Notes under the pieces: model-generated
What the model was told of the DNA's origin: nothing
The model's input: the letters and a program-made list of their open reading frames with translations, nothing else
Databases searched by the model: none
Source of the DNA: Desulfofustis sp.
GTDB lineage: Bacteria > Desulfobacterota > Desulfobulbia > Desulfobulbales > Desulfocapsaceae
Direction: 5' to 3'
DNA length: 55,339 nt
Assembly (NCBI GenBank): GCA_022340565.1
Contig: JAJDNR010000050.1
Location: 1 to 55,339 of the forward strand
Translations under genes and position numbers: made by a program
Shown here: piece by piece, positions 1 to 55,339 of the stretch
Numbering within the stretch: the stretch's first letter is position 1
How the letters are laid out: each line of letters starts with the position of its first letter

Positions 1-1482
1 GGTTCGCTCCGCCTGGGATGCGGTAACCTGGGCTTTCTCAATGTCCTCCTTGATCTTCCTGATGCGGCCGATGGTGTCGCGCTCCAGGGTCCACTGCGCT
101 TTCATGGCTTTGAGTTGGTCACCGAGATCGGCGAGGCGCCGCTGCACATCGGCCAGCCGCTCCTTGGAGGCCTTATCCTGCTCCTTCTTCAGCGCTTCCT
201 GCTCGATTTCGAGTTTAATGCGCTGCCGTTCCAACTCGTCGATCTGTGTCGGCATCGAATCGATCTCGATACGCAGCCGCGATGCGGCTTCGTCGATCAG
301 GTCGATGGCCTTGTCCGGCAGGAACCGATCAGTGATATAGCGGCTGGAGAGAACCACCGCAGCCACCGTTGCCGCATCCTGGATCCTGACGCCGTGGTGA
401 ATTTCATACTTCTCCTTGATTCCCCTTAAAATGGCGATGGAATCCTCTTCGCTGGGCTCCTGAACCAGTACCGGCTGGAAACGCCGCTCCAGGGCGCTGT
501 CCTTTTCAATGTATTTCCGGTATTCATCCAGCGTCGTGGCGCCCACGCAGTGCAGTTCGCCGCGGGCAAGCGCCGGCTTCAGCATGTTCGATGCGTCCAT
601 CGAGCCCTCGGCGGCTCCGGCTCCGACGAGCGTGTGGATCTCGTCGATGAAGAGGATGATTTCACCGCTGCGCTTCTCGATTTCTTTAAGCACCGCCTTG
701 AGCCGATCCTCGAATTCGCCGCGGTATTTGGCGCCGGCAACCAGTGAACCGAGATCAAGAGTTATTACCTGTTTGTCCTTCAGGGTGGCGGGAATGTCGC
801 CATTGACAATGCGCTGGGCCAGGCCCTCGACGATGGCTGTTTTTCCAACGCCGGGCTCGCCGATTAGAACCGGATTGTTTTTTGTGCGCCTCGACAGCAC
901 CTGGATGATCCGGCGGATTTCCTCATCCCTGCCGATTACCGGGTCGAGCTTGCCGCGTTTGGCGATATCGGTCAGGTTCTTTCCGTATTTTTCCAGGGCC
1001 TGATATTTCTCCTCGGGGTAAGGGTCGGTGACCCGCTGGTTTCCCCTGATCGTGCTGAGGGCCTGCAAAAAGTTCTTCTCGGAGACGCCGAGCTGGCTCA
1101 GTTTCGCGGCCAGGCTCGATTTGCCGTCCCGGAGGATCGCCAGGAAGATGTGTTCCTGACTGACATATTCGTCCTGCATCTGGGATGCCGTGGAGAATGA
1201 ATTATCGAGAATCCGTTTCAGGTCTTGCGAAATATAGATCTGCCGCGCGCCGGAACCGGAAACGGATGGCAGTGAGCTGATCTGTTCGTTGACCAGGGCA
1301 AGCACCCGCGAAGGGTCTACCCCCATTTTCTGCAGTGTCGGCACCACGACCCCATCGGGCTGCTCAAGAATTGCTTTAGCCAGATGTGCCGGGGTAATCT
1401 CCTGGTTTTCGTGAGTCTCGGCGATCTGCTGAGCTCCCTGGACAGCCTCCTGGGATTTCAGTGTAAATTTATCGAATTTCAT
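1..1482 (-). CDS. clpB: ATP-dependent disaggregase ClpB (N-terminal 494 residues, cut by window edge)
   Basis: ClpB is a Hsp100 AAA+ chaperone that pulls proteins out of aggregates together with DnaK/DnaJ/GrpE in the cytoplasm. Reading the minus strand from the ATG at 1482 gives an open frame that leaves the window at base 1. It opens [15 protein letters not shown], as in the double Clp_N domain (about 1-145), then NBD1 with Walker [10 protein letters not shown] near residue 210 and Walker [11 protein letters not shown] near 275. From about 400 the sequence becomes rich in E/K/Q/R, as in the ClpB coiled-coil middle domain, which ClpA lacks. A clear AAGGAGA ribosome site precedes the ATG. The second ATPase domain lies outside the window. 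Confidence 0.96.
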
Positions 1483-1547
1483 GAACGTATCTCCTTGTTT
1501 TCATAGTCTCTGTTGGGGTATCGATTAAAGCGATTAATTCAGACCAG

Positions 1548-1576
1548 AAAATAAGGACGGCCGGCATGGGTGTCAA
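1548..1576 (-). promoter_or_regulatory. sigma70-like promoter of clpB
   Basis: On the minus strand a perfect TTGACA (1576-1571) is followed after 17 bp by TATTTT (1553-1548, 4/6 to TATAAT), about 65 bp before the clpB ATG. The -35 is also half of an inverted repeat TGTCAA-GTTT-TTGACA (1571-1586). No CIRCE element (HrcA operator) was seen, and the spacing does not fit a heat-shock sigma32 promoter well. Assigned from sequence pattern only. Confidence 0.5.
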
Positions 1577-1611
1577 GTTTTTGACAGAGGGATTCCGGGA
1601 GATGGGGGAAG

Positions 1612-1648
1612 AAATAAAGAAAAAGCGGATTTACAGTGTAAATCCGCT
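1612..1648 (-). terminator. Rho-independent terminator of the HesB-like gene
   Basis: AGCGGATTTACA (1624-1635) and TGTAAATCCGCT (1637-1648) are perfect 12-bp complements. On the minus strand the stem runs into TTTTTCTTTATTTC. It lies about 30 bp past the stop codon of the minus-strand HesB-like gene, so it should end that transcript before clpB. Confidence 0.8.
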
Positions 1649-1679
1649 CTCTTAAAACGTGGTCTCAGGCGGGGGGATA

Positions 1680-2015
1680 TCAGCCGCAGCTTCCAGAACC
1701 GCAGGATCCTGATGAACAGCCGCCGCCGCCAATCGGATTGGTCGAAGAAATACCGAAACCGGAACGCGGTCCTGCTTCTATATATTCGACATTGATCGAG
1801 CCGCAGGTTTCCAGCAGGCTGTCTTCGACAACAAATGTCAGTTCATTCTGATCGTATACCTTGTCGTTCTCTTTTGGCTCATCCAGAGCCAATCCCAGCG
1901 AAGGGCCGGCTCAGCCGCCCTGCATCAGTGCCACACGCAGGGCCGATTCAATATTGTTCTGGCTGAGGTACTCCTTGAGTTTGGTTACAGCCAGGTCAGT
2001 TACCGTAAGTGACAT
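1680..2015 (-). CDS. HesB/IscA-type Fe-S carrier selenoprotein (UGA = Sec35)
   Basis: An A-type Fe-S cluster carrier of 111 residues, read through an in-frame TGA at 1913-1911. Translation from the ATG at 2015 (AAGGAGG ribosome site just upstream) gives MSLTVTDLAVTKLKEYL..., then MQGG-U-AGPSLGLAL, matching the first cysteine region of IscA/HesB proteins with Sec in place of Cys. The frame continues through CGSINVEYIEAG to a Cys/Gly/Ser-rich end with three cysteines (C-x4-C-x4-C) instead of the usual C-G-C. HesB-like selenoproteins are a known bacterial family, so readthrough is much more likely than a broken gene. Conventional gene callers would start at the TTG at 1892 and lose the N-terminus. 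It has its own promoter and terminator. Confidence 0.88.
1874..1913 (-). promoter_or_regulatory. Bacterial SECIS element following the UGA codon
   Basis: Starting 18 nt after the UGA (1913-1911) the minus-strand RNA can form a 7-bp stem UUGGCUC / GAGCCAA (1892-1886 with 1880-1874) closed by the 5-nt loop UGGAU (1885-1881). The loop begins 25 nt after the UGA. Bacterial SECIS elements are short hairpins directly downstream of the UGA, with a guanine-bearing apical loop about 16-37 nt away that is bound by SelB. The fit is good, but the structure was judged by eye. Confidence 0.7.
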
Positions 2016-2350
2016 GCAGACCTCCTTGATGTTTTCGTTATGTCACGGGGGGTCTCCCCAGAATAGTGCATATGCACCACTCGCTCATACTTTGTCCCCA
2101 CATGATAAGCCTCACCAAAACAGAAGTCAATTGGTGAATTTCAACGAAAAATTAAATACACGGCAAGACGATTGCTTAGGTGACGATCTGTCTCGTCGAA
2201 CACGAAAACATAACATATTTCCGTTATGTGCAAGGAACTATAGCGTTTGAATCAATAGATTGTTACTTTTAGAGCTTTGTTTTAATGATTAGCAATGGCG
2301 GTCGGTAAGGGTGGTAAGGCTGTAACAGCGTATCGATTAGAGGTAAGCGG
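2016..2350. other. Divergent intergenic region between hesB-like gene and pfk
   Basis: 335 bp without a gene. It holds the selenoprotein promoter and its leader palindrome (both minus strand). On the plus side, a possible pfk promoter reads TTGTTA (2260-2265) - 15 bp - TTTAAT (2281-2286), which has a short spacer and is weak. The AT-rich stretch 2100-2290 contrasts with the surrounding coding DNA. No tRNA or repeat was seen. Confidence 0.5.
2102..2130 (-). promoter_or_regulatory. Promoter of the HesB-like selenoprotein gene
   Basis: Minus strand: TTGACT (2130-2125) - 17 bp - TATCAT (2107-2102), each 5/6 to consensus, with ideal spacing. The predicted start near 2095 gives a leader of about 80 nt. 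That leader contains the palindrome GTGCATATGCAC (2066-2077) and a GGGG-TCT-CCCC repeat (about 2049-2059), either of which could be an operator or an RNA hairpin. Confidence 0.55.
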
Positions 2351-3439
2351 ATGAAAAAGGTGGTGATTTCTACCGGTGGCGGCGATGCCCCGGGGCTCAA
2401 CGCGGTGATTTACGCGGTTGTGCACGCCTGTTATCGGCGCGGGTGGGAGGTGTACGGAAGCAGAAGCGGTTATTCCGGATTTCTCGATGTCGATGAGATG
2501 ATCAGACTGACCCCGCGGGATGTGCAGGAAATCTATGCGATCGGCGGCACGATCCTGGGTTCCACCAACAAAGGCAGTCCGTTTGCAAAACCGGTGGAGA
2601 ATCTCGCCGGGGAGATCCATTACGTCGACATGTCTGAAAAGATCATGAAAAACTATAAACGGATGGGTTTTGATTGCCACATCGCGATAGGCGGGGACGG
2701 CAGCCTGGAAATCGCCCACCGATTCGCCCAACTCGGGATGAACGTGATCGGGGTACCCAAAACCATCGATAATGACCTGATGGCCACCGATCGAACCTTC
2801 GGGTTCGATACCGCGGTGTCCACGGCGACCGAAGCGCTCGACAAGATACATTCTACCGCCAAATCCCACGATCGGGTTATGGTTGTTGAAGTGATGGGAA
2901 GAGATTCCGGCTGGATCGCGCTGTATTCAGGAATCTCTGGTGGAGCCGATGTGATTCTGATCCCGGAAATCCCCTTCGAATTGGAAATCGTCTGCGAGAA
3001 AATCGCCGACAACGAACTCAGGGACAAGCATTATGCGATCGTTGTGGTTGCCGAAGGAGCCGTCGCCAAAGGAGGCACGGTCTTCTCAAAAGGAGCCGGG
3101 GAACTCGGCAGACAGGAGGTGATCCTGGGTGGAATCGGGGAGTGGGTCGCTGCAGAGATCAAAAAATCCACCGACAAGGATACCCGTTCTCTCACTCTCG
3201 GCCATCTGCAGCGGGGCGGGTCGCCGACTACTTTCGATAGGCTGCTGGCGCTGAGATTCGGTGCAGCGGCGGTACGGCTCGTCGAGGAGGGGACCTTCGA
3301 CCATATGGTCGCCCTGGTCTCGTCACAGATGAAGGCAGTGCCGATTCAGGAGGCGATTAAAACCAGGAAGAAAGTCGATCTCCACAGCGATAAAATCCAG
3401 ACTGCTCGCGATATCGGCATCTGCTTTGGAGACGAATAA
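2351..3439 (+). CDS. pfkA: 6-phosphofructokinase
   Basis: Phosphorylates fructose-6-phosphate to fructose-1,6-bisphosphate in glycolysis. The 362-residue protein has the phosphate-binding STGGGDAPGLNA near the N-terminus, GGDGS (about residues 114-118), PKTIDNDL (about 137-144) and MGRDSGWIAL. In this family the residue after GGD and the residue before TIDND track the phosphoryl donor. Here the first is Gly (ATP type) and the second Lys (usual in PPi enzymes), a combination known from some ATP-dependent long-type and plant PFKs. ATP use is therefore more likely, but not certain. GAGGT lies 8 nt before the ATG. The glycosylase gene follows after 12 bp, so the two may be co-transcribed. Confidence 0.93.
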   Translation: MKKVVISTGGGDAPGLNAVIYAVVHACYRRGWEVYGSRSGYSGFLDVDEMIRLTPRDVQEIYAIGGTILGSTNKGSPFAKPVENLAGEIHYVDMSEKIMKNYKRMGFDCHIAIGGDGSLEIAHRFAQLGMNVIGVPKTIDNDLMATDRTFGFDTAVSTATEALDKIHSTAKSHDRVMVVEVMGRDSGWIALYSGISGGADVILIPEIPFELEIVCEKIADNELRDKHYAIVVVAEGAVAKGGTVFSKGAGELGRQEVILGGIGEWVAAEIKKSTDKDTRSLTLGHLQRGGSPTTFDRLLALRFGAAAVRLVEEGTFDHMVALVSSQMKAVPIQEAIKTRKKVDLHSDKIQTARDIGICFGDE

Positions 3440-3451
3440 CCGGGATCTGCG

Positions 3452-4102
3452 ATGGCCTTAACGGCAATACGGCTACAGGAAATTTTCCGCCTGCTCGATA
3501 ACCGTTTCGGGGCCTTGCACTGGTGGCCTGCGCAGACCCCGTTTGAAGTGGTGGTCGGTGCGGTCCTGACCCAGAATACCAACTGGAGAAATGTCGAACG
3601 ATCGATTAGCTCGCTGAAACAGGCAAATCTCTTGTCGTTCGAGGCGATGCTGGCGGTACCAGAAATCGATTTAGCCGCCTGTATCACCTCTTCGGGCTAT
3701 TACAATGTCAAGGCACGGCGCCTGAAAAACCTTCTGCACATGATCGAGGCGGATTACTCCGGACGGCTTCAATCCCTGTTCGATGAAGACACCGGCAGCG
3801 CCAGACGGGCACTGCTGGGCGTGAAGGGGATCGGCCCGGAAACAGCCGATTCGATTCTGCTCTATGCGGGGGGACATCCGGTTTTTGTGGTGGATGCCTA
3901 TACCCACCGGATCATGTCGCGGCACGGCATGGTTCCTGAAACCTGCGATTATCAGACCATTCAGGATGTGTTCATGGACAATCTCGAGCCTGATGCCGAC
4001 ATGTTCAACCAGTATCATGCGTTGCTGGTGCGCACCGCAAAAGAATTCTGCAAAAAATCCAAGCCGCTTTGCGATACCTGTCCCCTCGGCGGAATCGACT
4101 GA
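3452..4102 (+). CDS. Endonuclease III-related DNA glycosylase (MagIII/COG2231 type)
   Basis: HhH-GPD DNA glycosylase of 216 residues, a base-excision repair enzyme acting on damaged (probably alkylated) bases. The N-terminus has HWWPAQTPFEVVVGAVLTQN. The helix-hairpin-helix reads GVKGIGPETADSIL and is followed by VVDAYTHRI with the conserved catalytic Asp. The Lys that makes E. coli Nth a lyase (GRKTAN) is Glu here, so a monofunctional glycosylase is expected. The C-terminus shows only three of the four cluster cysteines (C-x6-C-x2-C), and the chain ends where the fourth would be, so a normal [4Fe-4S] cluster is doubtful. Substrate unknown. Confidence 0.8.
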   Translation: MALTAIRLQEIFRLLDNRFGALHWWPAQTPFEVVVGAVLTQNTNWRNVERSISSLKQANLLSFEAMLAVPEIDLAACITSSGYYNVKARRLKNLLHMIEADYSGRLQSLFDEDTGSARRALLGVKGIGPETADSILLYAGGHPVFVVDAYTHRIMSRHGMVPETCDYQTIQDVFMDNLEPDADMFNQYHALLVRTAKEFCKKSKPLCDTCPLGGID

Positions 4103-4126
4103 CAACCAGCTGCTGTCTGTTTCCCA

Positions 4127-7100
4127 TTACCGGTTGAATAATTCCCGCTGCGCTTCTTCGGCTTCCTCGGCCGTCCAGCCGATCTCCAGCAGTTCCTGTT
4201 TATACGTGTCAAGCAGGGTACGGGCTTTGAGCAGGTTCTTTCTCTTCAGGTACAACTGGTAGAGAAAGCTCACGATTTCTTCCTCGGAAAGCAGAATGCG
4301 GCCGATTTTTTCAAGCAGGGAGATTGCTTCGTCAAGCTGATTGAAGCGTTCCAGGGTTTCTGCCCAAGTCAGGCAGATCTTTCGCAGAGTCGATGTTATC
4401 TCGTCGGTATAGGCAAGGGCCTGCTCGGTATAAAAATATTCGGTGTCTGAAAAGCTGTTCCAGCAGGAAAGGGCGTCGTAGAAGGCATTGCCGGCCTGCC
4501 ACCACAACTCGCGTTTGGCAAAATTCAGTCCGGAGCGGGACAGATCGAGGAATCGCTGCGAATCGATGCGGACATTGACCAGTTGCACGAAATTCTTCTC
4601 CACGTTGATATAGCTAGTCGGGTCGGGGAGGTTTCTGGCGAGCACTTTACGCAGGCGGCTGATCAATGTGTAGAAGGTTTTGCTGGCCTTGTCAGGCGGG
4701 CTGTCCGGCCACAGGGCCAACTGCACCTGATCCTGGCTGATGCGAAGATCGGGCGAAGAAAGGAGCAGCCCGAAAAATTCCTGCTGATGAGGGCTGAAAT
4801 CCTGGATCGTGAATATTTCCTTGTCGCCGAGACTGATCGAGAATCTACCGAGGGTGCGAATCTGAATCATCGGAACCGCTTGTTCTTCGGGAATTAAGGA
4901 GTGGCCAAGCCGCTGTTCCGCCAGCCGATTGGCGAATTCCGGCTCAATTCCGCGCCTCACTGCCTCGGTGAGAAGTTTGAGCATGCAGCTGGAATCCCAG
5001 CCCCAGAAATAATCGAAGCCGGTCTCGATCATCAATTCGAGCCATTCCCGGAGGAGTGGCTCGACGGCAAAATCGTTCTGTTCACCGAGGTTTGTATAGC
5101 TCAGATAGGCAAGCGCACAGATCCTGATATACGGGGACGGAATCTGTTCGGCGAACTGAAGTGCACGGTCGAGGTTGTCCCTGGCTTCGGCATGGTGTCC
5201 GAGTAGTGCCGACACGGCACCCTTGATCGCGTAATGGAATCCGACGAAAAACGGGCCTCCGGCGTTGAGCCGCATCCGTGTCGACTGTTCAATGTCGACG
5301 AGCGCTGCATCCCGCTCTCCTTGTACCGCTCTGATAAAACTCCGCCACTGCAGGAACTGACTGGTCATATGTTCGCTGGCCGCGGTTTTGGACACAAGCA
5401 TACCCTGTTCAATGATATCGAGCGCCTCTTCATGCCGGTCGAGCGAAATCAGACTGATGGCTGACCACACATAGAGGTAAGGCGCGGCATTGGTCTGCCT
5501 GACGACTTCCCGGTCGACGCCCTCCAACACCAGGTCCTTATGATATAAAAAGGCTGCGAAATTGCCGTGCATGGACAGTTCGCAGAGCTGCATGACATGG
5601 AGATTGAGCCGGTTGCTCATGCCCACCAGCGGATTGCTTACCAGCCGGTAGGATTTTTCAATCTCCATTTTGGCTCTGCGCGGGTCGCCGGCGAGCAGCG
5701 AGATGTAACCCAGAATAAACCGTGATGCGGCGATGAAATTCCTGCTTTCGACCCGGTCGGCAAGCTCACATCCTCGTTTTGCGTAGTGGCGTGCCAGCTC
5801 TGTTCTGCCGTCGAAGAAACAGTAACCGGCGGCCAGGTTCCTGACTACAATGATGGAAATTTCCTTGGGCAGCGTCTTATGGATGGATTCGTAGAGCATC
5901 CGCGCCCGGCCGAGCAGTTGGGATCCGGCGTTGTAGCGTCCCGAGATCGCGAAGTGATAATAGATGACCTGGGAGAGTGCCATCAATTCGCCGGCTTCGT
6001 CACCGCCCTCGATGAACCTCTCTATGCTTGTCTGAAAATAGGGCAGGATGGCTTGAGGCTGCACATCGGTGGTCAGAAAGGCGTGGAAGAAGGTCAGCCA
6101 GCCATAGGATAGCAGGGTTTGCTCCGGGATTGTCTGGAGGATGCCAAGAATGGTTACCGTTCTGTTGGCGGACACGAGCTTGAGCCCTTCCTGTTTGAGC
6201 ACCTCCTCCATCCTCGGGTAATCTTCGCCGTCCCTCAATGCCTTGAGGCCTTTTTCAACAAGGTCGTGCTCAAAATAGTGCTCTGCCGCCCGGCGGTAGA
6301 TACCTGCCGGCACCTCCGGAGCAAAAATCTGACGCCCCTTGGACTGGAGAAATTCCTGGAACAGGTGATGGAACCTATACAGGCGTCCGGTATCGTCGAG
6401 CCGGTAGACGAAGAAGTTCTGTTCGGCCATCCGTTCGAGGTGGAGGTCAAGATCGTCGAGATCGATTACCTCCCGGGCCAACTGAATATCGATCTCATCG
6501 AGGAAGGACAGTTTCATGAACGCTTCATGGAGGCTGTCGGGAATCTGGGAAAGGATTTCCTCTTGAAAGAAGGTGAGCATGAAACCGTCCAGCCCTCTAC
6601 CGAAAAGATGCGGCTTCATGGTCATCACCTGTTCCGGTTTTATCGATTTTCTTCCTACCGCGAGCGGGTTTGCCGCCAGCACGATGCCCATGATCCAGCC
6701 GTTGGTGATTTCCAGAATCTGCTCAGCTTCAGAGGAGCTGATGTGGGTAGCGAGAATTTCGTTGTAGAGCTTTTCTATTTCGGCCAGGGAAAGAGCGAGA
6801 TCGTCGTTGTCCAGGTAGACCAGGTGGGGATTTTTTCGTATTGTTCTGGCCTCGAGCATCAGCGGGTGCCTGCTGAGCAGGATGAAGTGCAGCTGCGGAG
6901 GTGCGGAGTCGATCAGGTAATCAAGGAAGTGAACTGCCAGCGGTGTATTGTTGGTCAGGTGCAGATCGTCGAGAACCAGGAACATATCCGAACCCAGGGC
7001 GCTGTCGATATCATTGACGAGAATGTTTACGCAGCCCTGCAGATCCATCGGTTCGACGCGGCCGTTGGCAAGGATGGCCTCGAGCTGTGGCGAAGAAAAG

Positions 7101-7408
7101 TTCTCGAGCTTTCTTGCAAAAGCCAGATGAAAGGCATTGAGCAGATACACCGGATCGCGGTCTTCACTGGTGATCTGGTACCAGACGAACGGAGCCCCGC
7201 TGTGATCGAGGAACTGATTCACCAGGGTCGTCTTTCCCTGACCGGCCTGGGCCTCGACGATGATGACCGGACTCCCGAATGGGTCGTCCCCGAGCCTGTC
7301 GGTGAGAATGGCATGGCGCCAGATGGATTGGGCCTTGTTGATTCGAGGCGGGTAGAATTTGTTGACGGCGATCGATCGCTGGATTGAGGATGCGGTATGC
7401 GAGGTCAT
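4127..7408 (-). CDS. MalT-like STAND ATPase with SARP-type DNA-binding domain
   Basis: A 1093-residue transcription regulator. The N-terminal half is a STAND/NACHT-like ATPase: Walker A EAQAGQGKTTL (about 51-61), Walker B FLVLDDLHL (about 141-149), then a MalT-like region and helical TPR-type repeats (about 400-830). From residue 847 (MIQIRTLGRFSISLG) a SARP/OmpR-like winged helix begins, followed by a bacterial transcriptional activation-type TPR block to the C-terminus. No LuxR HTH is present. Such proteins oligomerise with ATP and an inducer to activate transcription, but the inducer and targets cannot be read here. Its ATG overlaps the trmJ TGA (ATGA at 7408-7405), which implies coupled translation. 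Confidence 0.85.
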   Translation of the reverse strand: MTSHTASSIQRSIAVNKFYPPRINKAQSIWRHAILTDRLGDDPFGSPVIIVEAQAGQGKTTLVNQFLDHSGAPFVWYQITSEDRDPVYLLNAFHLAFARKLENFSSPQLEAILANGRVEPMDLQGCVNILVNDIDSALGSDMFLVLDDLHLTNNTPLAVHFLDYLIDSAPPQLHFILLSRHPLMLEARTIRKNPHLVYLDNDDLALSLAEIEKLYNEILATHISSSEAEQILEITNGWIMGIVLAANPLAVGRKSIKPEQVMTMKPHLFGRGLDGFMLTFFQEEILSQIPDSLHEAFMKLSFLDEIDIQLAREVIDLDDLDLHLERMAEQNFFVYRLDDTGRLYRFHHLFQEFLQSKGRQIFAPEVPAGIYRRAAEHYFEHDLVEKGLKALRDGEDYPRMEEVLKQEGLKLVSANRTVTILGILQTIPEQTLLSYGWLTFFHAFLTTDVQPQAILPYFQTSIERFIEGGDEAGELMALSQVIYYHFAISGRYNAGSQLLGRARMLYESIHKTLPKEISIIVVRNLAAGYCFFDGRTELARHYAKRGCELADRVESRNFIAASRFILGYISLLAGDPRRAKMEIEKSYRLVSNPLVGMSNRLNLHVMQLCELSMHGNFAAFLYHKDLVLEGVDREVVRQTNAAPYLYVWSAISLISLDRHEEALDIIEQGMLVSKTAASEHMTSQFLQWRSFIRAVQGERDAALVDIEQSTRMRLNAGGPFFVGFHYAIKGAVSALLGHHAEARDNLDRALQFAEQIPSPYIRICALAYLSYTNLGEQNDFAVEPLLREWLELMIETGFDYFWGWDSSCMLKLLTEAVRRGIEPEFANRLAEQRLGHSLIPEEQAVPMIQIRTLGRFSISLGDKEIFTIQDFSPHQQEFFGLLLSSPDLRISQDQVQLALWPDSPPDKASKTFYTLISRLRKVLARNLPDPTSYINVEKNFVQLVNVRIDSQRFLDLSRSGLNFAKRELWWQAGNAFYDALSCWNSFSDTEYFYTEQALAYTDEITSTLRKICLTWAETLERFNQLDEAISLLEKIGRILLSEEEIVSFLYQLYLKRKNLLKARTLLDTYKQELLEIGWTAEEAEEAQRELFNR

Positions 7409-8175
7409 GACTGGTTGGGCTCCTTGTCGGGGTTTAGCGCGCGACTTCTCTGATGCCAGAGAAACTGCCTGCAGATGCCCCGTATTATATTCGCCTCTTT
7501 TGACGATAACCTTACACGGCCAAGAAACTGCCTGATATTTCTCATCCAGTAGTGGTGACTTTTCTCGTTAAGGAAATCGATCTGCAGCAGTGCCGCCTCC
7601 ACATGTTCATACATTCCCTCGAGCTGGAAGGTCGAGGCGAACTCTGGTTCTGCCGCTGATTCACGGGTCATTTCGACGATCGCGCAGTAGAGTTCATAAC
7701 AGTGAATCGCTACCGCCTGCGCGAGGTTGAGCGAGGCGAATTCGGCGGTGGGAATGCACGAGGTGTACTGGCAATATTTCAGATCGTCGTTGGTCAACCC
7801 CCGATCCTCGGGGCCGAAAAGAAACGCTACGTTGTTGCTGGCAAGCAGGGGAATGATCTCGTGGATAATGTCTCGCGGCGACCGTTCGACAGTCCGCTTT
7901 CTGCCCAGTCGAGCGGTTGTTCCGACCACGAACGAAAACGGTGCCAGTGCGTCCGCCAGGTGGTCATGGATTTCCATGCGGTCGATCACATGGACCGCTT
8001 TATGAGTGGCCATCTTCGCCATGTCCTCATATTCCGGGGCCTCATCTCTGACTAGGATGAGTCTGGAAATACCCATGTTGAAGCACATGCGGGCGGCGGC
8101 GCCGATATTCTCCGCGTATTTCGGTTTCTTCAGTACGACTGCAATGTTGGCCAGTGCTTGCTGTGAATCGATCAT
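7405..8175 (-). CDS. trmJ: tRNA/rRNA 2'-O-methyltransferase, TrmJ-like (SPOUT)
   Basis: SPOUT-class RNA ribose methyltransferase. TrmJ methylates position 32 of tRNAs using SAM. Conserved motifs are present in order: IAVVLKKPKYAENIGAAARM at the N-terminus, ARLGRKRT, FLFGPEDRGLTNDDL (motif 2) and IPTAEFASLNLAQAVAI (motif 3, trefoil-knot SAM site). Length of about 256 residues fits the family. Start is ambiguous: ATG at 8175 is used here, while a TTG three codons earlier (8184) lies inside the terminator U-tract just upstream. Neither has a good ribosome site. The next gene starts within its stop codon. Confidence 0.85.
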   Translation of the reverse strand: MIDSQQALANIAVVLKKPKYAENIGAAARMCFNMGISRLILVRDEAPEYEDMAKMATHKAVHVIDRMEIHDHLADALAPFSFVVGTTARLGRKRTVERSPRDIIHEIIPLLASNNVAFLFGPEDRGLTNDDLKYCQYTSCIPTAEFASLNLAQAVAIHCYELYCAIVEMTRESAAEPEFASTFQLEGMYEHVEAALLQIDFLNEKSHHYWMRNIRQFLGRVRLSSKEANIIRGICRQFLWHQRSRALNPDKEPNQS

Positions 8176-8183
8176 GGTCCGCA

Positions 8184-8219
8184 ATAAAAAACGGGGTTGC
8201 CGGAAATTCCGGCAACCCC
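8184..8219 (-). terminator. Intrinsic terminator directly upstream of trmJ
   Basis: GGGGTTGCCGGAA (8193-8205), one base, then TTCCGGCAACCCC (8207-8219): a perfect 13-bp stem. On the minus strand it is followed by GTTTTTTATT. It lies between the stop of the coiled-coil protein gene (8265) and the trmJ start (8175), leaving no room for a normal trmJ promoter and leader. Confidence 0.85.
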
Positions 8220-8264
8220 TCTGTATGCATGTGTTGATGGCTGGTAAGAAGGCTTTCCTTGCGC

Positions 8265-8783
8265 TCAGTTCTTCTGCCCCGAATCCTCCAGAGAGATCCT
8301 GCTGATTTTTTCATACTCTTCAGCCTGCTTGTCCGGGGTCGTCGGCATCAGCCGCTTCAGCAGCGGCACCATGCCCTTTTCTGACTTTTCGAAGAGCCCT
8401 TCGGCCTCTTTGAGGGTGATCTGCCACGCCGGTGCAAAACCGGGGGCTTTCTCGAACATGATGTCCAGCGCCGTCTGATAGATGAAGTACTGCCGGATTT
8501 CCTTTCTGCCCGGTTTCTGGTTGAGAGACTGGACCGTGATCCTCAGGTTGTCTCGCTCCTGTTTGAGCCGCTCGAGTTCGGCTTTCCTCCGCTCGTTTTC
8601 CGTGGAATCGATTTCCAGCTTGGTGTGGAGGTGAGACCTGAGCCGGTTGATTTCCTTGGTCAGCTCGTTGCGCCTCAAAAATCCTCGAATGTAGATAATG
8701 ATGCAGATGGCGAGGCCTATTGCGAGGCCTTTGGCGAAGGGATTGGAAATAAGAGCCATGAACCAGCTGGTGGTTTCTTCCAT
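8265..8783 (-). CDS. Membrane-anchored coiled-coil protein, function unknown
   Basis: 172 residues; no family recognised with confidence. One transmembrane helix lies near the N-terminus (about residues 18-34, GLAIGLAICIIIYIRGF). It is followed by a charged heptad-like coiled coil (about 38-85, rich in E, K, R, L) and a helical cytoplasmic tail of about 85 residues. A GGGAGG ribosome site lies 9 nt before the ATG. It sits downstream of rnr in the same direction with a 136-bp gap and has its own terminator. Possibly a scaffold or an accessory of envelope processes; no motif supports a specific role. Confidence 0.75.
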   Translation of the reverse strand: MEETTSWFMALISNPFAKGLAIGLAICIIIYIRGFLRRNELTKEINRLRSHLHTKLEIDSTENERRKAELERLKQERDNLRITVQSLNQKPGRKEIRQYFIYQTALDIMFEKAPGFAPAWQITLKEAEGLFEKSEKGMVPLLKRLMPTTPDKQAEEYEKISRISLEDSGQKN

Positions 8784-8919
8784 TATGATTCCTCCCGTTA
8801 TGTCGTCCGAAGGGTGAGTGGGTCAGATATGAATGGTCAGTATTAAGAAAACGTCCTGATAAATATGCCAGAAATAGAGTCCAAGTCAAGAACCAAAACG
8901 AGCGGCTGATCATTTTGAC

Positions 8920-11127
8920 TCACCGCTGCCCCGACACCACCGAAAAGAAGATTTTGTTCCGTGATAGATCCACATCGAGCGCCTGAACGGTCAGGATATC
9001 GCCGATCTGAAAGACTCTCCCGGTGACATCGCCGATCAGCCGGTATCGCCGGTGATCGTAGAGATAATAATCATCGGTTAGATCGCTCAGCAGTATCGCC
9101 CCTGCGATAAGATGATCGAGCAGCTCGATGAAGATCTGCGAGTCCGTTACCGAGGAGATGATCGCTCGAAAGCGCTCACCGATTCTCCCCTGAATGTATC
9201 CACATTTCAATTTGTCCGCCATGTCTCGTTCTGCGGTTACCGCCGAGCGTTCTCTGCCGGACAGGTGCAGGCCGGCCTCCTGCAGCGAGCGAAACGGGCT
9301 TCGAGGGGAGCGCCTGGGGGCGGTCTGACCGCCGTCGATCATCTGGCAGAGCAGGCGATGGACAATGAGGTCGGGATAGCGTCTGATCGGCGACGTAAAA
9401 TGGGTATAATGGGGTGCCCCTAGTCCATAATGACCGCAATTCTCCGGACTGTAGCGGGCCTGCTGCATGGTTCTAAGCAGCAGGTTGTTGACGATGAATT
9501 CCCGGTCCGTGTCTCGAGCCTGCTCCACCAGGCTGCAGAACCATCCCGGGGTGGGCGGTGCGGCGGGAATTTCCAGACCCAGAATCCGCGACACATCAAT
9601 GAATTCCGCAACTTTCTCACGGTCCGGCGCTTCGTGGATACGGTAGAGCAGAGCTGCTCCCCGCTCTGCGAAGGTGCCGGCAACCGCTTCATTGGCCGCC
9701 AGCATGAACTCTTCGATGATCTGATGCGCGAAATGGCGCGACCGCTTGGAAACCGATGCGACCGTGGCTCCGTTTACGAGACGGATGTCGGCCTCCGGCA
9801 GATTCAGGATAATCGAGCCTCGTCGTTTTCTCTGCGCCAGCAGTGCCTGAGCCAGTTCCGACGCCCATTTCAGGGGAGTCACAAAGGTTTTGAACGATTT
9901 GCATATCTCCGGGTCCCGGTCGATGACGATCGATTTTACGGTGTCGTAGGTGAAGCGCATGTGACTGCGGATGACGGATCGGAAAAATCGCTTTTCCAGC
10001 AATACGCCGTCCCCATCGAATTCCAGCGATGCCGTGATAGCCAGGCGGTCCTCGCCGGGTATGAGGCTGCACAGGTTGTTGGAGAGATTCTCCGGCAGCA
10101 TCGGAATCACCGCACCTGGGAAATAGACCGATGTGCCCCGCTGGTAGGCCTCACTATCGAGGCGCCCACCCGGCGTGACCAACGCCGAGACGTCGGCGAT
10201 GGAGACATGGAGACGATAGCCGCTGCGGATTTTCTCCACCGCCACGGCGTCGTCGAAATCTTTCGCATCGTCTCCATCGATGGTCACGTGAAGCGTGTCT
10301 CTGAGGTCCTCTCTGCGGTCGAGCATTTCCGGCCGCAACGCCTGTTGCGCCTCCGCTTCCGCTTCAGGGCTGAATCGGAATGGAAGTTGGTGCTTTTCCG
10401 CCATCATCCGTGTCAATACTTCTATCTTCCGGGGATCTCCGAGGACCTCCACGATCGTACCATGGGCAGTCGACCCGGAGAATTCCCGATCCTCGAGCGC
10501 AACCACCACAGCGTCTCCCGGATCCGGCTTATCCACCGCGGCGGCAAGCGCGCGGATCCTTATGGTAAACGGGTAGCGAGGGTCTTCCGGGTAGACGGTG
10601 AGCCCCGATCGGTCATGCACGACAACCCCGGTTAGCTGCCTGCAGCTCCGTTCCTGCACCGCGACGACATAGCCTTCGGCCCTTCTGCCAGAGCGGGCCG
10701 GCAGCGCCAGAACCAGGACGGTATCTCCGTGGCGGGCTGAGTTGAGTGCGCTCCGATGAATGTAAAGGTCCCGGCTTGTTGCCTTCTTGCCGCTCGATGA
10801 ACGGAGATCTACCGCGAAACCGAATCCCGAGGCGGTCATCTCCAGAACCGCTTGGTAGAGACGGATACGTGGACCCGGCGCCAGGTTGCTCCTGCCTTTG
10901 ACAGTGAGATATCCTTCGCTGATTAGGCGCCTGAGCTCGGTCTTTATGTGCGTGGAGGAATATCCGTCCTGCTCGAGCTGCCTGATGATCTCCTTTCTGG
11001 CCGCCAGATTTCCAGTTTCATGCAGATGTCTGAAGACATCGTTCGACAACCGCGATGAGAGCGGTTTGGAGGCGTCCTGCTGCAGGTTTTTCCGTTTGTA
11101 GGTGTGGCTCTTCTTTTTTCTTCTCAT
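8920..11127 (-). CDS. rnr: Ribonuclease R (RNase II/RNB family)
   Basis: 3'-5' exoribonuclease that degrades structured RNA, including mRNA decay intermediates and defective rRNA. The 735-residue chain has a basic N-terminus, a winged-helix-like segment (about 28-75), cold-shock OB domains (about 80-240) and the RNB catalytic domain. The RNB domain has the metal-binding motif TIDGDDAKDFDDAV (about 283-296) and the downstream HYTHFTSPIRRYPDL motif. An S1-like domain covers the last 90 residues. Length and the winged-helix region favour RNase R over RNase II. It is divergent from the RSH gene, 180-225 bp away depending on that start. Confidence 0.93.
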   Translation of the reverse strand: MRRKKKSHTYKRKNLQQDASKPLSSRLSNDVFRHLHETGNLAARKEIIRQLEQDGYSSTHIKTELRRLISEGYLTVKGRSNLAPGPRIRLYQAVLEMTASGFGFAVDLRSSSGKKATSRDLYIHRSALNSARHGDTVLVLALPARSGRRAEGYVVAVQERSCRQLTGVVVHDRSGLTVYPEDPRYPFTIRIRALAAAVDKPDPGDAVVVALEDREFSGSTAHGTIVEVLGDPRKIEVLTRMMAEKHQLPFRFSPEAEAEAQQALRPEMLDRREDLRDTLHVTIDGDDAKDFDDAVAVEKIRSGYRLHVSIADVSALVTPGGRLDSEAYQRGTSVYFPGAVIPMLPENLSNNLCSLIPGEDRLAITASLEFDGDGVLLEKRFFRSVIRSHMRFTYDTVKSIVIDRDPEICKSFKTFVTPLKWASELAQALLAQRKRRGSIILNLPEADIRLVNGATVASVSKRSRHFAHQIIEEFMLAANEAVAGTFAERGAALLYRIHEAPDREKVAEFIDVSRILGLEIPAAPPTPGWFCSLVEQARDTDREFIVNNLLLRTMQQARYSPENCGHYGLGAPHYTHFTSPIRRYPDLIVHRLLCQMIDGGQTAPRRSPRSPFRSLQEAGLHLSGRERSAVTAERDMADKLKCGYIQGRIGERFRAIISSVTDSQIFIELLDHLIAGAILLSDLTDDYYLYDHRRYRLIGDVTGRVFQIGDILTVQALDVDLSRNKIFFSVVSGQR

Positions 11128-11351
11128 GCAAGCTCGCTCTGCGGTGAAACAGATTCGTCAAAGAGCCACCATATGGTTAGGGAGACGAGTTGCCGGGGCC
11201 GTGTTCCCAAGGCAGCCTGAAGTCTGTTGATTTTCCAGGTAAAACAGTGTATTGCCATTCCGTATCGGTGCCTTAATGTAACACAGAAACGAACGTGTTG
11301 ATATGAAATGTGTGCTGGCCACTCGTATCGGTCCCGCCGGGCCGTCTGCTG

Positions 11352-13454
11352 ATGAATAGAATTCCTTTCGATCTTGATCTTTACCGCAGCCAGATGCGGG
11401 TTTTCATCAGCGGCCGGCCGTTCGAACAGGTGTTCTGGGACGCGCTGGATTTTGCCGTCGAGGCTCACCATGACCAGTGGCGCCGCTCCGGAGACGCCTA
11501 TATCCTTCATCCCTGCTCCGTTGCCAAGATACTTGCAGATGAGATGGATATCACCGATCCGGAAATCCTGGCGGCGGCGCTTCTCCACGACACCATCGAA
11601 GATGTCGCGGAGGTGACGGCCGAGGTTGTCGGGGAACGTTTCGGATCGTATGTGCAGGCGATTGTCGAAGGCTGCACCAAGGTCACCCATCGCTCCGTCG
11701 ACCGGCAGACTCAGAGCAAACTGGTACACCGGAAAATTTTCTCAGGTGCGGCCGCCCGGCCTGAAGTAATGCTGGTAAAGCTGGCCGATCGGCTGCATAA
11801 CCTGCGTACCTTGAAGGCGATGCCCAAAAACAAGCGGCAGCGGATCGCCGACGAAACCCTCGATATCTACGCGCCGCTTGCCACCGTATTCGGGCTCTTC
11901 AACATGAAGCGGGAGATGTACAATCTGGCCTTGTCATACAAATTCCCGAAGCAGGGTACAAAGCTGAGCAACTTCATCAGGCAACTTGGCGATTCGGAGG
12001 AGTCGCAGCGGATCATCGAACAGATCCGCATCGCTGCCAGGGACGCAAAACTCAAGTGCGATGTGACTCGCCGTGTCAAGGACCTCTGGGCCTATTACGA
12101 TACCCAGAACAAGATCCTCCTGCAGCGGATCGAGACCCCGATCGATATCATTCTGCTGGCATCGTCCGTGGCTGACTGTTACCGGGCCCTCGGGGTGGTG
12201 AACCAGACCTTCCGGCCGATCCCGAGGACAATCAGGGATTTCATTGCGAATCCCAAACCCACGGGTTATCAGGGACTGCATGCGCGGGCGATTATCGGGG
12301 GGCAGCGCTATCTGTTCAAGATCCGGACCCATGAGATGGCCCGCCTGGCAGAGCGGGGTGTGTTCCGCAACTGGAGCTCGAAAAGCGGCAAGGACGGGCA
12401 GTTCATAAGCGAATTGAAGGAGATGATGGACATCATCGCTTCCGACGAGACGGTTTCCTATCGAGACTTGATCGCCGCTGGCGGAAACAAGGAAAATTAC
12501 ACCTACACCCCGCGCGGCGATCTGATCTGTCTGCCGATCAATTCCACGGTGCTCGATTTTGCGTTCAGGGTTCATACCGAGATCGGCCTTACCTGTATCG
12601 GGGCAGTGATCAGGGGTGAGAAGGTAGGGCCTGACTACATTCTCAAAGACGGCCAGATGGTCAAAGTCATCAGGTCAGCACGCCCGGTCGCCTTTCCCCA
12701 GGAGATGCTGCAGATCTGCAGAACCCCCAAGGCCCGCTCGGAGCTGTCGAAAAGCTTCCGCGTCCGCGGGCTGCGGGTGGCCCGGGAGATCGGCGAGGCT
12801 ACCCTGCAGCAGGAGATGCTGCGGTACGGCCTGCCGCGGGACCTGCTCGGCAGCGATGGGATGGCCACGGTCATCAAATCCTTCGGCCTGAAGGACAAGA
12901 ACGCCTTGTTCAGCCGAATCGGTTCCGGTGTGATTCGGCTGCCGGAGGTGATCGAAACGATCCGCAGGGAACTGTTCGGCGGTGCGTCATTTCTGGTGAA
13001 ACCGACCGGCGAGTTCAACAAGATCAAACTCGATACGCTCGATCCGCTGTTCATCAAATTGTCTTCATGCTGCAAGCCCAATCCGGCAGACAAGGTGAAC
13101 TGCGCTCTGCTCACCAGAAAAGCGCTCTCCGTCCACAACAAGAATTGCCCGCGCCTGCGCGAGATCCGGTTTCAGCGGGAGGATGCGGTGGACATCTCCT
13201 GGGAACGATCGACTCCGATCGTGAAACTGCAGTCGATCCTGTTTTTCCACTCTACTCGAGAGAAGGTGCTGACCGCGATCGGGGCGGCTCCGAATGAGAT
13301 GAGGGTGATCGACATAAGCCGGGTATCCGACCATAGAGAGGACGAACAGGCGTGGGATCTGAAGTTCGAGGTCAAGCAGTTGCTCGGCCTGCAGAAAATT
13401 CTGCGCCACTTCGACAAAAGCGATCTGGAGTATGAGTTCTACCTGGAATTCTAG
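11352..13454 (+). CDS. Long RelA/SpoT homologue with intact hydrolase and degenerate synthetase motifs
   Basis: RSH-family (p)ppGpp enzyme of about 700 residues. The HD hydrolase region is complete: YILHPCSVAKIL, AALLHDTIEDV, and VMLVKLADRLHNLRTL. The synthetase region keeps PIPRTIRDFIANPKPTGYQ but has lost key positions. The catalytic Glu of the EVQIRT motif is Leu in LFKIRT, the Arg of the A-x-R motif is absent, three residues are missing there, and the Gly of the GR-K motif is Arg. A TGS domain (YTYTPRGDLICLP), a CCKP / NCP cysteine motif and an ACT-like end follow. Probably a ppGpp hydrolase or sensor rather than a synthetase. Start taken at the ATG at 11352 because conserved sequence begins there; a GTG at 11310 is possible. 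Neither start has a clear ribosome site. Confidence 0.85.
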   Translation: MNRIPFDLDLYRSQMRVFISGRPFEQVFWDALDFAVEAHHDQWRRSGDAYILHPCSVAKILADEMDITDPEILAAALLHDTIEDVAEVTAEVVGERFGSYVQAIVEGCTKVTHRSVDRQTQSKLVHRKIFSGAAARPEVMLVKLADRLHNLRTLKAMPKNKRQRIADETLDIYAPLATVFGLFNMKREMYNLALSYKFPKQGTKLSNFIRQLGDSEESQRIIEQIRIAARDAKLKCDVTRRVKDLWAYYDTQNKILLQRIETPIDIILLASSVADCYRALGVVNQTFRPIPRTIRDFIANPKPTGYQGLHARAIIGGQRYLFKIRTHEMARLAERGVFRNWSSKSGKDGQFISELKEMMDIIASDETVSYRDLIAAGGNKENYTYTPRGDLICLPINSTVLDFAFRVHTEIGLTCIGAVIRGEKVGPDYILKDGQMVKVIRSARPVAFPQEMLQICRTPKARSELSKSFRVRGLRVAREIGEATLQQEMLRYGLPRDLLGSDGMATVIKSFGLKDKNALFSRIGSGVIRLPEVIETIRRELFGGASFLVKPTGEFNKIKLDTLDPLFIKLSSCCKPNPADKVNCALLTRKALSVHNKNCPRLREIRFQREDAVDISWERSTPIVKLQSILFFHSTREKVLTAIGAAPNEMRVIDISRVSDHREDEQAWDLKFEVKQLLGLQKILRHFDKSDLEYEFYLEF

Positions 13455-13455
13455 A

Positions 13456-14019
13456 TCAGATCGTATCCCCCTCTTCGGCCTCTTCGACGTCGTCTTTGCG
13501 GTAATTGGCCAGAATTGAAGAGAGCATGTCCGGCAGATCGTTTTGCTGCCTCGAACTGCGCCGCAGCTGTTTCACCGTCTTATCGAGGGTGAGGACCTCT
13601 CCGAGAAAGACATGCCTCAAGATCAGCGAGATGAGACGGGTAATGGTGGTGAGGTTCGATATCCTGGACTGCAGGTGGTGATCGCGATCGAAGGCAGTTG
13701 ATGCGAAAATTTCGACCGGATCGCCGTCCAGTTCGCTGATCGATACATACCAGGTATTTTGTTCCCTGTCCCTGGTCCGGTACCTGACGGCATCCATCAC
13801 GTCCGGCAGCTCCTGCGGCTGGGGTTTGTTACTTCCAGGGTAGGTTTTGCTGATCTCCTGACCGGTCAATCTGCAGAGCTTTTGGACAAGACCCGGCCGG
13901 GTATTGATCAGGTCTGCGATCTTCAGGCAATCCATGCACAATTCGTTGCCGTCCTTTTCGATGAGTGCCGCCGTTTTTCCGCATCCATCGCATAATTCAA
14001 TGTCAGCTGTTTTTGCCAT
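13456..14019 (-). CDS. Zinc-ribbon protein with NrdJ C-terminal (TSCPD)-like domain
   Basis: 187 residues. The N-terminus has two CxxC pairs (CDGCG and CMDC, about residues 10-31), a likely zinc ribbon. The C-terminal half, from WYVSISELDGDPVEIF through TRLISLILRH to VKQLRRSS, resembles the TSCPD domain that ends class II (B12-dependent) ribonucleotide reductases, here as a separate protein. The cysteines of the TSCPD motif itself are not evident. It overlaps aat by 17 bp and its stop lies 1 bp from the convergent RSH stop. A regulatory or RNR-associated role is inference; no nrdJ is in the window. Confidence 0.6.
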   Translation of the reverse strand: MAKTADIELCDGCGKTAALIEKDGNELCMDCLKIADLINTRPGLVQKLCRLTGQEISKTYPGSNKPQPQELPDVMDAVRYRTRDREQNTWYVSISELDGDPVEIFASTAFDRDHHLQSRISNLTTITRLISLILRHVFLGEVLTLDKTVKQLRRSSRQQNDLPDMLSSILANYRKDDVEEAEEGDTI

Positions 14020-14695
14020 GTGGCCAGGCTCCAGTGTGATAATCAGAGGTGATATAGTGCTTCAGCAGTTCTTGGAAGTATGCACCCGAAATTTCACGGG
14101 CTCCGAATGAGACCAGGTGATCGGTGGTCATCTGGCAGTCGATGAGCCGGTATCCCTCTGATTTAAGAAAATCCACCAGATGAATCAAGGCAAATTTTGA
14201 GCTATTGGAAACGGTCGAGAACATCGATTCGCCAAAAAATACTCTGCCGAGGGCAACCCCGTACAATCCTCCGACCAGGGTGCGGTCCTTCCAGCACTCC
14301 ACGGAGTGGGCATAACCGGATCGATGCAGCTGCACATAAGCCTCGATCATCGCGCCGGTTATCCAGGTTCCTTCTTCAGCGGCCTGTCTTGTCTGTGCAC
14401 AAAGCCTGATCACCTCTGTAAATGCTGCGTTTATCGTCATCATGACGCCGCTGGTGCGGTAATAGCGATGCAGTCGCCTGGAAATCCTGAATTCTTCAGG
14501 CCGCAGGATGAGGCGCGGGGATGTGAACCACCACAGAATCGGATCGTTTTCAGAGAACCATGGGAAAATTCCATTTTTATAGGCAGTGATCAGCCTCGGT
14601 ACGGACAGATCACCGCCGACGGCAAGCAGACCGTTCGGCTCTGCCAGGTCGGGCGGTGGGAAGACGATCTGTTCTGTCAATTGAAATACCGGCAT
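14003..14695 (-). CDS. aat: Leucyl/phenylalanyl-tRNA-protein transferase
   Basis: Aat adds Leu or Phe from aminoacyl-tRNA to N-terminal Arg/Lys of proteins, marking them for ClpS-ClpAP (bacterial N-degron pathway). The 230-residue protein shows the family core: FPPPDLAEPNGLLAVGGDLS near residues 12-31, AYKNGIFPWF, WWFTSPRLILRP, then TWITGAMIEAY, HSVECW, GGLYGVALGRVFFGESMFS and LIDCQMTTDHL-SFGA. Length equals the family norm. No strong ribosome site is visible before the ATG. The zinc-ribbon/TSCPD gene overlaps its 3' end, so the pair is probably one transcript. Confidence 0.95.
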   Translation of the reverse strand: MPVFQLTEQIVFPPPDLAEPNGLLAVGGDLSVPRLITAYKNGIFPWFSENDPILWWFTSPRLILRPEEFRISRRLHRYYRTSGVMMTINAAFTEVIRLCAQTRQAAEEGTWITGAMIEAYVQLHRSGYAHSVECWKDRTLVGGLYGVALGRVFFGESMFSTVSNSSKFALIHLVDFLKSEGYRLIDCQMTTDHLVSFGAREISGAYFQELLKHYITSDYHTGAWPHGKNS

Positions 14696-15167
14696 ACAGG
14701 CGGGAGGTCCGGATTCGGGTCAGGGGTGTATGGCCTGTGAACTGCAGGACCTGAAACGGCCTCTGCCACGTATGGCACTGCGGCCCGCACCATTCGGATC
14801 TCAAACCATGCATGGCGATCTGCGGTCATCGGCAGCCTGCAATTCGATCCGGAAAGTAGCTGACGATTGAAGATAAGTCAATGTTCGGCATTCGCCGGCA
14901 TGAATTTTCAGCCATTACCGTTGTAAGGACGATGCAGATGGGAGGTGCCGATTGTGAACGTCCGTCCCTCCTCTTCCCAATTTCAGGTAACGCTAAAATA
15001 CCCGATCCTTTTCTGTTCCAGAAACTATCCTGATGTGTTATGTTTTTAGGTTGCCCAAAAAAGTACAAAAGGGCGTTCACGGTTGAAAGCCGCGAGTAAT
15101 CCATCGGTTTTCAGCCCTCAACCTCAGGTAAGCAGGTAATGATCGGCAGAGCACGATAACGATATAC
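14696..15167. other. Divergent intergenic region aat / AAA-SPOR gene
   Basis: 472 bp with no convincing gene. A 92-codon minus frame (14826-15104) lacks a family match and good start context. An AGGGC (15070-15074) / GCCCT (15114-15118) pair encloses a small GGTT-GAA-AGCC hairpin (15081-15091), so the leader of the plus-strand gene may be structured. No known riboswitch consensus could be matched by eye. The 15000-15070 part is AT-richer and is the likely promoter area for the plus-strand gene. Confidence 0.4.
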
Positions 15168-17735
15168 ATGTACAGCAACCGGATAAAATTTTCGCGGCAG
15201 CCGTTCCAGTACGATGTCGATACGGCTTTCTTCTTTCCGGGAGGAGGACGGGGAACGATCGTCGACGACATAACGGCTTCCCTGACCCAGGGCGTCCCTC
15301 TGGTGACCCTGACCGGCACCGACGGGTCGGGCAAGACCATGATCTGCAGGAAGGTTGAGCAAAACCTGGACGGTGCATGCCAGATCCTTTTCTTTGAACA
15401 GGGGGTGGAGTCGTTCGACGAGGTCATCGAAGGGATCTCCGCCAATATCGGCATCGGCCAGGGAGAGGAACCGGCCTTGCGAAACCTCCGCCTCGATACG
15501 ATCATAGATAGGTTGAAAGAAGAGGACAGGAGGCTGATCGTAATTATCGACGGGGCGGAATCGATTTTTCTTGCAACCCTCGAGCGGATTCGCCGTATGG
15601 TCGACCTGGCTAACGGCGACACGACCACGATCCAGGTGCTGCTCAGCGGCCAGCCTTTGTTTCTTCTTAATTTCAAGCAACTCGGCATCGTCACCTTCCA
15701 GGACATCGAGGAGCGCAACTACAGTCTCGATCCGCTGGATGCAGAAACAACTCAGGACTATCTGAACCATTGCATAGAGATCGCTTCCGGCAGCGCCCAG
15801 GACTTCTTTTCTCCAAGAATGGCAGACCGTATCATGGATACGGCCAGGGGAAATTTCAGACTTATCAACCGGCTTGCCGACCAATATGTCACCACCGGCA
15901 GCCTGATCGACCCCGAAATCAGGGGGGGGGAGGGAACAGCGGCGGACGAGCCGGTTATTTCGGTTGAAGATGACGGTAGAATTCATGCACCCTCACGCCT
16001 CGGCACTGTCGATCTGGATTTTCTCAAATTCCCCCGGCTAAGATATCGATGGTATGGGATTGCGGGAGGAATAATTGCAGTCATCCTGCTGCTATTCCTG
16101 ATGACCCGAGGAGATGAAGATACTGCCGAGAACGTCCCTCAGAACGAGCCAGTCCCGGATCTGACGCTGGACAAGGTCGAGCCCGACCCCATCGAGATAC
16201 CACAGACCGTGGAACGGACGATACCAGAGTTGCCTCGCGTGGCTCCTCCGGTGGAGAAGGAAACCGTCAGCAAGGTACCGATTGAACCGGTCGAGAAGGT
16301 GGTCGAGGAAACCTCTAGGCCGGTTGAGCCTGCTGAATTGCCCGAAATCGTCGAGCGTCAGACCACCGGGACGCAACAGAAAACGAAAGCCGAATCGCCC
16401 GTACCGCTGCAAAAGCCCGATTCGGATAAGACCGCGCTCCAAGGGGATGGGGCATTCGCCGCGCAGGAAAAGAGAGGCGGGGATGATCGGCCGGCACAAC
16501 CAGCCCCGGTGGCGGCCGTTCCTGAATCGGCTGAACCACCTGCCGAGTTGGCAGGTACAGACCTGCGGAAACAGCAGGTTCCGGAAAATCAAACACCCGG
16601 TCCAGTTCCGCAACAGATACCTGCCGAACCGGTGACAACGGTGCCGGACCAGGCAGCCCTGCGGCAGGAAGGTGGTGTGCCGGCTGCTGAGATGAAACCG
16701 ACCGAAATTACGGTCGCTCCTCAGACGGGAAGTCCTGGAGTGGGCACCGCCGCCGCCGATCAACCGAAGCCATCGACAGCTGACGCCGTTGCCCGGCAGG
16801 AGAACGTCCAGGCCGATACGGGGGGGGCAGAGGCCGTTTCTGAAGCCGAGGCTGCTGCCCCACCGGGCGTGTCCGAGCCGCTGCTCTTGTCCGGCGACAC
16901 GAAGAAGGTGGAAAAGGTCATTGATGTCGAAGACATCGAGATACCGGAACTGACCGTCGAAACGAAAAAAAGGCGGACGGAGACCGCTCCCCTTGATGTC
17001 GTGACTCTCAGGGAAGAGCGCAAAGCGTTGCCTGAAGCCGAGCCGCCGGCCCCGGTGCCGAAGCCTGAAGCGGTGGCGATGCGGACAGAAGAAAGGCCGA
17101 CTCCGGAATCAAAGCCCGAACCGGTGGCAGTCCGGACAGAAGAAAAGCCTGCTCCGGAATCAAAACCCGAATCGGTTACCGCACAGTCCGAAAACCAGCC
17201 TGCTCCGGTTTCAGAGCCTGAGCTGGTGTCTCCCAGGACCGAAAACAAACCTCCTCCGGCAGTTGCGCGCATTGAGCCGGAACCTCCAGGCCCCTCGGAA
17301 CCCGAAAAAATTGATACGGTTGTACTGTACAAACCGGCGCCACAGGCCGTGCCGCCTATTCGGCAGATCGACACAGCTGCCGTATCCCAGAATTATCGCG
17401 CCTATTACGCCGAACGTGTGGCTGCCGGGTCGCGCTGGCTGGTCGGGGGTGGAAAAGGGAAATATACCGTACAACTGATGGTTCTGGAGTCGAATCAGGC
17501 TGAAAAGAACCTCGATGAAATGCTTGCTCAAACGGGGTATCAACCAATCAAGAATCAGACCTACATCCTCAGAAAGGCGGGGCAGCCGCAGACGGTAACG
17601 CTTTATTACGGGGAGTTCGACAATCAGGAAGAGGCCCGTCAGGCGCAGCAGCGCCTTCCCCGCTTTCTGCAGGACCTGAACCCCTTCACCGTCGCCGTCA
17701 ATGAAGCCGTGAACAAAGCCAGGTCAAGCCAATAG
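15168..17735 (+). CDS. DamX-like AAA ATPase with transmembrane helix, Pro/Glu linker and SPOR domain
   Basis: 855 residues with four parts. An ExeA/DamX-type AAA ATPase occupies about 1-280 (QPFQYDVDTAFFF start; Walker A TGTDGSGKTM near 46-55; Walker B LIVIIDGAES near 124-133). One transmembrane helix lies at 296-313. A Pro/Glu/Val-rich linker of about 450 residues follows, with 17-residue repeats. A SPOR domain lies at about 763-850 (YTVQLMVLES...). SPOR domains bind denuded septal peptidoglycan, and gammaproteobacterial DamX has the same order, so a cell-division or septum role is likely. The protein should span the inner membrane with ATPase inside and SPOR in the periplasm. Runs of 9 G (15922-15930) and 8 G (16820-16827) lie in frame. 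Ribosome site is weak. Confidence 0.85.
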   Translation: MYSNRIKFSRQPFQYDVDTAFFFPGGGRGTIVDDITASLTQGVPLVTLTGTDGSGKTMICRKVEQNLDGACQILFFEQGVESFDEVIEGISANIGIGQGEEPALRNLRLDTIIDRLKEEDRRLIVIIDGAESIFLATLERIRRMVDLANGDTTTIQVLLSGQPLFLLNFKQLGIVTFQDIEERNYSLDPLDAETTQDYLNHCIEIASGSAQDFFSPRMADRIMDTARGNFRLINRLADQYVTTGSLIDPEIRGGEGTAADEPVISVEDDGRIHAPSRLGTVDLDFLKFPRLRYRWYGIAGGIIAVILLLFLMTRGDEDTAENVPQNEPVPDLTLDKVEPDPIEIPQTVERTIPELPRVAPPVEKETVSKVPIEPVEKVVEETSRPVEPAELPEIVERQTTGTQQKTKAESPVPLQKPDSDKTALQGDGAFAAQEKRGGDDRPAQPAPVAAVPESAEPPAELAGTDLRKQQVPENQTPGPVPQQIPAEPVTTVPDQAALRQEGGVPAAEMKPTEITVAPQTGSPGVGTAAADQPKPSTADAVARQENVQADTGGAEAVSEAEAAAPPGVSEPLLLSGDTKKVEKVIDVEDIEIPELTVETKKRRTETAPLDVVTLREERKALPEAEPPAPVPKPEAVAMRTEERPTPESKPEPVAVRTEEKPAPESKPESVTAQSENQPAPVSEPELVSPRTENKPPPAVARIEPEPPGPSEPEKIDTVVLYKPAPQAVPPIRQIDTAAVSQNYRAYYAERVAAGSRWLVGGGKGKYTVQLMVLESNQAEKNLDEMLAQTGYQPIKNQTYILRKAGQPQTVTLYYGEFDNQEEARQAQQRLPRFLQDLNPFTVAVNEAVNKARSSQ
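17082..17261 (+). repeat. 51-bp tandem repeat (17-residue unit) in the SPOR-protein linker
   Basis: About three and a half degenerate copies of a 17-codon unit, e.g. RTEERPTPESKPEPVAV then RTEEKPAPESKPESVTA. The first two copies are close at DNA level and the later ones diverged. The units extend a Pro-rich periplasmic spacer, and copy number probably varies between strains. Confidence 0.75.
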
Positions 17736-17760
17736 CAGTCATCCCGGGGGGAAACCCGTC

Positions 17761-18567
17761 ATGCAAAAAATATCGAGCGACGATTTCACCTACCGAACGA
17801 AACCGGTTTCGGTGGGGCTGATGGCACGAATGGCGCCGTCGCTCACCTTCTATCCGAAATTTCTGGCCATCGTGTATGCCTCATCGAGAATAGCCAAACG
17901 GGGGAAGTACGACGGTGAAGCCTGGCAGGTATCGAGCCTCGGAGTGCTGCACGGCCTGGAATCGGTCGGGGTCACGATCGATGTGTCCGGGTTCGATCAT
18001 CTGCAATCGGCAGACGGTCCGGTTCTGATTATCGGCAACCATCTGAGCATGATGGAAACGGTGATTCTGCCTGCCCTGATTCTGCAGTTCAAACCGGTGA
18101 CCTTTGTCATCAAGCAGAGTCTGCTCGAATTTCCGGTCTTCAAGCATGTGATGGCCGCAACCAGCCCGATCGCGCTGACCCGCACGAACCCGCGCCAGGA
18201 CCTGAAAACGGTTCTCGATGAGGGTGTGGAGCGGCTGTCCCGGAACCTCTCGATCGTGATCTTTCCCCAGACCACGAGAACCGCGTTCAACCCTGAACAG
18301 TTCAGCTCTATCGGTATCAAGCTGGCCAAGCGTGCCGGGGTGAAGGTCGTACCGCTGGCGCTGCTCACCGACGCCTGGGAAAATGGCACACGGTTCAAGG
18401 ACTTCGGCAAAATCGTGCCGGAGCGGAAGGCCTATTTCGAGTTTGGCGCCCCCATGGACATAGCGGGTAAGGGAAACGAGGAACATCAGCAGATCATCGA
18501 ATTCATCCAGTCGAGACTGGACCTCTGGCATCGTGAACGGCGGGCCGGTGATGTCGCTGTGAGCTGA
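17761..18567 (+). CDS. PlsC-like lysophospholipid acyltransferase with altered motifs
   Basis: 268-residue member of the LPLAT/PlsC superfamily, which transfers acyl chains to glycerophospholipids or lipid A-type acceptors at the inner membrane. The HX4D catalytic motif reads NHLSMME (His94, Glu99), with Glu replacing Asp. The FPEGTRS motif reads FPQTTRT. The fold pattern otherwise holds, with a hydrophobic strand before NH and VKVVPLALLTDAW after. The conservative His-Glu pair could still work, but the substrate may differ from standard 1-acyl-glycerol-3-phosphate. It follows the SPOR gene by 25 bp with a GGGGGGAAA-type ribosome site, so it is likely in the same operon. Confidence 0.75.
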   Translation: MQKISSDDFTYRTKPVSVGLMARMAPSLTFYPKFLAIVYASSRIAKRGKYDGEAWQVSSLGVLHGLESVGVTIDVSGFDHLQSADGPVLIIGNHLSMMETVILPALILQFKPVTFVIKQSLLEFPVFKHVMAATSPIALTRTNPRQDLKTVLDEGVERLSRNLSIVIFPQTTRTAFNPEQFSSIGIKLAKRAGVKVVPLALLTDAWENGTRFKDFGKIVPERKAYFEFGAPMDIAGKGNEEHQQIIEFIQSRLDLWHRERRAGDVAVS

Positions 18568-18579
18568 TATTACCTCCTC

Positions 18580-19545
18580 CTAGAGGGTAATCCCGAGACG
18601 CCTGAGCAGGGATGGCAGATCCCGCTGATCGAGACGCGTCAGGCCGGCGTTTTCGGCACAGGCGAGGGCCTGCCGATAGTGGGCCGGCCCGATGGAATTG
18701 CGCAATTCTTCGTATTCGCTGCTCCTGCCGCAGGGACGGTATTGGTCCATGATATTGACATAGGTGGACGTCGATATCTGTCCGGCAATAAAGCTCAGAA
18801 TAGCTTCGGTTTCAGCAAGTGCACCAGGCATCAGCAGGTGCCTGATGAGCAGGCCTTGGACGGCGATTCCTCTCTCGTCGATTTGCAGGTCTCCGACCTG
18901 TCTGAACATTTCCCGGACTGCCTTTCTGGCCACCGCGGGATAGTCCTCAGCAGCCGCATAGGTTCTCGCCGATATCCGATTCCAGAACTTGAAATCGGGC
19001 ATGTATATATCGATGACGCCGTCGAGCAGTTTCAGGGTGTCGACCGCCTCGTAGCCGCTGCTGTTGTAAACGAGCGGTAGCCGTAATCCGCCCTGGTAGG
19101 CGACAAGCAGGGCGTCCAGAATCTGGGGCACCACATGGGTGGGGGTAACGAAATTGATATTGTGGCATCCCCGCTGCTGGAGATCGAGCATGATCGATGC
19201 GATCCGCTCCGGAGCCACCGCTGCTCCGCCTGAGACATCATGGCTGATGTCGTAGTTCTGGCAGAAGCAGCAGGTAAGGTTGCATCCGGCAAAAAAGACG
19301 GTACCCGAGCCGTTGCTTCCCACCAGCACCGATTCCTCACCAAAATGGGGGCTGAAGCTGGCGACGATCGCCTGCTCGGCAGTCCTGCACACGCCGGTTT
19401 CACCGTTCAACCGGTCAACCCCGCAGTTCCTCGGGCACAGCCTGCAGCGCGACAGCAGGGCTCTGGCCTGACTCGCCCTGTTCTGCAACGCTCCTGATTC
19501 GAAGCAGGTAAGCCCCTTGGTTTGCATCCGGCCTGAATCCTTCAC
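18580..19545 (-). CDS. Radical SAM protein, PflA-like (COG1313)
   Basis: 321-residue radical SAM enzyme. The cluster motif is CNLTCCFC (C-x3-C-x2-C, about residues 88-95). An N-terminal CRLCPRNCGV...GVC motif adds four cysteines (about 34-53), as in the pyruvate formate-lyase-activating-like COG1313 family, whose true substrate is unknown. Start is GTG at 19545, whose TGA overlap with tolC (4 bp) suggests coupling, or ATG at 19527. It is the last gene of the tetR-adaptor-RND-TolC operon, a context that does not obviously fit efflux. The stop lies close to the convergent acyltransferase gene. Confidence 0.85.
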   Translation of the reverse strand: MKDSGRMQTKGLTCFESGALQNRASQARALLSRCRLCPRNCGVDRLNGETGVCRTAEQAIVASFSPHFGEESVLVGSNGSGTVFFAGCNLTCCFCQNYDISHDVSGGAAVAPERIASIMLDLQQRGCHNINFVTPTHVVPQILDALLVAYQGGLRLPLVYNSSGYEAVDTLKLLDGVIDIYMPDFKFWNRISARTYAAAEDYPAVARKAVREMFRQVGDLQIDERGIAVQGLLIRHLLMPGALAETEAILSFIAGQISTSTYVNIMDQYRPCGRSSEYEELRNSIGPAHYRQALACAENAGLTRLDQRDLPSLLRRLGITL

Positions 19546-20999
19546 GGTATGGTGATTTTCCCCTGAATCCGATCCAGTTCTGATAATGACTGGGCATAAA
19601 TGATCTTGGAGCGGTTTTCAGCAGACAGCGCCCGGGCATAATCCTGCTGGGCTATCAGCACGTCGAGGGTGGTCGAGCGGCCGGCATCGAATTTGATCTG
19701 TTCCGCCTCGAGGCGCTTTTCGGTGGCGGTCGAAGTCTTGCTGGTCGCTTCGATCGCTTTGAGCGCCAGTTCGACATCGCGCAGGGTGGAACGGACGCTG
19801 CGTCTGATTTCCTGCTTGAGCTGATCGAGGTTGGTTTGATTTTTCTTGTGCACGGCCAGGGTTTGACGGTATCGGCCTTCGGCAGCAGAGTTGTCGAGCG
19901 GCCGCGAGAACCTGAGGCCGACCAGCCATCTGGTGTCACTGTCAGAAAGAGAATCGCCCAGCGCCGCCGAATAGTCATCGGCATTTGAACCGAGGCCGAG
20001 CGAGCCGCGCAGATCCAGCGATGGCTTGCGGTCATTGTCAGCCTTGTCGAGCAGATATTGGGAGGTCTTGATCTGCAAGGTTGCAGCCTGCAGGTCGGGG
20101 CGATTGTCGAGCGCCCCCTGGTACACCTCGTTGATGTCGGGTTGGACCGGAACGGTAGAAGGTCTGTCGGTCGGCTCCAGCGGTGTCAGCCAGTCCTCGC
20201 TGTTCATCAACAGTTTCAGGTTGTCTTCGGCCTGCCCGATGGCCTGCTCTCCGACGATCAGATCCTGTTCCCGCTGGGCGATTTCCGATTCGGGCTGGTA
20301 GAGATCGATTTGGGCCAGTTTTCCAGCATTTATCCTGGTTTCCGTCTCGTCCCGGAGCTTTTCTGCCAGCCTCAGCGAAAGCTGCAGCACCGCCAGATTC
20401 TGGTGGGCGTAGACCAGATCCCAATAGGCCTGCTTGACCTCGGCCGCAAGATCGGCGGCAGTGCTGTCGACCAGAAAGGAGGAGGCTTCGAGCTGGGTCT
20501 TGGCGGCGTTGAGTTCGGCGAGCTGGGCGTCTGAGCCGAAACCTTTGAGCAGCGGCTGGCTGACGCCCAGCACCAGTTCGGAATGATAGACCGGGTCGTA
20601 GAGATAGAGGTCCGAATCGGTGTCGAGGTTGTCGTTGTTCCAGTTAAGGCTCATTTGCGTGCCTGGAGTAAATCGCTTCTCGATGCCGGCGTTCCAGGCC
20701 GCCGTGTTTTCTGTGGTTGCCGTGACGTAGGTGACGGGTGTCTCGTTTTTTCCGGTTGCGCCAACGTCTGCTGACAGCTGATAATCAAACGCGCCCTCGG
20801 CCTCCAGGGCCACCCCTGCCGCCTGCTGCACGTCCTCGCGGCTGAGTCTGAGTCCGAGGTTCTGGAGGAGCGCGGTTTCAACCGCCTCGGCCAGCGGCAG
20901 ATCGATCATCTTCTGTTCGGCCGGCGCCGGCTCCGGAGCGCACAGCATCGCCAGCAGGAACAACAGGCTCAACGTGTTGGGTGCATTGAGATGTTTCAT
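19542..20999 (-). CDS. TolC-family outer membrane efflux protein
   Basis: 485 residues with a signal peptide (TLSLLFLLAMLCAPEPAPA, about 8-26) and the two repeated coiled-coil outer-membrane-efflux-protein domains typical of TolC/OprM. Heptad-rich segments such as LAAEVKQAYWDLVYAHQNL and its second-half counterpart RRSVRSTLRDVELALKAIE are diagnostic. No lipobox cysteine follows the signal peptide, so it resembles TolC more than OprM. It forms the outer-membrane duct for the RND pump encoded just upstream, with which it overlaps by 4 bp (ATGA at 20999-20996). Confidence 0.9.
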   Translation of the reverse strand: MKHLNAPNTLSLLFLLAMLCAPEPAPAEQKMIDLPLAEAVETALLQNLGLRLSREDVQQAAGVALEAEGAFDYQLSADVGATGKNETPVTYVTATTENTAAWNAGIEKRFTPGTQMSLNWNNDNLDTDSDLYLYDPVYHSELVLGVSQPLLKGFGSDAQLAELNAAKTQLEASSFLVDSTAADLAAEVKQAYWDLVYAHQNLAVLQLSLRLAEKLRDETETRINAGKLAQIDLYQPESEIAQREQDLIVGEQAIGQAEDNLKLLMNSEDWLTPLEPTDRPSTVPVQPDINEVYQGALDNRPDLQAATLQIKTSQYLLDKADNDRKPSLDLRGSLGLGSNADDYSAALGDSLSDSDTRWLVGLRFSRPLDNSAAEGRYRQTLAVHKKNQTNLDQLKQEIRRSVRSTLRDVELALKAIEATSKTSTATEKRLEAEQIKFDAGRSTTLDVLIAQQDYARALSAENRSKIIYAQSLSELDRIQGKITIP

Positions 21000-23900
21000 C
21001 GTCTGTCCTTTCTTACAAGTGGCTCACCGGCCAGGAAGGGGTATGGTTTCCAGTAGATGCTGCTGATTTTTTCTGCGATCCGTTTCCTGGAGTCGGAAGC
21101 CTGTTCAAGGAGATAGTATAGCGTCGGGACCACGACAAGGGTGAGAAATGTCGCAACCATCAGTCCGAATATGACGACCACGGCCATCGACCGCCACCAC
21201 TGGCTCGATTCGCTGACCCAGGAGATCGACAGGGTGTGAAAATCGAACGACACGCCGGTGACCATGGGAATAAGCCCCAGAATGGTGGTGATCGCCGTCA
21301 GCAGAACCGGCCGCAACCGTGTCGCCCCGGCGGCGACGACCGCATCGCGGAGCTCGTAGCCCCGTTCCCGCAGCTTGTTGGTGTAGTCGATCAGCACAAT
21401 CGCATTGTTGACGACGACACCGGCCAGAGAGATGACCCCGACGCCGGTCATGATGATACCGAAGGGTTGGGAAAACAGCGCCAGACCGAAAAATGCGCCG
21501 CCCAGTGACAGGATCACCGAGGTCATGATGATAAAGGGCTGAATCACCGAGTTGAACATCGATACCAGGATGAGAAAAATCAGCAGCAACGCCACCAGGA
21601 AGGCCTTGGTCAGAAAGTCCTGGGACTCCTGTTGGAATTCGAACTCGCCGGTGAATTTCGCCTTGTAGCCCGGTGGCAGCGGAAACTTTTTAAGGAATTT
21701 TTCCGCCTCGGCCCTGGCCACCGGCCCGGGGATCTTGGTTTCATCGACGTTGGCTTTGACGGTGACGACCCGTTCGTTGTTGATGCGGTTAATGTCGCCG
21801 ATGGAACCGGCAAAGGTTATGTCGGCGATGGTCGACAGCGGCACCAGTTCCCCGGTCGGCGTCGGCAGCATCAGCTCATGAAGGACGTTCACCACCTTGC
21901 GGTCCGCTTCTTTGAGTTGAACGGTGATGTCGTAATCGTCGTCACCTTCTCTGAAAGACGATACTTCAAGGCCGTTATAGGCGCTTTTCAGCGCAAACCC
22001 GATCATGTTGGTGGTCATGCCGAACAACGCCGCCTTCTGGCGGTCGATAACCACCTGGACAGACGGGATACCCTCGACAAAGTTATCCCTGACATCTTCG
22101 ACGTGGGGGATCGTCACGAGAATGTCCTTTACCTTTTTGGCGATTTCGCCGAGCACGATGAAATTGTCGCCTGAAATCTCGATGTTGATCGGAGCTCCGG
22201 TCGGCGGGCCTTCCTCTTCCTTGGCAATGGTTATTTTTCCGCCCGGGATGTATTTGATTCGCTGCCGGATTTCCTCCACGTCGTCCTGGGAGGAGCGGCT
22301 GCGGTCAGCGAGATCAATGAACCGGATGCCGATGTGGTTTGGGGTATTGGCCGCGAACGAAGAGCCGCCGCCAGAGGCGACGGTCCCCCTCATGTAGATC
22401 GATTCGATGTTGCCGATGTCACTGGGACCGGAGACCACGTTTCCGCGGCCCGTATCGTGCGCTTTGGGGGACAAGGCCGCGAGCGGCGTCATGTCCGGGT
22501 CCTTGGGGCTGCCGTCGATATCGGTGTCGACGCCGCTGATCGAGTACTCCACCCGTTGGATGATCCGGTCGATATAGTCGATATCCGCGCCTTCCGGAAC
22601 ATCGAGGTTCACGTAGATCCCCTTGGGGTCGATCTCCGGGAAAAACTCCACCGGCTTTTCGAGACCGACGACCAGCAGCCAGCCCTGAAACATCAGGATC
22701 AATATGAAGAAACCGATCCCGATGATGGAAAATGGCGTGTTCAGCGCCCTCGACAATGTCCTCGTGTAGCGGGTAAGCAGGAACCCTTTCACCTCGGCCG
22801 GTTTTTCGACGGCGGCGGAGATCTCCTCGAGGCTCAGCCTGCGTTCGGAGCCTGCTGATTGTTTGAGCTTCATGAACAGCGAGACCATCGCCGGGTTGAT
22901 GACCATCGCCACGAAAAGGCTCGACGAAAGTGTGATGATCAGCGTCAGTGGCAGGAAGCTCATGAACTCACCCATGATTCCCGGCCAGAAGAGCATCGGA
23001 GAGAAGGCTGCCAGGGTCGTCAGGGTCGACCCGATTACCGGATAGGCCACCTCGGACGTCGCCCTCATCGCCGCTTCGACCCGTGAGGCCCCCTGTTCCA
23101 TGAAGCGGTAGGAGTTTTCGACGATGACAATGGCGTTGTCGACCAGCATGCCGAGCGCCAAGGTCAGGCTGAACAACACCACCATGTTCAGCGTGATGCC
23201 CATCACGTAGAGCACGGTGAAGGAGAGCAGCATCGAGAACGGGATCGCCAGACTGACGAGCATCGCGTTGCGGATCCCCATGGCCAGAAAGATCACCACA
23301 AGCACCAGCATCAGGCCGCTGAGGATGTTGTTTTCCAGATCGGCAACCATATTCTTGATATCGGTCGACTGATCCATCACCTTGGTGATTTCTGTTCCCT
23401 GCGGCCAGCCGGTCCGCGACTCGTCGATGACCGCCTCCACCGCGTTGCTGATCTCGATGATGTTCTCACCGGTGCGTTTCTTGATCGAGAGATTGACCGC
23501 ATCCCGGCCGTTGAGCCTCGATCGCGAAGTTTCTTCCTTGAAATCATCGACCACCTGGGCCACGTCCTTCAGGTAGACCGGCTCTCCCTGGTGCACGGTG
23601 AGCACCAGCCCGTATATCTCCTCAGGGGTCCTGAACTCGCCGGGAACCCGCAGCTGGAAACGGCCGTTTCCGAGTCTGATGGCGCCCCCCGAGGTATTCT
23701 GGTTTTCATTGTGAACAACGGACTGGAAGTCGCTGATGGTCAGCCCGTAGTGGGCCAGTTTTTCGGAATCGACTTCCACCCGGATCTCCCGTTCCAGCCC
23801 TCCGGTGACTTCGACCTCGAGGACACCGGTGATCGCCTCGATATCGTCGGCGATATCGTCGGCGATTTTTTTCAGACAGGGAAGCCCGCAGGTGCCGGAC

Positions 23901-24331
23901 AACGAGTAGACGGCGATGGGCATCTCGGAGAAATTCACCTCGAAGACGGTCGGGTCATCCTCGAGATCGGTGGGCAGTTCGCCGATGGCTTCATCGACCT
24001 TGTCCTTCACGTCCTGCAGGGCCTGATTGATGTCCGTGCCGGTGACAAATTCAATATTGATCGAAGAAAGCCCTTCGGAACTGACCGACTGGATCTTCTT
24101 CAATCCGTCCAGCCCTTTCAGTTTCTTCTCGATCTCTATCGTCACCGCAGTTTCCATATCGGTGGGCGAAACACCTCGATAACTTGTCGACACGAACACG
24201 TTCGGGATCGTGATGTCAGGCGAGCTTTCCCGCGGCAGCGTAACATAGCAGTAAACGCCGACGATGATCATCAGCAGGGCGAGCACCAGAACGGTGGTGC
24301 TCTTCCTGACAGCTGTATCGGAAACAATCAT
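20996..24331 (-). CDS. RND-family efflux transporter (HAE1/AcrB type)
   Basis: 1111-residue inner-membrane pump that exports compounds by proton antiport through the adaptor and TolC-like duct. It has the twelve-helix, two-loop RND layout: TM1 near residues 12-30, the large periplasmic loop, the TM2-6 block (about 335-485), a second loop, and the TM8-12 block (about 895-1090). The proton-relay motif reads MLVDNAIVIVEN, keeping the first Asp of AcrB VDDA but with Asn at the second position. That form is common in RND groups outside close AcrB relatives, and substrate cannot be predicted. It overlaps its neighbours by 4 bp on both sides. Confidence 0.93.
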   Translation of the reverse strand: MIVSDTAVRKSTTVLVLALLMIIVGVYCYVTLPRESSPDITIPNVFVSTSYRGVSPTDMETAVTIEIEKKLKGLDGLKKIQSVSSEGLSSINIEFVTGTDINQALQDVKDKVDEAIGELPTDLEDDPTVFEVNFSEMPIAVYSLSGTCGLPCLKKIADDIADDIEAITGVLEVEVTGGLEREIRVEVDSEKLAHYGLTISDFQSVVHNENQNTSGGAIRLGNGRFQLRVPGEFRTPEEIYGLVLTVHQGEPVYLKDVAQVVDDFKEETSRSRLNGRDAVNLSIKKRTGENIIEISNAVEAVIDESRTGWPQGTEITKVMDQSTDIKNMVADLENNILSGLMLVLVVIFLAMGIRNAMLVSLAIPFSMLLSFTVLYVMGITLNMVVLFSLTLALGMLVDNAIVIVENSYRFMEQGASRVEAAMRATSEVAYPVIGSTLTTLAAFSPMLFWPGIMGEFMSFLPLTLIITLSSSLFVAMVINPAMVSLFMKLKQSAGSERRLSLEEISAAVEKPAEVKGFLLTRYTRTLSRALNTPFSIIGIGFFILILMFQGWLLVVGLEKPVEFFPEIDPKGIYVNLDVPEGADIDYIDRIIQRVEYSISGVDTDIDGSPKDPDMTPLAALSPKAHDTGRGNVVSGPSDIGNIESIYMRGTVASGGGSSFAANTPNHIGIRFIDLADRSRSSQDDVEEIRQRIKYIPGGKITIAKEEEGPPTGAPINIEISGDNFIVLGEIAKKVKDILVTIPHVEDVRDNFVEGIPSVQVVIDRQKAALFGMTTNMIGFALKSAYNGLEVSSFREGDDDYDITVQLKEADRKVVNVLHELMLPTPTGELVPLSTIADITFAGSIGDINRINNERVVTVKANVDETKIPGPVARAEAEKFLKKFPLPPGYKAKFTGEFEFQQESQDFLTKAFLVALLLIFLILVSMFNSVIQPFIIMTSVILSLGGAFFGLALFSQPFGIIMTGVGVISLAGVVVNNAIVLIDYTNKLRERGYELRDAVVAAGATRLRPVLLTAITTILGLIPMVTGVSFDFHTLSISWVSESSQWWRSMAVVVIFGLMVATFLTLVVVPTLYYLLEQASDSRKRIAEKISSIYWKPYPFLAGEPLVRKDRR

Positions 24332-25479
24332 AGCGTGTAGGCCTCCGGGTCGGTGATCACCTTGACGACTTTTACCGTGCGCCCGTCCTCGACATCCCGG
24401 TGACCTTCAACGATCACGCGGTCGCCCGGCTCAAGTCCTTCGGTAACCTCGATCATCCATTTTTCCATGATGCCGGTCTTCACGTTCCGCTTTTCCGCGA
24501 CCCCGTCCTTCTCGACGAACAGGTACTGTTCATCGTTGCGGGAAATGATCGAATAGAAGGGTATGGCCAGGGCATGGTCACTCTGCTGTTTGACGATGTC
24601 CGCCCGCACGAACATGCCGGGCAGGATCGCATGATCAGGGTTGTCCAGTTCAAGCTCGAGGCGGTACAGACGGGCCATCGTCTCGGGGGACGAGGAGATG
24701 AAATAGCGCCTGCCGGTTACAATCCTATCGTCGAGTGCTTTGATATTGACGTCGACCGTGTCGAGTTTCCGCACTGCGGTTACATCCGACTCGGGGATGC
24801 CGATCACCGCTTTGACACGGTCGATCTGCAGGATTTCTCCGACCGGATCTCCAACGCCGAGAAACATGCCGATCTTCGCATCGAGCCGGCGCACCACCCC
24901 GTCGATCGGGGCGGTGATTGTGCATCGTTCATACATCAGTCTGGCATTGTCGAGATCGGCTTTGGCGGTCTGCATCCCGGTTTCACGGGCTTCCAGTTCG
25001 GCGGGGGGAATGACGCCTTTGGCGTAGACGGCCCGGTCCCGCTCGTAATCGGCCTTTGCCAGTCTGTAGGCCGCCTCTGCCCGGTCGAGGGCGATTCGGT
25101 AGTCATCCGACTCGATCCTGATCAGCGCGTCTCCCTTGGTGACCCAATCTCCTTCCCTGACCGCCACCTCGTCGACGGTGCCGGCGATCTTGGCCGTCAT
25201 GTCCAGGTTGGTCCAGGCCTCGATAGACCCGGGCAGGTTGAGACGGTTGCTGATGGTGGTCGGGCTCACCTGCATCACAACGGTGTTGACGGGCGGCCGC
25301 TCCTGTTTTACTGAAGCGTCCTGTTCCGCCTGGATCGCCGACTTCTTGTCGCTGATAGCCGAAAAGAGCACAACGATCATCACGGCCATGCCGAGAAGCA
25401 CGAAGCGGGGCATATTGTACCAGAAGAAAAAAACGATTTTGCCTCGCAAAGATGTCGGTTTTTGATAATCAGATGCCAT
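24328..25479 (-). CDS. RND periplasmic adaptor (membrane fusion protein)
   Basis: 383-residue HlyD/AcrA-type adaptor that links the inner-membrane pump to TolC. A short cytoplasmic end is followed by one transmembrane helix (about residues 30-47, FVLLGMAVMIVVLFSAI) rather than a lipobox. The biotinyl-lipoyl half motif AKIAGTVDEVAVREGDWVTKG comes next, then an alpha-helical hairpin (RAEAAYRLAKADYERDR...), the second half ITAPIDGVVRRLDAKIGMFL, and beta-barrel and membrane-proximal domains. The stop overlaps the pump start (4 bp). It follows tetR by 18 bp. Confidence 0.92.
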   Translation of the reverse strand: MASDYQKPTSLRGKIVFFFWYNMPRFVLLGMAVMIVVLFSAISDKKSAIQAEQDASVKQERPPVNTVVMQVSPTTISNRLNLPGSIEAWTNLDMTAKIAGTVDEVAVREGDWVTKGDALIRIESDDYRIALDRAEAAYRLAKADYERDRAVYAKGVIPPAELEARETGMQTAKADLDNARLMYERCTITAPIDGVVRRLDAKIGMFLGVGDPVGEILQIDRVKAVIGIPESDVTAVRKLDTVDVNIKALDDRIVTGRRYFISSSPETMARLYRLELELDNPDHAILPGMFVRADIVKQQSDHALAIPFYSIISRNDEQYLFVEKDGVAEKRNVKTGIMEKWMIEVTEGLEPGDRVIVEGHRDVEDGRTVKVVKVITDPEAYTL

Positions 25480-25497
25480 CTGTTCACCGGATTTTTT

Positions 25498-26097
25498 TTA
25501 TGGTTTGAGACCTTGAATGGTTTGGGTGACCATCACTTTCATCGCTTCTCCGATTTCCTCGGTGGGGATCATACCGGTGTACCAGCATGACAGCATAAGC
25601 AGATACACCGCATAGATGTGCCCGGATATGTGCAGCAGTTCGAGGTCCTTGCGGAGTTCCCCGCGGTCCTGGGCCCGCTGGTAAATGGGATAGAGCATGT
25701 CGAAGTAGTCATTCTGCACCTGAAAGTCCTCTTCGGCCAGCGGTTCCTGGGGAAAGACCTTCTCGTGCAGATAGACCCTGCCGAATTCCTTGTTTTCGGT
25801 GACGTACTTGAAATCAGCCATGAAGATGATCATCAGCTGCTCGATGAGCGGCATGTCAGGATTGGTTTTGGCCGCCAGCTCGCTTCTCGCAAATTCGAGC
25901 TGATCATCGCAAAACGCCTTGACGATGTCTCTTTTGGTCCGGAAGTAACTATAAACCGTCCCCTTACCGATACCGGCTTCTCTGGCCAGTTCCTCGATCG
26001 AGGTTTTGTCGAAGCCCTTTCTGGAGAACAGCCTGACGGCCGAATCGAGGATGCACTTTCGCGTTTTTCTTTTATTTTTTTCCCGTCTCGAGGTCAT
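25498..26097 (-). CDS. TetR-family repressor of the efflux operon
   Basis: 199 residues. The N-terminal TetR helix-turn-helix is clear: ILDSAVRLFSRKGFDKTSIE then AREAGIGKGTVYSYFRTKRD (about residues 16-60). The helical C-terminal ligand domain is variable. As first gene of tetR-adaptor-RND-tolC-radicalSAM it almost certainly represses its own operon by binding the CGACC-type sites around the promoter at 26229-26289. The inducer is unknown. GAGGG lies upstream of the ATG. Confidence 0.92.
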   Translation of the reverse strand: MTSRREKNKRKTRKCILDSAVRLFSRKGFDKTSIEELAREAGIGKGTVYSYFRTKRDIVKAFCDDQLEFARSELAAKTNPDMPLIEQLMIIFMADFKYVTENKEFGRVYLHEKVFPQEPLAEEDFQVQNDYFDMLYPIYQRAQDRGELRKDLELLHISGHIYAVYLLMLSCWYTGMIPTEEIGEAMKVMVTQTIQGLKP

Positions 26098-26228
26098 GAT
26101 AAGCCCTCACCCGATTGTCGGTCAGGGGCATTTCTGCCGATTCATCTGTAACGTTGTCGTTCGTGAGCGATAATATATGGAAATTGCAAAGATTGTATAG
26201 TTATTGGGGCAATACCGTGCGATAAATT

Positions 26229-26289
26229 CGACCGCGGTCGGAATAATAACAAAAAGTCGACCGGAGTCAAGAAAAAACCGACCACAGTC
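26229..26289. promoter_or_regulatory. Three TetR-type operator sites
   Basis: Three related sites on the plus strand: CGACCGCGGTCG (26229-26240, perfect palindrome), CGACCGGAGTC (26258-26268) and CGACCACAGTC (26279-26289), with consensus CGACCnnnGTC. Start-to-start distances are 29 and 21 bp; the second is two helical turns. They cover the start site, the -35 box and the upstream flank of the minus-strand promoter, as expected for autorepression. Confidence 0.7.
26243..26270 (-). promoter_or_regulatory. Promoter of the tetR-efflux operon
   Basis: Minus strand: TTGACT (26270-26265) - 16 bp - TATTAT (26248-26243), each 5/6. The predicted start near 26236 falls inside one operator copy (26229-26240), and a second copy overlaps the -35 box. 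Leader length is about 140 nt to the tetR ATG. Confidence 0.65.
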
Positions 26290-26298
26290 AATTTTTGA

Positions 26299-26328
26299 TT
26301 AACATAACTCAGATCAGCTCGTTATAAT
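26299..26328 (+). promoter_or_regulatory. Divergent promoter for ccdA-rarD
   Basis: Plus strand: TTAACA (26299-26304, 5/6) - 18 bp - TATAAT (26323-26328, perfect). The start near 26335 would give a leader of about 240 nt to ccdA. The third CGACC site lies 10 bp upstream of this -35, so the efflux regulator could also influence this promoter. Confidence 0.5.
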
Positions 26329-26572
26329 GGCCGCAAGGCAGACGTTTGGCCCTGGCCGGCCGGGCAGCTTATTGTCAATCGACCCGATCAGCAGAAACGG
26401 TGTTGTCAAGCGGTATGGATTGCCTTATGGTAGACCGGCTCACCGATCATGTTCAGTGACATGATGGGTAAAGCCAAGGGTGGTCGGTCGATCCGATACC
26501 GTGTCTTGCGACCCGTAAGCCGCTTTTCCAAGGGGGTGGTCGGGGATGCCAAGTTCAGCCGTTAGGTAATGT

Positions 26573-27325
26573 ATGGATATTCAGGTATGGCTCAGCGAAT
26601 TGATCGGTAACCTCGCCTCCATGCTGCAGCTTGGTTATGCCTTCGGCGCCGGGATGGTGGCCGCCGTGAACCCCTGCGGTTTCGTGATGCTGCCGGTCTA
26701 CCTGTCGCTCTATCTGGGTGCGGACGAGCAGCAGTTTGAACAGCGTTCCTGGTTCTTCCGCCTGGCCCGGGCAGTGGGCGTCTCCTCCATAGTAACGGCT
26801 GGTTTTGGCCTGCTGTTCGGGGTCATCGGCGTGATCGTCTCCGCCGGTGGATCGTTTCTGCTGCACCTCATGCCCTGGATTTCAATCATAATCGGCGCCG
26901 CCTTGATACTGCTGGGCATCTGGATGATGCTCGGCAGGCACCTGTCGCTCGACTTCATGACGGCGCTGTCGGCGCGTATCGGTGATCCCCGTGCCATCAG
27001 CGTCAAAGGCTTTTTTCTGTTCGGGCTCGGTTTCGGGGCCACGTCGCTGGGCTGCACCCTGCCGATTTTTCTGGTGGTGGTCGGCGGGTCGCTGACTGCC
27101 GGCGACTTCATGTCCGGTCTCATTCAGTTTCTGTTCTACATCCTCGGCACCGGCACCATACTCCTGATTCTCAGTGTCGCCATGGCATTCATCAAGGGCG
27201 GAGCAGTGGTGGCGCTGTTCAGAAAGATCATTCCCTACGTCAATACGATCTCCGGCATCCTGCTGATCCTTGCCGGCGGCTATATCTGCTATTACTGGTT
27301 TTCCAGCGGACTGTTGTTCCCATGA
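26573..27325 (+). CDS. ccdA: CcdA/DsbD-type transmembrane thiol-disulfide electron carrier
   Basis: 250-residue polytopic inner-membrane protein of the CcdA family, which passes electrons from cytoplasmic thioredoxin to periplasmic thiol proteins used in cytochrome c maturation. The two essential cysteines appear in conserved contexts: AAVNPCGFVMLPVYLSLYL in the first helix and GFGATSLGCTLPIFLVVV in the fourth. Six or so hydrophobic segments are visible. A periplasmic TlpA-like partner occurs at 48159, in another operon. The TGA overlaps the rarD ATG by 4 bp. Confidence 0.88.
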   Translation: MDIQVWLSELIGNLASMLQLGYAFGAGMVAAVNPCGFVMLPVYLSLYLGADEQQFEQRSWFFRLARAVGVSSIVTAGFGLLFGVIGVIVSAGGSFLLHLMPWISIIIGAALILLGIWMMLGRHLSLDFMTALSARIGDPRAISVKGFFLFGLGFGATSLGCTLPIFLVVVGGSLTAGDFMSGLIQFLFYILGTGTILLILSVAMAFIKGGAVVALFRKIIPYVNTISGILLILAGGYICYYWFSSGLLFP

Positions 27326-28230
27326 GAGGGACCCCGACACAGGCGGGAATGGCCGCGGCAACCGCGTCCTACTGTATCTGGGGCTTGCTGCCGATCTACT
27401 GGAAGCTGCTCGGCGAGGTTCCCCCGGTCGAGATTCTCGGTCACCGTATGGCGTGGTCCCTGCCGTTTACCATTTTCTTCGTGTTCATCTCCAGGCGCCA
27501 CCTGTCATCACCGTATCTCAGGGACTGGGCGATTCTCAAGCGTTCGCTGGCATGCAGTTCGCTGCTGGCGGCCAACTGGCTGATCTACATATGGGCTGTG
27601 AACAGCGGTTACATCGTGGAAACCAGCCTGGGTTACTATGTCAATCCGCTGGTATCGGTCGCTTTTGGCGTGATCTTTATAAAAGAGCGGCTGCGGTCTG
27701 GGCAGATCGGAGCCATCCTGCTGGCGGCAATCGGGGTGATCTATCTGACCTTCGGGTATGGCAGATTTCCTTGGATAGCCATGGCGCTGGCCATGACTTT
27801 CGCGACTTACGGGCTGCTGCATAAACAGACCAGGATAGCACCGCTGGAAAGCCTGCACCTGGAGACCTTGATATTTTTCATACCGGCGGTCGCGTTTCTG
27901 ATGATTCGCGGGCTGTACGGCACAGGTGCGTTTCTGCACGCGAAGCCGTCGGTGATGATAATGCTCGTCGGGACGGGGCTGGTGACGACTATTCCGCTGC
28001 TGCTGTTCGGCTACGCAGCTCAGAATATTTCCCTGTCGATGCTGGGAGTTCTGCAATATATCGCCCCGACGCTCAATCTGCTGATCGGCGTCTTCCTATA
28101 CCACGAAGAATTTCCAGCGAGCAGGCTGATCGGCTTCATGCTGGTATGGAGCGGGCTGCTTGTCTACATGATCGAGGGTGGGGTGCACAAAGTGCGGCAT
28201 AGCCGTTTGAGGCTGGGAAATCCGACCTGA
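27322..28230 (+). CDS. rarD: RarD-like EamA/DMT-superfamily transporter
   Basis: 302-residue inner-membrane protein with about ten predicted helices in two EamA halves. The N-terminal signature ASYCIWGLLPIYWKLLG and HRMAWSLPF are typical of the RarD subgroup, as is the C-terminal SMLGVLQYIAPTLNLLIGVF. RarD gave its name to chloramphenicol sensitivity in E. coli, but the natural substrate is not established. The start codon overlaps the ccdA stop, so the two are translated together. A terminator follows at 28367-28405. Confidence 0.88.
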   Translation: MRGTPTQAGMAAATASYCIWGLLPIYWKLLGEVPPVEILGHRMAWSLPFTIFFVFISRRHLSSPYLRDWAILKRSLACSSLLAANWLIYIWAVNSGYIVETSLGYYVNPLVSVAFGVIFIKERLRSGQIGAILLAAIGVIYLTFGYGRFPWIAMALAMTFATYGLLHKQTRIAPLESLHLETLIFFIPAVAFLMIRGLYGTGAFLHAKPSVMIMLVGTGLVTTIPLLLFGYAAQNISLSMLGVLQYIAPTLNLLIGVFLYHEEFPASRLIGFMLVWSGLLVYMIEGGVHKVRHSRLRLGNPT

Positions 28231-28366
28231 TACCACAAAAATCCACAAAAAAGGTGCCACCAGGATTACCAATGCGGCAAAGGGTGCTTATATTTGAGTC
28301 ACGAGGGTCTTTGCATGATGTGACGACAGGTCGACTCTTCTCTTCTTTCACTCCCTCTCTCCACCA

Positions 28367-28405
28367 GGCCTGAGGAGCATCATGCTGAGGCCCCAATTTT
28401 TTTTT
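28367..28405 (+). terminator. Terminator after rarD
   Basis: GGCCT (28367-28371) pairs with AGGCC and AGCAT pairs with ATGCT inside, giving an interrupted stem followed by nine T residues (28397-28405). The T run touches the folP stop codon on the other strand. It may serve the plus strand only. Confidence 0.55.
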
Positions 28406-29210
28406 ATGCCTGGTCGATCGCGGCCACAACCTGCAGCGCATGCCTGGTTGCAGCCACATCATGAACCCTCAGTATCGCAATACCTCGATGTGAACAGAGC
28501 GCCGACACAACGGCACTTATGGGATCACGATCCTCTGGGGCCAGCCCGGTGATATCGCCGAGAAACCGTTTCCGGGAGTGACCGAGCAGGACCGGGCGGC
28601 CCAGTTCAGAAAATCTCTCCAGGCTCTTCAGCAGCTGCAGATTGTGCGCCCGCGTCTTGCCGAATCCGATGCCGGGGTCGACGGTGATGCGGCCGGGATC
28701 AATGCCTGCCGCACCCATGAAATCGATCCGATCCCGGAGAAAGCCGATCACCTCCGAGACCACATCGTCGTAATGGGGATCGTCCTGCATCGAACCGGGG
28801 CTTCCCTGCATGTGCATAATGATGATATCATTGTCGCAGCCGGCCGCGACCCTGACCATCTCCGGGTCGCCGCGCAGGGCGGTGACGTCGTTGATGATGT
28901 CGGCGCCGGCGCCGAGGGCCTGCCTGGCCACCTCGGCCTTGCTGGTGTCGATCGAGATGGGAATGGAGGAAACGGAGCGGACCGCCTGGATTACCGGGAT
29001 GACCCGGGAGAGTTCTTCATTGACCGCTACCGGTCTGGCATACGGCCGTGTGGATTCGCCGCCGACATCGAGGATGTCGGCACCGTCGGTGATCAGCTTT
29101 TCAGCCTGTACCCGGGCCGCATCGAGGCTGTCGAATCTGCCGCCGTCTGAAAAGGAGTCAGGGGTGACATTCAAGATGCCCATGATCCGGACGGATCGGG
29201 CTGAGGTCAT
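28404..29210 (-). CDS. folP: Dihydropteroate synthase
   Basis: Joins 6-hydroxymethyl-dihydropterin pyrophosphate with p-aminobenzoate in folate synthesis; it is the sulfonamide target. The 268-residue TIM barrel shows GILNVTPDSFSDGG near residue 10, ILDVGGESTRP (about 46-56), IDTSKAEVA, DIINDVTAL, VDPGIGFGKT and GHSRKRFLG in the expected order. The ATG overlaps the ftsH stop (ATGA at 29210-29207), an ftsH-folP arrangement common in proteobacteria. Confidence 0.97.
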   Translation of the reverse strand: MTSARSVRIMGILNVTPDSFSDGGRFDSLDAARVQAEKLITDGADILDVGGESTRPYARPVAVNEELSRVIPVIQAVRSVSSIPISIDTSKAEVARQALGAGADIINDVTALRGDPEMVRVAAGCDNDIIIMHMQGSPGSMQDDPHYDDVVSEVIGFLRDRIDFMGAAGIDPGRITVDPGIGFGKTRAHNLQLLKSLERFSELGRPVLLGHSRKRFLGDITGLAPEDRDPISAVVSALCSHRGIAILRVHDVAATRHALQVVAAIDQA

Positions 29211-31165
29211 GGCGAAACTCCCGGTTCCTCCCGACCGCCGGGCTTGCTTTCCAGTGGTGCTTCGGAGACGTCTTGGCTGTTTTGCTCCGATGCGTTGACC
29301 CGCGTGGTAGGTGCGGTGATTTCAGGTTCAGCCGGTGAAACCGGTTTTTGTTCAAAGCTGTGCTGGTCCGGCCGGAGCTCAGCAAGAATCCGCTGGATGT
29401 CTTCGAGCACGATGGTTTCCTTCTCGAGCAGTTCATCCGCCATTCGTTTCAAAATGTCGCGGTGGTCTTCCAGCAATTCGACAACTTTTTGACTGGCCTC
29501 GAGGATGATTTCCTTGACTGCCAGGTCGATCTGCCGTGCCGTCTCCTCACTGAAGTCGCGGTGCTGGGCGATCTCCCGGCCAAGGAAGATCTGTTCCTCC
29601 TTCTTGCCGTAGGTCAGGGGACCAAGCTCATCGCTCATGCCCCATTCACACACCATCTTTCTCGCCAGCTCGGTCGCTCGCTCGAGGTCGTTGCCGGCGC
29701 CGGTGGTGATTTCGTCGAAGATGATCTTCTCGGCGACCCTGCCGCCGAACAGGATGCAGATCGAATTTTTCAGATACCCCTTGGAATGGGTGTACTTCTC
29801 GTCGATCGGCAGCTGCATCGTCAATCCCAGCGCCCGGCCACGCGGAATGATGGTGACCTTGTGGATCGGGTCGGTGTCAGGCAGCAGATAGGCGACCAGA
29901 GCGTGTCCCGCCTCGTGGTAGGCGGTGACCTCTTTCTCTTTTTCGGTGATGATCATCGAACGCCGTTCGGCGCCCATCATGATCTTGTCCTTGGCTTTTT
30001 CCAGCAGGGCCAGGGTAATTTCCTTGGCGCCCTCGCGGGCGGCCATCAGCGCCGCCTCGTTGATAAGGTTCTCGAGGTCTGCTCCAGAGAATCCCGGGGT
30101 GCCGCGAGCCAGGATTTCGTAATCCACATTGGCCGCCATCTTGGTTTTCTTGCCGTAGATCTCGAGGATTTTCTGGCGACCGCCGACATCGGGGATCGGT
30201 ACCACGACCTGACGGTCGAACCGGCCCGGCCTCAGCAACGCCGGGTCGAGCACGTCGGGGCGGTTGGTGGCGGCGACGATGATGACGCCTTCATTGGACT
30301 CGAAACCGTCCATTTCCACCAGCAGCTGGTTGAGGGTCTGTTCCCGCTCATCGTGTCCGCCGCCGAGACCGGCGCCGCGGTGGCGTCCGACCGCGTCGAT
30401 CTCATCGATGAAAATGATGCACGGTGCGTGCTTCTTGCCCTGAGTGAACAGGTCCCTGACCCGGGATGCGCCGACGCCGACGAACATCTCCACGAAGTCC
30501 GAGCCCGAGATCGAGAAAAACGGCACGTCAGCTTCACCGGCGATGGCCCTGGCCAGCAGGGTTTTACCGGTTCCCGGAGAGCCCGCCAGCAGAACTCCTT
30601 TGGGAATTCTGCCGCCGAGCTTGGTGAATTTATGCGGGTCCTTCAGAAAATCGATAATCTCCTCGAGTTCCTCCTTGGCCTCGTCGATGCCTGCGACATC
30701 GGCGAAGGTCACCTTGTTGGTGCCCTGTTCCATCAGGCGGGCTCTGGTTTTCCCAAAGGACAGCGCACCGCCTTTGCCGCCGCCCTGCATCTGGCGCATG
30801 AAGAATATCCACACGCCGATCAACAGCAGCATCGGGAACCAGGACACAAAGATGGTCATCAGCCAGTTTTCCTTCTGCGATTCCTTCACGGTGATGTCGA
30901 CCCCGGCCCCTCTCAGCAGCGGGATCAGTTCCGCATCGGTCAAGGGATAAATGGTCCTGAACGGGCGGCCGTCCTGAAGGGTTCCCGATATGGTGTCACC
31001 GTCGATGCGCACCCGGTTGATCGATTTGTTCTCGATCTTGGACATGAACTCGCTGTAGGTCAGCGATGAGATATTGCCTTGTGGTTTGTTGAACAGATTG
31101 AAGAGCAGGATCATGGTCAGACCGATCACCAGCCACATGCTCAGGTTTTTATAAAAGGTGTTCAA
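29207..31165 (-). CDS. ftsH: ATP-dependent zinc metalloprotease FtsH
   Basis: Membrane-bound AAA+ protease that degrades unassembled membrane proteins and short-lived regulators. The 652-residue chain has TM1 (about 9-26), a small periplasmic domain, TM2 (about 104-126) and Walker [11 protein letters not shown] (about 192-201). Walker B is [13 protein letters not shown], the second region of homology is [19 protein letters not shown], and the zinc site is HEAGH (about 416-420). A Glu/Thr-rich tail follows. It starts at TTG (31165) with GGGAGG 5 nt upstream; the next in-frame Met would cut TM1, so the TTG is preferred. It is followed by folP with a 4-bp overlap. Confidence 0.97.
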
Positions 31166-31278
31166 AAATGCCTCCCGATAATCTCTGTCCCTTTGATATG
31201 GCGTCTTTTTTGCAATAGGTGCTTACTCTAACGCATCTTTGAGCAATGTCGAGCGCACTCCTTTATTTATTGTAGTCA

Positions 31279-34200
31279 TCAGGCAAATTTTTGTACAGGC
31301 TTTACGCCGATACGACCCTCTTTGAAGGCTTTCATTGCACTGACGAATGCGGCAGCGCCGTTGGCGGTCGTCGTATAGGGGATATGCAGGTCTATCGCCG
31401 CCCTTCTGATCCGATAGCTGTCCTCGGTAGTGCGCCTCCCCAGCGAAGTGTTGATGATCCAGTTGATTTCGCCGTTGTGAAGCATATCCAGGATGTGCGG
31501 GCGGCCCTGGGATATCTTGTTGATCCGGTGACTGTCGATGTCATTGTTCAGCAGGTAATCGGTGGTGCCGACGGTGGCGAAAATCGTGAAGCCCATTTTC
31601 TTCAGATTCCGGGCGACCGGCACAATCGCCTTCTTGTCACTGTCCCGCACCGAGATAAAGACATTGCCTTTCTGGGGCAGCTTCGAGCCGGCGGCGAGCA
31701 GGGCCTTGCCGATCGCAATGCCGAGGTTGTCGTCGATACCCATGACCTCGCCGGTCGATTTCATCTCCGGGCCGAGCAGCGTGTCGACGCCGTCGAACCG
31801 GTCGAACGGGAACACCGCTTCCTTGACCGCCCAGTGGTCGATGTTCACTTCGCTCGTCAATCCGAGGTCTGCCAGACTCATGCCCATCATGATTTTAGTG
31901 GCGAGTTTGGCGAGCGGCACCCCGGTCGCCTTGCTGACAAACGGCACGGTCCGCGATGCACGGGGGTTGACCTCCAGCACGTAGAGCATGTTCTCTTTCA
32001 CCGCATACTGGACATTCATCAGGCCGATGACGCCGAGTTCGACGGCCATCGCCCTGGTGGCCTGCTCGATTTCCTCGATCATCTCCGCACGCAGGGAGTG
32101 GGGCGGCAGTACGCAGGCGGAATCGCCGGAATGGATGCCGGCCTCTTCGATGTGTTCCATGATGCCGCCGATGATCGTGGTTGATCCGTCGCAGATCGCA
32201 TCCACGTCGATCTCGATGGCGTCTTTGAGAAACTGGTCGATCAGGATGGGATGACCCTCGGCTGCCTCACCGACCATGTTCATGAAGTCCTTGATCTGCT
32301 CTTCGTTATAGGCGATCCGCATCGCCCGGCCGCCCAGCACATAAGACGGCCTGATCACCACCGGATAGCCGATCCGGCCGGCGGCATCGATCGCCTCTTC
32401 TTCGGTGAACACCGTGTCGTTGTCCGGCTGCCTCAGGTTCAGGATGCGCAGTAATTTCTGGAACCGTTCCCGGTCCTCGGCGCGGTCGATTGCGTCAGGC
32501 GGCGTGCCGATGATCCGGACGCCGGCCTTTTCCAATGGAACCGCCAGGTTCAGCGGGGTCTGTCCGCCAAACTGGACGATCACGCCGTGGGGCTCTTCCT
32601 GGTCGATGATGTTGAGCACGTCTTCGCGGGTAAGGGGTTCGAAATAGAGTTTGTCGGAGGTGTCATAGTCGGTGGAAACCGTTTCCGGATTCGAGTTGAC
32701 CATGATCGATTCGACGCCGATCTCCCGTAGGGCAAATGACGCGTGCACGCAGCAGTAGTCGAACTCGATTCCCTGGCCGATCCGGTTGGGGCCGCCGCCG
32801 AGGATGATGACCTTTTTCCTGTCGCTGCGGACGGCCTCGTTCTCCTGTTCGTAGGTGGAATAGCAGTACGGCGTGTAAGATTCGAACTCGGCGCCGCAGG
32901 TATCGACGAGCTTGTAGACAGGAGTGACGCCCGCATGCTTGCGAAGAGCCCTGATCCGTTCCTCCGAAGTACCGGTCAGATGCCCAATCTGCCCGTCGGA
33001 AAACCCCATCTGCTTGCAGCGGGTCAGAAAGTCGAAATCGAGCCGATCAACGCCCCGGGCGCTTATGTTCTGTTCGGTGTCGACGATCTGTTTCAGATTG
33101 TGGAGAAACCAGGGGTCTATGCTGGTCAGCTCGTTGATCCGATCAAGCCCCAGATCGCGCTTCAAGGCCTCGTAGAGGTAGGCAATCCTCCTGGAACTCG
33201 GCGTTACGAGCCCGCTTTCCAGATCCATCAGATCGAGGTGGCCAAGCAGCGCCTTGCCGTCTCCGCCGAACCCCAAACGCCCGATTTCCAAGGAACGCAT
33301 ACCTTTCTGGAACGCCTCCTTGAAGGTTCTGCCGATGGCCATGGTTTCACCGACCGACTTCATGGAGGTGGTCAGACAGTCCTCGGCATCGGGGAATTTC
33401 TCAAACGTCCAGCGGGGAATTTTCACCACGCAGTAGTCGATGGTCGGCTCGAACGATGCGTAAGTCTCCTTGGTGATGTCGTTGGGGATCTCATCCAGCG
33501 TATATCCGACCGCGAGCTTCGCGGCAATCTTGGCGATCGGAAACCCGGTGGCCTTAGAGGCGAGGGCGGAACTTCTCGATACCCGGGGGTTCATCTCGAT
33601 CACCATCAGTTCACCGTCCGCGGGGTTGACCGCAAACTGCACGTTGGAGCCGCCGGTCTCCACGCCGATTTCACGGATAATCGCGATGGCCGCATCGCGC
33701 ATGTCCTGATATTCGCGGTCCGTCAGGGTCTGGGCGGGAGCGACGGTGATCGAGTCACCGGTATGCACGCCCATCGCATCGACGTTCTCGATCGAGCAGA
33801 TGATCACCACATTGTCGTTGGAATCCCGCATCACCTCGAGCTCAAATTCCTTCCAGCCGAGCAGACTGCGCTCGAGCATGATCTCGCTGGTCATCGACAG
33901 GTCGAGTCCCTGTTTGCAGAGAGCCTCGAGTTCCTGGCGGTTGTAGGCGACGCCCCCGCCGGTGCCGCCGAGGGTGAAACTGGGTCTGACGATGATCGGG
34001 AAGCCGATCTCGTCACCGGCCTGCATCGCATCTAGGAGGTTGCGGACGATGGCCGATTCGGGAACCTTGAGGTTGATGTTGCGCATCGCTTCGCGAAATT
34101 CCTCGCGGCCTTCAGCCTTGTGAATCACGTCGATCTTGGCCGCCAGCATCTCCACCCCGTATTTCTCGAGAACGCCGGTCTCGGCGACCTTGATCGCGGT

Positions 34201-34491
34201 GTTCAGGGCGGTCTGTCCACCGAGGGTGGGCAGCAGGGCGTCGGGGCGTTCCTGCTCGATGACCTTGATCACCATTTCCGGTGTGATCGGTTCGATGTAG
34301 GTAGCGTCGGCAAGGCCCGGATCGGTCATGATGGTCGCCGGGTTCGAATTGATCAGCACCACCTCGTAGCCTTCTTCCTTCAGGGCTTTGACGGCCTGGG
34401 CTCCGGAATAATCGAATTCACAGGCCTGACTGATGATGATCGGGCCGGAACCGATGATCAGAATTTTCTTTATGTCGGTACGTTTGGGCAT
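31279..34491 (-). CDS. carB: Carbamoyl-phosphate synthase large subunit
   Basis: 1070-residue subunit that makes carbamoyl phosphate from bicarbonate, ammonia and two ATP for pyrimidines and arginine. Both homologous ATP-grasp halves are seen: the first opens [20 protein letters not shown] and has [12 protein letters not shown], the second has [19 protein letters not shown] and [11 protein letters not shown]. An MGS-like allosteric domain covers the last 130 residues ([17 protein letters not shown]...). It lies 15 bp after carA and is certainly co-transcribed with it. Confidence 0.98.
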
Positions 34492-34506
34492 GGTTTGCTG
34501 TGGTCT

Positions 34507-35652
34507 CTATGGTTGCGCTGGATCCGTCGTTGTCTGGTGTGCTCTGATCAGCTCGATGAAACGGTCGAACAGGTATTCCGCGTCATGCGGTCCCGGTGCG
34601 TACTCCGGATGATATTGAACCGAAAAAGCCGGGTACTTCCGGTGCCGCATCCCTTCGCAGCTGTTGTCGTTGAGATTGATATGGGTGAGTTCCACCAGAT
34701 CCGGGTCGAGGCTATCCATGTCGACACAGAACCCATGATTCTGGGAGGTGATCTCGACCTTGCCGGTCAGCAGGTCCTTTACCGGCTGATTGCCTCCCCG
34801 GTGGCCGAATTTGAGCTTATACGTGGATCCGCCGTAGGCGAGCCCGAGTATCTGATGACCGAGACAGATCCCGAACATCGGCCTGGTGCCGAGCAGCTCA
34901 CGCACCGTATCGACGACGCCCTCGACGCCCTCGGGATCACCGGGGCCGTTGGACAGAAAGATGCCGTCCGGGTTCATCGCCAGAATGGTTGCGCTGTCAG
35001 TGGTTGCGGGAACCGCCTGAACACGGCAGCCTTTTTCTTCAAAGAGCCTGATCTGATTGAATTTGATGCCGAAATCGAAGGCCACGATCTTCAACTGGTT
35101 GCGGGCGATATCGGGTTCGAATCTGGTTCCTGGGCAGGGTCTGCCGTCGATCCAGGTATATGGCTCGGCGCAGGTGACCAGTTTGACCATGTCCTGGCCG
35201 ATCAGGCCGGGCCAGTTGCGGGCCCGCTCCACCAGCGAGTTCCGGTCGGTATCCTCGGTGGAGACGATGCCTTTCATTGCGCCGGAGTTCCGTATGTGTC
35301 TGACCAGGGCCCTGGTATCAAAGCCCTCGACGCCGAGAACGCCATGTTCGTTGAGGAATTCGGCGAGCGTTGCAGTCGCTCTGAAGTTGGACGGCAGCCG
35401 GTTGTATTCTTTGACCAGGAAGGCCTTCGGATGCACCGCCAGCGATTCCATATCGTCCGGGTTAACGCCGTAATTGCCGATCAACGGGTAGGTCATCGTG
35501 ATGATCTGGCCAGTGTATGACGGATCAGTCAGAATCTCCTGATAGCCGCTCATTGACGTATTGAATACGATTTCGCCGACCGCCTCACCGGGTCCGGTGA
35601 AGGAATGTCCCTCGAAGACGGTTCCATCTTCCAGGGCGATAAGTGCTTTCAT
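34507..35652 (-). CDS. carA: Carbamoyl-phosphate synthase small subunit
   Basis: 381-residue glutaminase subunit that supplies ammonia to CarB. The N-terminal CPSase domain (ALIALEDGTVFEGHSF, FNTSMSGYQEILTDPSYTGQ) is followed by a class I glutamine amidotransferase domain. That domain has the nucleophile in MFGICLGHQILGLA and the His/Glu pair in VQYHPEYAPGP. It is first gene of carAB. The leader on the minus strand contains a CTGAAA-CCGG hairpin (35713-35738) that could act in attenuation, though no U-tract follows. Confidence 0.98.
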   Translation of the reverse strand: MKALIALEDGTVFEGHSFTGPGEAVGEIVFNTSMSGYQEILTDPSYTGQIITMTYPLIGNYGVNPDDMESLAVHPKAFLVKEYNRLPSNFRATATLAEFLNEHGVLGVEGFDTRALVRHIRNSGAMKGIVSTEDTDRNSLVERARNWPGLIGQDMVKLVTCAEPYTWIDGRPCPGTRFEPDIARNQLKIVAFDFGIKFNQIRLFEEKGCRVQAVPATTDSATILAMNPDGIFLSNGPGDPEGVEGVVDTVRELLGTRPMFGICLGHQILGLAYGGSTYKLKFGHRGGNQPVKDLLTGKVEITSQNHGFCVDMDSLDPDLVELTHINLNDNSCEGMRHRKYPAFSVQYHPEYAPGPHDAEYLFDRFIELIRAHQTTTDPAQP

Positions 35653-36071
35653 AGCTCTACCTTTTCTAACGAGTCAGGCTGACGGGGCTGAACTCCATGG
35701 GTTTTTGCAGCGCTGAAACCGGTATGCCGGTTTTTCAGTGGTCCGATCTCGGGTTTCCATTTTGTCGACACAAAACGTCAATAATTAACTCGGAAACTCA
35801 GATCTCGTCAACCATATTTGCGTTTGTGATTATCGGTGAAATTTTCATTTTATACCTTAAATCAGGTGGTTGATTGACCACCGGGAACGGCCGCCTGAGG
35901 GAGCGGCGCCGATCCCGGTGGTTTCTCCGGTGTATGCGGCGGAACCGGCTCCAGAAGAGTCGTATCGGGCGGTCACCGGACAGTGCAGCTCTGGTCCGGC
36001 AACCGCTTGTTTTTATGGGTGGCACGTGGTAAGTCGTCAATCCATGAAAATCATGCCAAGGGGGTACGGTA
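35653..36071. other. Divergent region carA / modF-like gene with a structured plus-strand leader
   Basis: 419 bp without a convincing gene. The carA-side half has the possible carAB promoter and a CTGAAA-CCGG hairpin. The other half is GC-rich and can fold strongly on the plus strand. CCACCGGGA (35878-35886) pairs with TCCCGGTGG (35913-35921), enclosing a GGCCGC / GCGGCGCC stem. An overlapping, mutually exclusive stem is GGTGGT (35865-35870) / ACCACC (35877-35882). A CCGGAC / GTCCGG pair lies further down near 35975-36000. This looks like a switching leader for the next gene. A molybdenum-cofactor riboswitch would fit the neighbour, but its consensus could not be matched by eye. Confidence 0.45.
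35783..35811 (-). promoter_or_regulatory. Possible carAB promoter
   Basis: Minus strand: TTGACG (35811-35806, 5/6) - 17 bp - TTAATT (35788-35783, 3/6). A second TTGACG lies at 35781-35776. Weak -10 match, so tentative. Confidence 0.3.
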
Positions 36072-37463
36072 GTGAACACTGACTGCTGGCTGGATATGGA
36101 ACAGGTGCATGCCGAAGGGCTTGCGATCGACTCGCTGCAGGTTCGTTGCGGAGATGTATGGTGTATCTATGGCGACAACCGGTCGGGCATCGACTGCTTC
36201 GTCGATCTGCTCAGAAACCGCGGCACCGGGAGCTGTGCCGGTCGCCTGCGCCTCGAGACCGATCTGGGAGTCGTAAGTTTCAAAGGGCAGCAGGAGTTGT
36301 TCGAGCAGGAAGTGCTCAACGACGAAAGCGACTATCTGGACCGCATGGACCCGGGGACGCCGGCACGGGAATTCTTGAATCCCTGTGAAGAACTGGAGAC
36401 CCTGGTTCGGCAGTTCCGTCTCGACCATGTGATGGACAGCGGCTATCGTCAGCTGAGTTCCGGAGAGTCCCGGAAACTGCTGATCCTGAAAGCGGTTACC
36501 GACGGTGCCACAAACCTGGTAATCGAAAATCCCTACGACGGTCTCGACGTCGCTTCATGTTCTGAATTCGACCGTATCATGGATGTTCTGATCAGGCGGA
36601 AGGTCAACCTGATGATCATCTGTTCGAGCCGCTTCGACATCCCCCGGTGGTGCACACATCTGGGCTGGATCAAAGACGGCAGGCTGACGGAAAGGGGGAT
36701 TCGAACCGCAGTCATCGACCGGATCGTCGACACCAGACATGCCGGTGACTGGCGGATCATACTCGATGGAAGAGGGGACCTCGGCGATGGCAATAGCTCC
36801 GATGAGCTGATCCGGTTGGTGGACGGCCATGCCCGCTACGGGGACCGGACCATTTTCTCAGGAGTCGATTTCAGCCTGACAGCGAACCAGCACACCCTCG
36901 TCACCGGACCCAACGGGGCTGGTAAATCGACCCTGCTTTCGGTGATTACCGGGGATCACCCCGATTGTTATACCAACGAGCTGTACGTATTCGGTAACCG
37001 CCGCGGCAGTGGCGAATCGATCTGGCAGATCAAAAAGGACATGGGGATCGTCAGTCCCGCCCTGCACCGCGAGCATTATATCCCCGGCAACTGTCTGCAG
37101 ATCGTTCTTTCAGGCTTTTTCGACTCGATCGGTCTGTATCGCCAGTTCACTCATCAGCAGCAGGAAACCGCCAGGTCCTGGCTCAACGTGATTGGGCTCG
37201 GGAACCGGGAAAAGACGCCGTTTCGCAGGCTGGGCTACGGGGAGCAGCGTCTTGTCCTGATTGCCCGGGCGCTGATCAAGATGCCGCGGCTGCTCGTTCT
37301 CGACGAGCCGACGCACGGTCTGGACGACGTGAATCGCGCCAACCTGCTGGACTTTCTCGAAGTGGTGGTCGATAAAAAGATCAGCACCATCATCTACGTC
37401 AGTCACCGGCGGGACGAGTACCGCCGGTTCTTCCGCCAGCATATCGATTTCGGGTTGATGTAA
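36072..37463 (+). CDS. ModF-like twin ABC ATPase with degenerate first site
   Basis: 463-residue protein with two ABC nucleotide-binding domains and no membrane segment, like E. coli ModF (PhrA), which is linked to molybdate genes but has no settled function. The second domain (from about 255) is intact: Walker A TGPNGAGKSTL, signature LGYGEQRLVLIARAL, Walker B LLVLDEPTHGLD, and SHRRDE. The first has an ABC-like LSSGESRKLLILKAV, but its Walker A reads GDNRSGID and its Walker B reads LVIENPYDGLD, so ATP hydrolysis there is unlikely. GTG start with AAGGGGG 9 nt upstream. No mod transport genes are adjacent, so the metal link is inference from homology. Confidence 0.75.
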   Translation: MNTDCWLDMEQVHAEGLAIDSLQVRCGDVWCIYGDNRSGIDCFVDLLRNRGTGSCAGRLRLETDLGVVSFKGQQELFEQEVLNDESDYLDRMDPGTPAREFLNPCEELETLVRQFRLDHVMDSGYRQLSSGESRKLLILKAVTDGATNLVIENPYDGLDVASCSEFDRIMDVLIRRKVNLMIICSSRFDIPRWCTHLGWIKDGRLTERGIRTAVIDRIVDTRHAGDWRIILDGRGDLGDGNSSDELIRLVDGHARYGDRTIFSGVDFSLTANQHTLVTGPNGAGKSTLLSVITGDHPDCYTNELYVFGNRRGSGESIWQIKKDMGIVSPALHREHYIPGNCLQIVLSGFFDSIGLYRQFTHQQQETARSWLNVIGLGNREKTPFRRLGYGEQRLVLIARALIKMPRLLVLDEPTHGLDDVNRANLLDFLEVVVDKKISTIIYVSHRRDEYRRFFRQHIDFGLM

Positions 37464-37515
37464 AGATCCCCAGCCGGGCTGGAGGGTATACGGCAACGTT
37501 TACCAGTTCCCGGAA

Positions 37516-37677
37516 AGCGATGGAGGTGTCTATCAGACTGCGGCTCTCCGGCCTTTTCGCCGGGGCGGTGAAAATTCCTTCGGGATGACGGGCGCTGCGC
37601 GCCCTATGGCCGTAGGAAACCATTTTCACCGACCCGGCTGGCCTCCGCGATGCAGTCTGATAGACACATCCATCGCT
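37516..37677. repeat. 162-bp near-palindromic hairpin element (possible MITE or structured RNA)
   Basis: The outer arms 37516-37541 and 37652-37677 are 26 nt each and complementary at 25 positions. Inside, 37559-37575 and 37622-37638 are complementary at 16 of 17. The apex 37590-37604 is GGGCGC-TGC-GCGCCC, flanked by further partial pairing. The element therefore folds back on itself almost completely on either strand. No transposase and no clear target-site duplication were seen. It could be a non-autonomous mobile element, an intergenic repeat or a structured RNA. Confidence 0.75.
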
Positions 37678-37810
37678 GCCGTGCCGGTCCGCTTCTACCA
37701 TCTGCCGGTTATCCCCCTTTCAGGGGCAGAATTCATTCTGTGAACGGTTCTGCCGTATGCCGGAAACCTGCAGACGAGGGGACTTAAGCCGGTCCTCTGC
37801 TTACAGCTTT

Positions 37811-37847
37811 AAAATGAAAAACCCACCTCCACATCACTGGAGGTGGG
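37811..37847 (-). terminator. Terminator of the SLOG-like gene
   Basis: CCCACCTCCA (37822-37831) and TGGAGGTGGG (37838-37847) form a perfect 10-bp stem with a 6-nt loop. On the minus strand the stem is followed by TTTTTCATTTTAAA, 28 bp past the stop codon at 37876. Confidence 0.85.
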
Positions 37848-37875
37848 CCTGCGCAACAGGGAAATCCCTGTCTGC

Positions 37876-38418
37876 TTATTTGAATGAATCCGCGAACAGC
37901 TTCTCGATCGCCTTGCGTCCCGCCTCGCTGAGATACCTGGTTCCGGAGCCGACGAAGGTGTTGTACTGGATGTGCGGAGCGTCCTCCTGCCATCCGTCCT
38001 TCCAGCTAAACCATTTTTCCGACGGCTGATCGAACACGTGCAGCGGCCGGTTGAACATCTTGGCGAGCTGCACTGCCCAACCGGTCCCCCCTTTGACGGA
38101 ACCGTCCTCCTGGATGGCGCCGACAACGAAGACTTGATACCCGCTGTTGACCATGTGGAAGATGGTCTGCAGTACCTTGCGGATCTTCTCGGTTTCGTAG
38201 TAGGTGCGGTGGAGCATTTTAGAGGCCAGCTCCATGCTGATGTCGCCTCGTTCCAGGTCCTCTTTGGACAGGACTTTGACATTTTTTTCGCGCGACAGTT
38301 TATGTCCTTCAAAGGTGTAGATTATTTCATTTACACCCAATTTCTCGGCGGTTTCCCCGAAGGCTGATTCCGCGCCCTTGAGTCCGCCGCTGTAGAGCGT
38401 ACACTGATGAGCTTCCAT
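37876..38418 (-). CDS. SLOG/Rossmann-fold-like nucleotide-binding protein, function unknown
   Basis: 180 residues from the ATG at 38418, chosen because GAGGAG stands 5 nt upstream; an in-frame ATG at 38454 has no ribosome site. The start TLYSGGLKGAESAFGETAEKLGV resembles the first strand and Gly-rich loop of SLOG/YpsA-like proteins. FVVGAIQEDGSVKGGTGWA and the following PLHVFDQ look like the second nucleotide-binding part. SLOG proteins bind or process nucleotides and some work in stress or defence, but nothing here fixes a role. It is a single-gene unit with its own terminator, next to the hairpin element. Confidence 0.65.
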   Translation of the reverse strand: MEAHQCTLYSGGLKGAESAFGETAEKLGVNEIIYTFEGHKLSREKNVKVLSKEDLERGDISMELASKMLHRTYYETEKIRKVLQTIFHMVNSGYQVFVVGAIQEDGSVKGGTGWAVQLAKMFNRPLHVFDQPSEKWFSWKDGWQEDAPHIQYNTFVGSGTRYLSEAGRKAIEKLFADSFK

Positions 38419-38532
38419 ATTCTCCTCGTTTATTGAAATGAGCATTACATACAATGGTTGAACCGTGCGTCGATGTTCCGAATCTATAATACAGCTCCGC
38501 GGAAAGGCAACTGCTGGATTCCCGATTGTCGG

Positions 38533-39495
38533 CTATTTCGGTTTCACGGCGGTCAGAAAAACCCGCCACGGCGCCGGATAGCCTTCGACGGTGAGGGATG
38601 GATCAACGGGATCGAGGTAATTCTCGAAGGACTCGAAGACCATCCATTCCGTCCTGCGCTGTTCCGCTGAACTCATCGGATGGGTACTGCACAGCTCTAC
38701 CTCGCCGAAGCCGCTTCTGAGTAGCCAGTTCCTGAGTGCGGAGCCGGTGGGAACGAAAAAGGTACCGGGCGCCTTGGCGTAGGTCTTTTCAGGAAACAGG
38801 GCCACCGGCTCATCCCCCGGTATCGCCTGCGACTCGACCACCAAGGTTCCGCCCGGCCTGAGCGCGGCAAGGATGTCCCTGAGCAGTTCGATGGGCGAAA
38901 TGCGGTGGTAGATGATGCCCATCAGGAAGATCACGTCGAAGGCCTCCCTGAACAGGCCGATATGCTCGACCCCGAGCAGGTCGATGGCCAGGTCGGTGCA
39001 GCCGGCCATCGCGTTGAGCGCCTTGAAACAGTAATAATGCTGGACCGACGGTTCGAAGCCGAGAACGAACTTCGGCCGGTGCGGAACCATCCTGAACATG
39101 TAATAACCGTTATTGCAGCCGATATCGGCCACGGTTTTACCTTTGAGATCAGGCAGATGGTCCTGCAGTCGGTGCCACTTGCGCTCGCTTCGCCATTCGG
39201 CGTCTATGTCGATGCCGAAGACAGAAAAAGGCCCCTTTCGCCACGGCATGAATGCTCTGAGTTGCGCTTCGATCTGCTGCCGCTGCGGTGCATCGATCTC
39301 CTCGGCCACCCCGATGGTCACGGTGTCTCCGCCGCACTCGACGTGGCGGGCTCTGAAGCGTTCGAGGATCCCGCAGGGGACCCGATACCTCAGAAAGCCC
39401 TTTTTGTCCTGGTTCACCCATCTCAGACGTTCGTCGTGGGCAGCTCTGATGCGAGGCAGGTCGACGGTTTCAGGGAGGCGGTCAAGGTAATGCAT
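38533..39495 (-). CDS. cmoB: tRNA U34 carboxymethyltransferase
   Basis: Uses carboxy-SAM made by CmoA to convert 5-hydroxyuridine-34 to 5-carboxymethoxyuridine in tRNAs, widening wobble decoding. 320 residues, close to E. coli CmoB (323). Seen: WRKGPFSVFGIDIDAEWRSERKW (beginning about 90), the SAM-fold VADIGCNNGYYMFRM, FDVIFLMGIIYHRISPIELL and the C-terminal STHPMSSAEQRRTEWM. It follows cmoA after 15 bp. Confidence 0.96.
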   Translation of the reverse strand: MHYLDRLPETVDLPRIRAAHDERLRWVNQDKKGFLRYRVPCGILERFRARHVECGGDTVTIGVAEEIDAPQRQQIEAQLRAFMPWRKGPFSVFGIDIDAEWRSERKWHRLQDHLPDLKGKTVADIGCNNGYYMFRMVPHRPKFVLGFEPSVQHYYCFKALNAMAGCTDLAIDLLGVEHIGLFREAFDVIFLMGIIYHRISPIELLRDILAALRPGGTLVVESQAIPGDEPVALFPEKTYAKAPGTFFVPTGSALRNWLLRSGFGEVELCSTHPMSSAEQRRTEWMVFESFENYLDPVDPSLTVEGYPAPWRVFLTAVKPK

Positions 39496-39510
39496 GGTGG
39501 AAAATCCCGG

Positions 39511-40248
39511 TCAGCGAGGCTTGATTGCAACCAGCGATGAGAAATTGAACCACTGGAAGAAAGCGGTTACCGGTTCGAACCCGGCCTTACTCAGCATCTC
39601 TTTGTTTTCCTCGACGCTGAAGGGGATCAGGATGTTTTCCAGCGCTTCCCGTTTGCGGGCGATTTCAGTGTCTGAGTAACCCTGCTGACGCTTGAACCCG
39701 TGATACCGGTCAATGAAGGTCCGGTTGAGGCGCTTGTCTTCCAGCATCGTCTTTTCGCTCAGGATAACCAAGCCGCCGGGACGCAGGTTGGCGAACAACA
39801 GGGCGATCAGTACCGGTCGCTGCACCGGCCTGATGAACTGCAGCGTGTAGTTGAGGATGAAGGCGCCGGTTCCGGGTACCGCCAGATCGGCGGCGATATC
39901 CTGGCGCCTGAACTCGATCTGCCGGTGCTCTGCGTAAAATTCAGCCTTCAGCCGGGCTTTTTCCAGCATTGCCGGGGACGAGTCGATGCCGATGAACCTG
40001 AGATCCATATCGGCGAGTGCCCTGGCCAGGTAGAGCAGGGTGGTTCCGGTGGCGCAGCCCAGGTCGCAGACGGTGTCCCCCGGTTCCAGGTGCGCGCCCA
40101 GAAGCCCAGCCGTTTCCGTAATGACCTGCTGATAAAACGGTATCGACCGGTCCAGCATGTCGTCGAACACCTCGACGACCCGCTCGTTGAAGTCGAAATC
40201 CTCGGGGACGGTGTCGGTCTGATAGAGCCGGTCTCTGGGACGGGTCAT
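39511..40248 (-). CDS. cmoA: Carboxy-S-adenosyl-L-methionine synthase
   Basis: Makes carboxy-SAM from SAM and prephenate for CmoB. 245 residues, matching the family. Seen: FDFNERVVEVFDDMLDRSIP at the N-terminus (SIPFYQ-type signature), VCDLGCATGTTLLYLARA as SAM motif I, FIGIDSSPAMLEKAR, LNYTLQFI, and the C-terminal FQWFNFSSLVAIK. It lies 3 bp after the ydbL-like gene, so the cmoAB pair probably shares the ydbH transcript. Confidence 0.96.
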   Translation of the reverse strand: MTRPRDRLYQTDTVPEDFDFNERVVEVFDDMLDRSIPFYQQVITETAGLLGAHLEPGDTVCDLGCATGTTLLYLARALADMDLRFIGIDSSPAMLEKARLKAEFYAEHRQIEFRRQDIAADLAVPGTGAFILNYTLQFIRPVQRPVLIALLFANLRPGGLVILSEKTMLEDKRLNRTFIDRYHGFKRQQGYSDTEIARKREALENILIPFSVEENKEMLSKAGFEPVTAFFQWFNFSSLVAIKPR

Positions 40249-40251
40249 GAA

Positions 40252-40620
40252 CTATTTCTGGTACCAGGTCCCGTCGGGCTTTTGAAACCAGTGCCCTTTC
40301 TGCCCGATGTCGGCGATCTGCTTGGCCCTGCGCTGGCCCACCAGCACCGAATCCACCTTCTGCTGCTGGGCTATTGACTGGTACACGGCCTTGCGGTCGC
40401 TGTTCTCGTCGTTGACCAGCTGCTGTTCAGGTTTGTCAGCAGATCGATACTCCAGGTATCCCCTGTTGTTTTCCCCGATTACCCCCTTGTCCTTGAGGGC
40501 GTTGATCGCCGGGATGCGTTCGAGCATGCGGTCTTTGATGGATGCCGCAGGTGCGGTGAGACCAGTTAACAAAAGGGCTGCTGCGGCAACGATGGCTATA
40601 AACATGATCCGGTTATGCAT
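40252..40620 (-). CDS. ydbL: YdbL-like DUF1318 periplasmic protein
   Basis: 122 residues from the ATG at 40620 (GGAGG 7 nt upstream). A signal peptide (MFIAIVAAAALLLTGLTAPA) is followed by a DUF1318-type domain with the pattern RIPAINALKDKGVIGENNRGYLEY, as in YdbL. In E. coli, YdbL works with YdbH and YnbE, a bridge for phospholipid transport to the outer membrane, and seems to affect their complex. All three genes are adjacent here in the same order, which supports the assignment despite the short length. Confidence 0.85.
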   Translation of the reverse strand: MHNRIMFIAIVAAAALLLTGLTAPAASIKDRMLERIPAINALKDKGVIGENNRGYLEYRSADKPEQQLVNDENSDRKAVYQSIAQQQKVDSVLVGQRRAKQIADIGQKGHWFQKPDGTWYQK

Positions 40621-40651
40621 GGCGTTCCTCCGGTAACGGTTAGATGCGTGG

Positions 40652-40849
40652 CTATTCCTTCTTGACGGCTTCATCGATATCCCCGAAGAAGTCGTCGAGG
40701 GCCTTGTCGACCTTGACATTGACATCGATGGTGATATGAATCGGCTTGATTTCGACCGGCTTCACCTCGACCTCATGCTTCGTGCAGGACACTGCCGCGG
40801 CGACAAGCAGCATCGCGCAGAAGAGCGTGATCAGTGGATAATGCTTCAT
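40652..40849 (-). CDS. ynbE: YnbE-like lipoprotein
   Basis: 65-residue lipoprotein: signal MKHYPLITLFCAMLLVAAAVSC with lipobox VAAAVSC (Cys22), then the short KPVEIKPIHITIDVNVKVDK motif characteristic of YnbE. YnbE sits in the outer membrane and is thought to cap YdbH by beta-strand addition, which the alternating V/I/K strand would allow. The ATG overlaps the ydbH stop by 4 bp. Confidence 0.85.
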   Translation of the reverse strand: MKHYPLITLFCAMLLVAAAVSCTKHEVEVKPVEIKPIHITIDVNVKVDKALDDFFGDIDEAVKKE

Positions 40850-43416
40850 TTGCTGTTCCCCATAAACGAATTGATTGATTGCCCGATCCTGAACAGTTCT
40901 GCCAGCGGCAGCCTGAAGTTGACATCCAGCCGAATCGGGTACTGCAATCCATTTCCCTGGCTGCTTTCAACGATGTGCCCCTGCTTGTCGAATTTGTAGG
41001 GAAGGGGCGTGGTCGGCTTGCCGTCCAGTTCCAGAGTCACCAGTAGATTTTCGCCGGAGCTGTCGAAGGTCAGTTTCGTCCAGTTGTAGGTAAAATCTTC
41101 CAGGGCTGCCAGCGAGTAGCCGAGGTAGCCGGTGTTGCCGACGTCTCCCATGCCTTGGCGCAGCAGCTCCGTGTCGGTGAACCGAACTATACCACCAGTT
41201 CCGGGTGTCGAAAACAGAAAACCCTTATCGAATTCCAGGGTGCGTTTTGAAACCCGTATCGGCAGCGTGCCGTTCAACGATCCTTCCCCTTCGGTTCCGT
41301 GCAAACCCAGTTGTTCGAGCAGACTGCCGAGCCTGATTCTGCTGCAGTAGAGGACAGTCTCTATTTCCGGGGAGTCCGGCGACAGCCGGATGCTGCCCGA
41401 ATCGAGCCTGCCGCTGCACCAGCTGAGCCGGCTTTTTTCGATAAACAGCGTGCGGCTGTCCTCGACTCTGAAACGCACGTCGGCATTGTCGAAGTGCAGA
41501 GAGGCAAGATCGATGCTGCCGGTGCTGCACTGCTGACTGGGGCTCGACGAAAGGCGGGGAAGTTCGGGAAATTCCACCGTGCAGTTGATCGAGTCGATCG
41601 ACAGGTCGGAATCGGGCAGCCGTATCGAAGCGTTCTGCAGCACCGTTTTCAGCGAGGCGGTTATCTGAGACCTGCCGGCGGCAGCCGTTCCGGAGGCGGA
41701 AAGCGTTCCAGAAATGTCCACATCGACCGGGAGCCCCAGTTGAGCCGGCAGCGCTTCGGGTGCCAGATGGAGCGGGGCAAGGGTCCATGCGGCATGGCCG
41801 GTACCATCAGGGACTGACATCTCTGCATCGAATGCCACGTGCAGATTCGGATTGAACAGACCGTCAATCGATCCGCCGGCGCGGTAGATCTGGTCCTTCT
41901 GTCGAAGCGAAGCCGCAACCGAGACGAGTTTTTCCCCGTTCAGCAGAAGGGCGCCGATCTTGATGATTCCCTTGGAAAATTCATTGCCCAGCGATGAAGC
42001 CGTTGTATAGGGCAGACTGAAGTTGAGATCCTGGAGCCTGATTGCATGGCCTGGCAGCTCTGCGGATGCCAGCGAGCCCGACATCCGGACGCCATAGTCG
42101 TCGCCGATGCGGACGGCCGAGGTCTGAATATCGACGGCCGAGGTCTCAATACGGGTGGTTCCGCGGGCGATCGTGAGCGGTGCACTCTTCACGTCGAGGC
42201 GGACCTGAGTGCGGTCATCATGTCCATCGAACGTCCCCGAAACCTGCACCTTTTGGGGGCCGGAAATCGAGACATCACCGGCCAAGGCGAGGGGCTGAGT
42301 GGATCGGTACTCTCCGCTGAATTCACCCCGGTATCCGTTTTCCTTTGACCAGCTACCGTCGAACTGCAGGGATAACGGTGACCCGCCTGTATCCGCTTGG
42401 CCAGCCAGCCGCAGGGAGGTGTCGAGCTGTCCGGCGGCGTGCATTCCGCCGGTCCGGAAGGTGGCAGTGCCGGCAATGTCGACGTGCGTCTGGATCGGAG
42501 CGCTCAGCGGAAGCGATGATACCCGGTAGGTGTGATCCTGACCGGTGCCGGACAGTGCAAAGGCTACCTCGTCGCCGCTGTGAGCATCTCCGATTACGAT
42601 CCGGCCCTGGGAAAATCCGAGTGCCGCCAGTCTGCCGTCCAGGCGGTAGTGTTTCAGGGCCAGGCCCTGCCGGTCCATTTCCAGATCCAGGCGGGCGGCA
42701 GGTACCGTGAAATTGAGAGATTTCAATGCGTCCGGCAGCACGTCCCTGCGAACAAAGAGGCCGCCGTTTTTCAATTCCATGGTTGTCTTTATTTCGCTGT
42801 CCGCTGCCGCTGCCTTGAAGGTGACATCCGCCTCGACATCGTCGAACAGGTGGAGCGAACCCTGAATCGATTCGAGCAGCCTCTGTTGCTCGATCTCCCT
42901 GAATCCTGTCTGGAGATTCCCATCGAGTCCGACCTGCAGTTCCCATCCTGACCCATCGTGGATGACAATGCGGCATTGTCTGAAATTCAGCGCTTTAACC
43001 CCGAACGGCAGCAACAGGAGCCGATCGGATGATTGCGGGCCGCTCGCCGGCGGCGGCTGGCCGGCAGTGCCGGGAAACAACCAGCGGCCCTGATCCCGGT
43101 ACAGATGGAAAACGGCCTGACTCAGTTCAAGCGAATCGATGGATCTGCTGCGCAGCGATCCGGCGGTGTAGCGCAGCCTGAAGTGGGGGATCGAGGCGAG
43201 CGGCTTGTCATGCTGTTCCAGTTCAATGCTCCCGGACAGTTCCTGGTGGGTGAGACGGAAAATCGAGGCCTGTGCGGATGAAAACGGCGTCTTGTCGAGC
43301 AGCGGGGGCAGCACCCAGCGGTCGACGATCAGCGGCAGCGCCAGCAAACCGATGAGAACCACACCCGCAATGAAGCAGGCGCAAATGATCAGCTTGAAGA
43401 ACATGGATCTGGGCAT
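40846..43416 (-). CDS. ydbH: YdbH-like AsmA-family intermembrane lipid-transport protein
   Basis: 856-residue protein with one N-terminal transmembrane helix (about residues 7-31) and a long periplasmic part of beta-strand repeats, as in YdbH, YhdP and TamB, which form hydrophobic grooves carrying phospholipid to the outer membrane. The C-terminal region (FDKGFLFSTPGTGGIVRFTD, then LEDFTYNWTKLTFDSSGENL, LDGKPTTPLPY and VNFRLPLAELFRIGQ) matches the DUF748/YdbH end well. It is first gene of ydbH-ynbE-ydbL-cmoA-cmoB. E. coli homologues are 879 residues, so this one is near full length. Confidence 0.85.
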   Translation of the reverse strand: MPRSMFFKLIICACFIAGVVLIGLLALPLIVDRWVLPPLLDKTPFSSAQASIFRLTHQELSGSIELEQHDKPLASIPHFRLRYTAGSLRSRSIDSLELSQAVFHLYRDQGRWLFPGTAGQPPPASGPQSSDRLLLLPFGVKALNFRQCRIVIHDGSGWELQVGLDGNLQTGFREIEQQRLLESIQGSLHLFDDVEADVTFKAAAADSEIKTTMELKNGGLFVRRDVLPDALKSLNFTVPAARLDLEMDRQGLALKHYRLDGRLAALGFSQGRIVIGDAHSGDEVAFALSGTGQDHTYRVSSLPLSAPIQTHVDIAGTATFRTGGMHAAGQLDTSLRLAGQADTGGSPLSLQFDGSWSKENGYRGEFSGEYRSTQPLALAGDVSISGPQKVQVSGTFDGHDDRTQVRLDVKSAPLTIARGTTRIETSAVDIQTSAVRIGDDYGVRMSGSLASAELPGHAIRLQDLNFSLPYTTASSLGNEFSKGIIKIGALLLNGEKLVSVAASLRQKDQIYRAGGSIDGLFNPNLHVAFDAEMSVPDGTGHAAWTLAPLHLAPEALPAQLGLPVDVDISGTLSASGTAAAGRSQITASLKTVLQNASIRLPDSDLSIDSINCTVEFPELPRLSSSPSQQCSTGSIDLASLHFDNADVRFRVEDSRTLFIEKSRLSWCSGRLDSGSIRLSPDSPEIETVLYCSRIRLGSLLEQLGLHGTEGEGSLNGTLPIRVSKRTLEFDKGFLFSTPGTGGIVRFTDTELLRQGMGDVGNTGYLGYSLAALEDFTYNWTKLTFDSSGENLLVTLELDGKPTTPLPYKFDKQGHIVESSQGNGLQYPIRLDVNFRLPLAELFRIGQSINSFMGNSK

Positions 43417-43930
43417 GGGGTACGCTGCTCTGAGTAGTGTGGAGGTCTGGGCGGTATCTGAAATAGTTTTGCTTTCTGTAAACGTACAATGATTCGATGT
43501 AAATTAAATAGAAAAATTTTCAGTATTTTCAGTTTGATCGGCTATTGACTCCGACTGAAGCGCCGAATCCGGCAGGGTGCCCGCTCTGGAAAATTCTGTT
43601 GTAATGGGGTAGATAAGCAGGTATAACCATCCGGCTTTACGCATCATCCGCTTGACCTGACCTTCATGGAAAATAAAATTAAAGAATAAATATCTAAAAA
43701 TATCAAATTATTGTTTAGTGTCGTTTGGTACATGTCAATCAGTGGTTTGTTTTTCTCGAATCAACAGTGAGAAGACAGAAATTACCACCCTCCGGGCGAG
43801 TATGTAAGGTCTGCGATCCCGCGTCGCTTTTGAGGGATGTATAGTGCCTCTGGAGCCTCACCCACGTTCTCTTGACTCACAGGCCGTCTCAACTCGTGAA
43901 CGTCAGGTTAGCCAGATGCAGGTATAAGTT
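43417..43930. other. Divergent intergenic region ydbH / carrier gene
   Basis: 514 bp without a gene. The middle (43660-43760) is strikingly AT-rich next to GC-rich coding DNA and carries the promoter at 43652-43679. The segment 43780-43930 is a leader of about 150-250 nt in which no known riboswitch or tRNA was recognised. The ydbH promoter must lie in 43440-43560, but no good boxes were found. Confidence 0.5.
43652..43679 (+). promoter_or_regulatory. Promoter for the carrier/ligase pair
   Basis: Plus strand: TTGACC (43652-43657, 5/6) - 16 bp - TAAAAT (43674-43679, 5/6). The predicted start near 43686 leaves about 245 nt before the ATG at 43931. Confidence 0.45.
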
Positions 43931-44584
43931 ATGACACGCGAAATAGACTTTGATGAGATTCTGGCCAGATATCGGTCCGATCCGTATAAGTACATCGATA
44001 TCGTCGCGCCCCATACCGGTACGGTCAGTTATCTGGTTGAAAAGGGTAACGAGGTGGAGGCGCCGGGCGGAGAGTGGAAACACATTCCCGGAACCTCCCT
44101 GTTCAAGATCAACCGTGAAAACAACCCGAAAACGGTCAATGCGCCGATCAACGGAATCATTTCCGAAATCCGGGGGGAATGCGAGGGACGATTTGTCGAA
44201 GCCGGGGAAAAACTGCTGACGATCAGGCATCCGCTCAAGAAAAAGGATATTATCGAGTCGATCCTCAAAGAGGTGCTCTATCTTTTTCCGGCCCCCGAAT
44301 CGGCAAAGTTTTTCTTTTCCCTGGATATACAGTCGCGCTTCGACAAGAAGGGAACCCGAGGCGTCACGATCAGGCCGGGAGAAGAGGTTTTCACGATGTC
44401 GCTGATGAAGAGGGACACCCCGGTAACCTACACCGGGGTCGAGGGCATTATCCATTCCATCTACTTCAAGCCCGGCGTGTCGATTCAGCAGGGGGAACCG
44501 CTGGTCGGCGTGTGCCCGGTCGACAAACTGGGGCTGATTCAGAAGGTCATCACCAGGGTCAAGGCCGAGTGGGACGCGATGTAG
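43931..44584 (+). CDS. Biotinyl/lipoyl-fold carrier-like protein with MKR site
   Basis: 217 residues containing two biotinyl/lipoyl-like half-barrel patterns. The first runs DIVAPHTGTVSYLVEKGNEV to LFKINR (Lys59) and TVNAPINGIISEI. The second runs MSLMKRDTPV (Lys160) to TGVEGIIHSIYFKPGVSIQ and GEPLVG. In biotin carriers this stretch is MKM followed by a hairpin and the same G-hydrophobic strand, so Lys160 sits where biotin is attached, but in an MKR context. No enzyme partner domain is present. The biotin-ligase homologue follows after 34 bp, so the two probably act together; the modification and purpose are unknown. AGGT lies before the ATG. Confidence 0.65.
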   Translation: MTREIDFDEILARYRSDPYKYIDIVAPHTGTVSYLVEKGNEVEAPGGEWKHIPGTSLFKINRENNPKTVNAPINGIISEIRGECEGRFVEAGEKLLTIRHPLKKKDIIESILKEVLYLFPAPESAKFFFSLDIQSRFDKKGTRGVTIRPGEEVFTMSLMKRDTPVTYTGVEGIIHSIYFKPGVSIQQGEPLVGVCPVDKLGLIQKVITRVKAEWDAM

Positions 44585-44618
44585 TGCTCCGCTTACCTCG
44601 GTACCCGGGCCGTAAACC

Positions 44619-45542
44619 ATGACCCGCCACCTGAGCATGCCGCGCCTCCAGGCGTATCTGAAAGACACGGAACTGCCGGCCAGATCGGTCTTATGGCCGG
44701 TGGAAGAGGCTCAGAAGATCATCCGCTACGGTTCCTTCGTAGGCTCCCTTGTCGAGCATCACCGCACGCTTGATCGTGCCATGATTCATGCCCGTGCCCA
44801 TATCGAAGGCTGCGAGCGGAGCAACGTCTCGGTAACCAGCGGCACCGTGATCCTGGCAGACCGGCTGACCGGCTCCAAGGGGCGCTTCACCCGCACCTGG
44901 TACGCTCCACAGGGCGGGCTGTGGGGGTGTATGATCTATATCTCCACGCTGCTGCCCCGCTACCGGATACTGGTGCCGCTGGCGGTCGGAATCGCTTGCT
45001 GTGAGGCAGTCAGGGAGCAGGGTGCGGAGCAGGCCGTGATCCGATGGATAAACGATGTCCTGATCGACAGCCGTAAGGTCGGAGGCTTTTTGGCCGAGAA
45101 TTTCACCGGGCACAGATCCCGGGAGGACTATTGTCTGCTCGGCTTCGGCATCAACATCAATAACAGCCGATTTCCGGATGAACTCGACCAGATTGCCACG
45201 TCCCTTAAAAACCGGCTTGGCAGGGAGGTCGATATCGAGCAGTTCACCTACTGCTTCCTCGCCAAGCTGTGCTGGAATCTCGGCCTGCTCTATTACCGGG
45301 AACAGCGGGAGTTGGAGGCAGGAAATTCCGATTCCGCAGACAAGCATCCCCTGGTGGCGCGCTGGCTCGAACTCAGCGATTCGGTTGGCCGACCGGTGGT
45401 GTTTGGCTTCGATGTAAGGGAGAATCCTCAATACCGGGCGACCGTCACCGGCATTACCAATGACGGCGGTCTGCTCCTGAAGCTTGACGACGGCGCCGAG
45501 GTTGTCGAGCACAGCGGCGAGATCCGCTATGTTAAGGGGTAA
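44619..45542 (+). CDS. Biotin-protein ligase homologue (BirA/LplA fold)
   Basis: 307-residue ligase of the BirA catalytic family, without an N-terminal HTH. The adenylate-binding loop GRGRxGR is altered to SKGRFTR, followed by RTWYAPQGGLWGCMIY as in BirA. RWINDVLIDSRKVGGFLAE matches the WPND...KxxG motif including the catalytic Lys, then CLLGFGININNSRFP and a C-terminal SH3-like domain (VTGITNDGGLLLKLDDG). The long N-terminal extension (about 75 residues) and altered loop set it apart from standard biotin ligases. It probably modifies the carrier encoded just upstream. A standard housekeeping role as BirA cannot be excluded. Confidence 0.75.
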   Translation: MTRHLSMPRLQAYLKDTELPARSVLWPVEEAQKIIRYGSFVGSLVEHHRTLDRAMIHARAHIEGCERSNVSVTSGTVILADRLTGSKGRFTRTWYAPQGGLWGCMIYISTLLPRYRILVPLAVGIACCEAVREQGAEQAVIRWINDVLIDSRKVGGFLAENFTGHRSREDYCLLGFGININNSRFPDELDQIATSLKNRLGREVDIEQFTYCFLAKLCWNLGLLYYREQRELEAGNSDSADKHPLVARWLELSDSVGRPVVFGFDVRENPQYRATVTGITNDGGLLLKLDDGAEVVEHSGEIRYVKG

Positions 45543-46313
45543 TCAGCGAGGCAGGGACCGTGGAACAAAGGATTTCCAGGAATGGATATCGCGCTGGAAC
45601 AGATATCGGCTGTAGCGGTAAGCGTAGTCCAGCATCTGGTCGAGAACGGTTCCGGCCGGTTTGAAGCGGCTCAGCCTGTTGACCGGCTGCTGCTGGACCG
45701 CCCCGATCATCTGCATGGCTCCCGACGTCATCCACCCGCTGGCGGCGCCCAACGGCGGAGAACAGCGGCTGCAGACAATCCCGCCTGCTTCGGTGCTGAA
45801 GACAGCGCTGTCGCCATTTTCCGGGTTGCGTCCGCATTTCTGGCAGGATGAGAAATTGGGGCGGTAGCCCAGGTAATCGAACAGCTTTACCAGAAACAGA
45901 GCCACCACCTGCCTGCGGTTGCCTGCCTGGTTGAGCGAATGCAGCGCCCACAGCGCCAGTTGGAAGATATTGTCGTCGTTCAGCGTCTCGTTGGTCACCA
46001 GCAGCATGTATTCCCTGATTACCGAAGCCGCCAGGTAGCGGGTGAAATCCAGGCGCAGGGAGATGAAACTGTTGATCAGCTCCGCCTCGTCCAGCAACGC
46101 GAGTCCGGCTGCGGATCTCCGGGAGTAGGAAATCTGCACGAAGCTGAACAGTTCCAGCTTGTTGGTGAAGCGTTTCTTGCTGCGGTGCGCGCCTTTCGCG
46201 AACAGGGTGAGCCGGCCGATTTCCTGGCAGAAAAAGGTGACGATCTTGTCGGACTCTCCGTAGTCGTGGCTCTCGAGTACGAGCGCCGGGAGGTCGGAGC
46301 GGACACGCACCAT
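45543..46313 (-). CDS. recO: DNA repair protein RecO
   Basis: RecO loads RecA onto SSB-coated DNA in the RecFOR pathway and anneals strands. The 256-residue protein has the N-terminal OB fold (LVLESHDYGESDKIVTFFC, then GRLTLFAKGAHRSKKRF), a helical core and a C-terminal zinc motif CQKCG...CSRC. GGGAGG precedes the ATG. It lies 20 bp downstream of the RodZ-like gene. Confidence 0.95.
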   Translation of the reverse strand: MVRVRSDLPALVLESHDYGESDKIVTFFCQEIGRLTLFAKGAHRSKKRFTNKLELFSFVQISYSRRSAAGLALLDEAELINSFISLRLDFTRYLAASVIREYMLLVTNETLNDDNIFQLALWALHSLNQAGNRRQVVALFLVKLFDYLGYRPNFSSCQKCGRNPENGDSAVFSTEAGGIVCSRCSPPLGAASGWMTSGAMQMIGAVQQQPVNRLSRFKPAGTVLDQMLDYAYRYSRYLFQRDIHSWKSFVPRSLPR

Positions 46314-46332
46314 CGGTTATGCCCTCCCAGTG

Positions 46333-46845
46333 CTACGGGGACGTCTGCGGCTGCTTCTGTTCGATGATTTCTATGTGCGGTTCCTGGAAGCTTCTCAGCC
46401 ACTGACTGATCTGGTTGGCAGGGTTGTAACCGGCGTACCAGCAGATACCGGTACCAATGAGAATGACGGCCAAGATCGAGATACCGACCGCCGTGCGCAG
46501 GAAATGTGAAGGACGCTCCGCCATGCTGCCGATCTGTTTTCCCCTGACAGTCGGGGAGAGTGCGTCCGGTGTCTTGACGAGATCAGCGTTCTGGTAATCG
46601 ACGAGAAACCGTTTGACCGTTTCTTCCCTGTCGAGGTTGAGCAGTTCGGCATAAATGGCGTAGAACCCCCGGGCGAAGGCCAGGGCCGGAAGTGAACCGT
46701 GGTCGTCGGCCTCCATGGCTCTGATCGTTGCCGGAGGGATCTTGGTTTCTTCGGATACGTCTCTGATGTCGAGGGAGCGCTCCAGTCTCAATTTGCGAAA
46801 GAGCATTCCCAACGATTCATTGTCCGATGTGTTCAGGTCCATCAT
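46333..46845 (-). CDS. RodZ-like HTH-transmembrane protein
   Basis: 170 residues. An N-terminal Xre/HTH_25 domain (about 10-80: LGMLFRKLRLERSLDIRDVS, ETKIPPATIRAMEADD, ALAFARGFYAIYAELL) matches the RodZ cytoplasmic domain that binds MreB. A basic linker and one transmembrane helix (about 118-138) follow. The periplasmic tail is only about 30 residues, much shorter than the RodZ beta domain. It may help shape cells or be a truncated RodZ. It sits between surA-like and recO in the same direction. Confidence 0.75.
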   Translation of the reverse strand: MMDLNTSDNESLGMLFRKLRLERSLDIRDVSEETKIPPATIRAMEADDHGSLPALAFARGFYAIYAELLNLDREETVKRFLVDYQNADLVKTPDALSPTVRGKQIGSMAERPSHFLRTAVGISILAVILIGTGICWYAGYNPANQISQWLRSFQEPHIEIIEQKQPQTSP

Positions 46846-46884
46846 CTTCTCTTCAGCGGTGAGTATATCGGGAGCACGGTGTGA

Positions 46885-47910
46885 TTACAGTGATGTCCTG
46901 ATATAGGCCCGTTCCCGGATTCCTGCTATCCACGACTCGAACTCTTTTTCCAGTTCCTGACGATACAGTATCTCCCGGATCTCCTCCTTGACGTCTCCGT
47001 ACGGGACCCGCAGGACGATGCCGCCCTCCTTGCTGGAGAGCAGTTTGAAGAACTGATAACCAACCGGTGTTTCAACGATATCGCTGACTTCACCGGGAGT
47101 CAGCGAGGTAACGGCATATTTCATGTAGCTCGCCAGTTCGTTTTCTTCGAACGAGCCGATATCACCGCCTTCATCAGCTGAAGGAAGATCTGAGAACTTT
47201 CTCGCCAACTCCTTGAAATCACTGCCGCTGAGTGCCAGCTGGCGGACCCGCTCGGCTTGTTCCCGGGCTGCCTGCTTGTTTTTTTCCAGGGTTGCAGGGT
47301 CGATTTCCTGTCCCTCGGTCTCACCCCAGCCGATGCCGATCTGCAGGAGGTAGTAGCTTCCCTCCTTGACCTGCTCCGTGTAATGAGTGTCGTAATAGTC
47401 GAGAATCGCCTCCTCGGTGATGACGACTTTGGATCGGACGTCCCGGCTCACCAGTTTGTTCTGGTAGATCTGGCTTTTCAGGTTGGAAAGGTAGGTTTCC
47501 TCAGTGACGCCGTTGCGTTTGAGTTGCCTGAGCAGTTCCTCCCTGGATACACGGTTGGCCGCCAGCACCTGCTCGAAGGATTCCTGGATTTCCTCGTCGG
47601 TTACCGTAATACCTTGTTTCGTCGCTTCCTGCTCGATCAGTTTTTTGTCGATGAGGCTGCGCAGAATATCTTGGCGAACCTGCTGAACCGCTGCCATCCG
47701 GTCCTCACTCGGAACCTCCAGGGCGATTTTTCTCAGGAATCCTTCACCTTCCTCCTCCACCTCCGACAGGGTGATCACGTCGCCGTTGACTTCCGCGACC
47801 ACCCGGTCGACGACTTCGGCGGACGCGAACGAGCGGAACATAAGAATCAATGCGCAGATACATGCAGCGATGCAGGAAATGGCTCTCGATGTTGACAGGG
47901 GCGTGCTCAT
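46885..47910 (-). CDS. SurA-like periplasmic peptidyl-prolyl isomerase/chaperone
   Basis: 341 residues with a signal peptide (about 1-31, ending RSFASA). The SurA N-terminal domain follows (VVDRVVAEVNGDVITLSEVE), with long chaperone helices including RSLIDKKLIEQEATKQGI. One parvulin/rotamase region follows (about 220-305: FKELARKFSDLPSADEGGDI, LASYMKYAVTSLTPGEVSD, VGYQFFKLL). E. coli SurA has two rotamase domains; one is usual in deltaproteobacterial homologues. The likely role is folding of outer-membrane proteins. GGAG lies before the ATG. Divergent from tlpA. Confidence 0.88.
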   Translation of the reverse strand: MSTPLSTSRAISCIAACICALILMFRSFASAEVVDRVVAEVNGDVITLSEVEEEGEGFLRKIALEVPSEDRMAAVQQVRQDILRSLIDKKLIEQEATKQGITVTDEEIQESFEQVLAANRVSREELLRQLKRNGVTEETYLSNLKSQIYQNKLVSRDVRSKVVITEEAILDYYDTHYTEQVKEGSYYLLQIGIGWGETEGQEIDPATLEKNKQAAREQAERVRQLALSGSDFKELARKFSDLPSADEGGDIGSFEENELASYMKYAVTSLTPGEVSDIVETPVGYQFFKLLSSKEGGIVLRVPYGDVKEEIREILYRQELEKEFESWIAGIRERAYIRTSL

Positions 47911-48158
47911 GATGCTCCAGCCGGTTTGACAGTCCCTGCGGGAAATCCAGTCGGTGCCAGACGGTGTCCCGCATAAAACCAGTTTCTTGTTTTCTGCCGA
48001 TAACGAATAATAATGTCAGCACCAAATGAATATAATACAGGCAGGCGGATTATTCTAGCAACACCTTTCCGGCATGGTTCCCCATATTACCGGTGGCATA
48101 ATTCGCGAGGCGCAGGTATCATTGGTCCACATACGGGAAATCTGAAAAGGAATATGAC

Positions 48159-48656
48159 ATGCGAAAATCTCTCCACTATATGGTCGTAATCTTGCTGGCT
48201 GTCTGGCTGTTTCCGGCGGCGGCACCGGCACCGGCGGCGGCCGCCGCAAAGATGCCTTCGTTCGAGCTCGAGGACGTGTCGACGGGCAAGCCGGTCTCCT
48301 CTGAAACGTTCACGGGGAAGTCCCTGCTGGTCATTTTTTTTGCCACCTGGTGTCCTCCCTGCGTCCAGGAGATACCCGATCTCATTAAACTTCACGACCA
48401 ATACCGGGACAACGGTTTCTCGGTGGTCGCCTTCTCTGTTGACCAGGGAAAACGAGAGGTTCGGGAACTGGTGGAAAAAAAACAGATCAACTACCCGGTG
48501 ATGATGGCCGATGATGCGATCACGAGGGATTTCGGCGGGGTTTATGGGATTCCGACATCGTTTCTGATCAGCAAAAAGGGAACCGTGGTAAAGAAGTACT
48601 CGGGGTATGTGCCGCATTCCATCCTGGTCAGGGATCTCGAACAGGTTATCAACTGA
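48159..48656 (+). CDS. TlpA/ResA-like periplasmic thioredoxin
   Basis: 165 residues with an N-terminal hydrophobic signal or anchor (about 5-30) and a thioredoxin fold of the TlpA/ResA class. The active site is WCPPC (Cys65, Cys68), with the cis-Pro loop at GVYGIPTSFLI. Such proteins reduce apocytochrome c or other periplasmic disulfides and get electrons from CcdA-type proteins, one of which is encoded at 26573. GGAAT lies before the ATG. TATAAT at 48031-48036 may be its -10. Confidence 0.88.
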   Translation: MRKSLHYMVVILLAVWLFPAAAPAPAAAAAKMPSFELEDVSTGKPVSSETFTGKSLLVIFFATWCPPCVQEIPDLIKLHDQYRDNGFSVVAFSVDQGKREVRELVEKKQINYPVMMADDAITRDFGGVYGIPTSFLISKKGTVVKKYSGYVPHSILVRDLEQVIN

Positions 48657-48677
48657 TGGCTCAGGTTCAGGCGGCAC

Positions 48678-48706
48678 TTGACAAGCTGTTGCAAAGCGGG
48701 TACGTT
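48678..48706 (+). promoter_or_regulatory. Promoter of the small exported protein
   Basis: Perfect TTGACA (48678-48683) - 17 bp - TACGTT (48701-48706, 3/6). The start near 48713 gives a leader of about 125 nt before the ATG at 48840. Confidence 0.45.
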
Positions 48707-48839
48707 AGGTTATCCTTAAATAGGCAATTATGGCTGTCGGCGGCAAGCGTTTGAGTCTGCCTCCGAAGAGGTTCATTATGGTGCGGTGAGTGCCGGATCT
48801 GATTCCGGCATAGTCTTAAATCAAGAAAGGAGATCGATC

Positions 48840-49046
48840 ATGAAGAAGGTTCTGGCTGCTGCTTTTGTGCTGCTGTTTGTCGTGGGTACCGCTTCCGCAA
48901 GTTTCGCTGCAAAGGTGAAATGCACGGTTGAAAGCGTGGAGGGCGATAAAGTCACCCTGACCTGTGAAGATGCCGATAAGTTCAAGTCTGGCGATGAGCT
49001 GAAAATCACGACCCCGAAGAAAGGCGGTGCCGTAGAAGGCTGCTGA
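48840..49046 (+). CDS. Small exported protein, function unknown
   Basis: 68 residues from the ATG at 48840, preceded by AAGGAGAT. A clear signal peptide (MKKVLAAAFVLLFVVGTASA, cleavage near SFAA) leaves a mature domain of about 45 residues: two cysteines within VKCTVESVEGDKVTLTCEDA, a charged middle and a C-terminal Cys. The pattern suggests a small beta-sheet (OB/SH3-like) periplasmic protein. It stands alone between its own promoter and a strong terminator, which suggests high expression. No family assigned. Confidence 0.8.
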   Translation: MKKVLAAAFVLLFVVGTASASFAAKVKCTVESVEGDKVTLTCEDADKFKSGDELKITTPKKGGAVEGC

Positions 49047-49079
49047 TTGACAGCAAACCCGATGTTCTGCACTGTGACG

Positions 49080-49114
49080 GGCCGGCTGACGAGAGTCAGC
49101 CGGCCTTTTTTTTT
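49080..49114 (+). terminator. Strong terminator after the small exported protein
   Basis: GGCCGGCTGAC (49080-49090), loop GAGA, GTCAGCCGGCC (49095-49105), then nine T residues (49106-49114). Perfect 11-bp stem with a tetraloop. Confidence 0.95.
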
Positions 49115-49183
49115 ATTTGAAAACCATCGATTTTTAGACCATATCCAGCTGTAATACTTGTTCCGTGCACATCAGGAGGCGTT

Positions 49184-49993
49184 GTGGAACTGCTCAAGGC
49201 TATCATTCTCGGCGTGATTCAGGGGGCCACCGAGTTTCTGCCCGTTTCCAGTTCCGGCCACCTGGTCCTGGGCTCACATCTGCTCGATTTCAGAGCCCAG
49301 GGAATCGTGTTCGATGTGATGCTTCATATCGGAACCCTGCTGTCCGTGCTTGTGGTGTTCAGAAAGGAATTGATCGAAATGGCGCGGGCTCCGGTGCGCT
49401 GGCTGGGAGGCTGGTCCTCCGAGAGCCAGCGGATGTATCTGCTCTGGGACGTCTATGTGGTGGTGGCGACGATACCGGCGGTGATCGTCGGTCTGTTCTT
49501 CAAAGACAACATCGAACTGCTGTTTACCTCCGAGTTCCTGGTCTGCCTGATGCTGATCGTTACCGGTCTGATGATGATTGCCAGCAGGCATCTCAACGAC
49601 CGGGGGAATCGGATAAACGGCGCCAGATCGTTTCTTATCGGCTGTGGTCAGGCGCTGGCCATCGTCCCTGGCATATCCCGCTCCGGAACTACTATTTTCG
49701 TCGGCATGCTGCTGGGGGTGAACCGGGAAACGGTGGCTAAATTTTCCTTTATCATGTCGATACCGGCAATTCTCGGGGCGGCCGTGCTCAATCTCGGGGA
49801 CGTGGTGCGCAATCCACCGTCGCCCGACGAGACGGCCGTGCTGATTTCCGGTACGCTGGCTTCAGCGCTTACCGGCTATCTGGCAATCAAGCTGTTGCTC
49901 GATATCATCAGGCGGAACCGGCTCCAGTGGTTCGGCTATTACTGTCTGGCCGTGGCGGCGGCCGGCCTGATTTATTTCGCGTCGGCTCTGTGA
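49184..49993 (+). CDS. uppP: Undecaprenyl-diphosphatase
   Basis: Dephosphorylates undecaprenyl pyrophosphate to recycle the peptidoglycan and O-antigen lipid carrier; overproduction gives bacitracin resistance. 269 residues, polytopic, with both catalytic motifs: QGATEFLPVSSSGHLVLG near the N-terminus and PGISRSGTTIF (about 164-174). GTG start at 49184 with AGGAGG upstream. The downstream precorrin gene starts 33 bp after the stop. Confidence 0.96.
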   Translation: MELLKAIILGVIQGATEFLPVSSSGHLVLGSHLLDFRAQGIVFDVMLHIGTLLSVLVVFRKELIEMARAPVRWLGGWSSESQRMYLLWDVYVVVATIPAVIVGLFFKDNIELLFTSEFLVCLMLIVTGLMMIASRHLNDRGNRINGARSFLIGCGQALAIVPGISRSGTTIFVGMLLGVNRETVAKFSFIMSIPAILGAAVLNLGDVVRNPPSPDETAVLISGTLASALTGYLAIKLLLDIIRRNRLQWFGYYCLAVAAAGLIYFASAL

Positions 49994-50025
49994 ACGGGCG
50001 CCGCGCTACAGATGACAAGGTGTTC

Positions 50026-50736
50026 ATGAACAGGAATCAATTCCCATTCTACCCGGTTAATCTCGACATCGGTGGTAAACGCTGCCTGGTCGTGGGCGGC
50101 GGCACCGTCGCTGAGCGCAAGATCAAGGCTCTGCTGCTGTGCGGCGGCATCGTCCAGATCATCAGCCCTCAGGTCGGTGAGGCCATCGCGGAACTGGCCG
50201 CGGCCGGATCGGTCGAATGGCTCAAGCGCTCTTACCGGGAAGGCGATGCCGAAGGTGCATTTTTGGTCTTTGCGGCAACCGACGATCCGGACACCCAGCG
50301 ACGCATTACCGCCGATGCCAAGCGCTGCCATGTGCTGCTCAACAGCGCCGACGACGCCGCCTCGTCGGATTTCCACGTTCCAGCCAAAATCAGGAGAGGG
50401 GATTTCGTGATTGCCGTGTCGACCGGGGGCGGCAGCCCCGCCCTGGCGACCCTTTTGAAGGCCAGGCTCGCAGAGGAATACGGCGAGGAATATGGGATTC
50501 TGGTAGAGTTGATGGCCCGGCTTCGTCGTCAGGTGGTCAATGCCGGCAGCATTGCCGAGGAGAACAGGACATTGTTCAAAGCGATTCTCGATCAGCCGGT
50601 TCTGGATTGCATCAGGCAGCATGACTGGATCGGACTCACCACGCTGCTGGAAGGGATCTTGCCGTCCGGACTTGACAGCGCGATGCTGGTTGACCAACTT
50701 GTAGCCGATATGAAGGAATTGCAGAACAACGAGTAA
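50026..50736 (+). CDS. Precorrin-2 dehydrogenase / sirohydrochlorin ferrochelatase (CysG N-terminal, Met8 type)
   Basis: 236 residues from the ATG at 50026 (AAGGTG upstream; the upstream frame overlaps uppP). The NAD-binding VNLDIGGKRCLVVGGGTVAE and the later DFHVPAKIRRGDFVIAVSTG match the SirC/Met8/CysG-N family, which oxidises precorrin-2 to sirohydrochlorin and may insert iron to make siroheme. Siroheme is needed by dissimilatory and assimilatory sulfite reductases. No methyltransferase domain is fused, so CobA is encoded elsewhere. Next to ccsA/hemX and hemA it forms a tetrapyrrole operon. Confidence 0.92.
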   Translation: MNRNQFPFYPVNLDIGGKRCLVVGGGTVAERKIKALLLCGGIVQIISPQVGEAIAELAAAGSVEWLKRSYREGDAEGAFLVFAATDDPDTQRRITADAKRCHVLLNSADDAASSDFHVPAKIRRGDFVIAVSTGGGSPALATLLKARLAEEYGEEYGILVELMARLRRQVVNAGSIAEENRTLFKAILDQPVLDCIRQHDWIGLTTLLEGILPSGLDSAMLVDQLVADMKELQNNE

Positions 50737-50742
50737 GGGCGT

Positions 50743-51558
50743 ATGGACCGACAGATGTTATTGAACGAAATCAACTATCTGCTGTTTGTCGCCGTGCTGG
50801 CCGTGACGTTTTTGTCCTGTGCCGCATACGTGGTATTCTTCGTCACCCAGAGGAATCAGCTGCGCAAAACTGCACGGATGCTGCTCCTGGTGTCCTGGTG
50901 CCTGCAGTCGGGATACATCCTCAGCCGCTACCTGAGCATCGGCCACACGCCGATCACCACGTATCACGAAGCCGTATTTTTCTTCGCGTGGGCCGCCACC
51001 TCTGCCTATCTCTCCTTCCGCTGGCGTTATACGGTGAAAAATTTCGGTACCTTCGTGTCGCTCCTGATCTTCGCGCTGCTCATAGTATCGGCGCTGACTT
51101 CCCGGCAGGTCATCCCGCTCGAGCCGGCCCTGAGGAGCTGGTGGCTGCCGGTGCACGCCGGAATTTCGCTGATCGCTTACGGCTTCCTCGGGCTGGCCTT
51201 CTGCGGAGCCCTGATGTACCTGCTTCAGGAACGGGAACTGAAAAGCCGCAAGCTCGGATACTTCTTCACCAGGCTGCCGTCTCTGGATTCACTCGACCAG
51301 CTCAATTCGCATTGTCTCGCGGTCGGCTTTTCCTTTTTGACGGTCGGCATGATCGCCGGCATTCTGTGGTCGAAACAGGCGTGGGGAACCTACTGGCGCT
51401 GGAATGTCAAAGAGGTCTGTTCACTGCTCATCTGGTTCATTTACCTGGTCCAGATTCACCAGCGCTTCACCGTCGGATGGCGAGGGCGCAGAGCGGCGCT
51501 GATGATCGTTGCGGGCTTTGCGGTAGTATTGGTGACCCTGTGGGTGGTGTTAACCTGA
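50743..51558 (+). CDS. CcsA/HemX-family cytochrome c assembly protein
   Basis: 271-residue polytopic membrane protein with about eight helices. The heme-handling tryptophan motif appears as WGTYWRWNVKEVCSLLIWFI (WWD-like) near residues 206-225, with conserved His residues in HTPITTYHEAV and PVHAGISLIAYG. CcsA works with Ccs1/ResB to attach heme to apocytochromes outside the membrane. In many bacteria a related HemX lies directly upstream of hemA and affects GluTR levels. The position 10 bp before hemA supports a HemX-like role; the motif supports CcsA. Both are possible. Confidence 0.85.
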   Translation: MDRQMLLNEINYLLFVAVLAVTFLSCAAYVVFFVTQRNQLRKTARMLLLVSWCLQSGYILSRYLSIGHTPITTYHEAVFFFAWAATSAYLSFRWRYTVKNFGTFVSLLIFALLIVSALTSRQVIPLEPALRSWWLPVHAGISLIAYGFLGLAFCGALMYLLQERELKSRKLGYFFTRLPSLDSLDQLNSHCLAVGFSFLTVGMIAGILWSKQAWGTYWRWNVKEVCSLLIWFIYLVQIHQRFTVGWRGRRAALMIVAGFAVVLVTLWVVLT

Positions 51559-51568
51559 ACGGGTACGG

Positions 51569-52849
51569 ATGATGTCGGCAAAGCATATCAGCCTCATCGG
51601 CGTCAATCACAAATCCACACCGCTGGAGGTACGCGAGAAGATCTCGCTGATCGGGGGATACGAGGATGCGCTGGCCCGTCTGCGGAAGTACCGCCTGCCC
51701 GAATACTACCTCCTGTCCACCTGCAATCGGGTGGAGCTGATCTGGGTGTCGGACGATCCCGGCGAGACGACCAGTGACATGCTGGGATTCCTGTTCGGCG
51801 ACACGGTCGAACCCGAACACTGGGATGGCTACTCCTACGTGTTCCACGACGGCAATGCCGTCAATCACCTGTTCAGGGTCTCCTCATCGCTGGATTCTCT
51901 GGTGGTTGGAGAGGCTCAGATTCTCGGCCAGATCAAGGAGGCCTACCGGTATGCCTCCAGACACGGCTGCACCGGTCCACTGCTCAACAAACTGCTTCAC
52001 AAATCATTTTCGGTGGCCAAACGGGTCCGAAGCGAGACGGGCATCGGCTCGGCGGCCGTATCGATCAGCTCCGCGGCGGTCGAGCTGGCCCGAAAGATTT
52101 TCGGCAGCCTCGCCGGCAAGAAGGTGCTGCTGATTGGGGCGGGAGAGATGGCGGAACTTGCCGCCGAGCACCTGCTCGGGCAGGGAGTGGAATCCATCTG
52201 CGTCGCCAACCGGACGCTGTCGCGGGCCGTCGATCTGGCAGCACGCTTCAAAGGCGGCGCCTGCAGCCTCGAGGAGCTGAAATCCCAGATGGAAACGGTG
52301 GATATCATCATTTCATCGACCGGCGCCTCGGGCCTGATCATCCAGAGCGGTGAGGTGCGGCCGCTGATGCGCATCAGGAGAAACCGACCGCTTTTTTTCA
52401 TCGACATCGCCGTTCCCCGCGATCTCGATCCCGCGCTCAACGAGATCGAAAACGTGTTCCTATACGATATCGACGATCTCAGCCAGGTGGTCGAGATGAA
52501 TCGTTCGGAGCGGGAAAAGGAGGCGGTAAAGGCAGGCCGGATCGTCGACGAGGAAACCCTGAAGTTCGTGAAATGGCAGGAGGGGCTCACGGTGACCCCG
52601 ACTATCACGGCACTGAGGCGAAAGGCCGATCGTATCTGCAGCCAGGAAATCGAGCGGACGCTGGCAAAAATGGAATTGTCGGCCGCCGACCGGAAAAAAA
52701 TCGAATTCCTCGCCCGCTCGATCACCGCGAAAATGCTGCATGATCCCATGCAGTTTCTGAAAAGCGATAGCTGCCGCAAGGGCGAAGATGCCAAGATCGA
52801 TATGGTGAGAACGGTTTTCGGGCTCGAAAATGACGACGAAACCAATTGA
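51569..52849 (+). CDS. hemA: Glutamyl-tRNA reductase
   Basis: Reduces glutamyl-tRNA to glutamate-1-semialdehyde, first step of C5-pathway tetrapyrrole synthesis. 426 residues. Seen: the start ISLIGVNHKSTPLEVREKI, the catalytic Cys in STCNRVEL (Cys52), SLDSLVVGEAQILGQIKEAY, the NADP-binding LLIGAGEMAELAAEHLL (about 188-204), and DIAVPRDLDPAL. The 3' end overlaps the next gene by 20 bp. Heme, siroheme and cytochrome biogenesis are thus grouped from 50026 to 52849. Confidence 0.97.
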   Translation: MMSAKHISLIGVNHKSTPLEVREKISLIGGYEDALARLRKYRLPEYYLLSTCNRVELIWVSDDPGETTSDMLGFLFGDTVEPEHWDGYSYVFHDGNAVNHLFRVSSSLDSLVVGEAQILGQIKEAYRYASRHGCTGPLLNKLLHKSFSVAKRVRSETGIGSAAVSISSAAVELARKIFGSLAGKKVLLIGAGEMAELAAEHLLGQGVESICVANRTLSRAVDLAARFKGGACSLEELKSQMETVDIIISSTGASGLIIQSGEVRPLMRIRRNRPLFFIDIAVPRDLDPALNEIENVFLYDIDDLSQVVEMNRSEREKEAVKAGRIVDEETLKFVKWQEGLTVTPTITALRRKADRICSQEIERTLAKMELSAADRKKIEFLARSITAKMLHDPMQFLKSDSCRKGEDAKIDMVRTVFGLENDDETN

Positions 52850-53345
52850 CAGCGATGCCCTCGTGGAAGATGAATGGTACGGGGTGCGCTATTCGGGGGA
52901 GATTCCCGAGGTCGCGTTGCACTCCGCCATCCACCATCTGACCAGCGATTCCGAAGGTCCGCGGCTCCGGCTTTCGGGGCGGCAGCGCAGCTATCTCGTC
53001 GACGCGGTCAGACAGCGCTACGCCGATATCATTCTGCGCGACCTGCTGCCCGCCAACAAACTGACCGGCGGATATCGCGGCGTTAAACGCTCATTGCTCA
53101 ACTGGAAGCGCTTCGTGCTGTTCTGCGGGCGCTATGGAGTCGATGCGGAGCCGCTGAGACGGGTAGCCGGCGAAACGCTCCGCGAGTTTCTGGACTATGA
53201 ACTGAAAGCAAACCGGCGAGACTCGAGGTACGGGCGGCTCAACTGCAGCTGGGCGGAACTGCTCGAATTTGCGGCTCTGCTGGAACTGGATGCCGCTGCT
53301 CTCCCCGTCGCGCTGCAGCGGTTGTGCGAGGGTGCCGGCGACTGA
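52830..53345 (+). CDS. Unknown protein translationally coupled to hemA
   Basis: 171 residues, no family recognised. Starts inside hemA (20-bp overlap), so expression should follow hemA. It is charged, helical and soluble, without signal peptide, membrane helix or cysteine motif. Segments such as LSGRQRSYLVDAVRQRYADI, GGYRGVKRSLLNWKRFVLFC and WAELLEFAALLELD are typical of an all-alpha protein. The strict overlap and length make it a real gene; a role in regulating HemA or heme use is only a guess from position. Confidence 0.75.
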   Translation: MTTKPIDSDALVEDEWYGVRYSGEIPEVALHSAIHHLTSDSEGPRLRLSGRQRSYLVDAVRQRYADIILRDLLPANKLTGGYRGVKRSLLNWKRFVLFCGRYGVDAEPLRRVAGETLREFLDYELKANRRDSRYGRLNCSWAELLEFAALLELDAAALPVALQRLCEGAGD

Positions 53346-53356
53346 CTGTGCCGCGG

Positions 53357-53677
53357 TCATGAACACGGGTACCGGCGCCGGTTTATTTCCATCTTGTCGA
53401 GGGCCGCATCGAGCGGGTCGATATCGAATTTCGACGCGATCAGGGTCAGGTAGATCATGATGTCGCCGATTTCCTCTCTGATCTGCGACAGGGTCGGGGC
53501 ATCCGCCTCATAGCTCTGCTCGCCGGTCAGCCACTGGAAAATCTCAACCAGTTCCGAGCATTCGACGGAGAGCGCCATGGCCAGATTTTTGGGGGCATGG
53601 AATTGGTGCCAGTTTCTCTGCTCGGCGAAGTCGGCGATCGCACCCTGGAGTTTTTTCAGTCTGTCGGTCTTTGTCAT
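53357..53677 (-). CDS. MazG-like (RS21-C6 type) nucleotide pyrophosphohydrolase
   Basis: About 106 residues from the ATG at 53677 (family starts here; an upstream in-frame ATG at 53761 adds an unlikely basic tail). The all-alpha NTP-PPase core shows RNWHQFHAPKNLAMALSVEC, the ExxE metal site SVECSELVEIFQWL, and the second EE-x2-D site REEIGDIMIYL. These enzymes hydrolyse non-canonical dNTPs such as modified dCTP to monophosphates (house-cleaning). It converges on the hemA-linked gene with an 11-bp gap. Confidence 0.88.
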   Translation of the reverse strand: MTKTDRLKKLQGAIADFAEQRNWHQFHAPKNLAMALSVECSELVEIFQWLTGEQSYEADAPTLSQIREEIGDIMIYLTLIASKFDIDPLDAALDKMEINRRRYPCS

Positions 53678-53776
53678 GGTATTTGTCCGGTGCTTCTGGT
53701 ATGACTTCGTGCTGACGCGGGATCGCGGCAGGGATTCTGCCTGCGGGCCGCTTCTTTTCATTATTTACGGGTATTC

Positions 53777-55339
53777 ATGAAAAACAGCAAACGTCTTTTA
53801 ATCCTCATCTCGCTTATCCTGTTATCCCTGGCGCTCGTATCGGCGGGTTTTTGCCAGTCCGAAGCGGGGGACGATGAGAAACGCAATAAACTGATCGGCT
53901 ATATGCTGTCAAAACAGCTGCCTTCCATTCACTTCAGCGACAAGCAGGTCAACGACGAGCTTGCCGCGGCGATCTTCGACCTCTACCTGAAGCAGCTCGA
54001 TTATCAGAAACGCTTCCTGATCCAGTCCGATGCAGACCACCTGAAGAGCTTCGCACCGACCATCGACGACAACCTGTTGCGCGGCACCGTGGTGTTGCCG
54101 AAGGCCGGGTATGACATCATGGTGGAACGGATCGGCCAGGTCGAGCGGATGGTCGATTCCCTGTTCAACGGCGCAATCGACCGGCGCGGCGGGGAAACGA
54201 TGGAAACCGATCCTGAAAAACTCGCCTTCTCCGCCGATGCCAAGGAACTCGAGGAGCGCTGGCGGAAAATCCTCAAATACCAGATCATGAACCGTTACCT
54301 CGACCTCGAAGAGGAATATCAGGCCGATCACAAACCCATCGTCCCCGACGAGCTGTGGGCGGAGGCCAGCGCCCGGGTGAAAAAGCGGTTCGACGACTTC
54401 TTCCACCGGCTGCACCAGGAGACCCTGCAGGATCATTACGACCGCTACTTCAACGCGGTGGCCCGCGCCTTCGATCCGCATACCAACTACATGGCACCGG
54501 ACCGCAAGGAAGACTTCGACATCCACATGCGTGGCAGCCTCGAGGGGATCGGCGCGCTGCTGCGCGAGGAAGACGGCTATATCAAGGTGGTCAGGATTAT
54601 TCCCGGCAGCGCCTCGGCCAAAGAGGGACGGCTGCAGGCCGAGGACATTATCCTGGCGGTGGCCGAGAAGGGCGAGGAGCCGGTCGAGATCACCGACATG
54701 CGGCTCCGCGACGCGGTACGGCTGATCCGCGGACCGAAGGGAACGGAGGTGCAGCTGACGGTGCGCAAGCCGGACGGCGTCAAGGACATCATCGCGATTA
54801 CCAGGGAAGTCGTGCAGATCGAGGAAACCTTTGTGAAGCACACGGTCATCGAAGTGGCCGGGCATCGTTTCGGGTACATCAATATCCCCAGCTTCTATCG
54901 TGATTTCGAGCAGACGAGAGTGGGCGACGGCCGCAATTCCACCGACGACACCAGGGATGCGATCCTCGATCTGCGAAAATCGGGTATCGACGGTCTCATC
55001 CTCGACCTCAGAAACAACGGCGGCGGCTCTCTGGTCGATGCGGTCGACATCGCCGGTCTGTTCATCGATTCCGGGCCGGTGGTCCAGGTTAAGAACAGCC
55101 AGGGGCAGAAACGGGTGCTTGAAGACGAGGATGAATCGCTGGTGTACGGGGGGCCTCTGGTGGTTCTGGTCAACCAGTTTTCGGCGTCGGCCTCGGAAAT
55201 CGTTGCCGCCGCCCTTCAGGATTACCGGCGCGCGGTGATCGTCGGCGGCCAGCACACCCACGGCAAAGGGACGGTGCAGACGATCATCGATCTCAACGAG
55301 AATATCCCCCTGCTGCACCTCAGGCGCTACGACGATCTC
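53777..55339 (+). CDS. prc: Tail-specific (C-terminal processing) protease Prc, 5' part (521 residues)
   Basis: Periplasmic protease that trims C-termini and degrades envelope proteins. The frame opens at ATG 53777 with a signal peptide (LLILISLILLSLALVSAGFC, about 7-26) and runs to the window end. A helical N-terminal domain with YFNAVARAFDPHTNYMAP comes first, then a PDZ domain (about 250-340) and the S41 peptidase domain: GLILDLRNNGGGSLVDAV, then FSASASEI with catalytic Ser471 and HGKGTVQ with Lys497. Family length is about 680-700 residues, so the C-terminus lies beyond the window. The ribosome site is weak. Confidence 0.95.
   Translation, partial: MKNSKRLLILISLILLSLALVSAGFCQSEAGDDEKRNKLIGYMLSKQLPSIHFSDKQVNDELAAAIFDLYLKQLDYQKRFLIQSDADHLKSFAPTIDDNLLRGTVVLPKAGYDIMVERIGQVERMVDSLFNGAIDRRGGETMETDPEKLAFSADAKELEERWRKILKYQIMNRYLDLEEEYQADHKPIVPDELWAEASARVKKRFDDFFHRLHQETLQDHYDRYFNAVARAFDPHTNYMAPDRKEDFDIHMRGSLEGIGALLREEDGYIKVVRIIPGSASAKEGRLQAEDIILAVAEKGEEPVEITDMRLRDAVRLIRGPKGTEVQLTVRKPDGVKDIIAITREVVQIEETFVKHTVIEVAGHRFGYINIPSFYRDFEQTRVGDGRNSTDDTRDAILDLRKSGIDGLILDLRNNGGGSLVDAVDIAGLFIDSGPVVQVKNSQGQKRVLEDEDESLVYGGPLVVLVNQFSASASEIVAAALQDYRRAVIVGGQHTHGKGTVQTIIDLNENIPLLHLRRYDDL

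Follow-up and report, generated by a model that had tools for sequence, protein, structure and literature searches.

Positions 1680 to 2015 of the window (the whole stretch of 55,339 nucleotides that was analysed, a contig of Desulfofustis sp.) almost certainly encode, on the minus strand, a selenocysteine (Sec)-containing HesB-like selenoprotein that falls in the NF038090 branch of the A-type (IscA/SufA/ErpA) family; this high confidence applies to the gene as a Sec-encoded HesB-like selenoprotein and not to a carrier function. The host is a Desulfofustis-like sulphate reducer, and the best-matching named genomes are Desulfofustis sp. metagenome-assembled genomes (MAGs), D. glycolicus DSM 9705 and other Desulfobulbaceae/Desulfocapsaceae.

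Gene structure and protein family

The gene, its flanking signals and its neighbours are as follows.

1680-2015, minus strand: gene for the HesB-like selenoprotein (111 residues, Sec as U35), ending in the stop codon 1682-1680
2015-2013, minus strand: start codon ATG
2021-2027, minus strand: Shine-Dalgarno sequence AAGGAGG, 5 nt spacing to the ATG
1911-1913, minus strand: Sec codon 35, an in-frame TGA within the motif GG-U-A-G-P, kept in 103 distinct homologous sequences
1874-1892, minus strand: bacterial SECIS hairpin (TTGGCTC 1892-1886, loop TGGAT 1885-1881, GAGCCAA 1880-1874)
1683-1718, minus strand: cysteine-rich tail, C100-x4-C105-x4-C110
1620-1652, minus strand: intrinsic-terminator-like hairpin, 3' of the full-length open reading frame (ORF)
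1-1482, minus strand: N-terminal portion of clpB, truncated where the window ends; identified by its sequence, conserved neighbour
2351-3439, plus strand: 6-phosphofructokinase-like gene (pfk); named from sequence alone, conserved divergent neighbour

The minus-strand frame from 2015 to 1683 comprises 111 codons with a sole internal TGA at codon 35, and is terminated by a second TGA at 1682-1680; the predicted protein of 111 residues reads MSLTVTDLAV...LMQGG-U-AGPSLGLALDEPK...GGGGCSSGSCGSGSCG. The coordinates given in the preliminary description were correct to the base, and the strong ribosome site that it placed at the gene start was found (AAGGAGG at 2027-2021, 5 nt from the ATG). As it had also anticipated, standard annotation leaves a fragment: translation with table 11 yields merely a 70-residue ORF 3' of the TGA, and plain gene callers truncate a clean, well-supported selenoprotein gene. 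The terminator-like site lies after the second stop (1682-1680), not after the TGA at codon 35.

The NCBIfam model NF038090 (IscA_HesB_Se) matches residues 3-102 with 139.8 bits (cut-off 85), while the sister model TIGR01911 (HesB_rel_seleno) gives 52.9 bits, below its cut-off of 66.35; the protein was therefore assigned to the NF038090 branch. The Pfam domain PF01521 (Fe-S_biosyn) is also recognized (33.5 bits; cut-off 26.3), and the A-type equivalog models score far under their cut-offs (IscA 37.8/150.6, SufA 36.4/136.2, ErpA 36.5/117). The UxGP motif with its in-frame UGA is present as U35-A-G-P, and U35 aligns with the first ligand position of A-type carriers, where the preliminary description had placed the TGA. 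Its identification of a Sec-containing HesB/IscA-like protein is upheld by the NF038090 score together with the conserved TGA and SECIS. An AlphaFold2 model, built from the window plus homologues on public contigs, has an overall pLDDT of 79.8, falling below 50 in the tail (residues 97-111). The best PDB matches of this model are E. coli IscA (1r94 and 1s98) and 1x0g (IscA with [2Fe-2S]), with a Foldseek match to IscA at E 1.7e-8, which supports an IscA fold for the predicted full-length protein. Two more A-type-like genes are found in the same genome, one canonical (GGC-A-G, CGC) and one degenerate, beside which the present gene is a specialised third.

The SECIS hairpin and conservation across relatives

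The hairpin begins 18 nt 3' of the TGA, with 25 nt from the UGA to the loop, and consists of a 7-bp stem and a 5-nt loop (UGGAU). Published limits for bacterial SECIS elements are a loop of 3-9 nt, a stem of 4-16 bp, a G in the first two loop positions, a distance of 16-37 nt from the UGA and a folding energy of -7.5 kcal/mol or lower (PMC13188914); the present hairpin lies within all of them (loop 5, stem 7, G at loop position 2, 25 nt, -10.2 kcal/mol). The 50 nt from the TGA fold with -17.9 kcal/mol, and an Rfam scan of the window gave zero matches. Since the folding-energy z-score is only -1.67, folding energy by itself was set aside as weak evidence and is not decisive; a test of silent sites was used instead, and it is conservation that decides for a SECIS.

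This test relied on 103 distinct TGA-containing sequences, drawn from the searched genomes and 80 named loci. Silent positions within the hairpin are frozen (Ala GCT, Leu CTG and Glu GAG, each in 103/103), and codon entropy is ~1.4-2.3 bits at most fourfold or sixfold (Ala, Leu) sites outside it. The 19-nt hairpin YTGGCTC-TGGAY-GAGCCAA shows hardly any variation and its loop UGGAY is found in every one of the 103, with a compensatory change from a G-C to a U-A pair in one sequence and a G-U wobble at another pair in six. Pairing is mostly lost in the few Cys-coded homologues. The hairpin as first described (7-bp stem, 5-nt G-bearing loop, 18 nt after the TGA) is thus confirmed, with the conservation across 103 sequences added to it. 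In the proposed mechanism, SelB carrying Sec-tRNA(Sec) would read the UGA of codon 35 as selenocysteine through this hairpin.

A search of 58 genomes (the present one included) with NF038090 gave matches in 58/58, above the cut-off in 56; as counted here, 54 genomes hold a match interrupted by a single TGA. The TGA stands at the same codon in all 103 distinct sequences, a pattern beyond what chance would give, and about a hundred sulphate reducers related to this one share the gene together with its hairpin and cysteine-rich tail. A sequencing or assembly error within a normal Cys gene, conceivable for a single metagenome-derived assembly, is already refuted by this conservation across many assemblies, and its probability is negligible. 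In comparison with three same-genus copies, dN is ~0.03 and dS >1 in the codons that follow the TGA, a constraint equal to that before it, which bears out the claim that the frame is conserved on both sides; judged from these substitution rates, the protein part after the TGA is under strong purifying selection.

The order ClpB - hesB - pfk - endonuclease III - large regulator is alike in the window and in D. glycolicus, and among homologous loci, several of which end at contig ends, pfk lies within 3 kb in 47/54 and clpB in 33/54. With this pfk-hesB-clpB context conserved and the hairpin near-fixed across the order, the cultured Desulfofustis glycolicus, which carries a close homologue, is a natural test organism. 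At L181:5992-6982, L212:5998-6783, L031 and L035, the HesB gene was observed in two tandem versions, one with TGA and one with TGC, which may represent a selenium-dependent isoform pair.

Selenocysteine decoding in the genome

Direct HMM searches of the contigs of this genome for selA, selB and selD gave no match. The assembly is a single, metagenome-derived one (3.32 Mb in 225 contigs, 94% complete), and the missing genes most probably reflect assembly gaps rather than losses, a conclusion drawn from a selC fragment at a contig end, a contig break on the side of selB, missing neighbour genes, UGA-containing formate dehydrogenase (fdh) genes and the sel genes of the same genus. The selC fragment, a tRNA-Sec match that fell below threshold on direct search (C204:1-76), holds 84 of 94 nt with the anticodon TCA, is cut by the contig end and is 98% identical to a same-genus gene. 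The gene order in the same-genus genome G002 is selB - MBL - mrp - ftsY, and ftsY of the present genome lies on a 3.4-kb contig (C80) that ends inside it on the selB-facing side. The same-genus copies of selA are found close to contig ends, no more than a few hundred bases away, and in G004 the end in question is a 16S rRNA gene. The selA neighbours pilT, LOG and TPR and the selD neighbour selU likewise had no match in this genome, so blocks rather than single genes are missing; a pirin match (C26), considered as a selD neighbour, was rejected as not syntenic. Same-genus genomes carry selA (3/4), selD with a TGA (4/4), selC (2/4) and a partial selB (1/4). The present genome encodes two formate dehydrogenase alpha genes with one in-frame TGA each (G000:C214:136-2130 and G000:C112:37425-38975), one of which holds the classical Sec site CARLUHSPTVAG.

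These data also bear on the reading that the lineage has lost Sec decoding, so that the gene would be a remnant in which the TGA has become a genuine stop. The absence of selA, selB and selD from the assembly would favour it, but selC is present up to a contig end, C80 breaks off on the side where mrp, the MBL gene and selB lie in G002, whole blocks are absent, constraint on the codons is equal before and after the TGA, and a UGA-containing fdhA is intact. Loss of Sec decoding was rejected on the selC fragment, the UGA fdhA and purifying selection, and is considered very improbable. The preliminary description had proposed a search for sel genes as a check and named their absence as grounds for refutation. 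At first sight this applies to selA, selB and selD, which are not in the assembly, but the selC fragment is present, and gaps most probably account for the rest. Had the lack of sel genes in this draft assembly been taken at face value, the selenoprotein would have been wrongly dismissed.

The 16S rRNA gene is a usual assembly break. At locus L108 (G004:C169, positions 1-2030) only a few hundred bases separate selA from it, and this proximity may explain why selA is found at contig ends, and is easily missed, in many draft genomes of the family. Two single-contig relatives (G009:C1 and G016:C1) contain selB, tRNA-Sec and a TGA-containing hesB without a selA match, which could be due to masked or missing sequence or to another Sec synthase.

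A further reading is that the TGA at codon 35 is read as cysteine, for instance by a selC*-type tRNA-Cys with a UCA anticodon. An additional tRNA-Sec-like gene of selC* type does occur in some relatives, and in a few cases its anticodon is UCA (PMC7609411). Against this, searches of this genome and its genus gave no selC* above threshold but did give a standard tRNA-Sec(UCA), the hairpin is of the standard bacterial SECIS type, and HesB in the selC* cassettes examined carries a Cys codon rather than TGA. Decoding as cysteine is ranked slightly below loss of Sec decoding, and selenocysteine remains the preferred reading of the codon.

The second tRNA-Sec-like genes of relatives were considered as a new recoding system and rejected as such, because they correspond to selC* tRNA-Cys/SelB* cassettes already described from deltaproteobacteria (PMC7609411, section 6). 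Seven of nine lie within ~5 kb of a Cys-coded HesB homologue (L093 on G021:C149, L094 on G029:C12, L095 on G030:C30, L096 on G044:C104, L098 on G008:C158, L099 on G036:C6 and L100 on G039:C61), and one of these seven is also beside a second SelB-like gene. ARAGORN assigned the anticodon GCA or UCA in 5/10 selC*-type loci tested. At L093:5971-6598 (G021), a tRNA-Sec-like gene with anticodon GCA directly precedes a HesB gene with TGC at the Sec position, which retains 6/7 SECIS pairs and the TGGAY loop; SelB-type decoding may continue to act on this Cys codon, or Cys may have replaced Sec recently.

Proposed function and comparison with known systems

The preliminary description regarded the C-x4-C-x4-C end as unusual and hinted at a different metal or cluster. 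The same spacing is exact in 78/103 Sec-form sequences, nearly all the rest having 3-5 tail cysteines, so the tail is a family trait and gives by itself no reason to propose a different metal or cluster. An alignment of 29 sequences shows no variation at U35 or at the final two cysteines of the tail, and has C71 and C100 in 26/29. In IscA, Cys35, Cys99 and Cys101 are the ligands or redox groups of Fe-S cluster or iron transfer. By analogy, the U35 selenolate and the cysteines of the flexible tail would probably act as ligands for, or a redox handle on, a transferred Fe-S cluster or iron, a proposal to which roughly even confidence is given; the ligand geometry is conjectural because pLDDT is below 50 across residues 97-111. 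It is considered unlikely that Sec and the C-x4-C-x4-C tail adapt the subfamily, in a role specific to anaerobic sulphur-cycling bacteria, to carrying a cargo different from the usual Fe-S cluster, such as a cluster with a selenolate ligand, another metal, or selenide/sulfide. A HesB-like mutant of Methanococcus maripaludis was reported, as an unpublished observation, to fix nitrogen still (PMC11097638).

In relatives, selC* cassettes carry a Cys-coded homologue of the present HesB gene; they differ from the present system in their decoding, and none was found in the present genome. The protein resembles IscA, SufA and ErpA in fold, in overall alignment and in the first ligand position aligned with U35, but differs from them by Sec in place of Cys, by a C-x4-C-x4-C tail in place of C-x-C, and by scores under their model cut-offs. 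The closest known system is the HesB-like selenoprotein family (NF038090; also TIGR01911), known as the preliminary description had said, catalogued in deltaproteobacteria since 2006 (PMC1794560) and included with the motif UxGP in a 2026 review (PMC13188914). The present protein shares with it the above-cut-off NF038090 score, U-x-G-P, the in-frame UGA, the SECIS and, as for many listed members, an anaerobic deltaproteobacterial host, and nothing of substance sets it apart other than a score below the TIGR01911 cut-off. The gene is real, and it is a further member of an already known family, the HesB-like selenoproteins.
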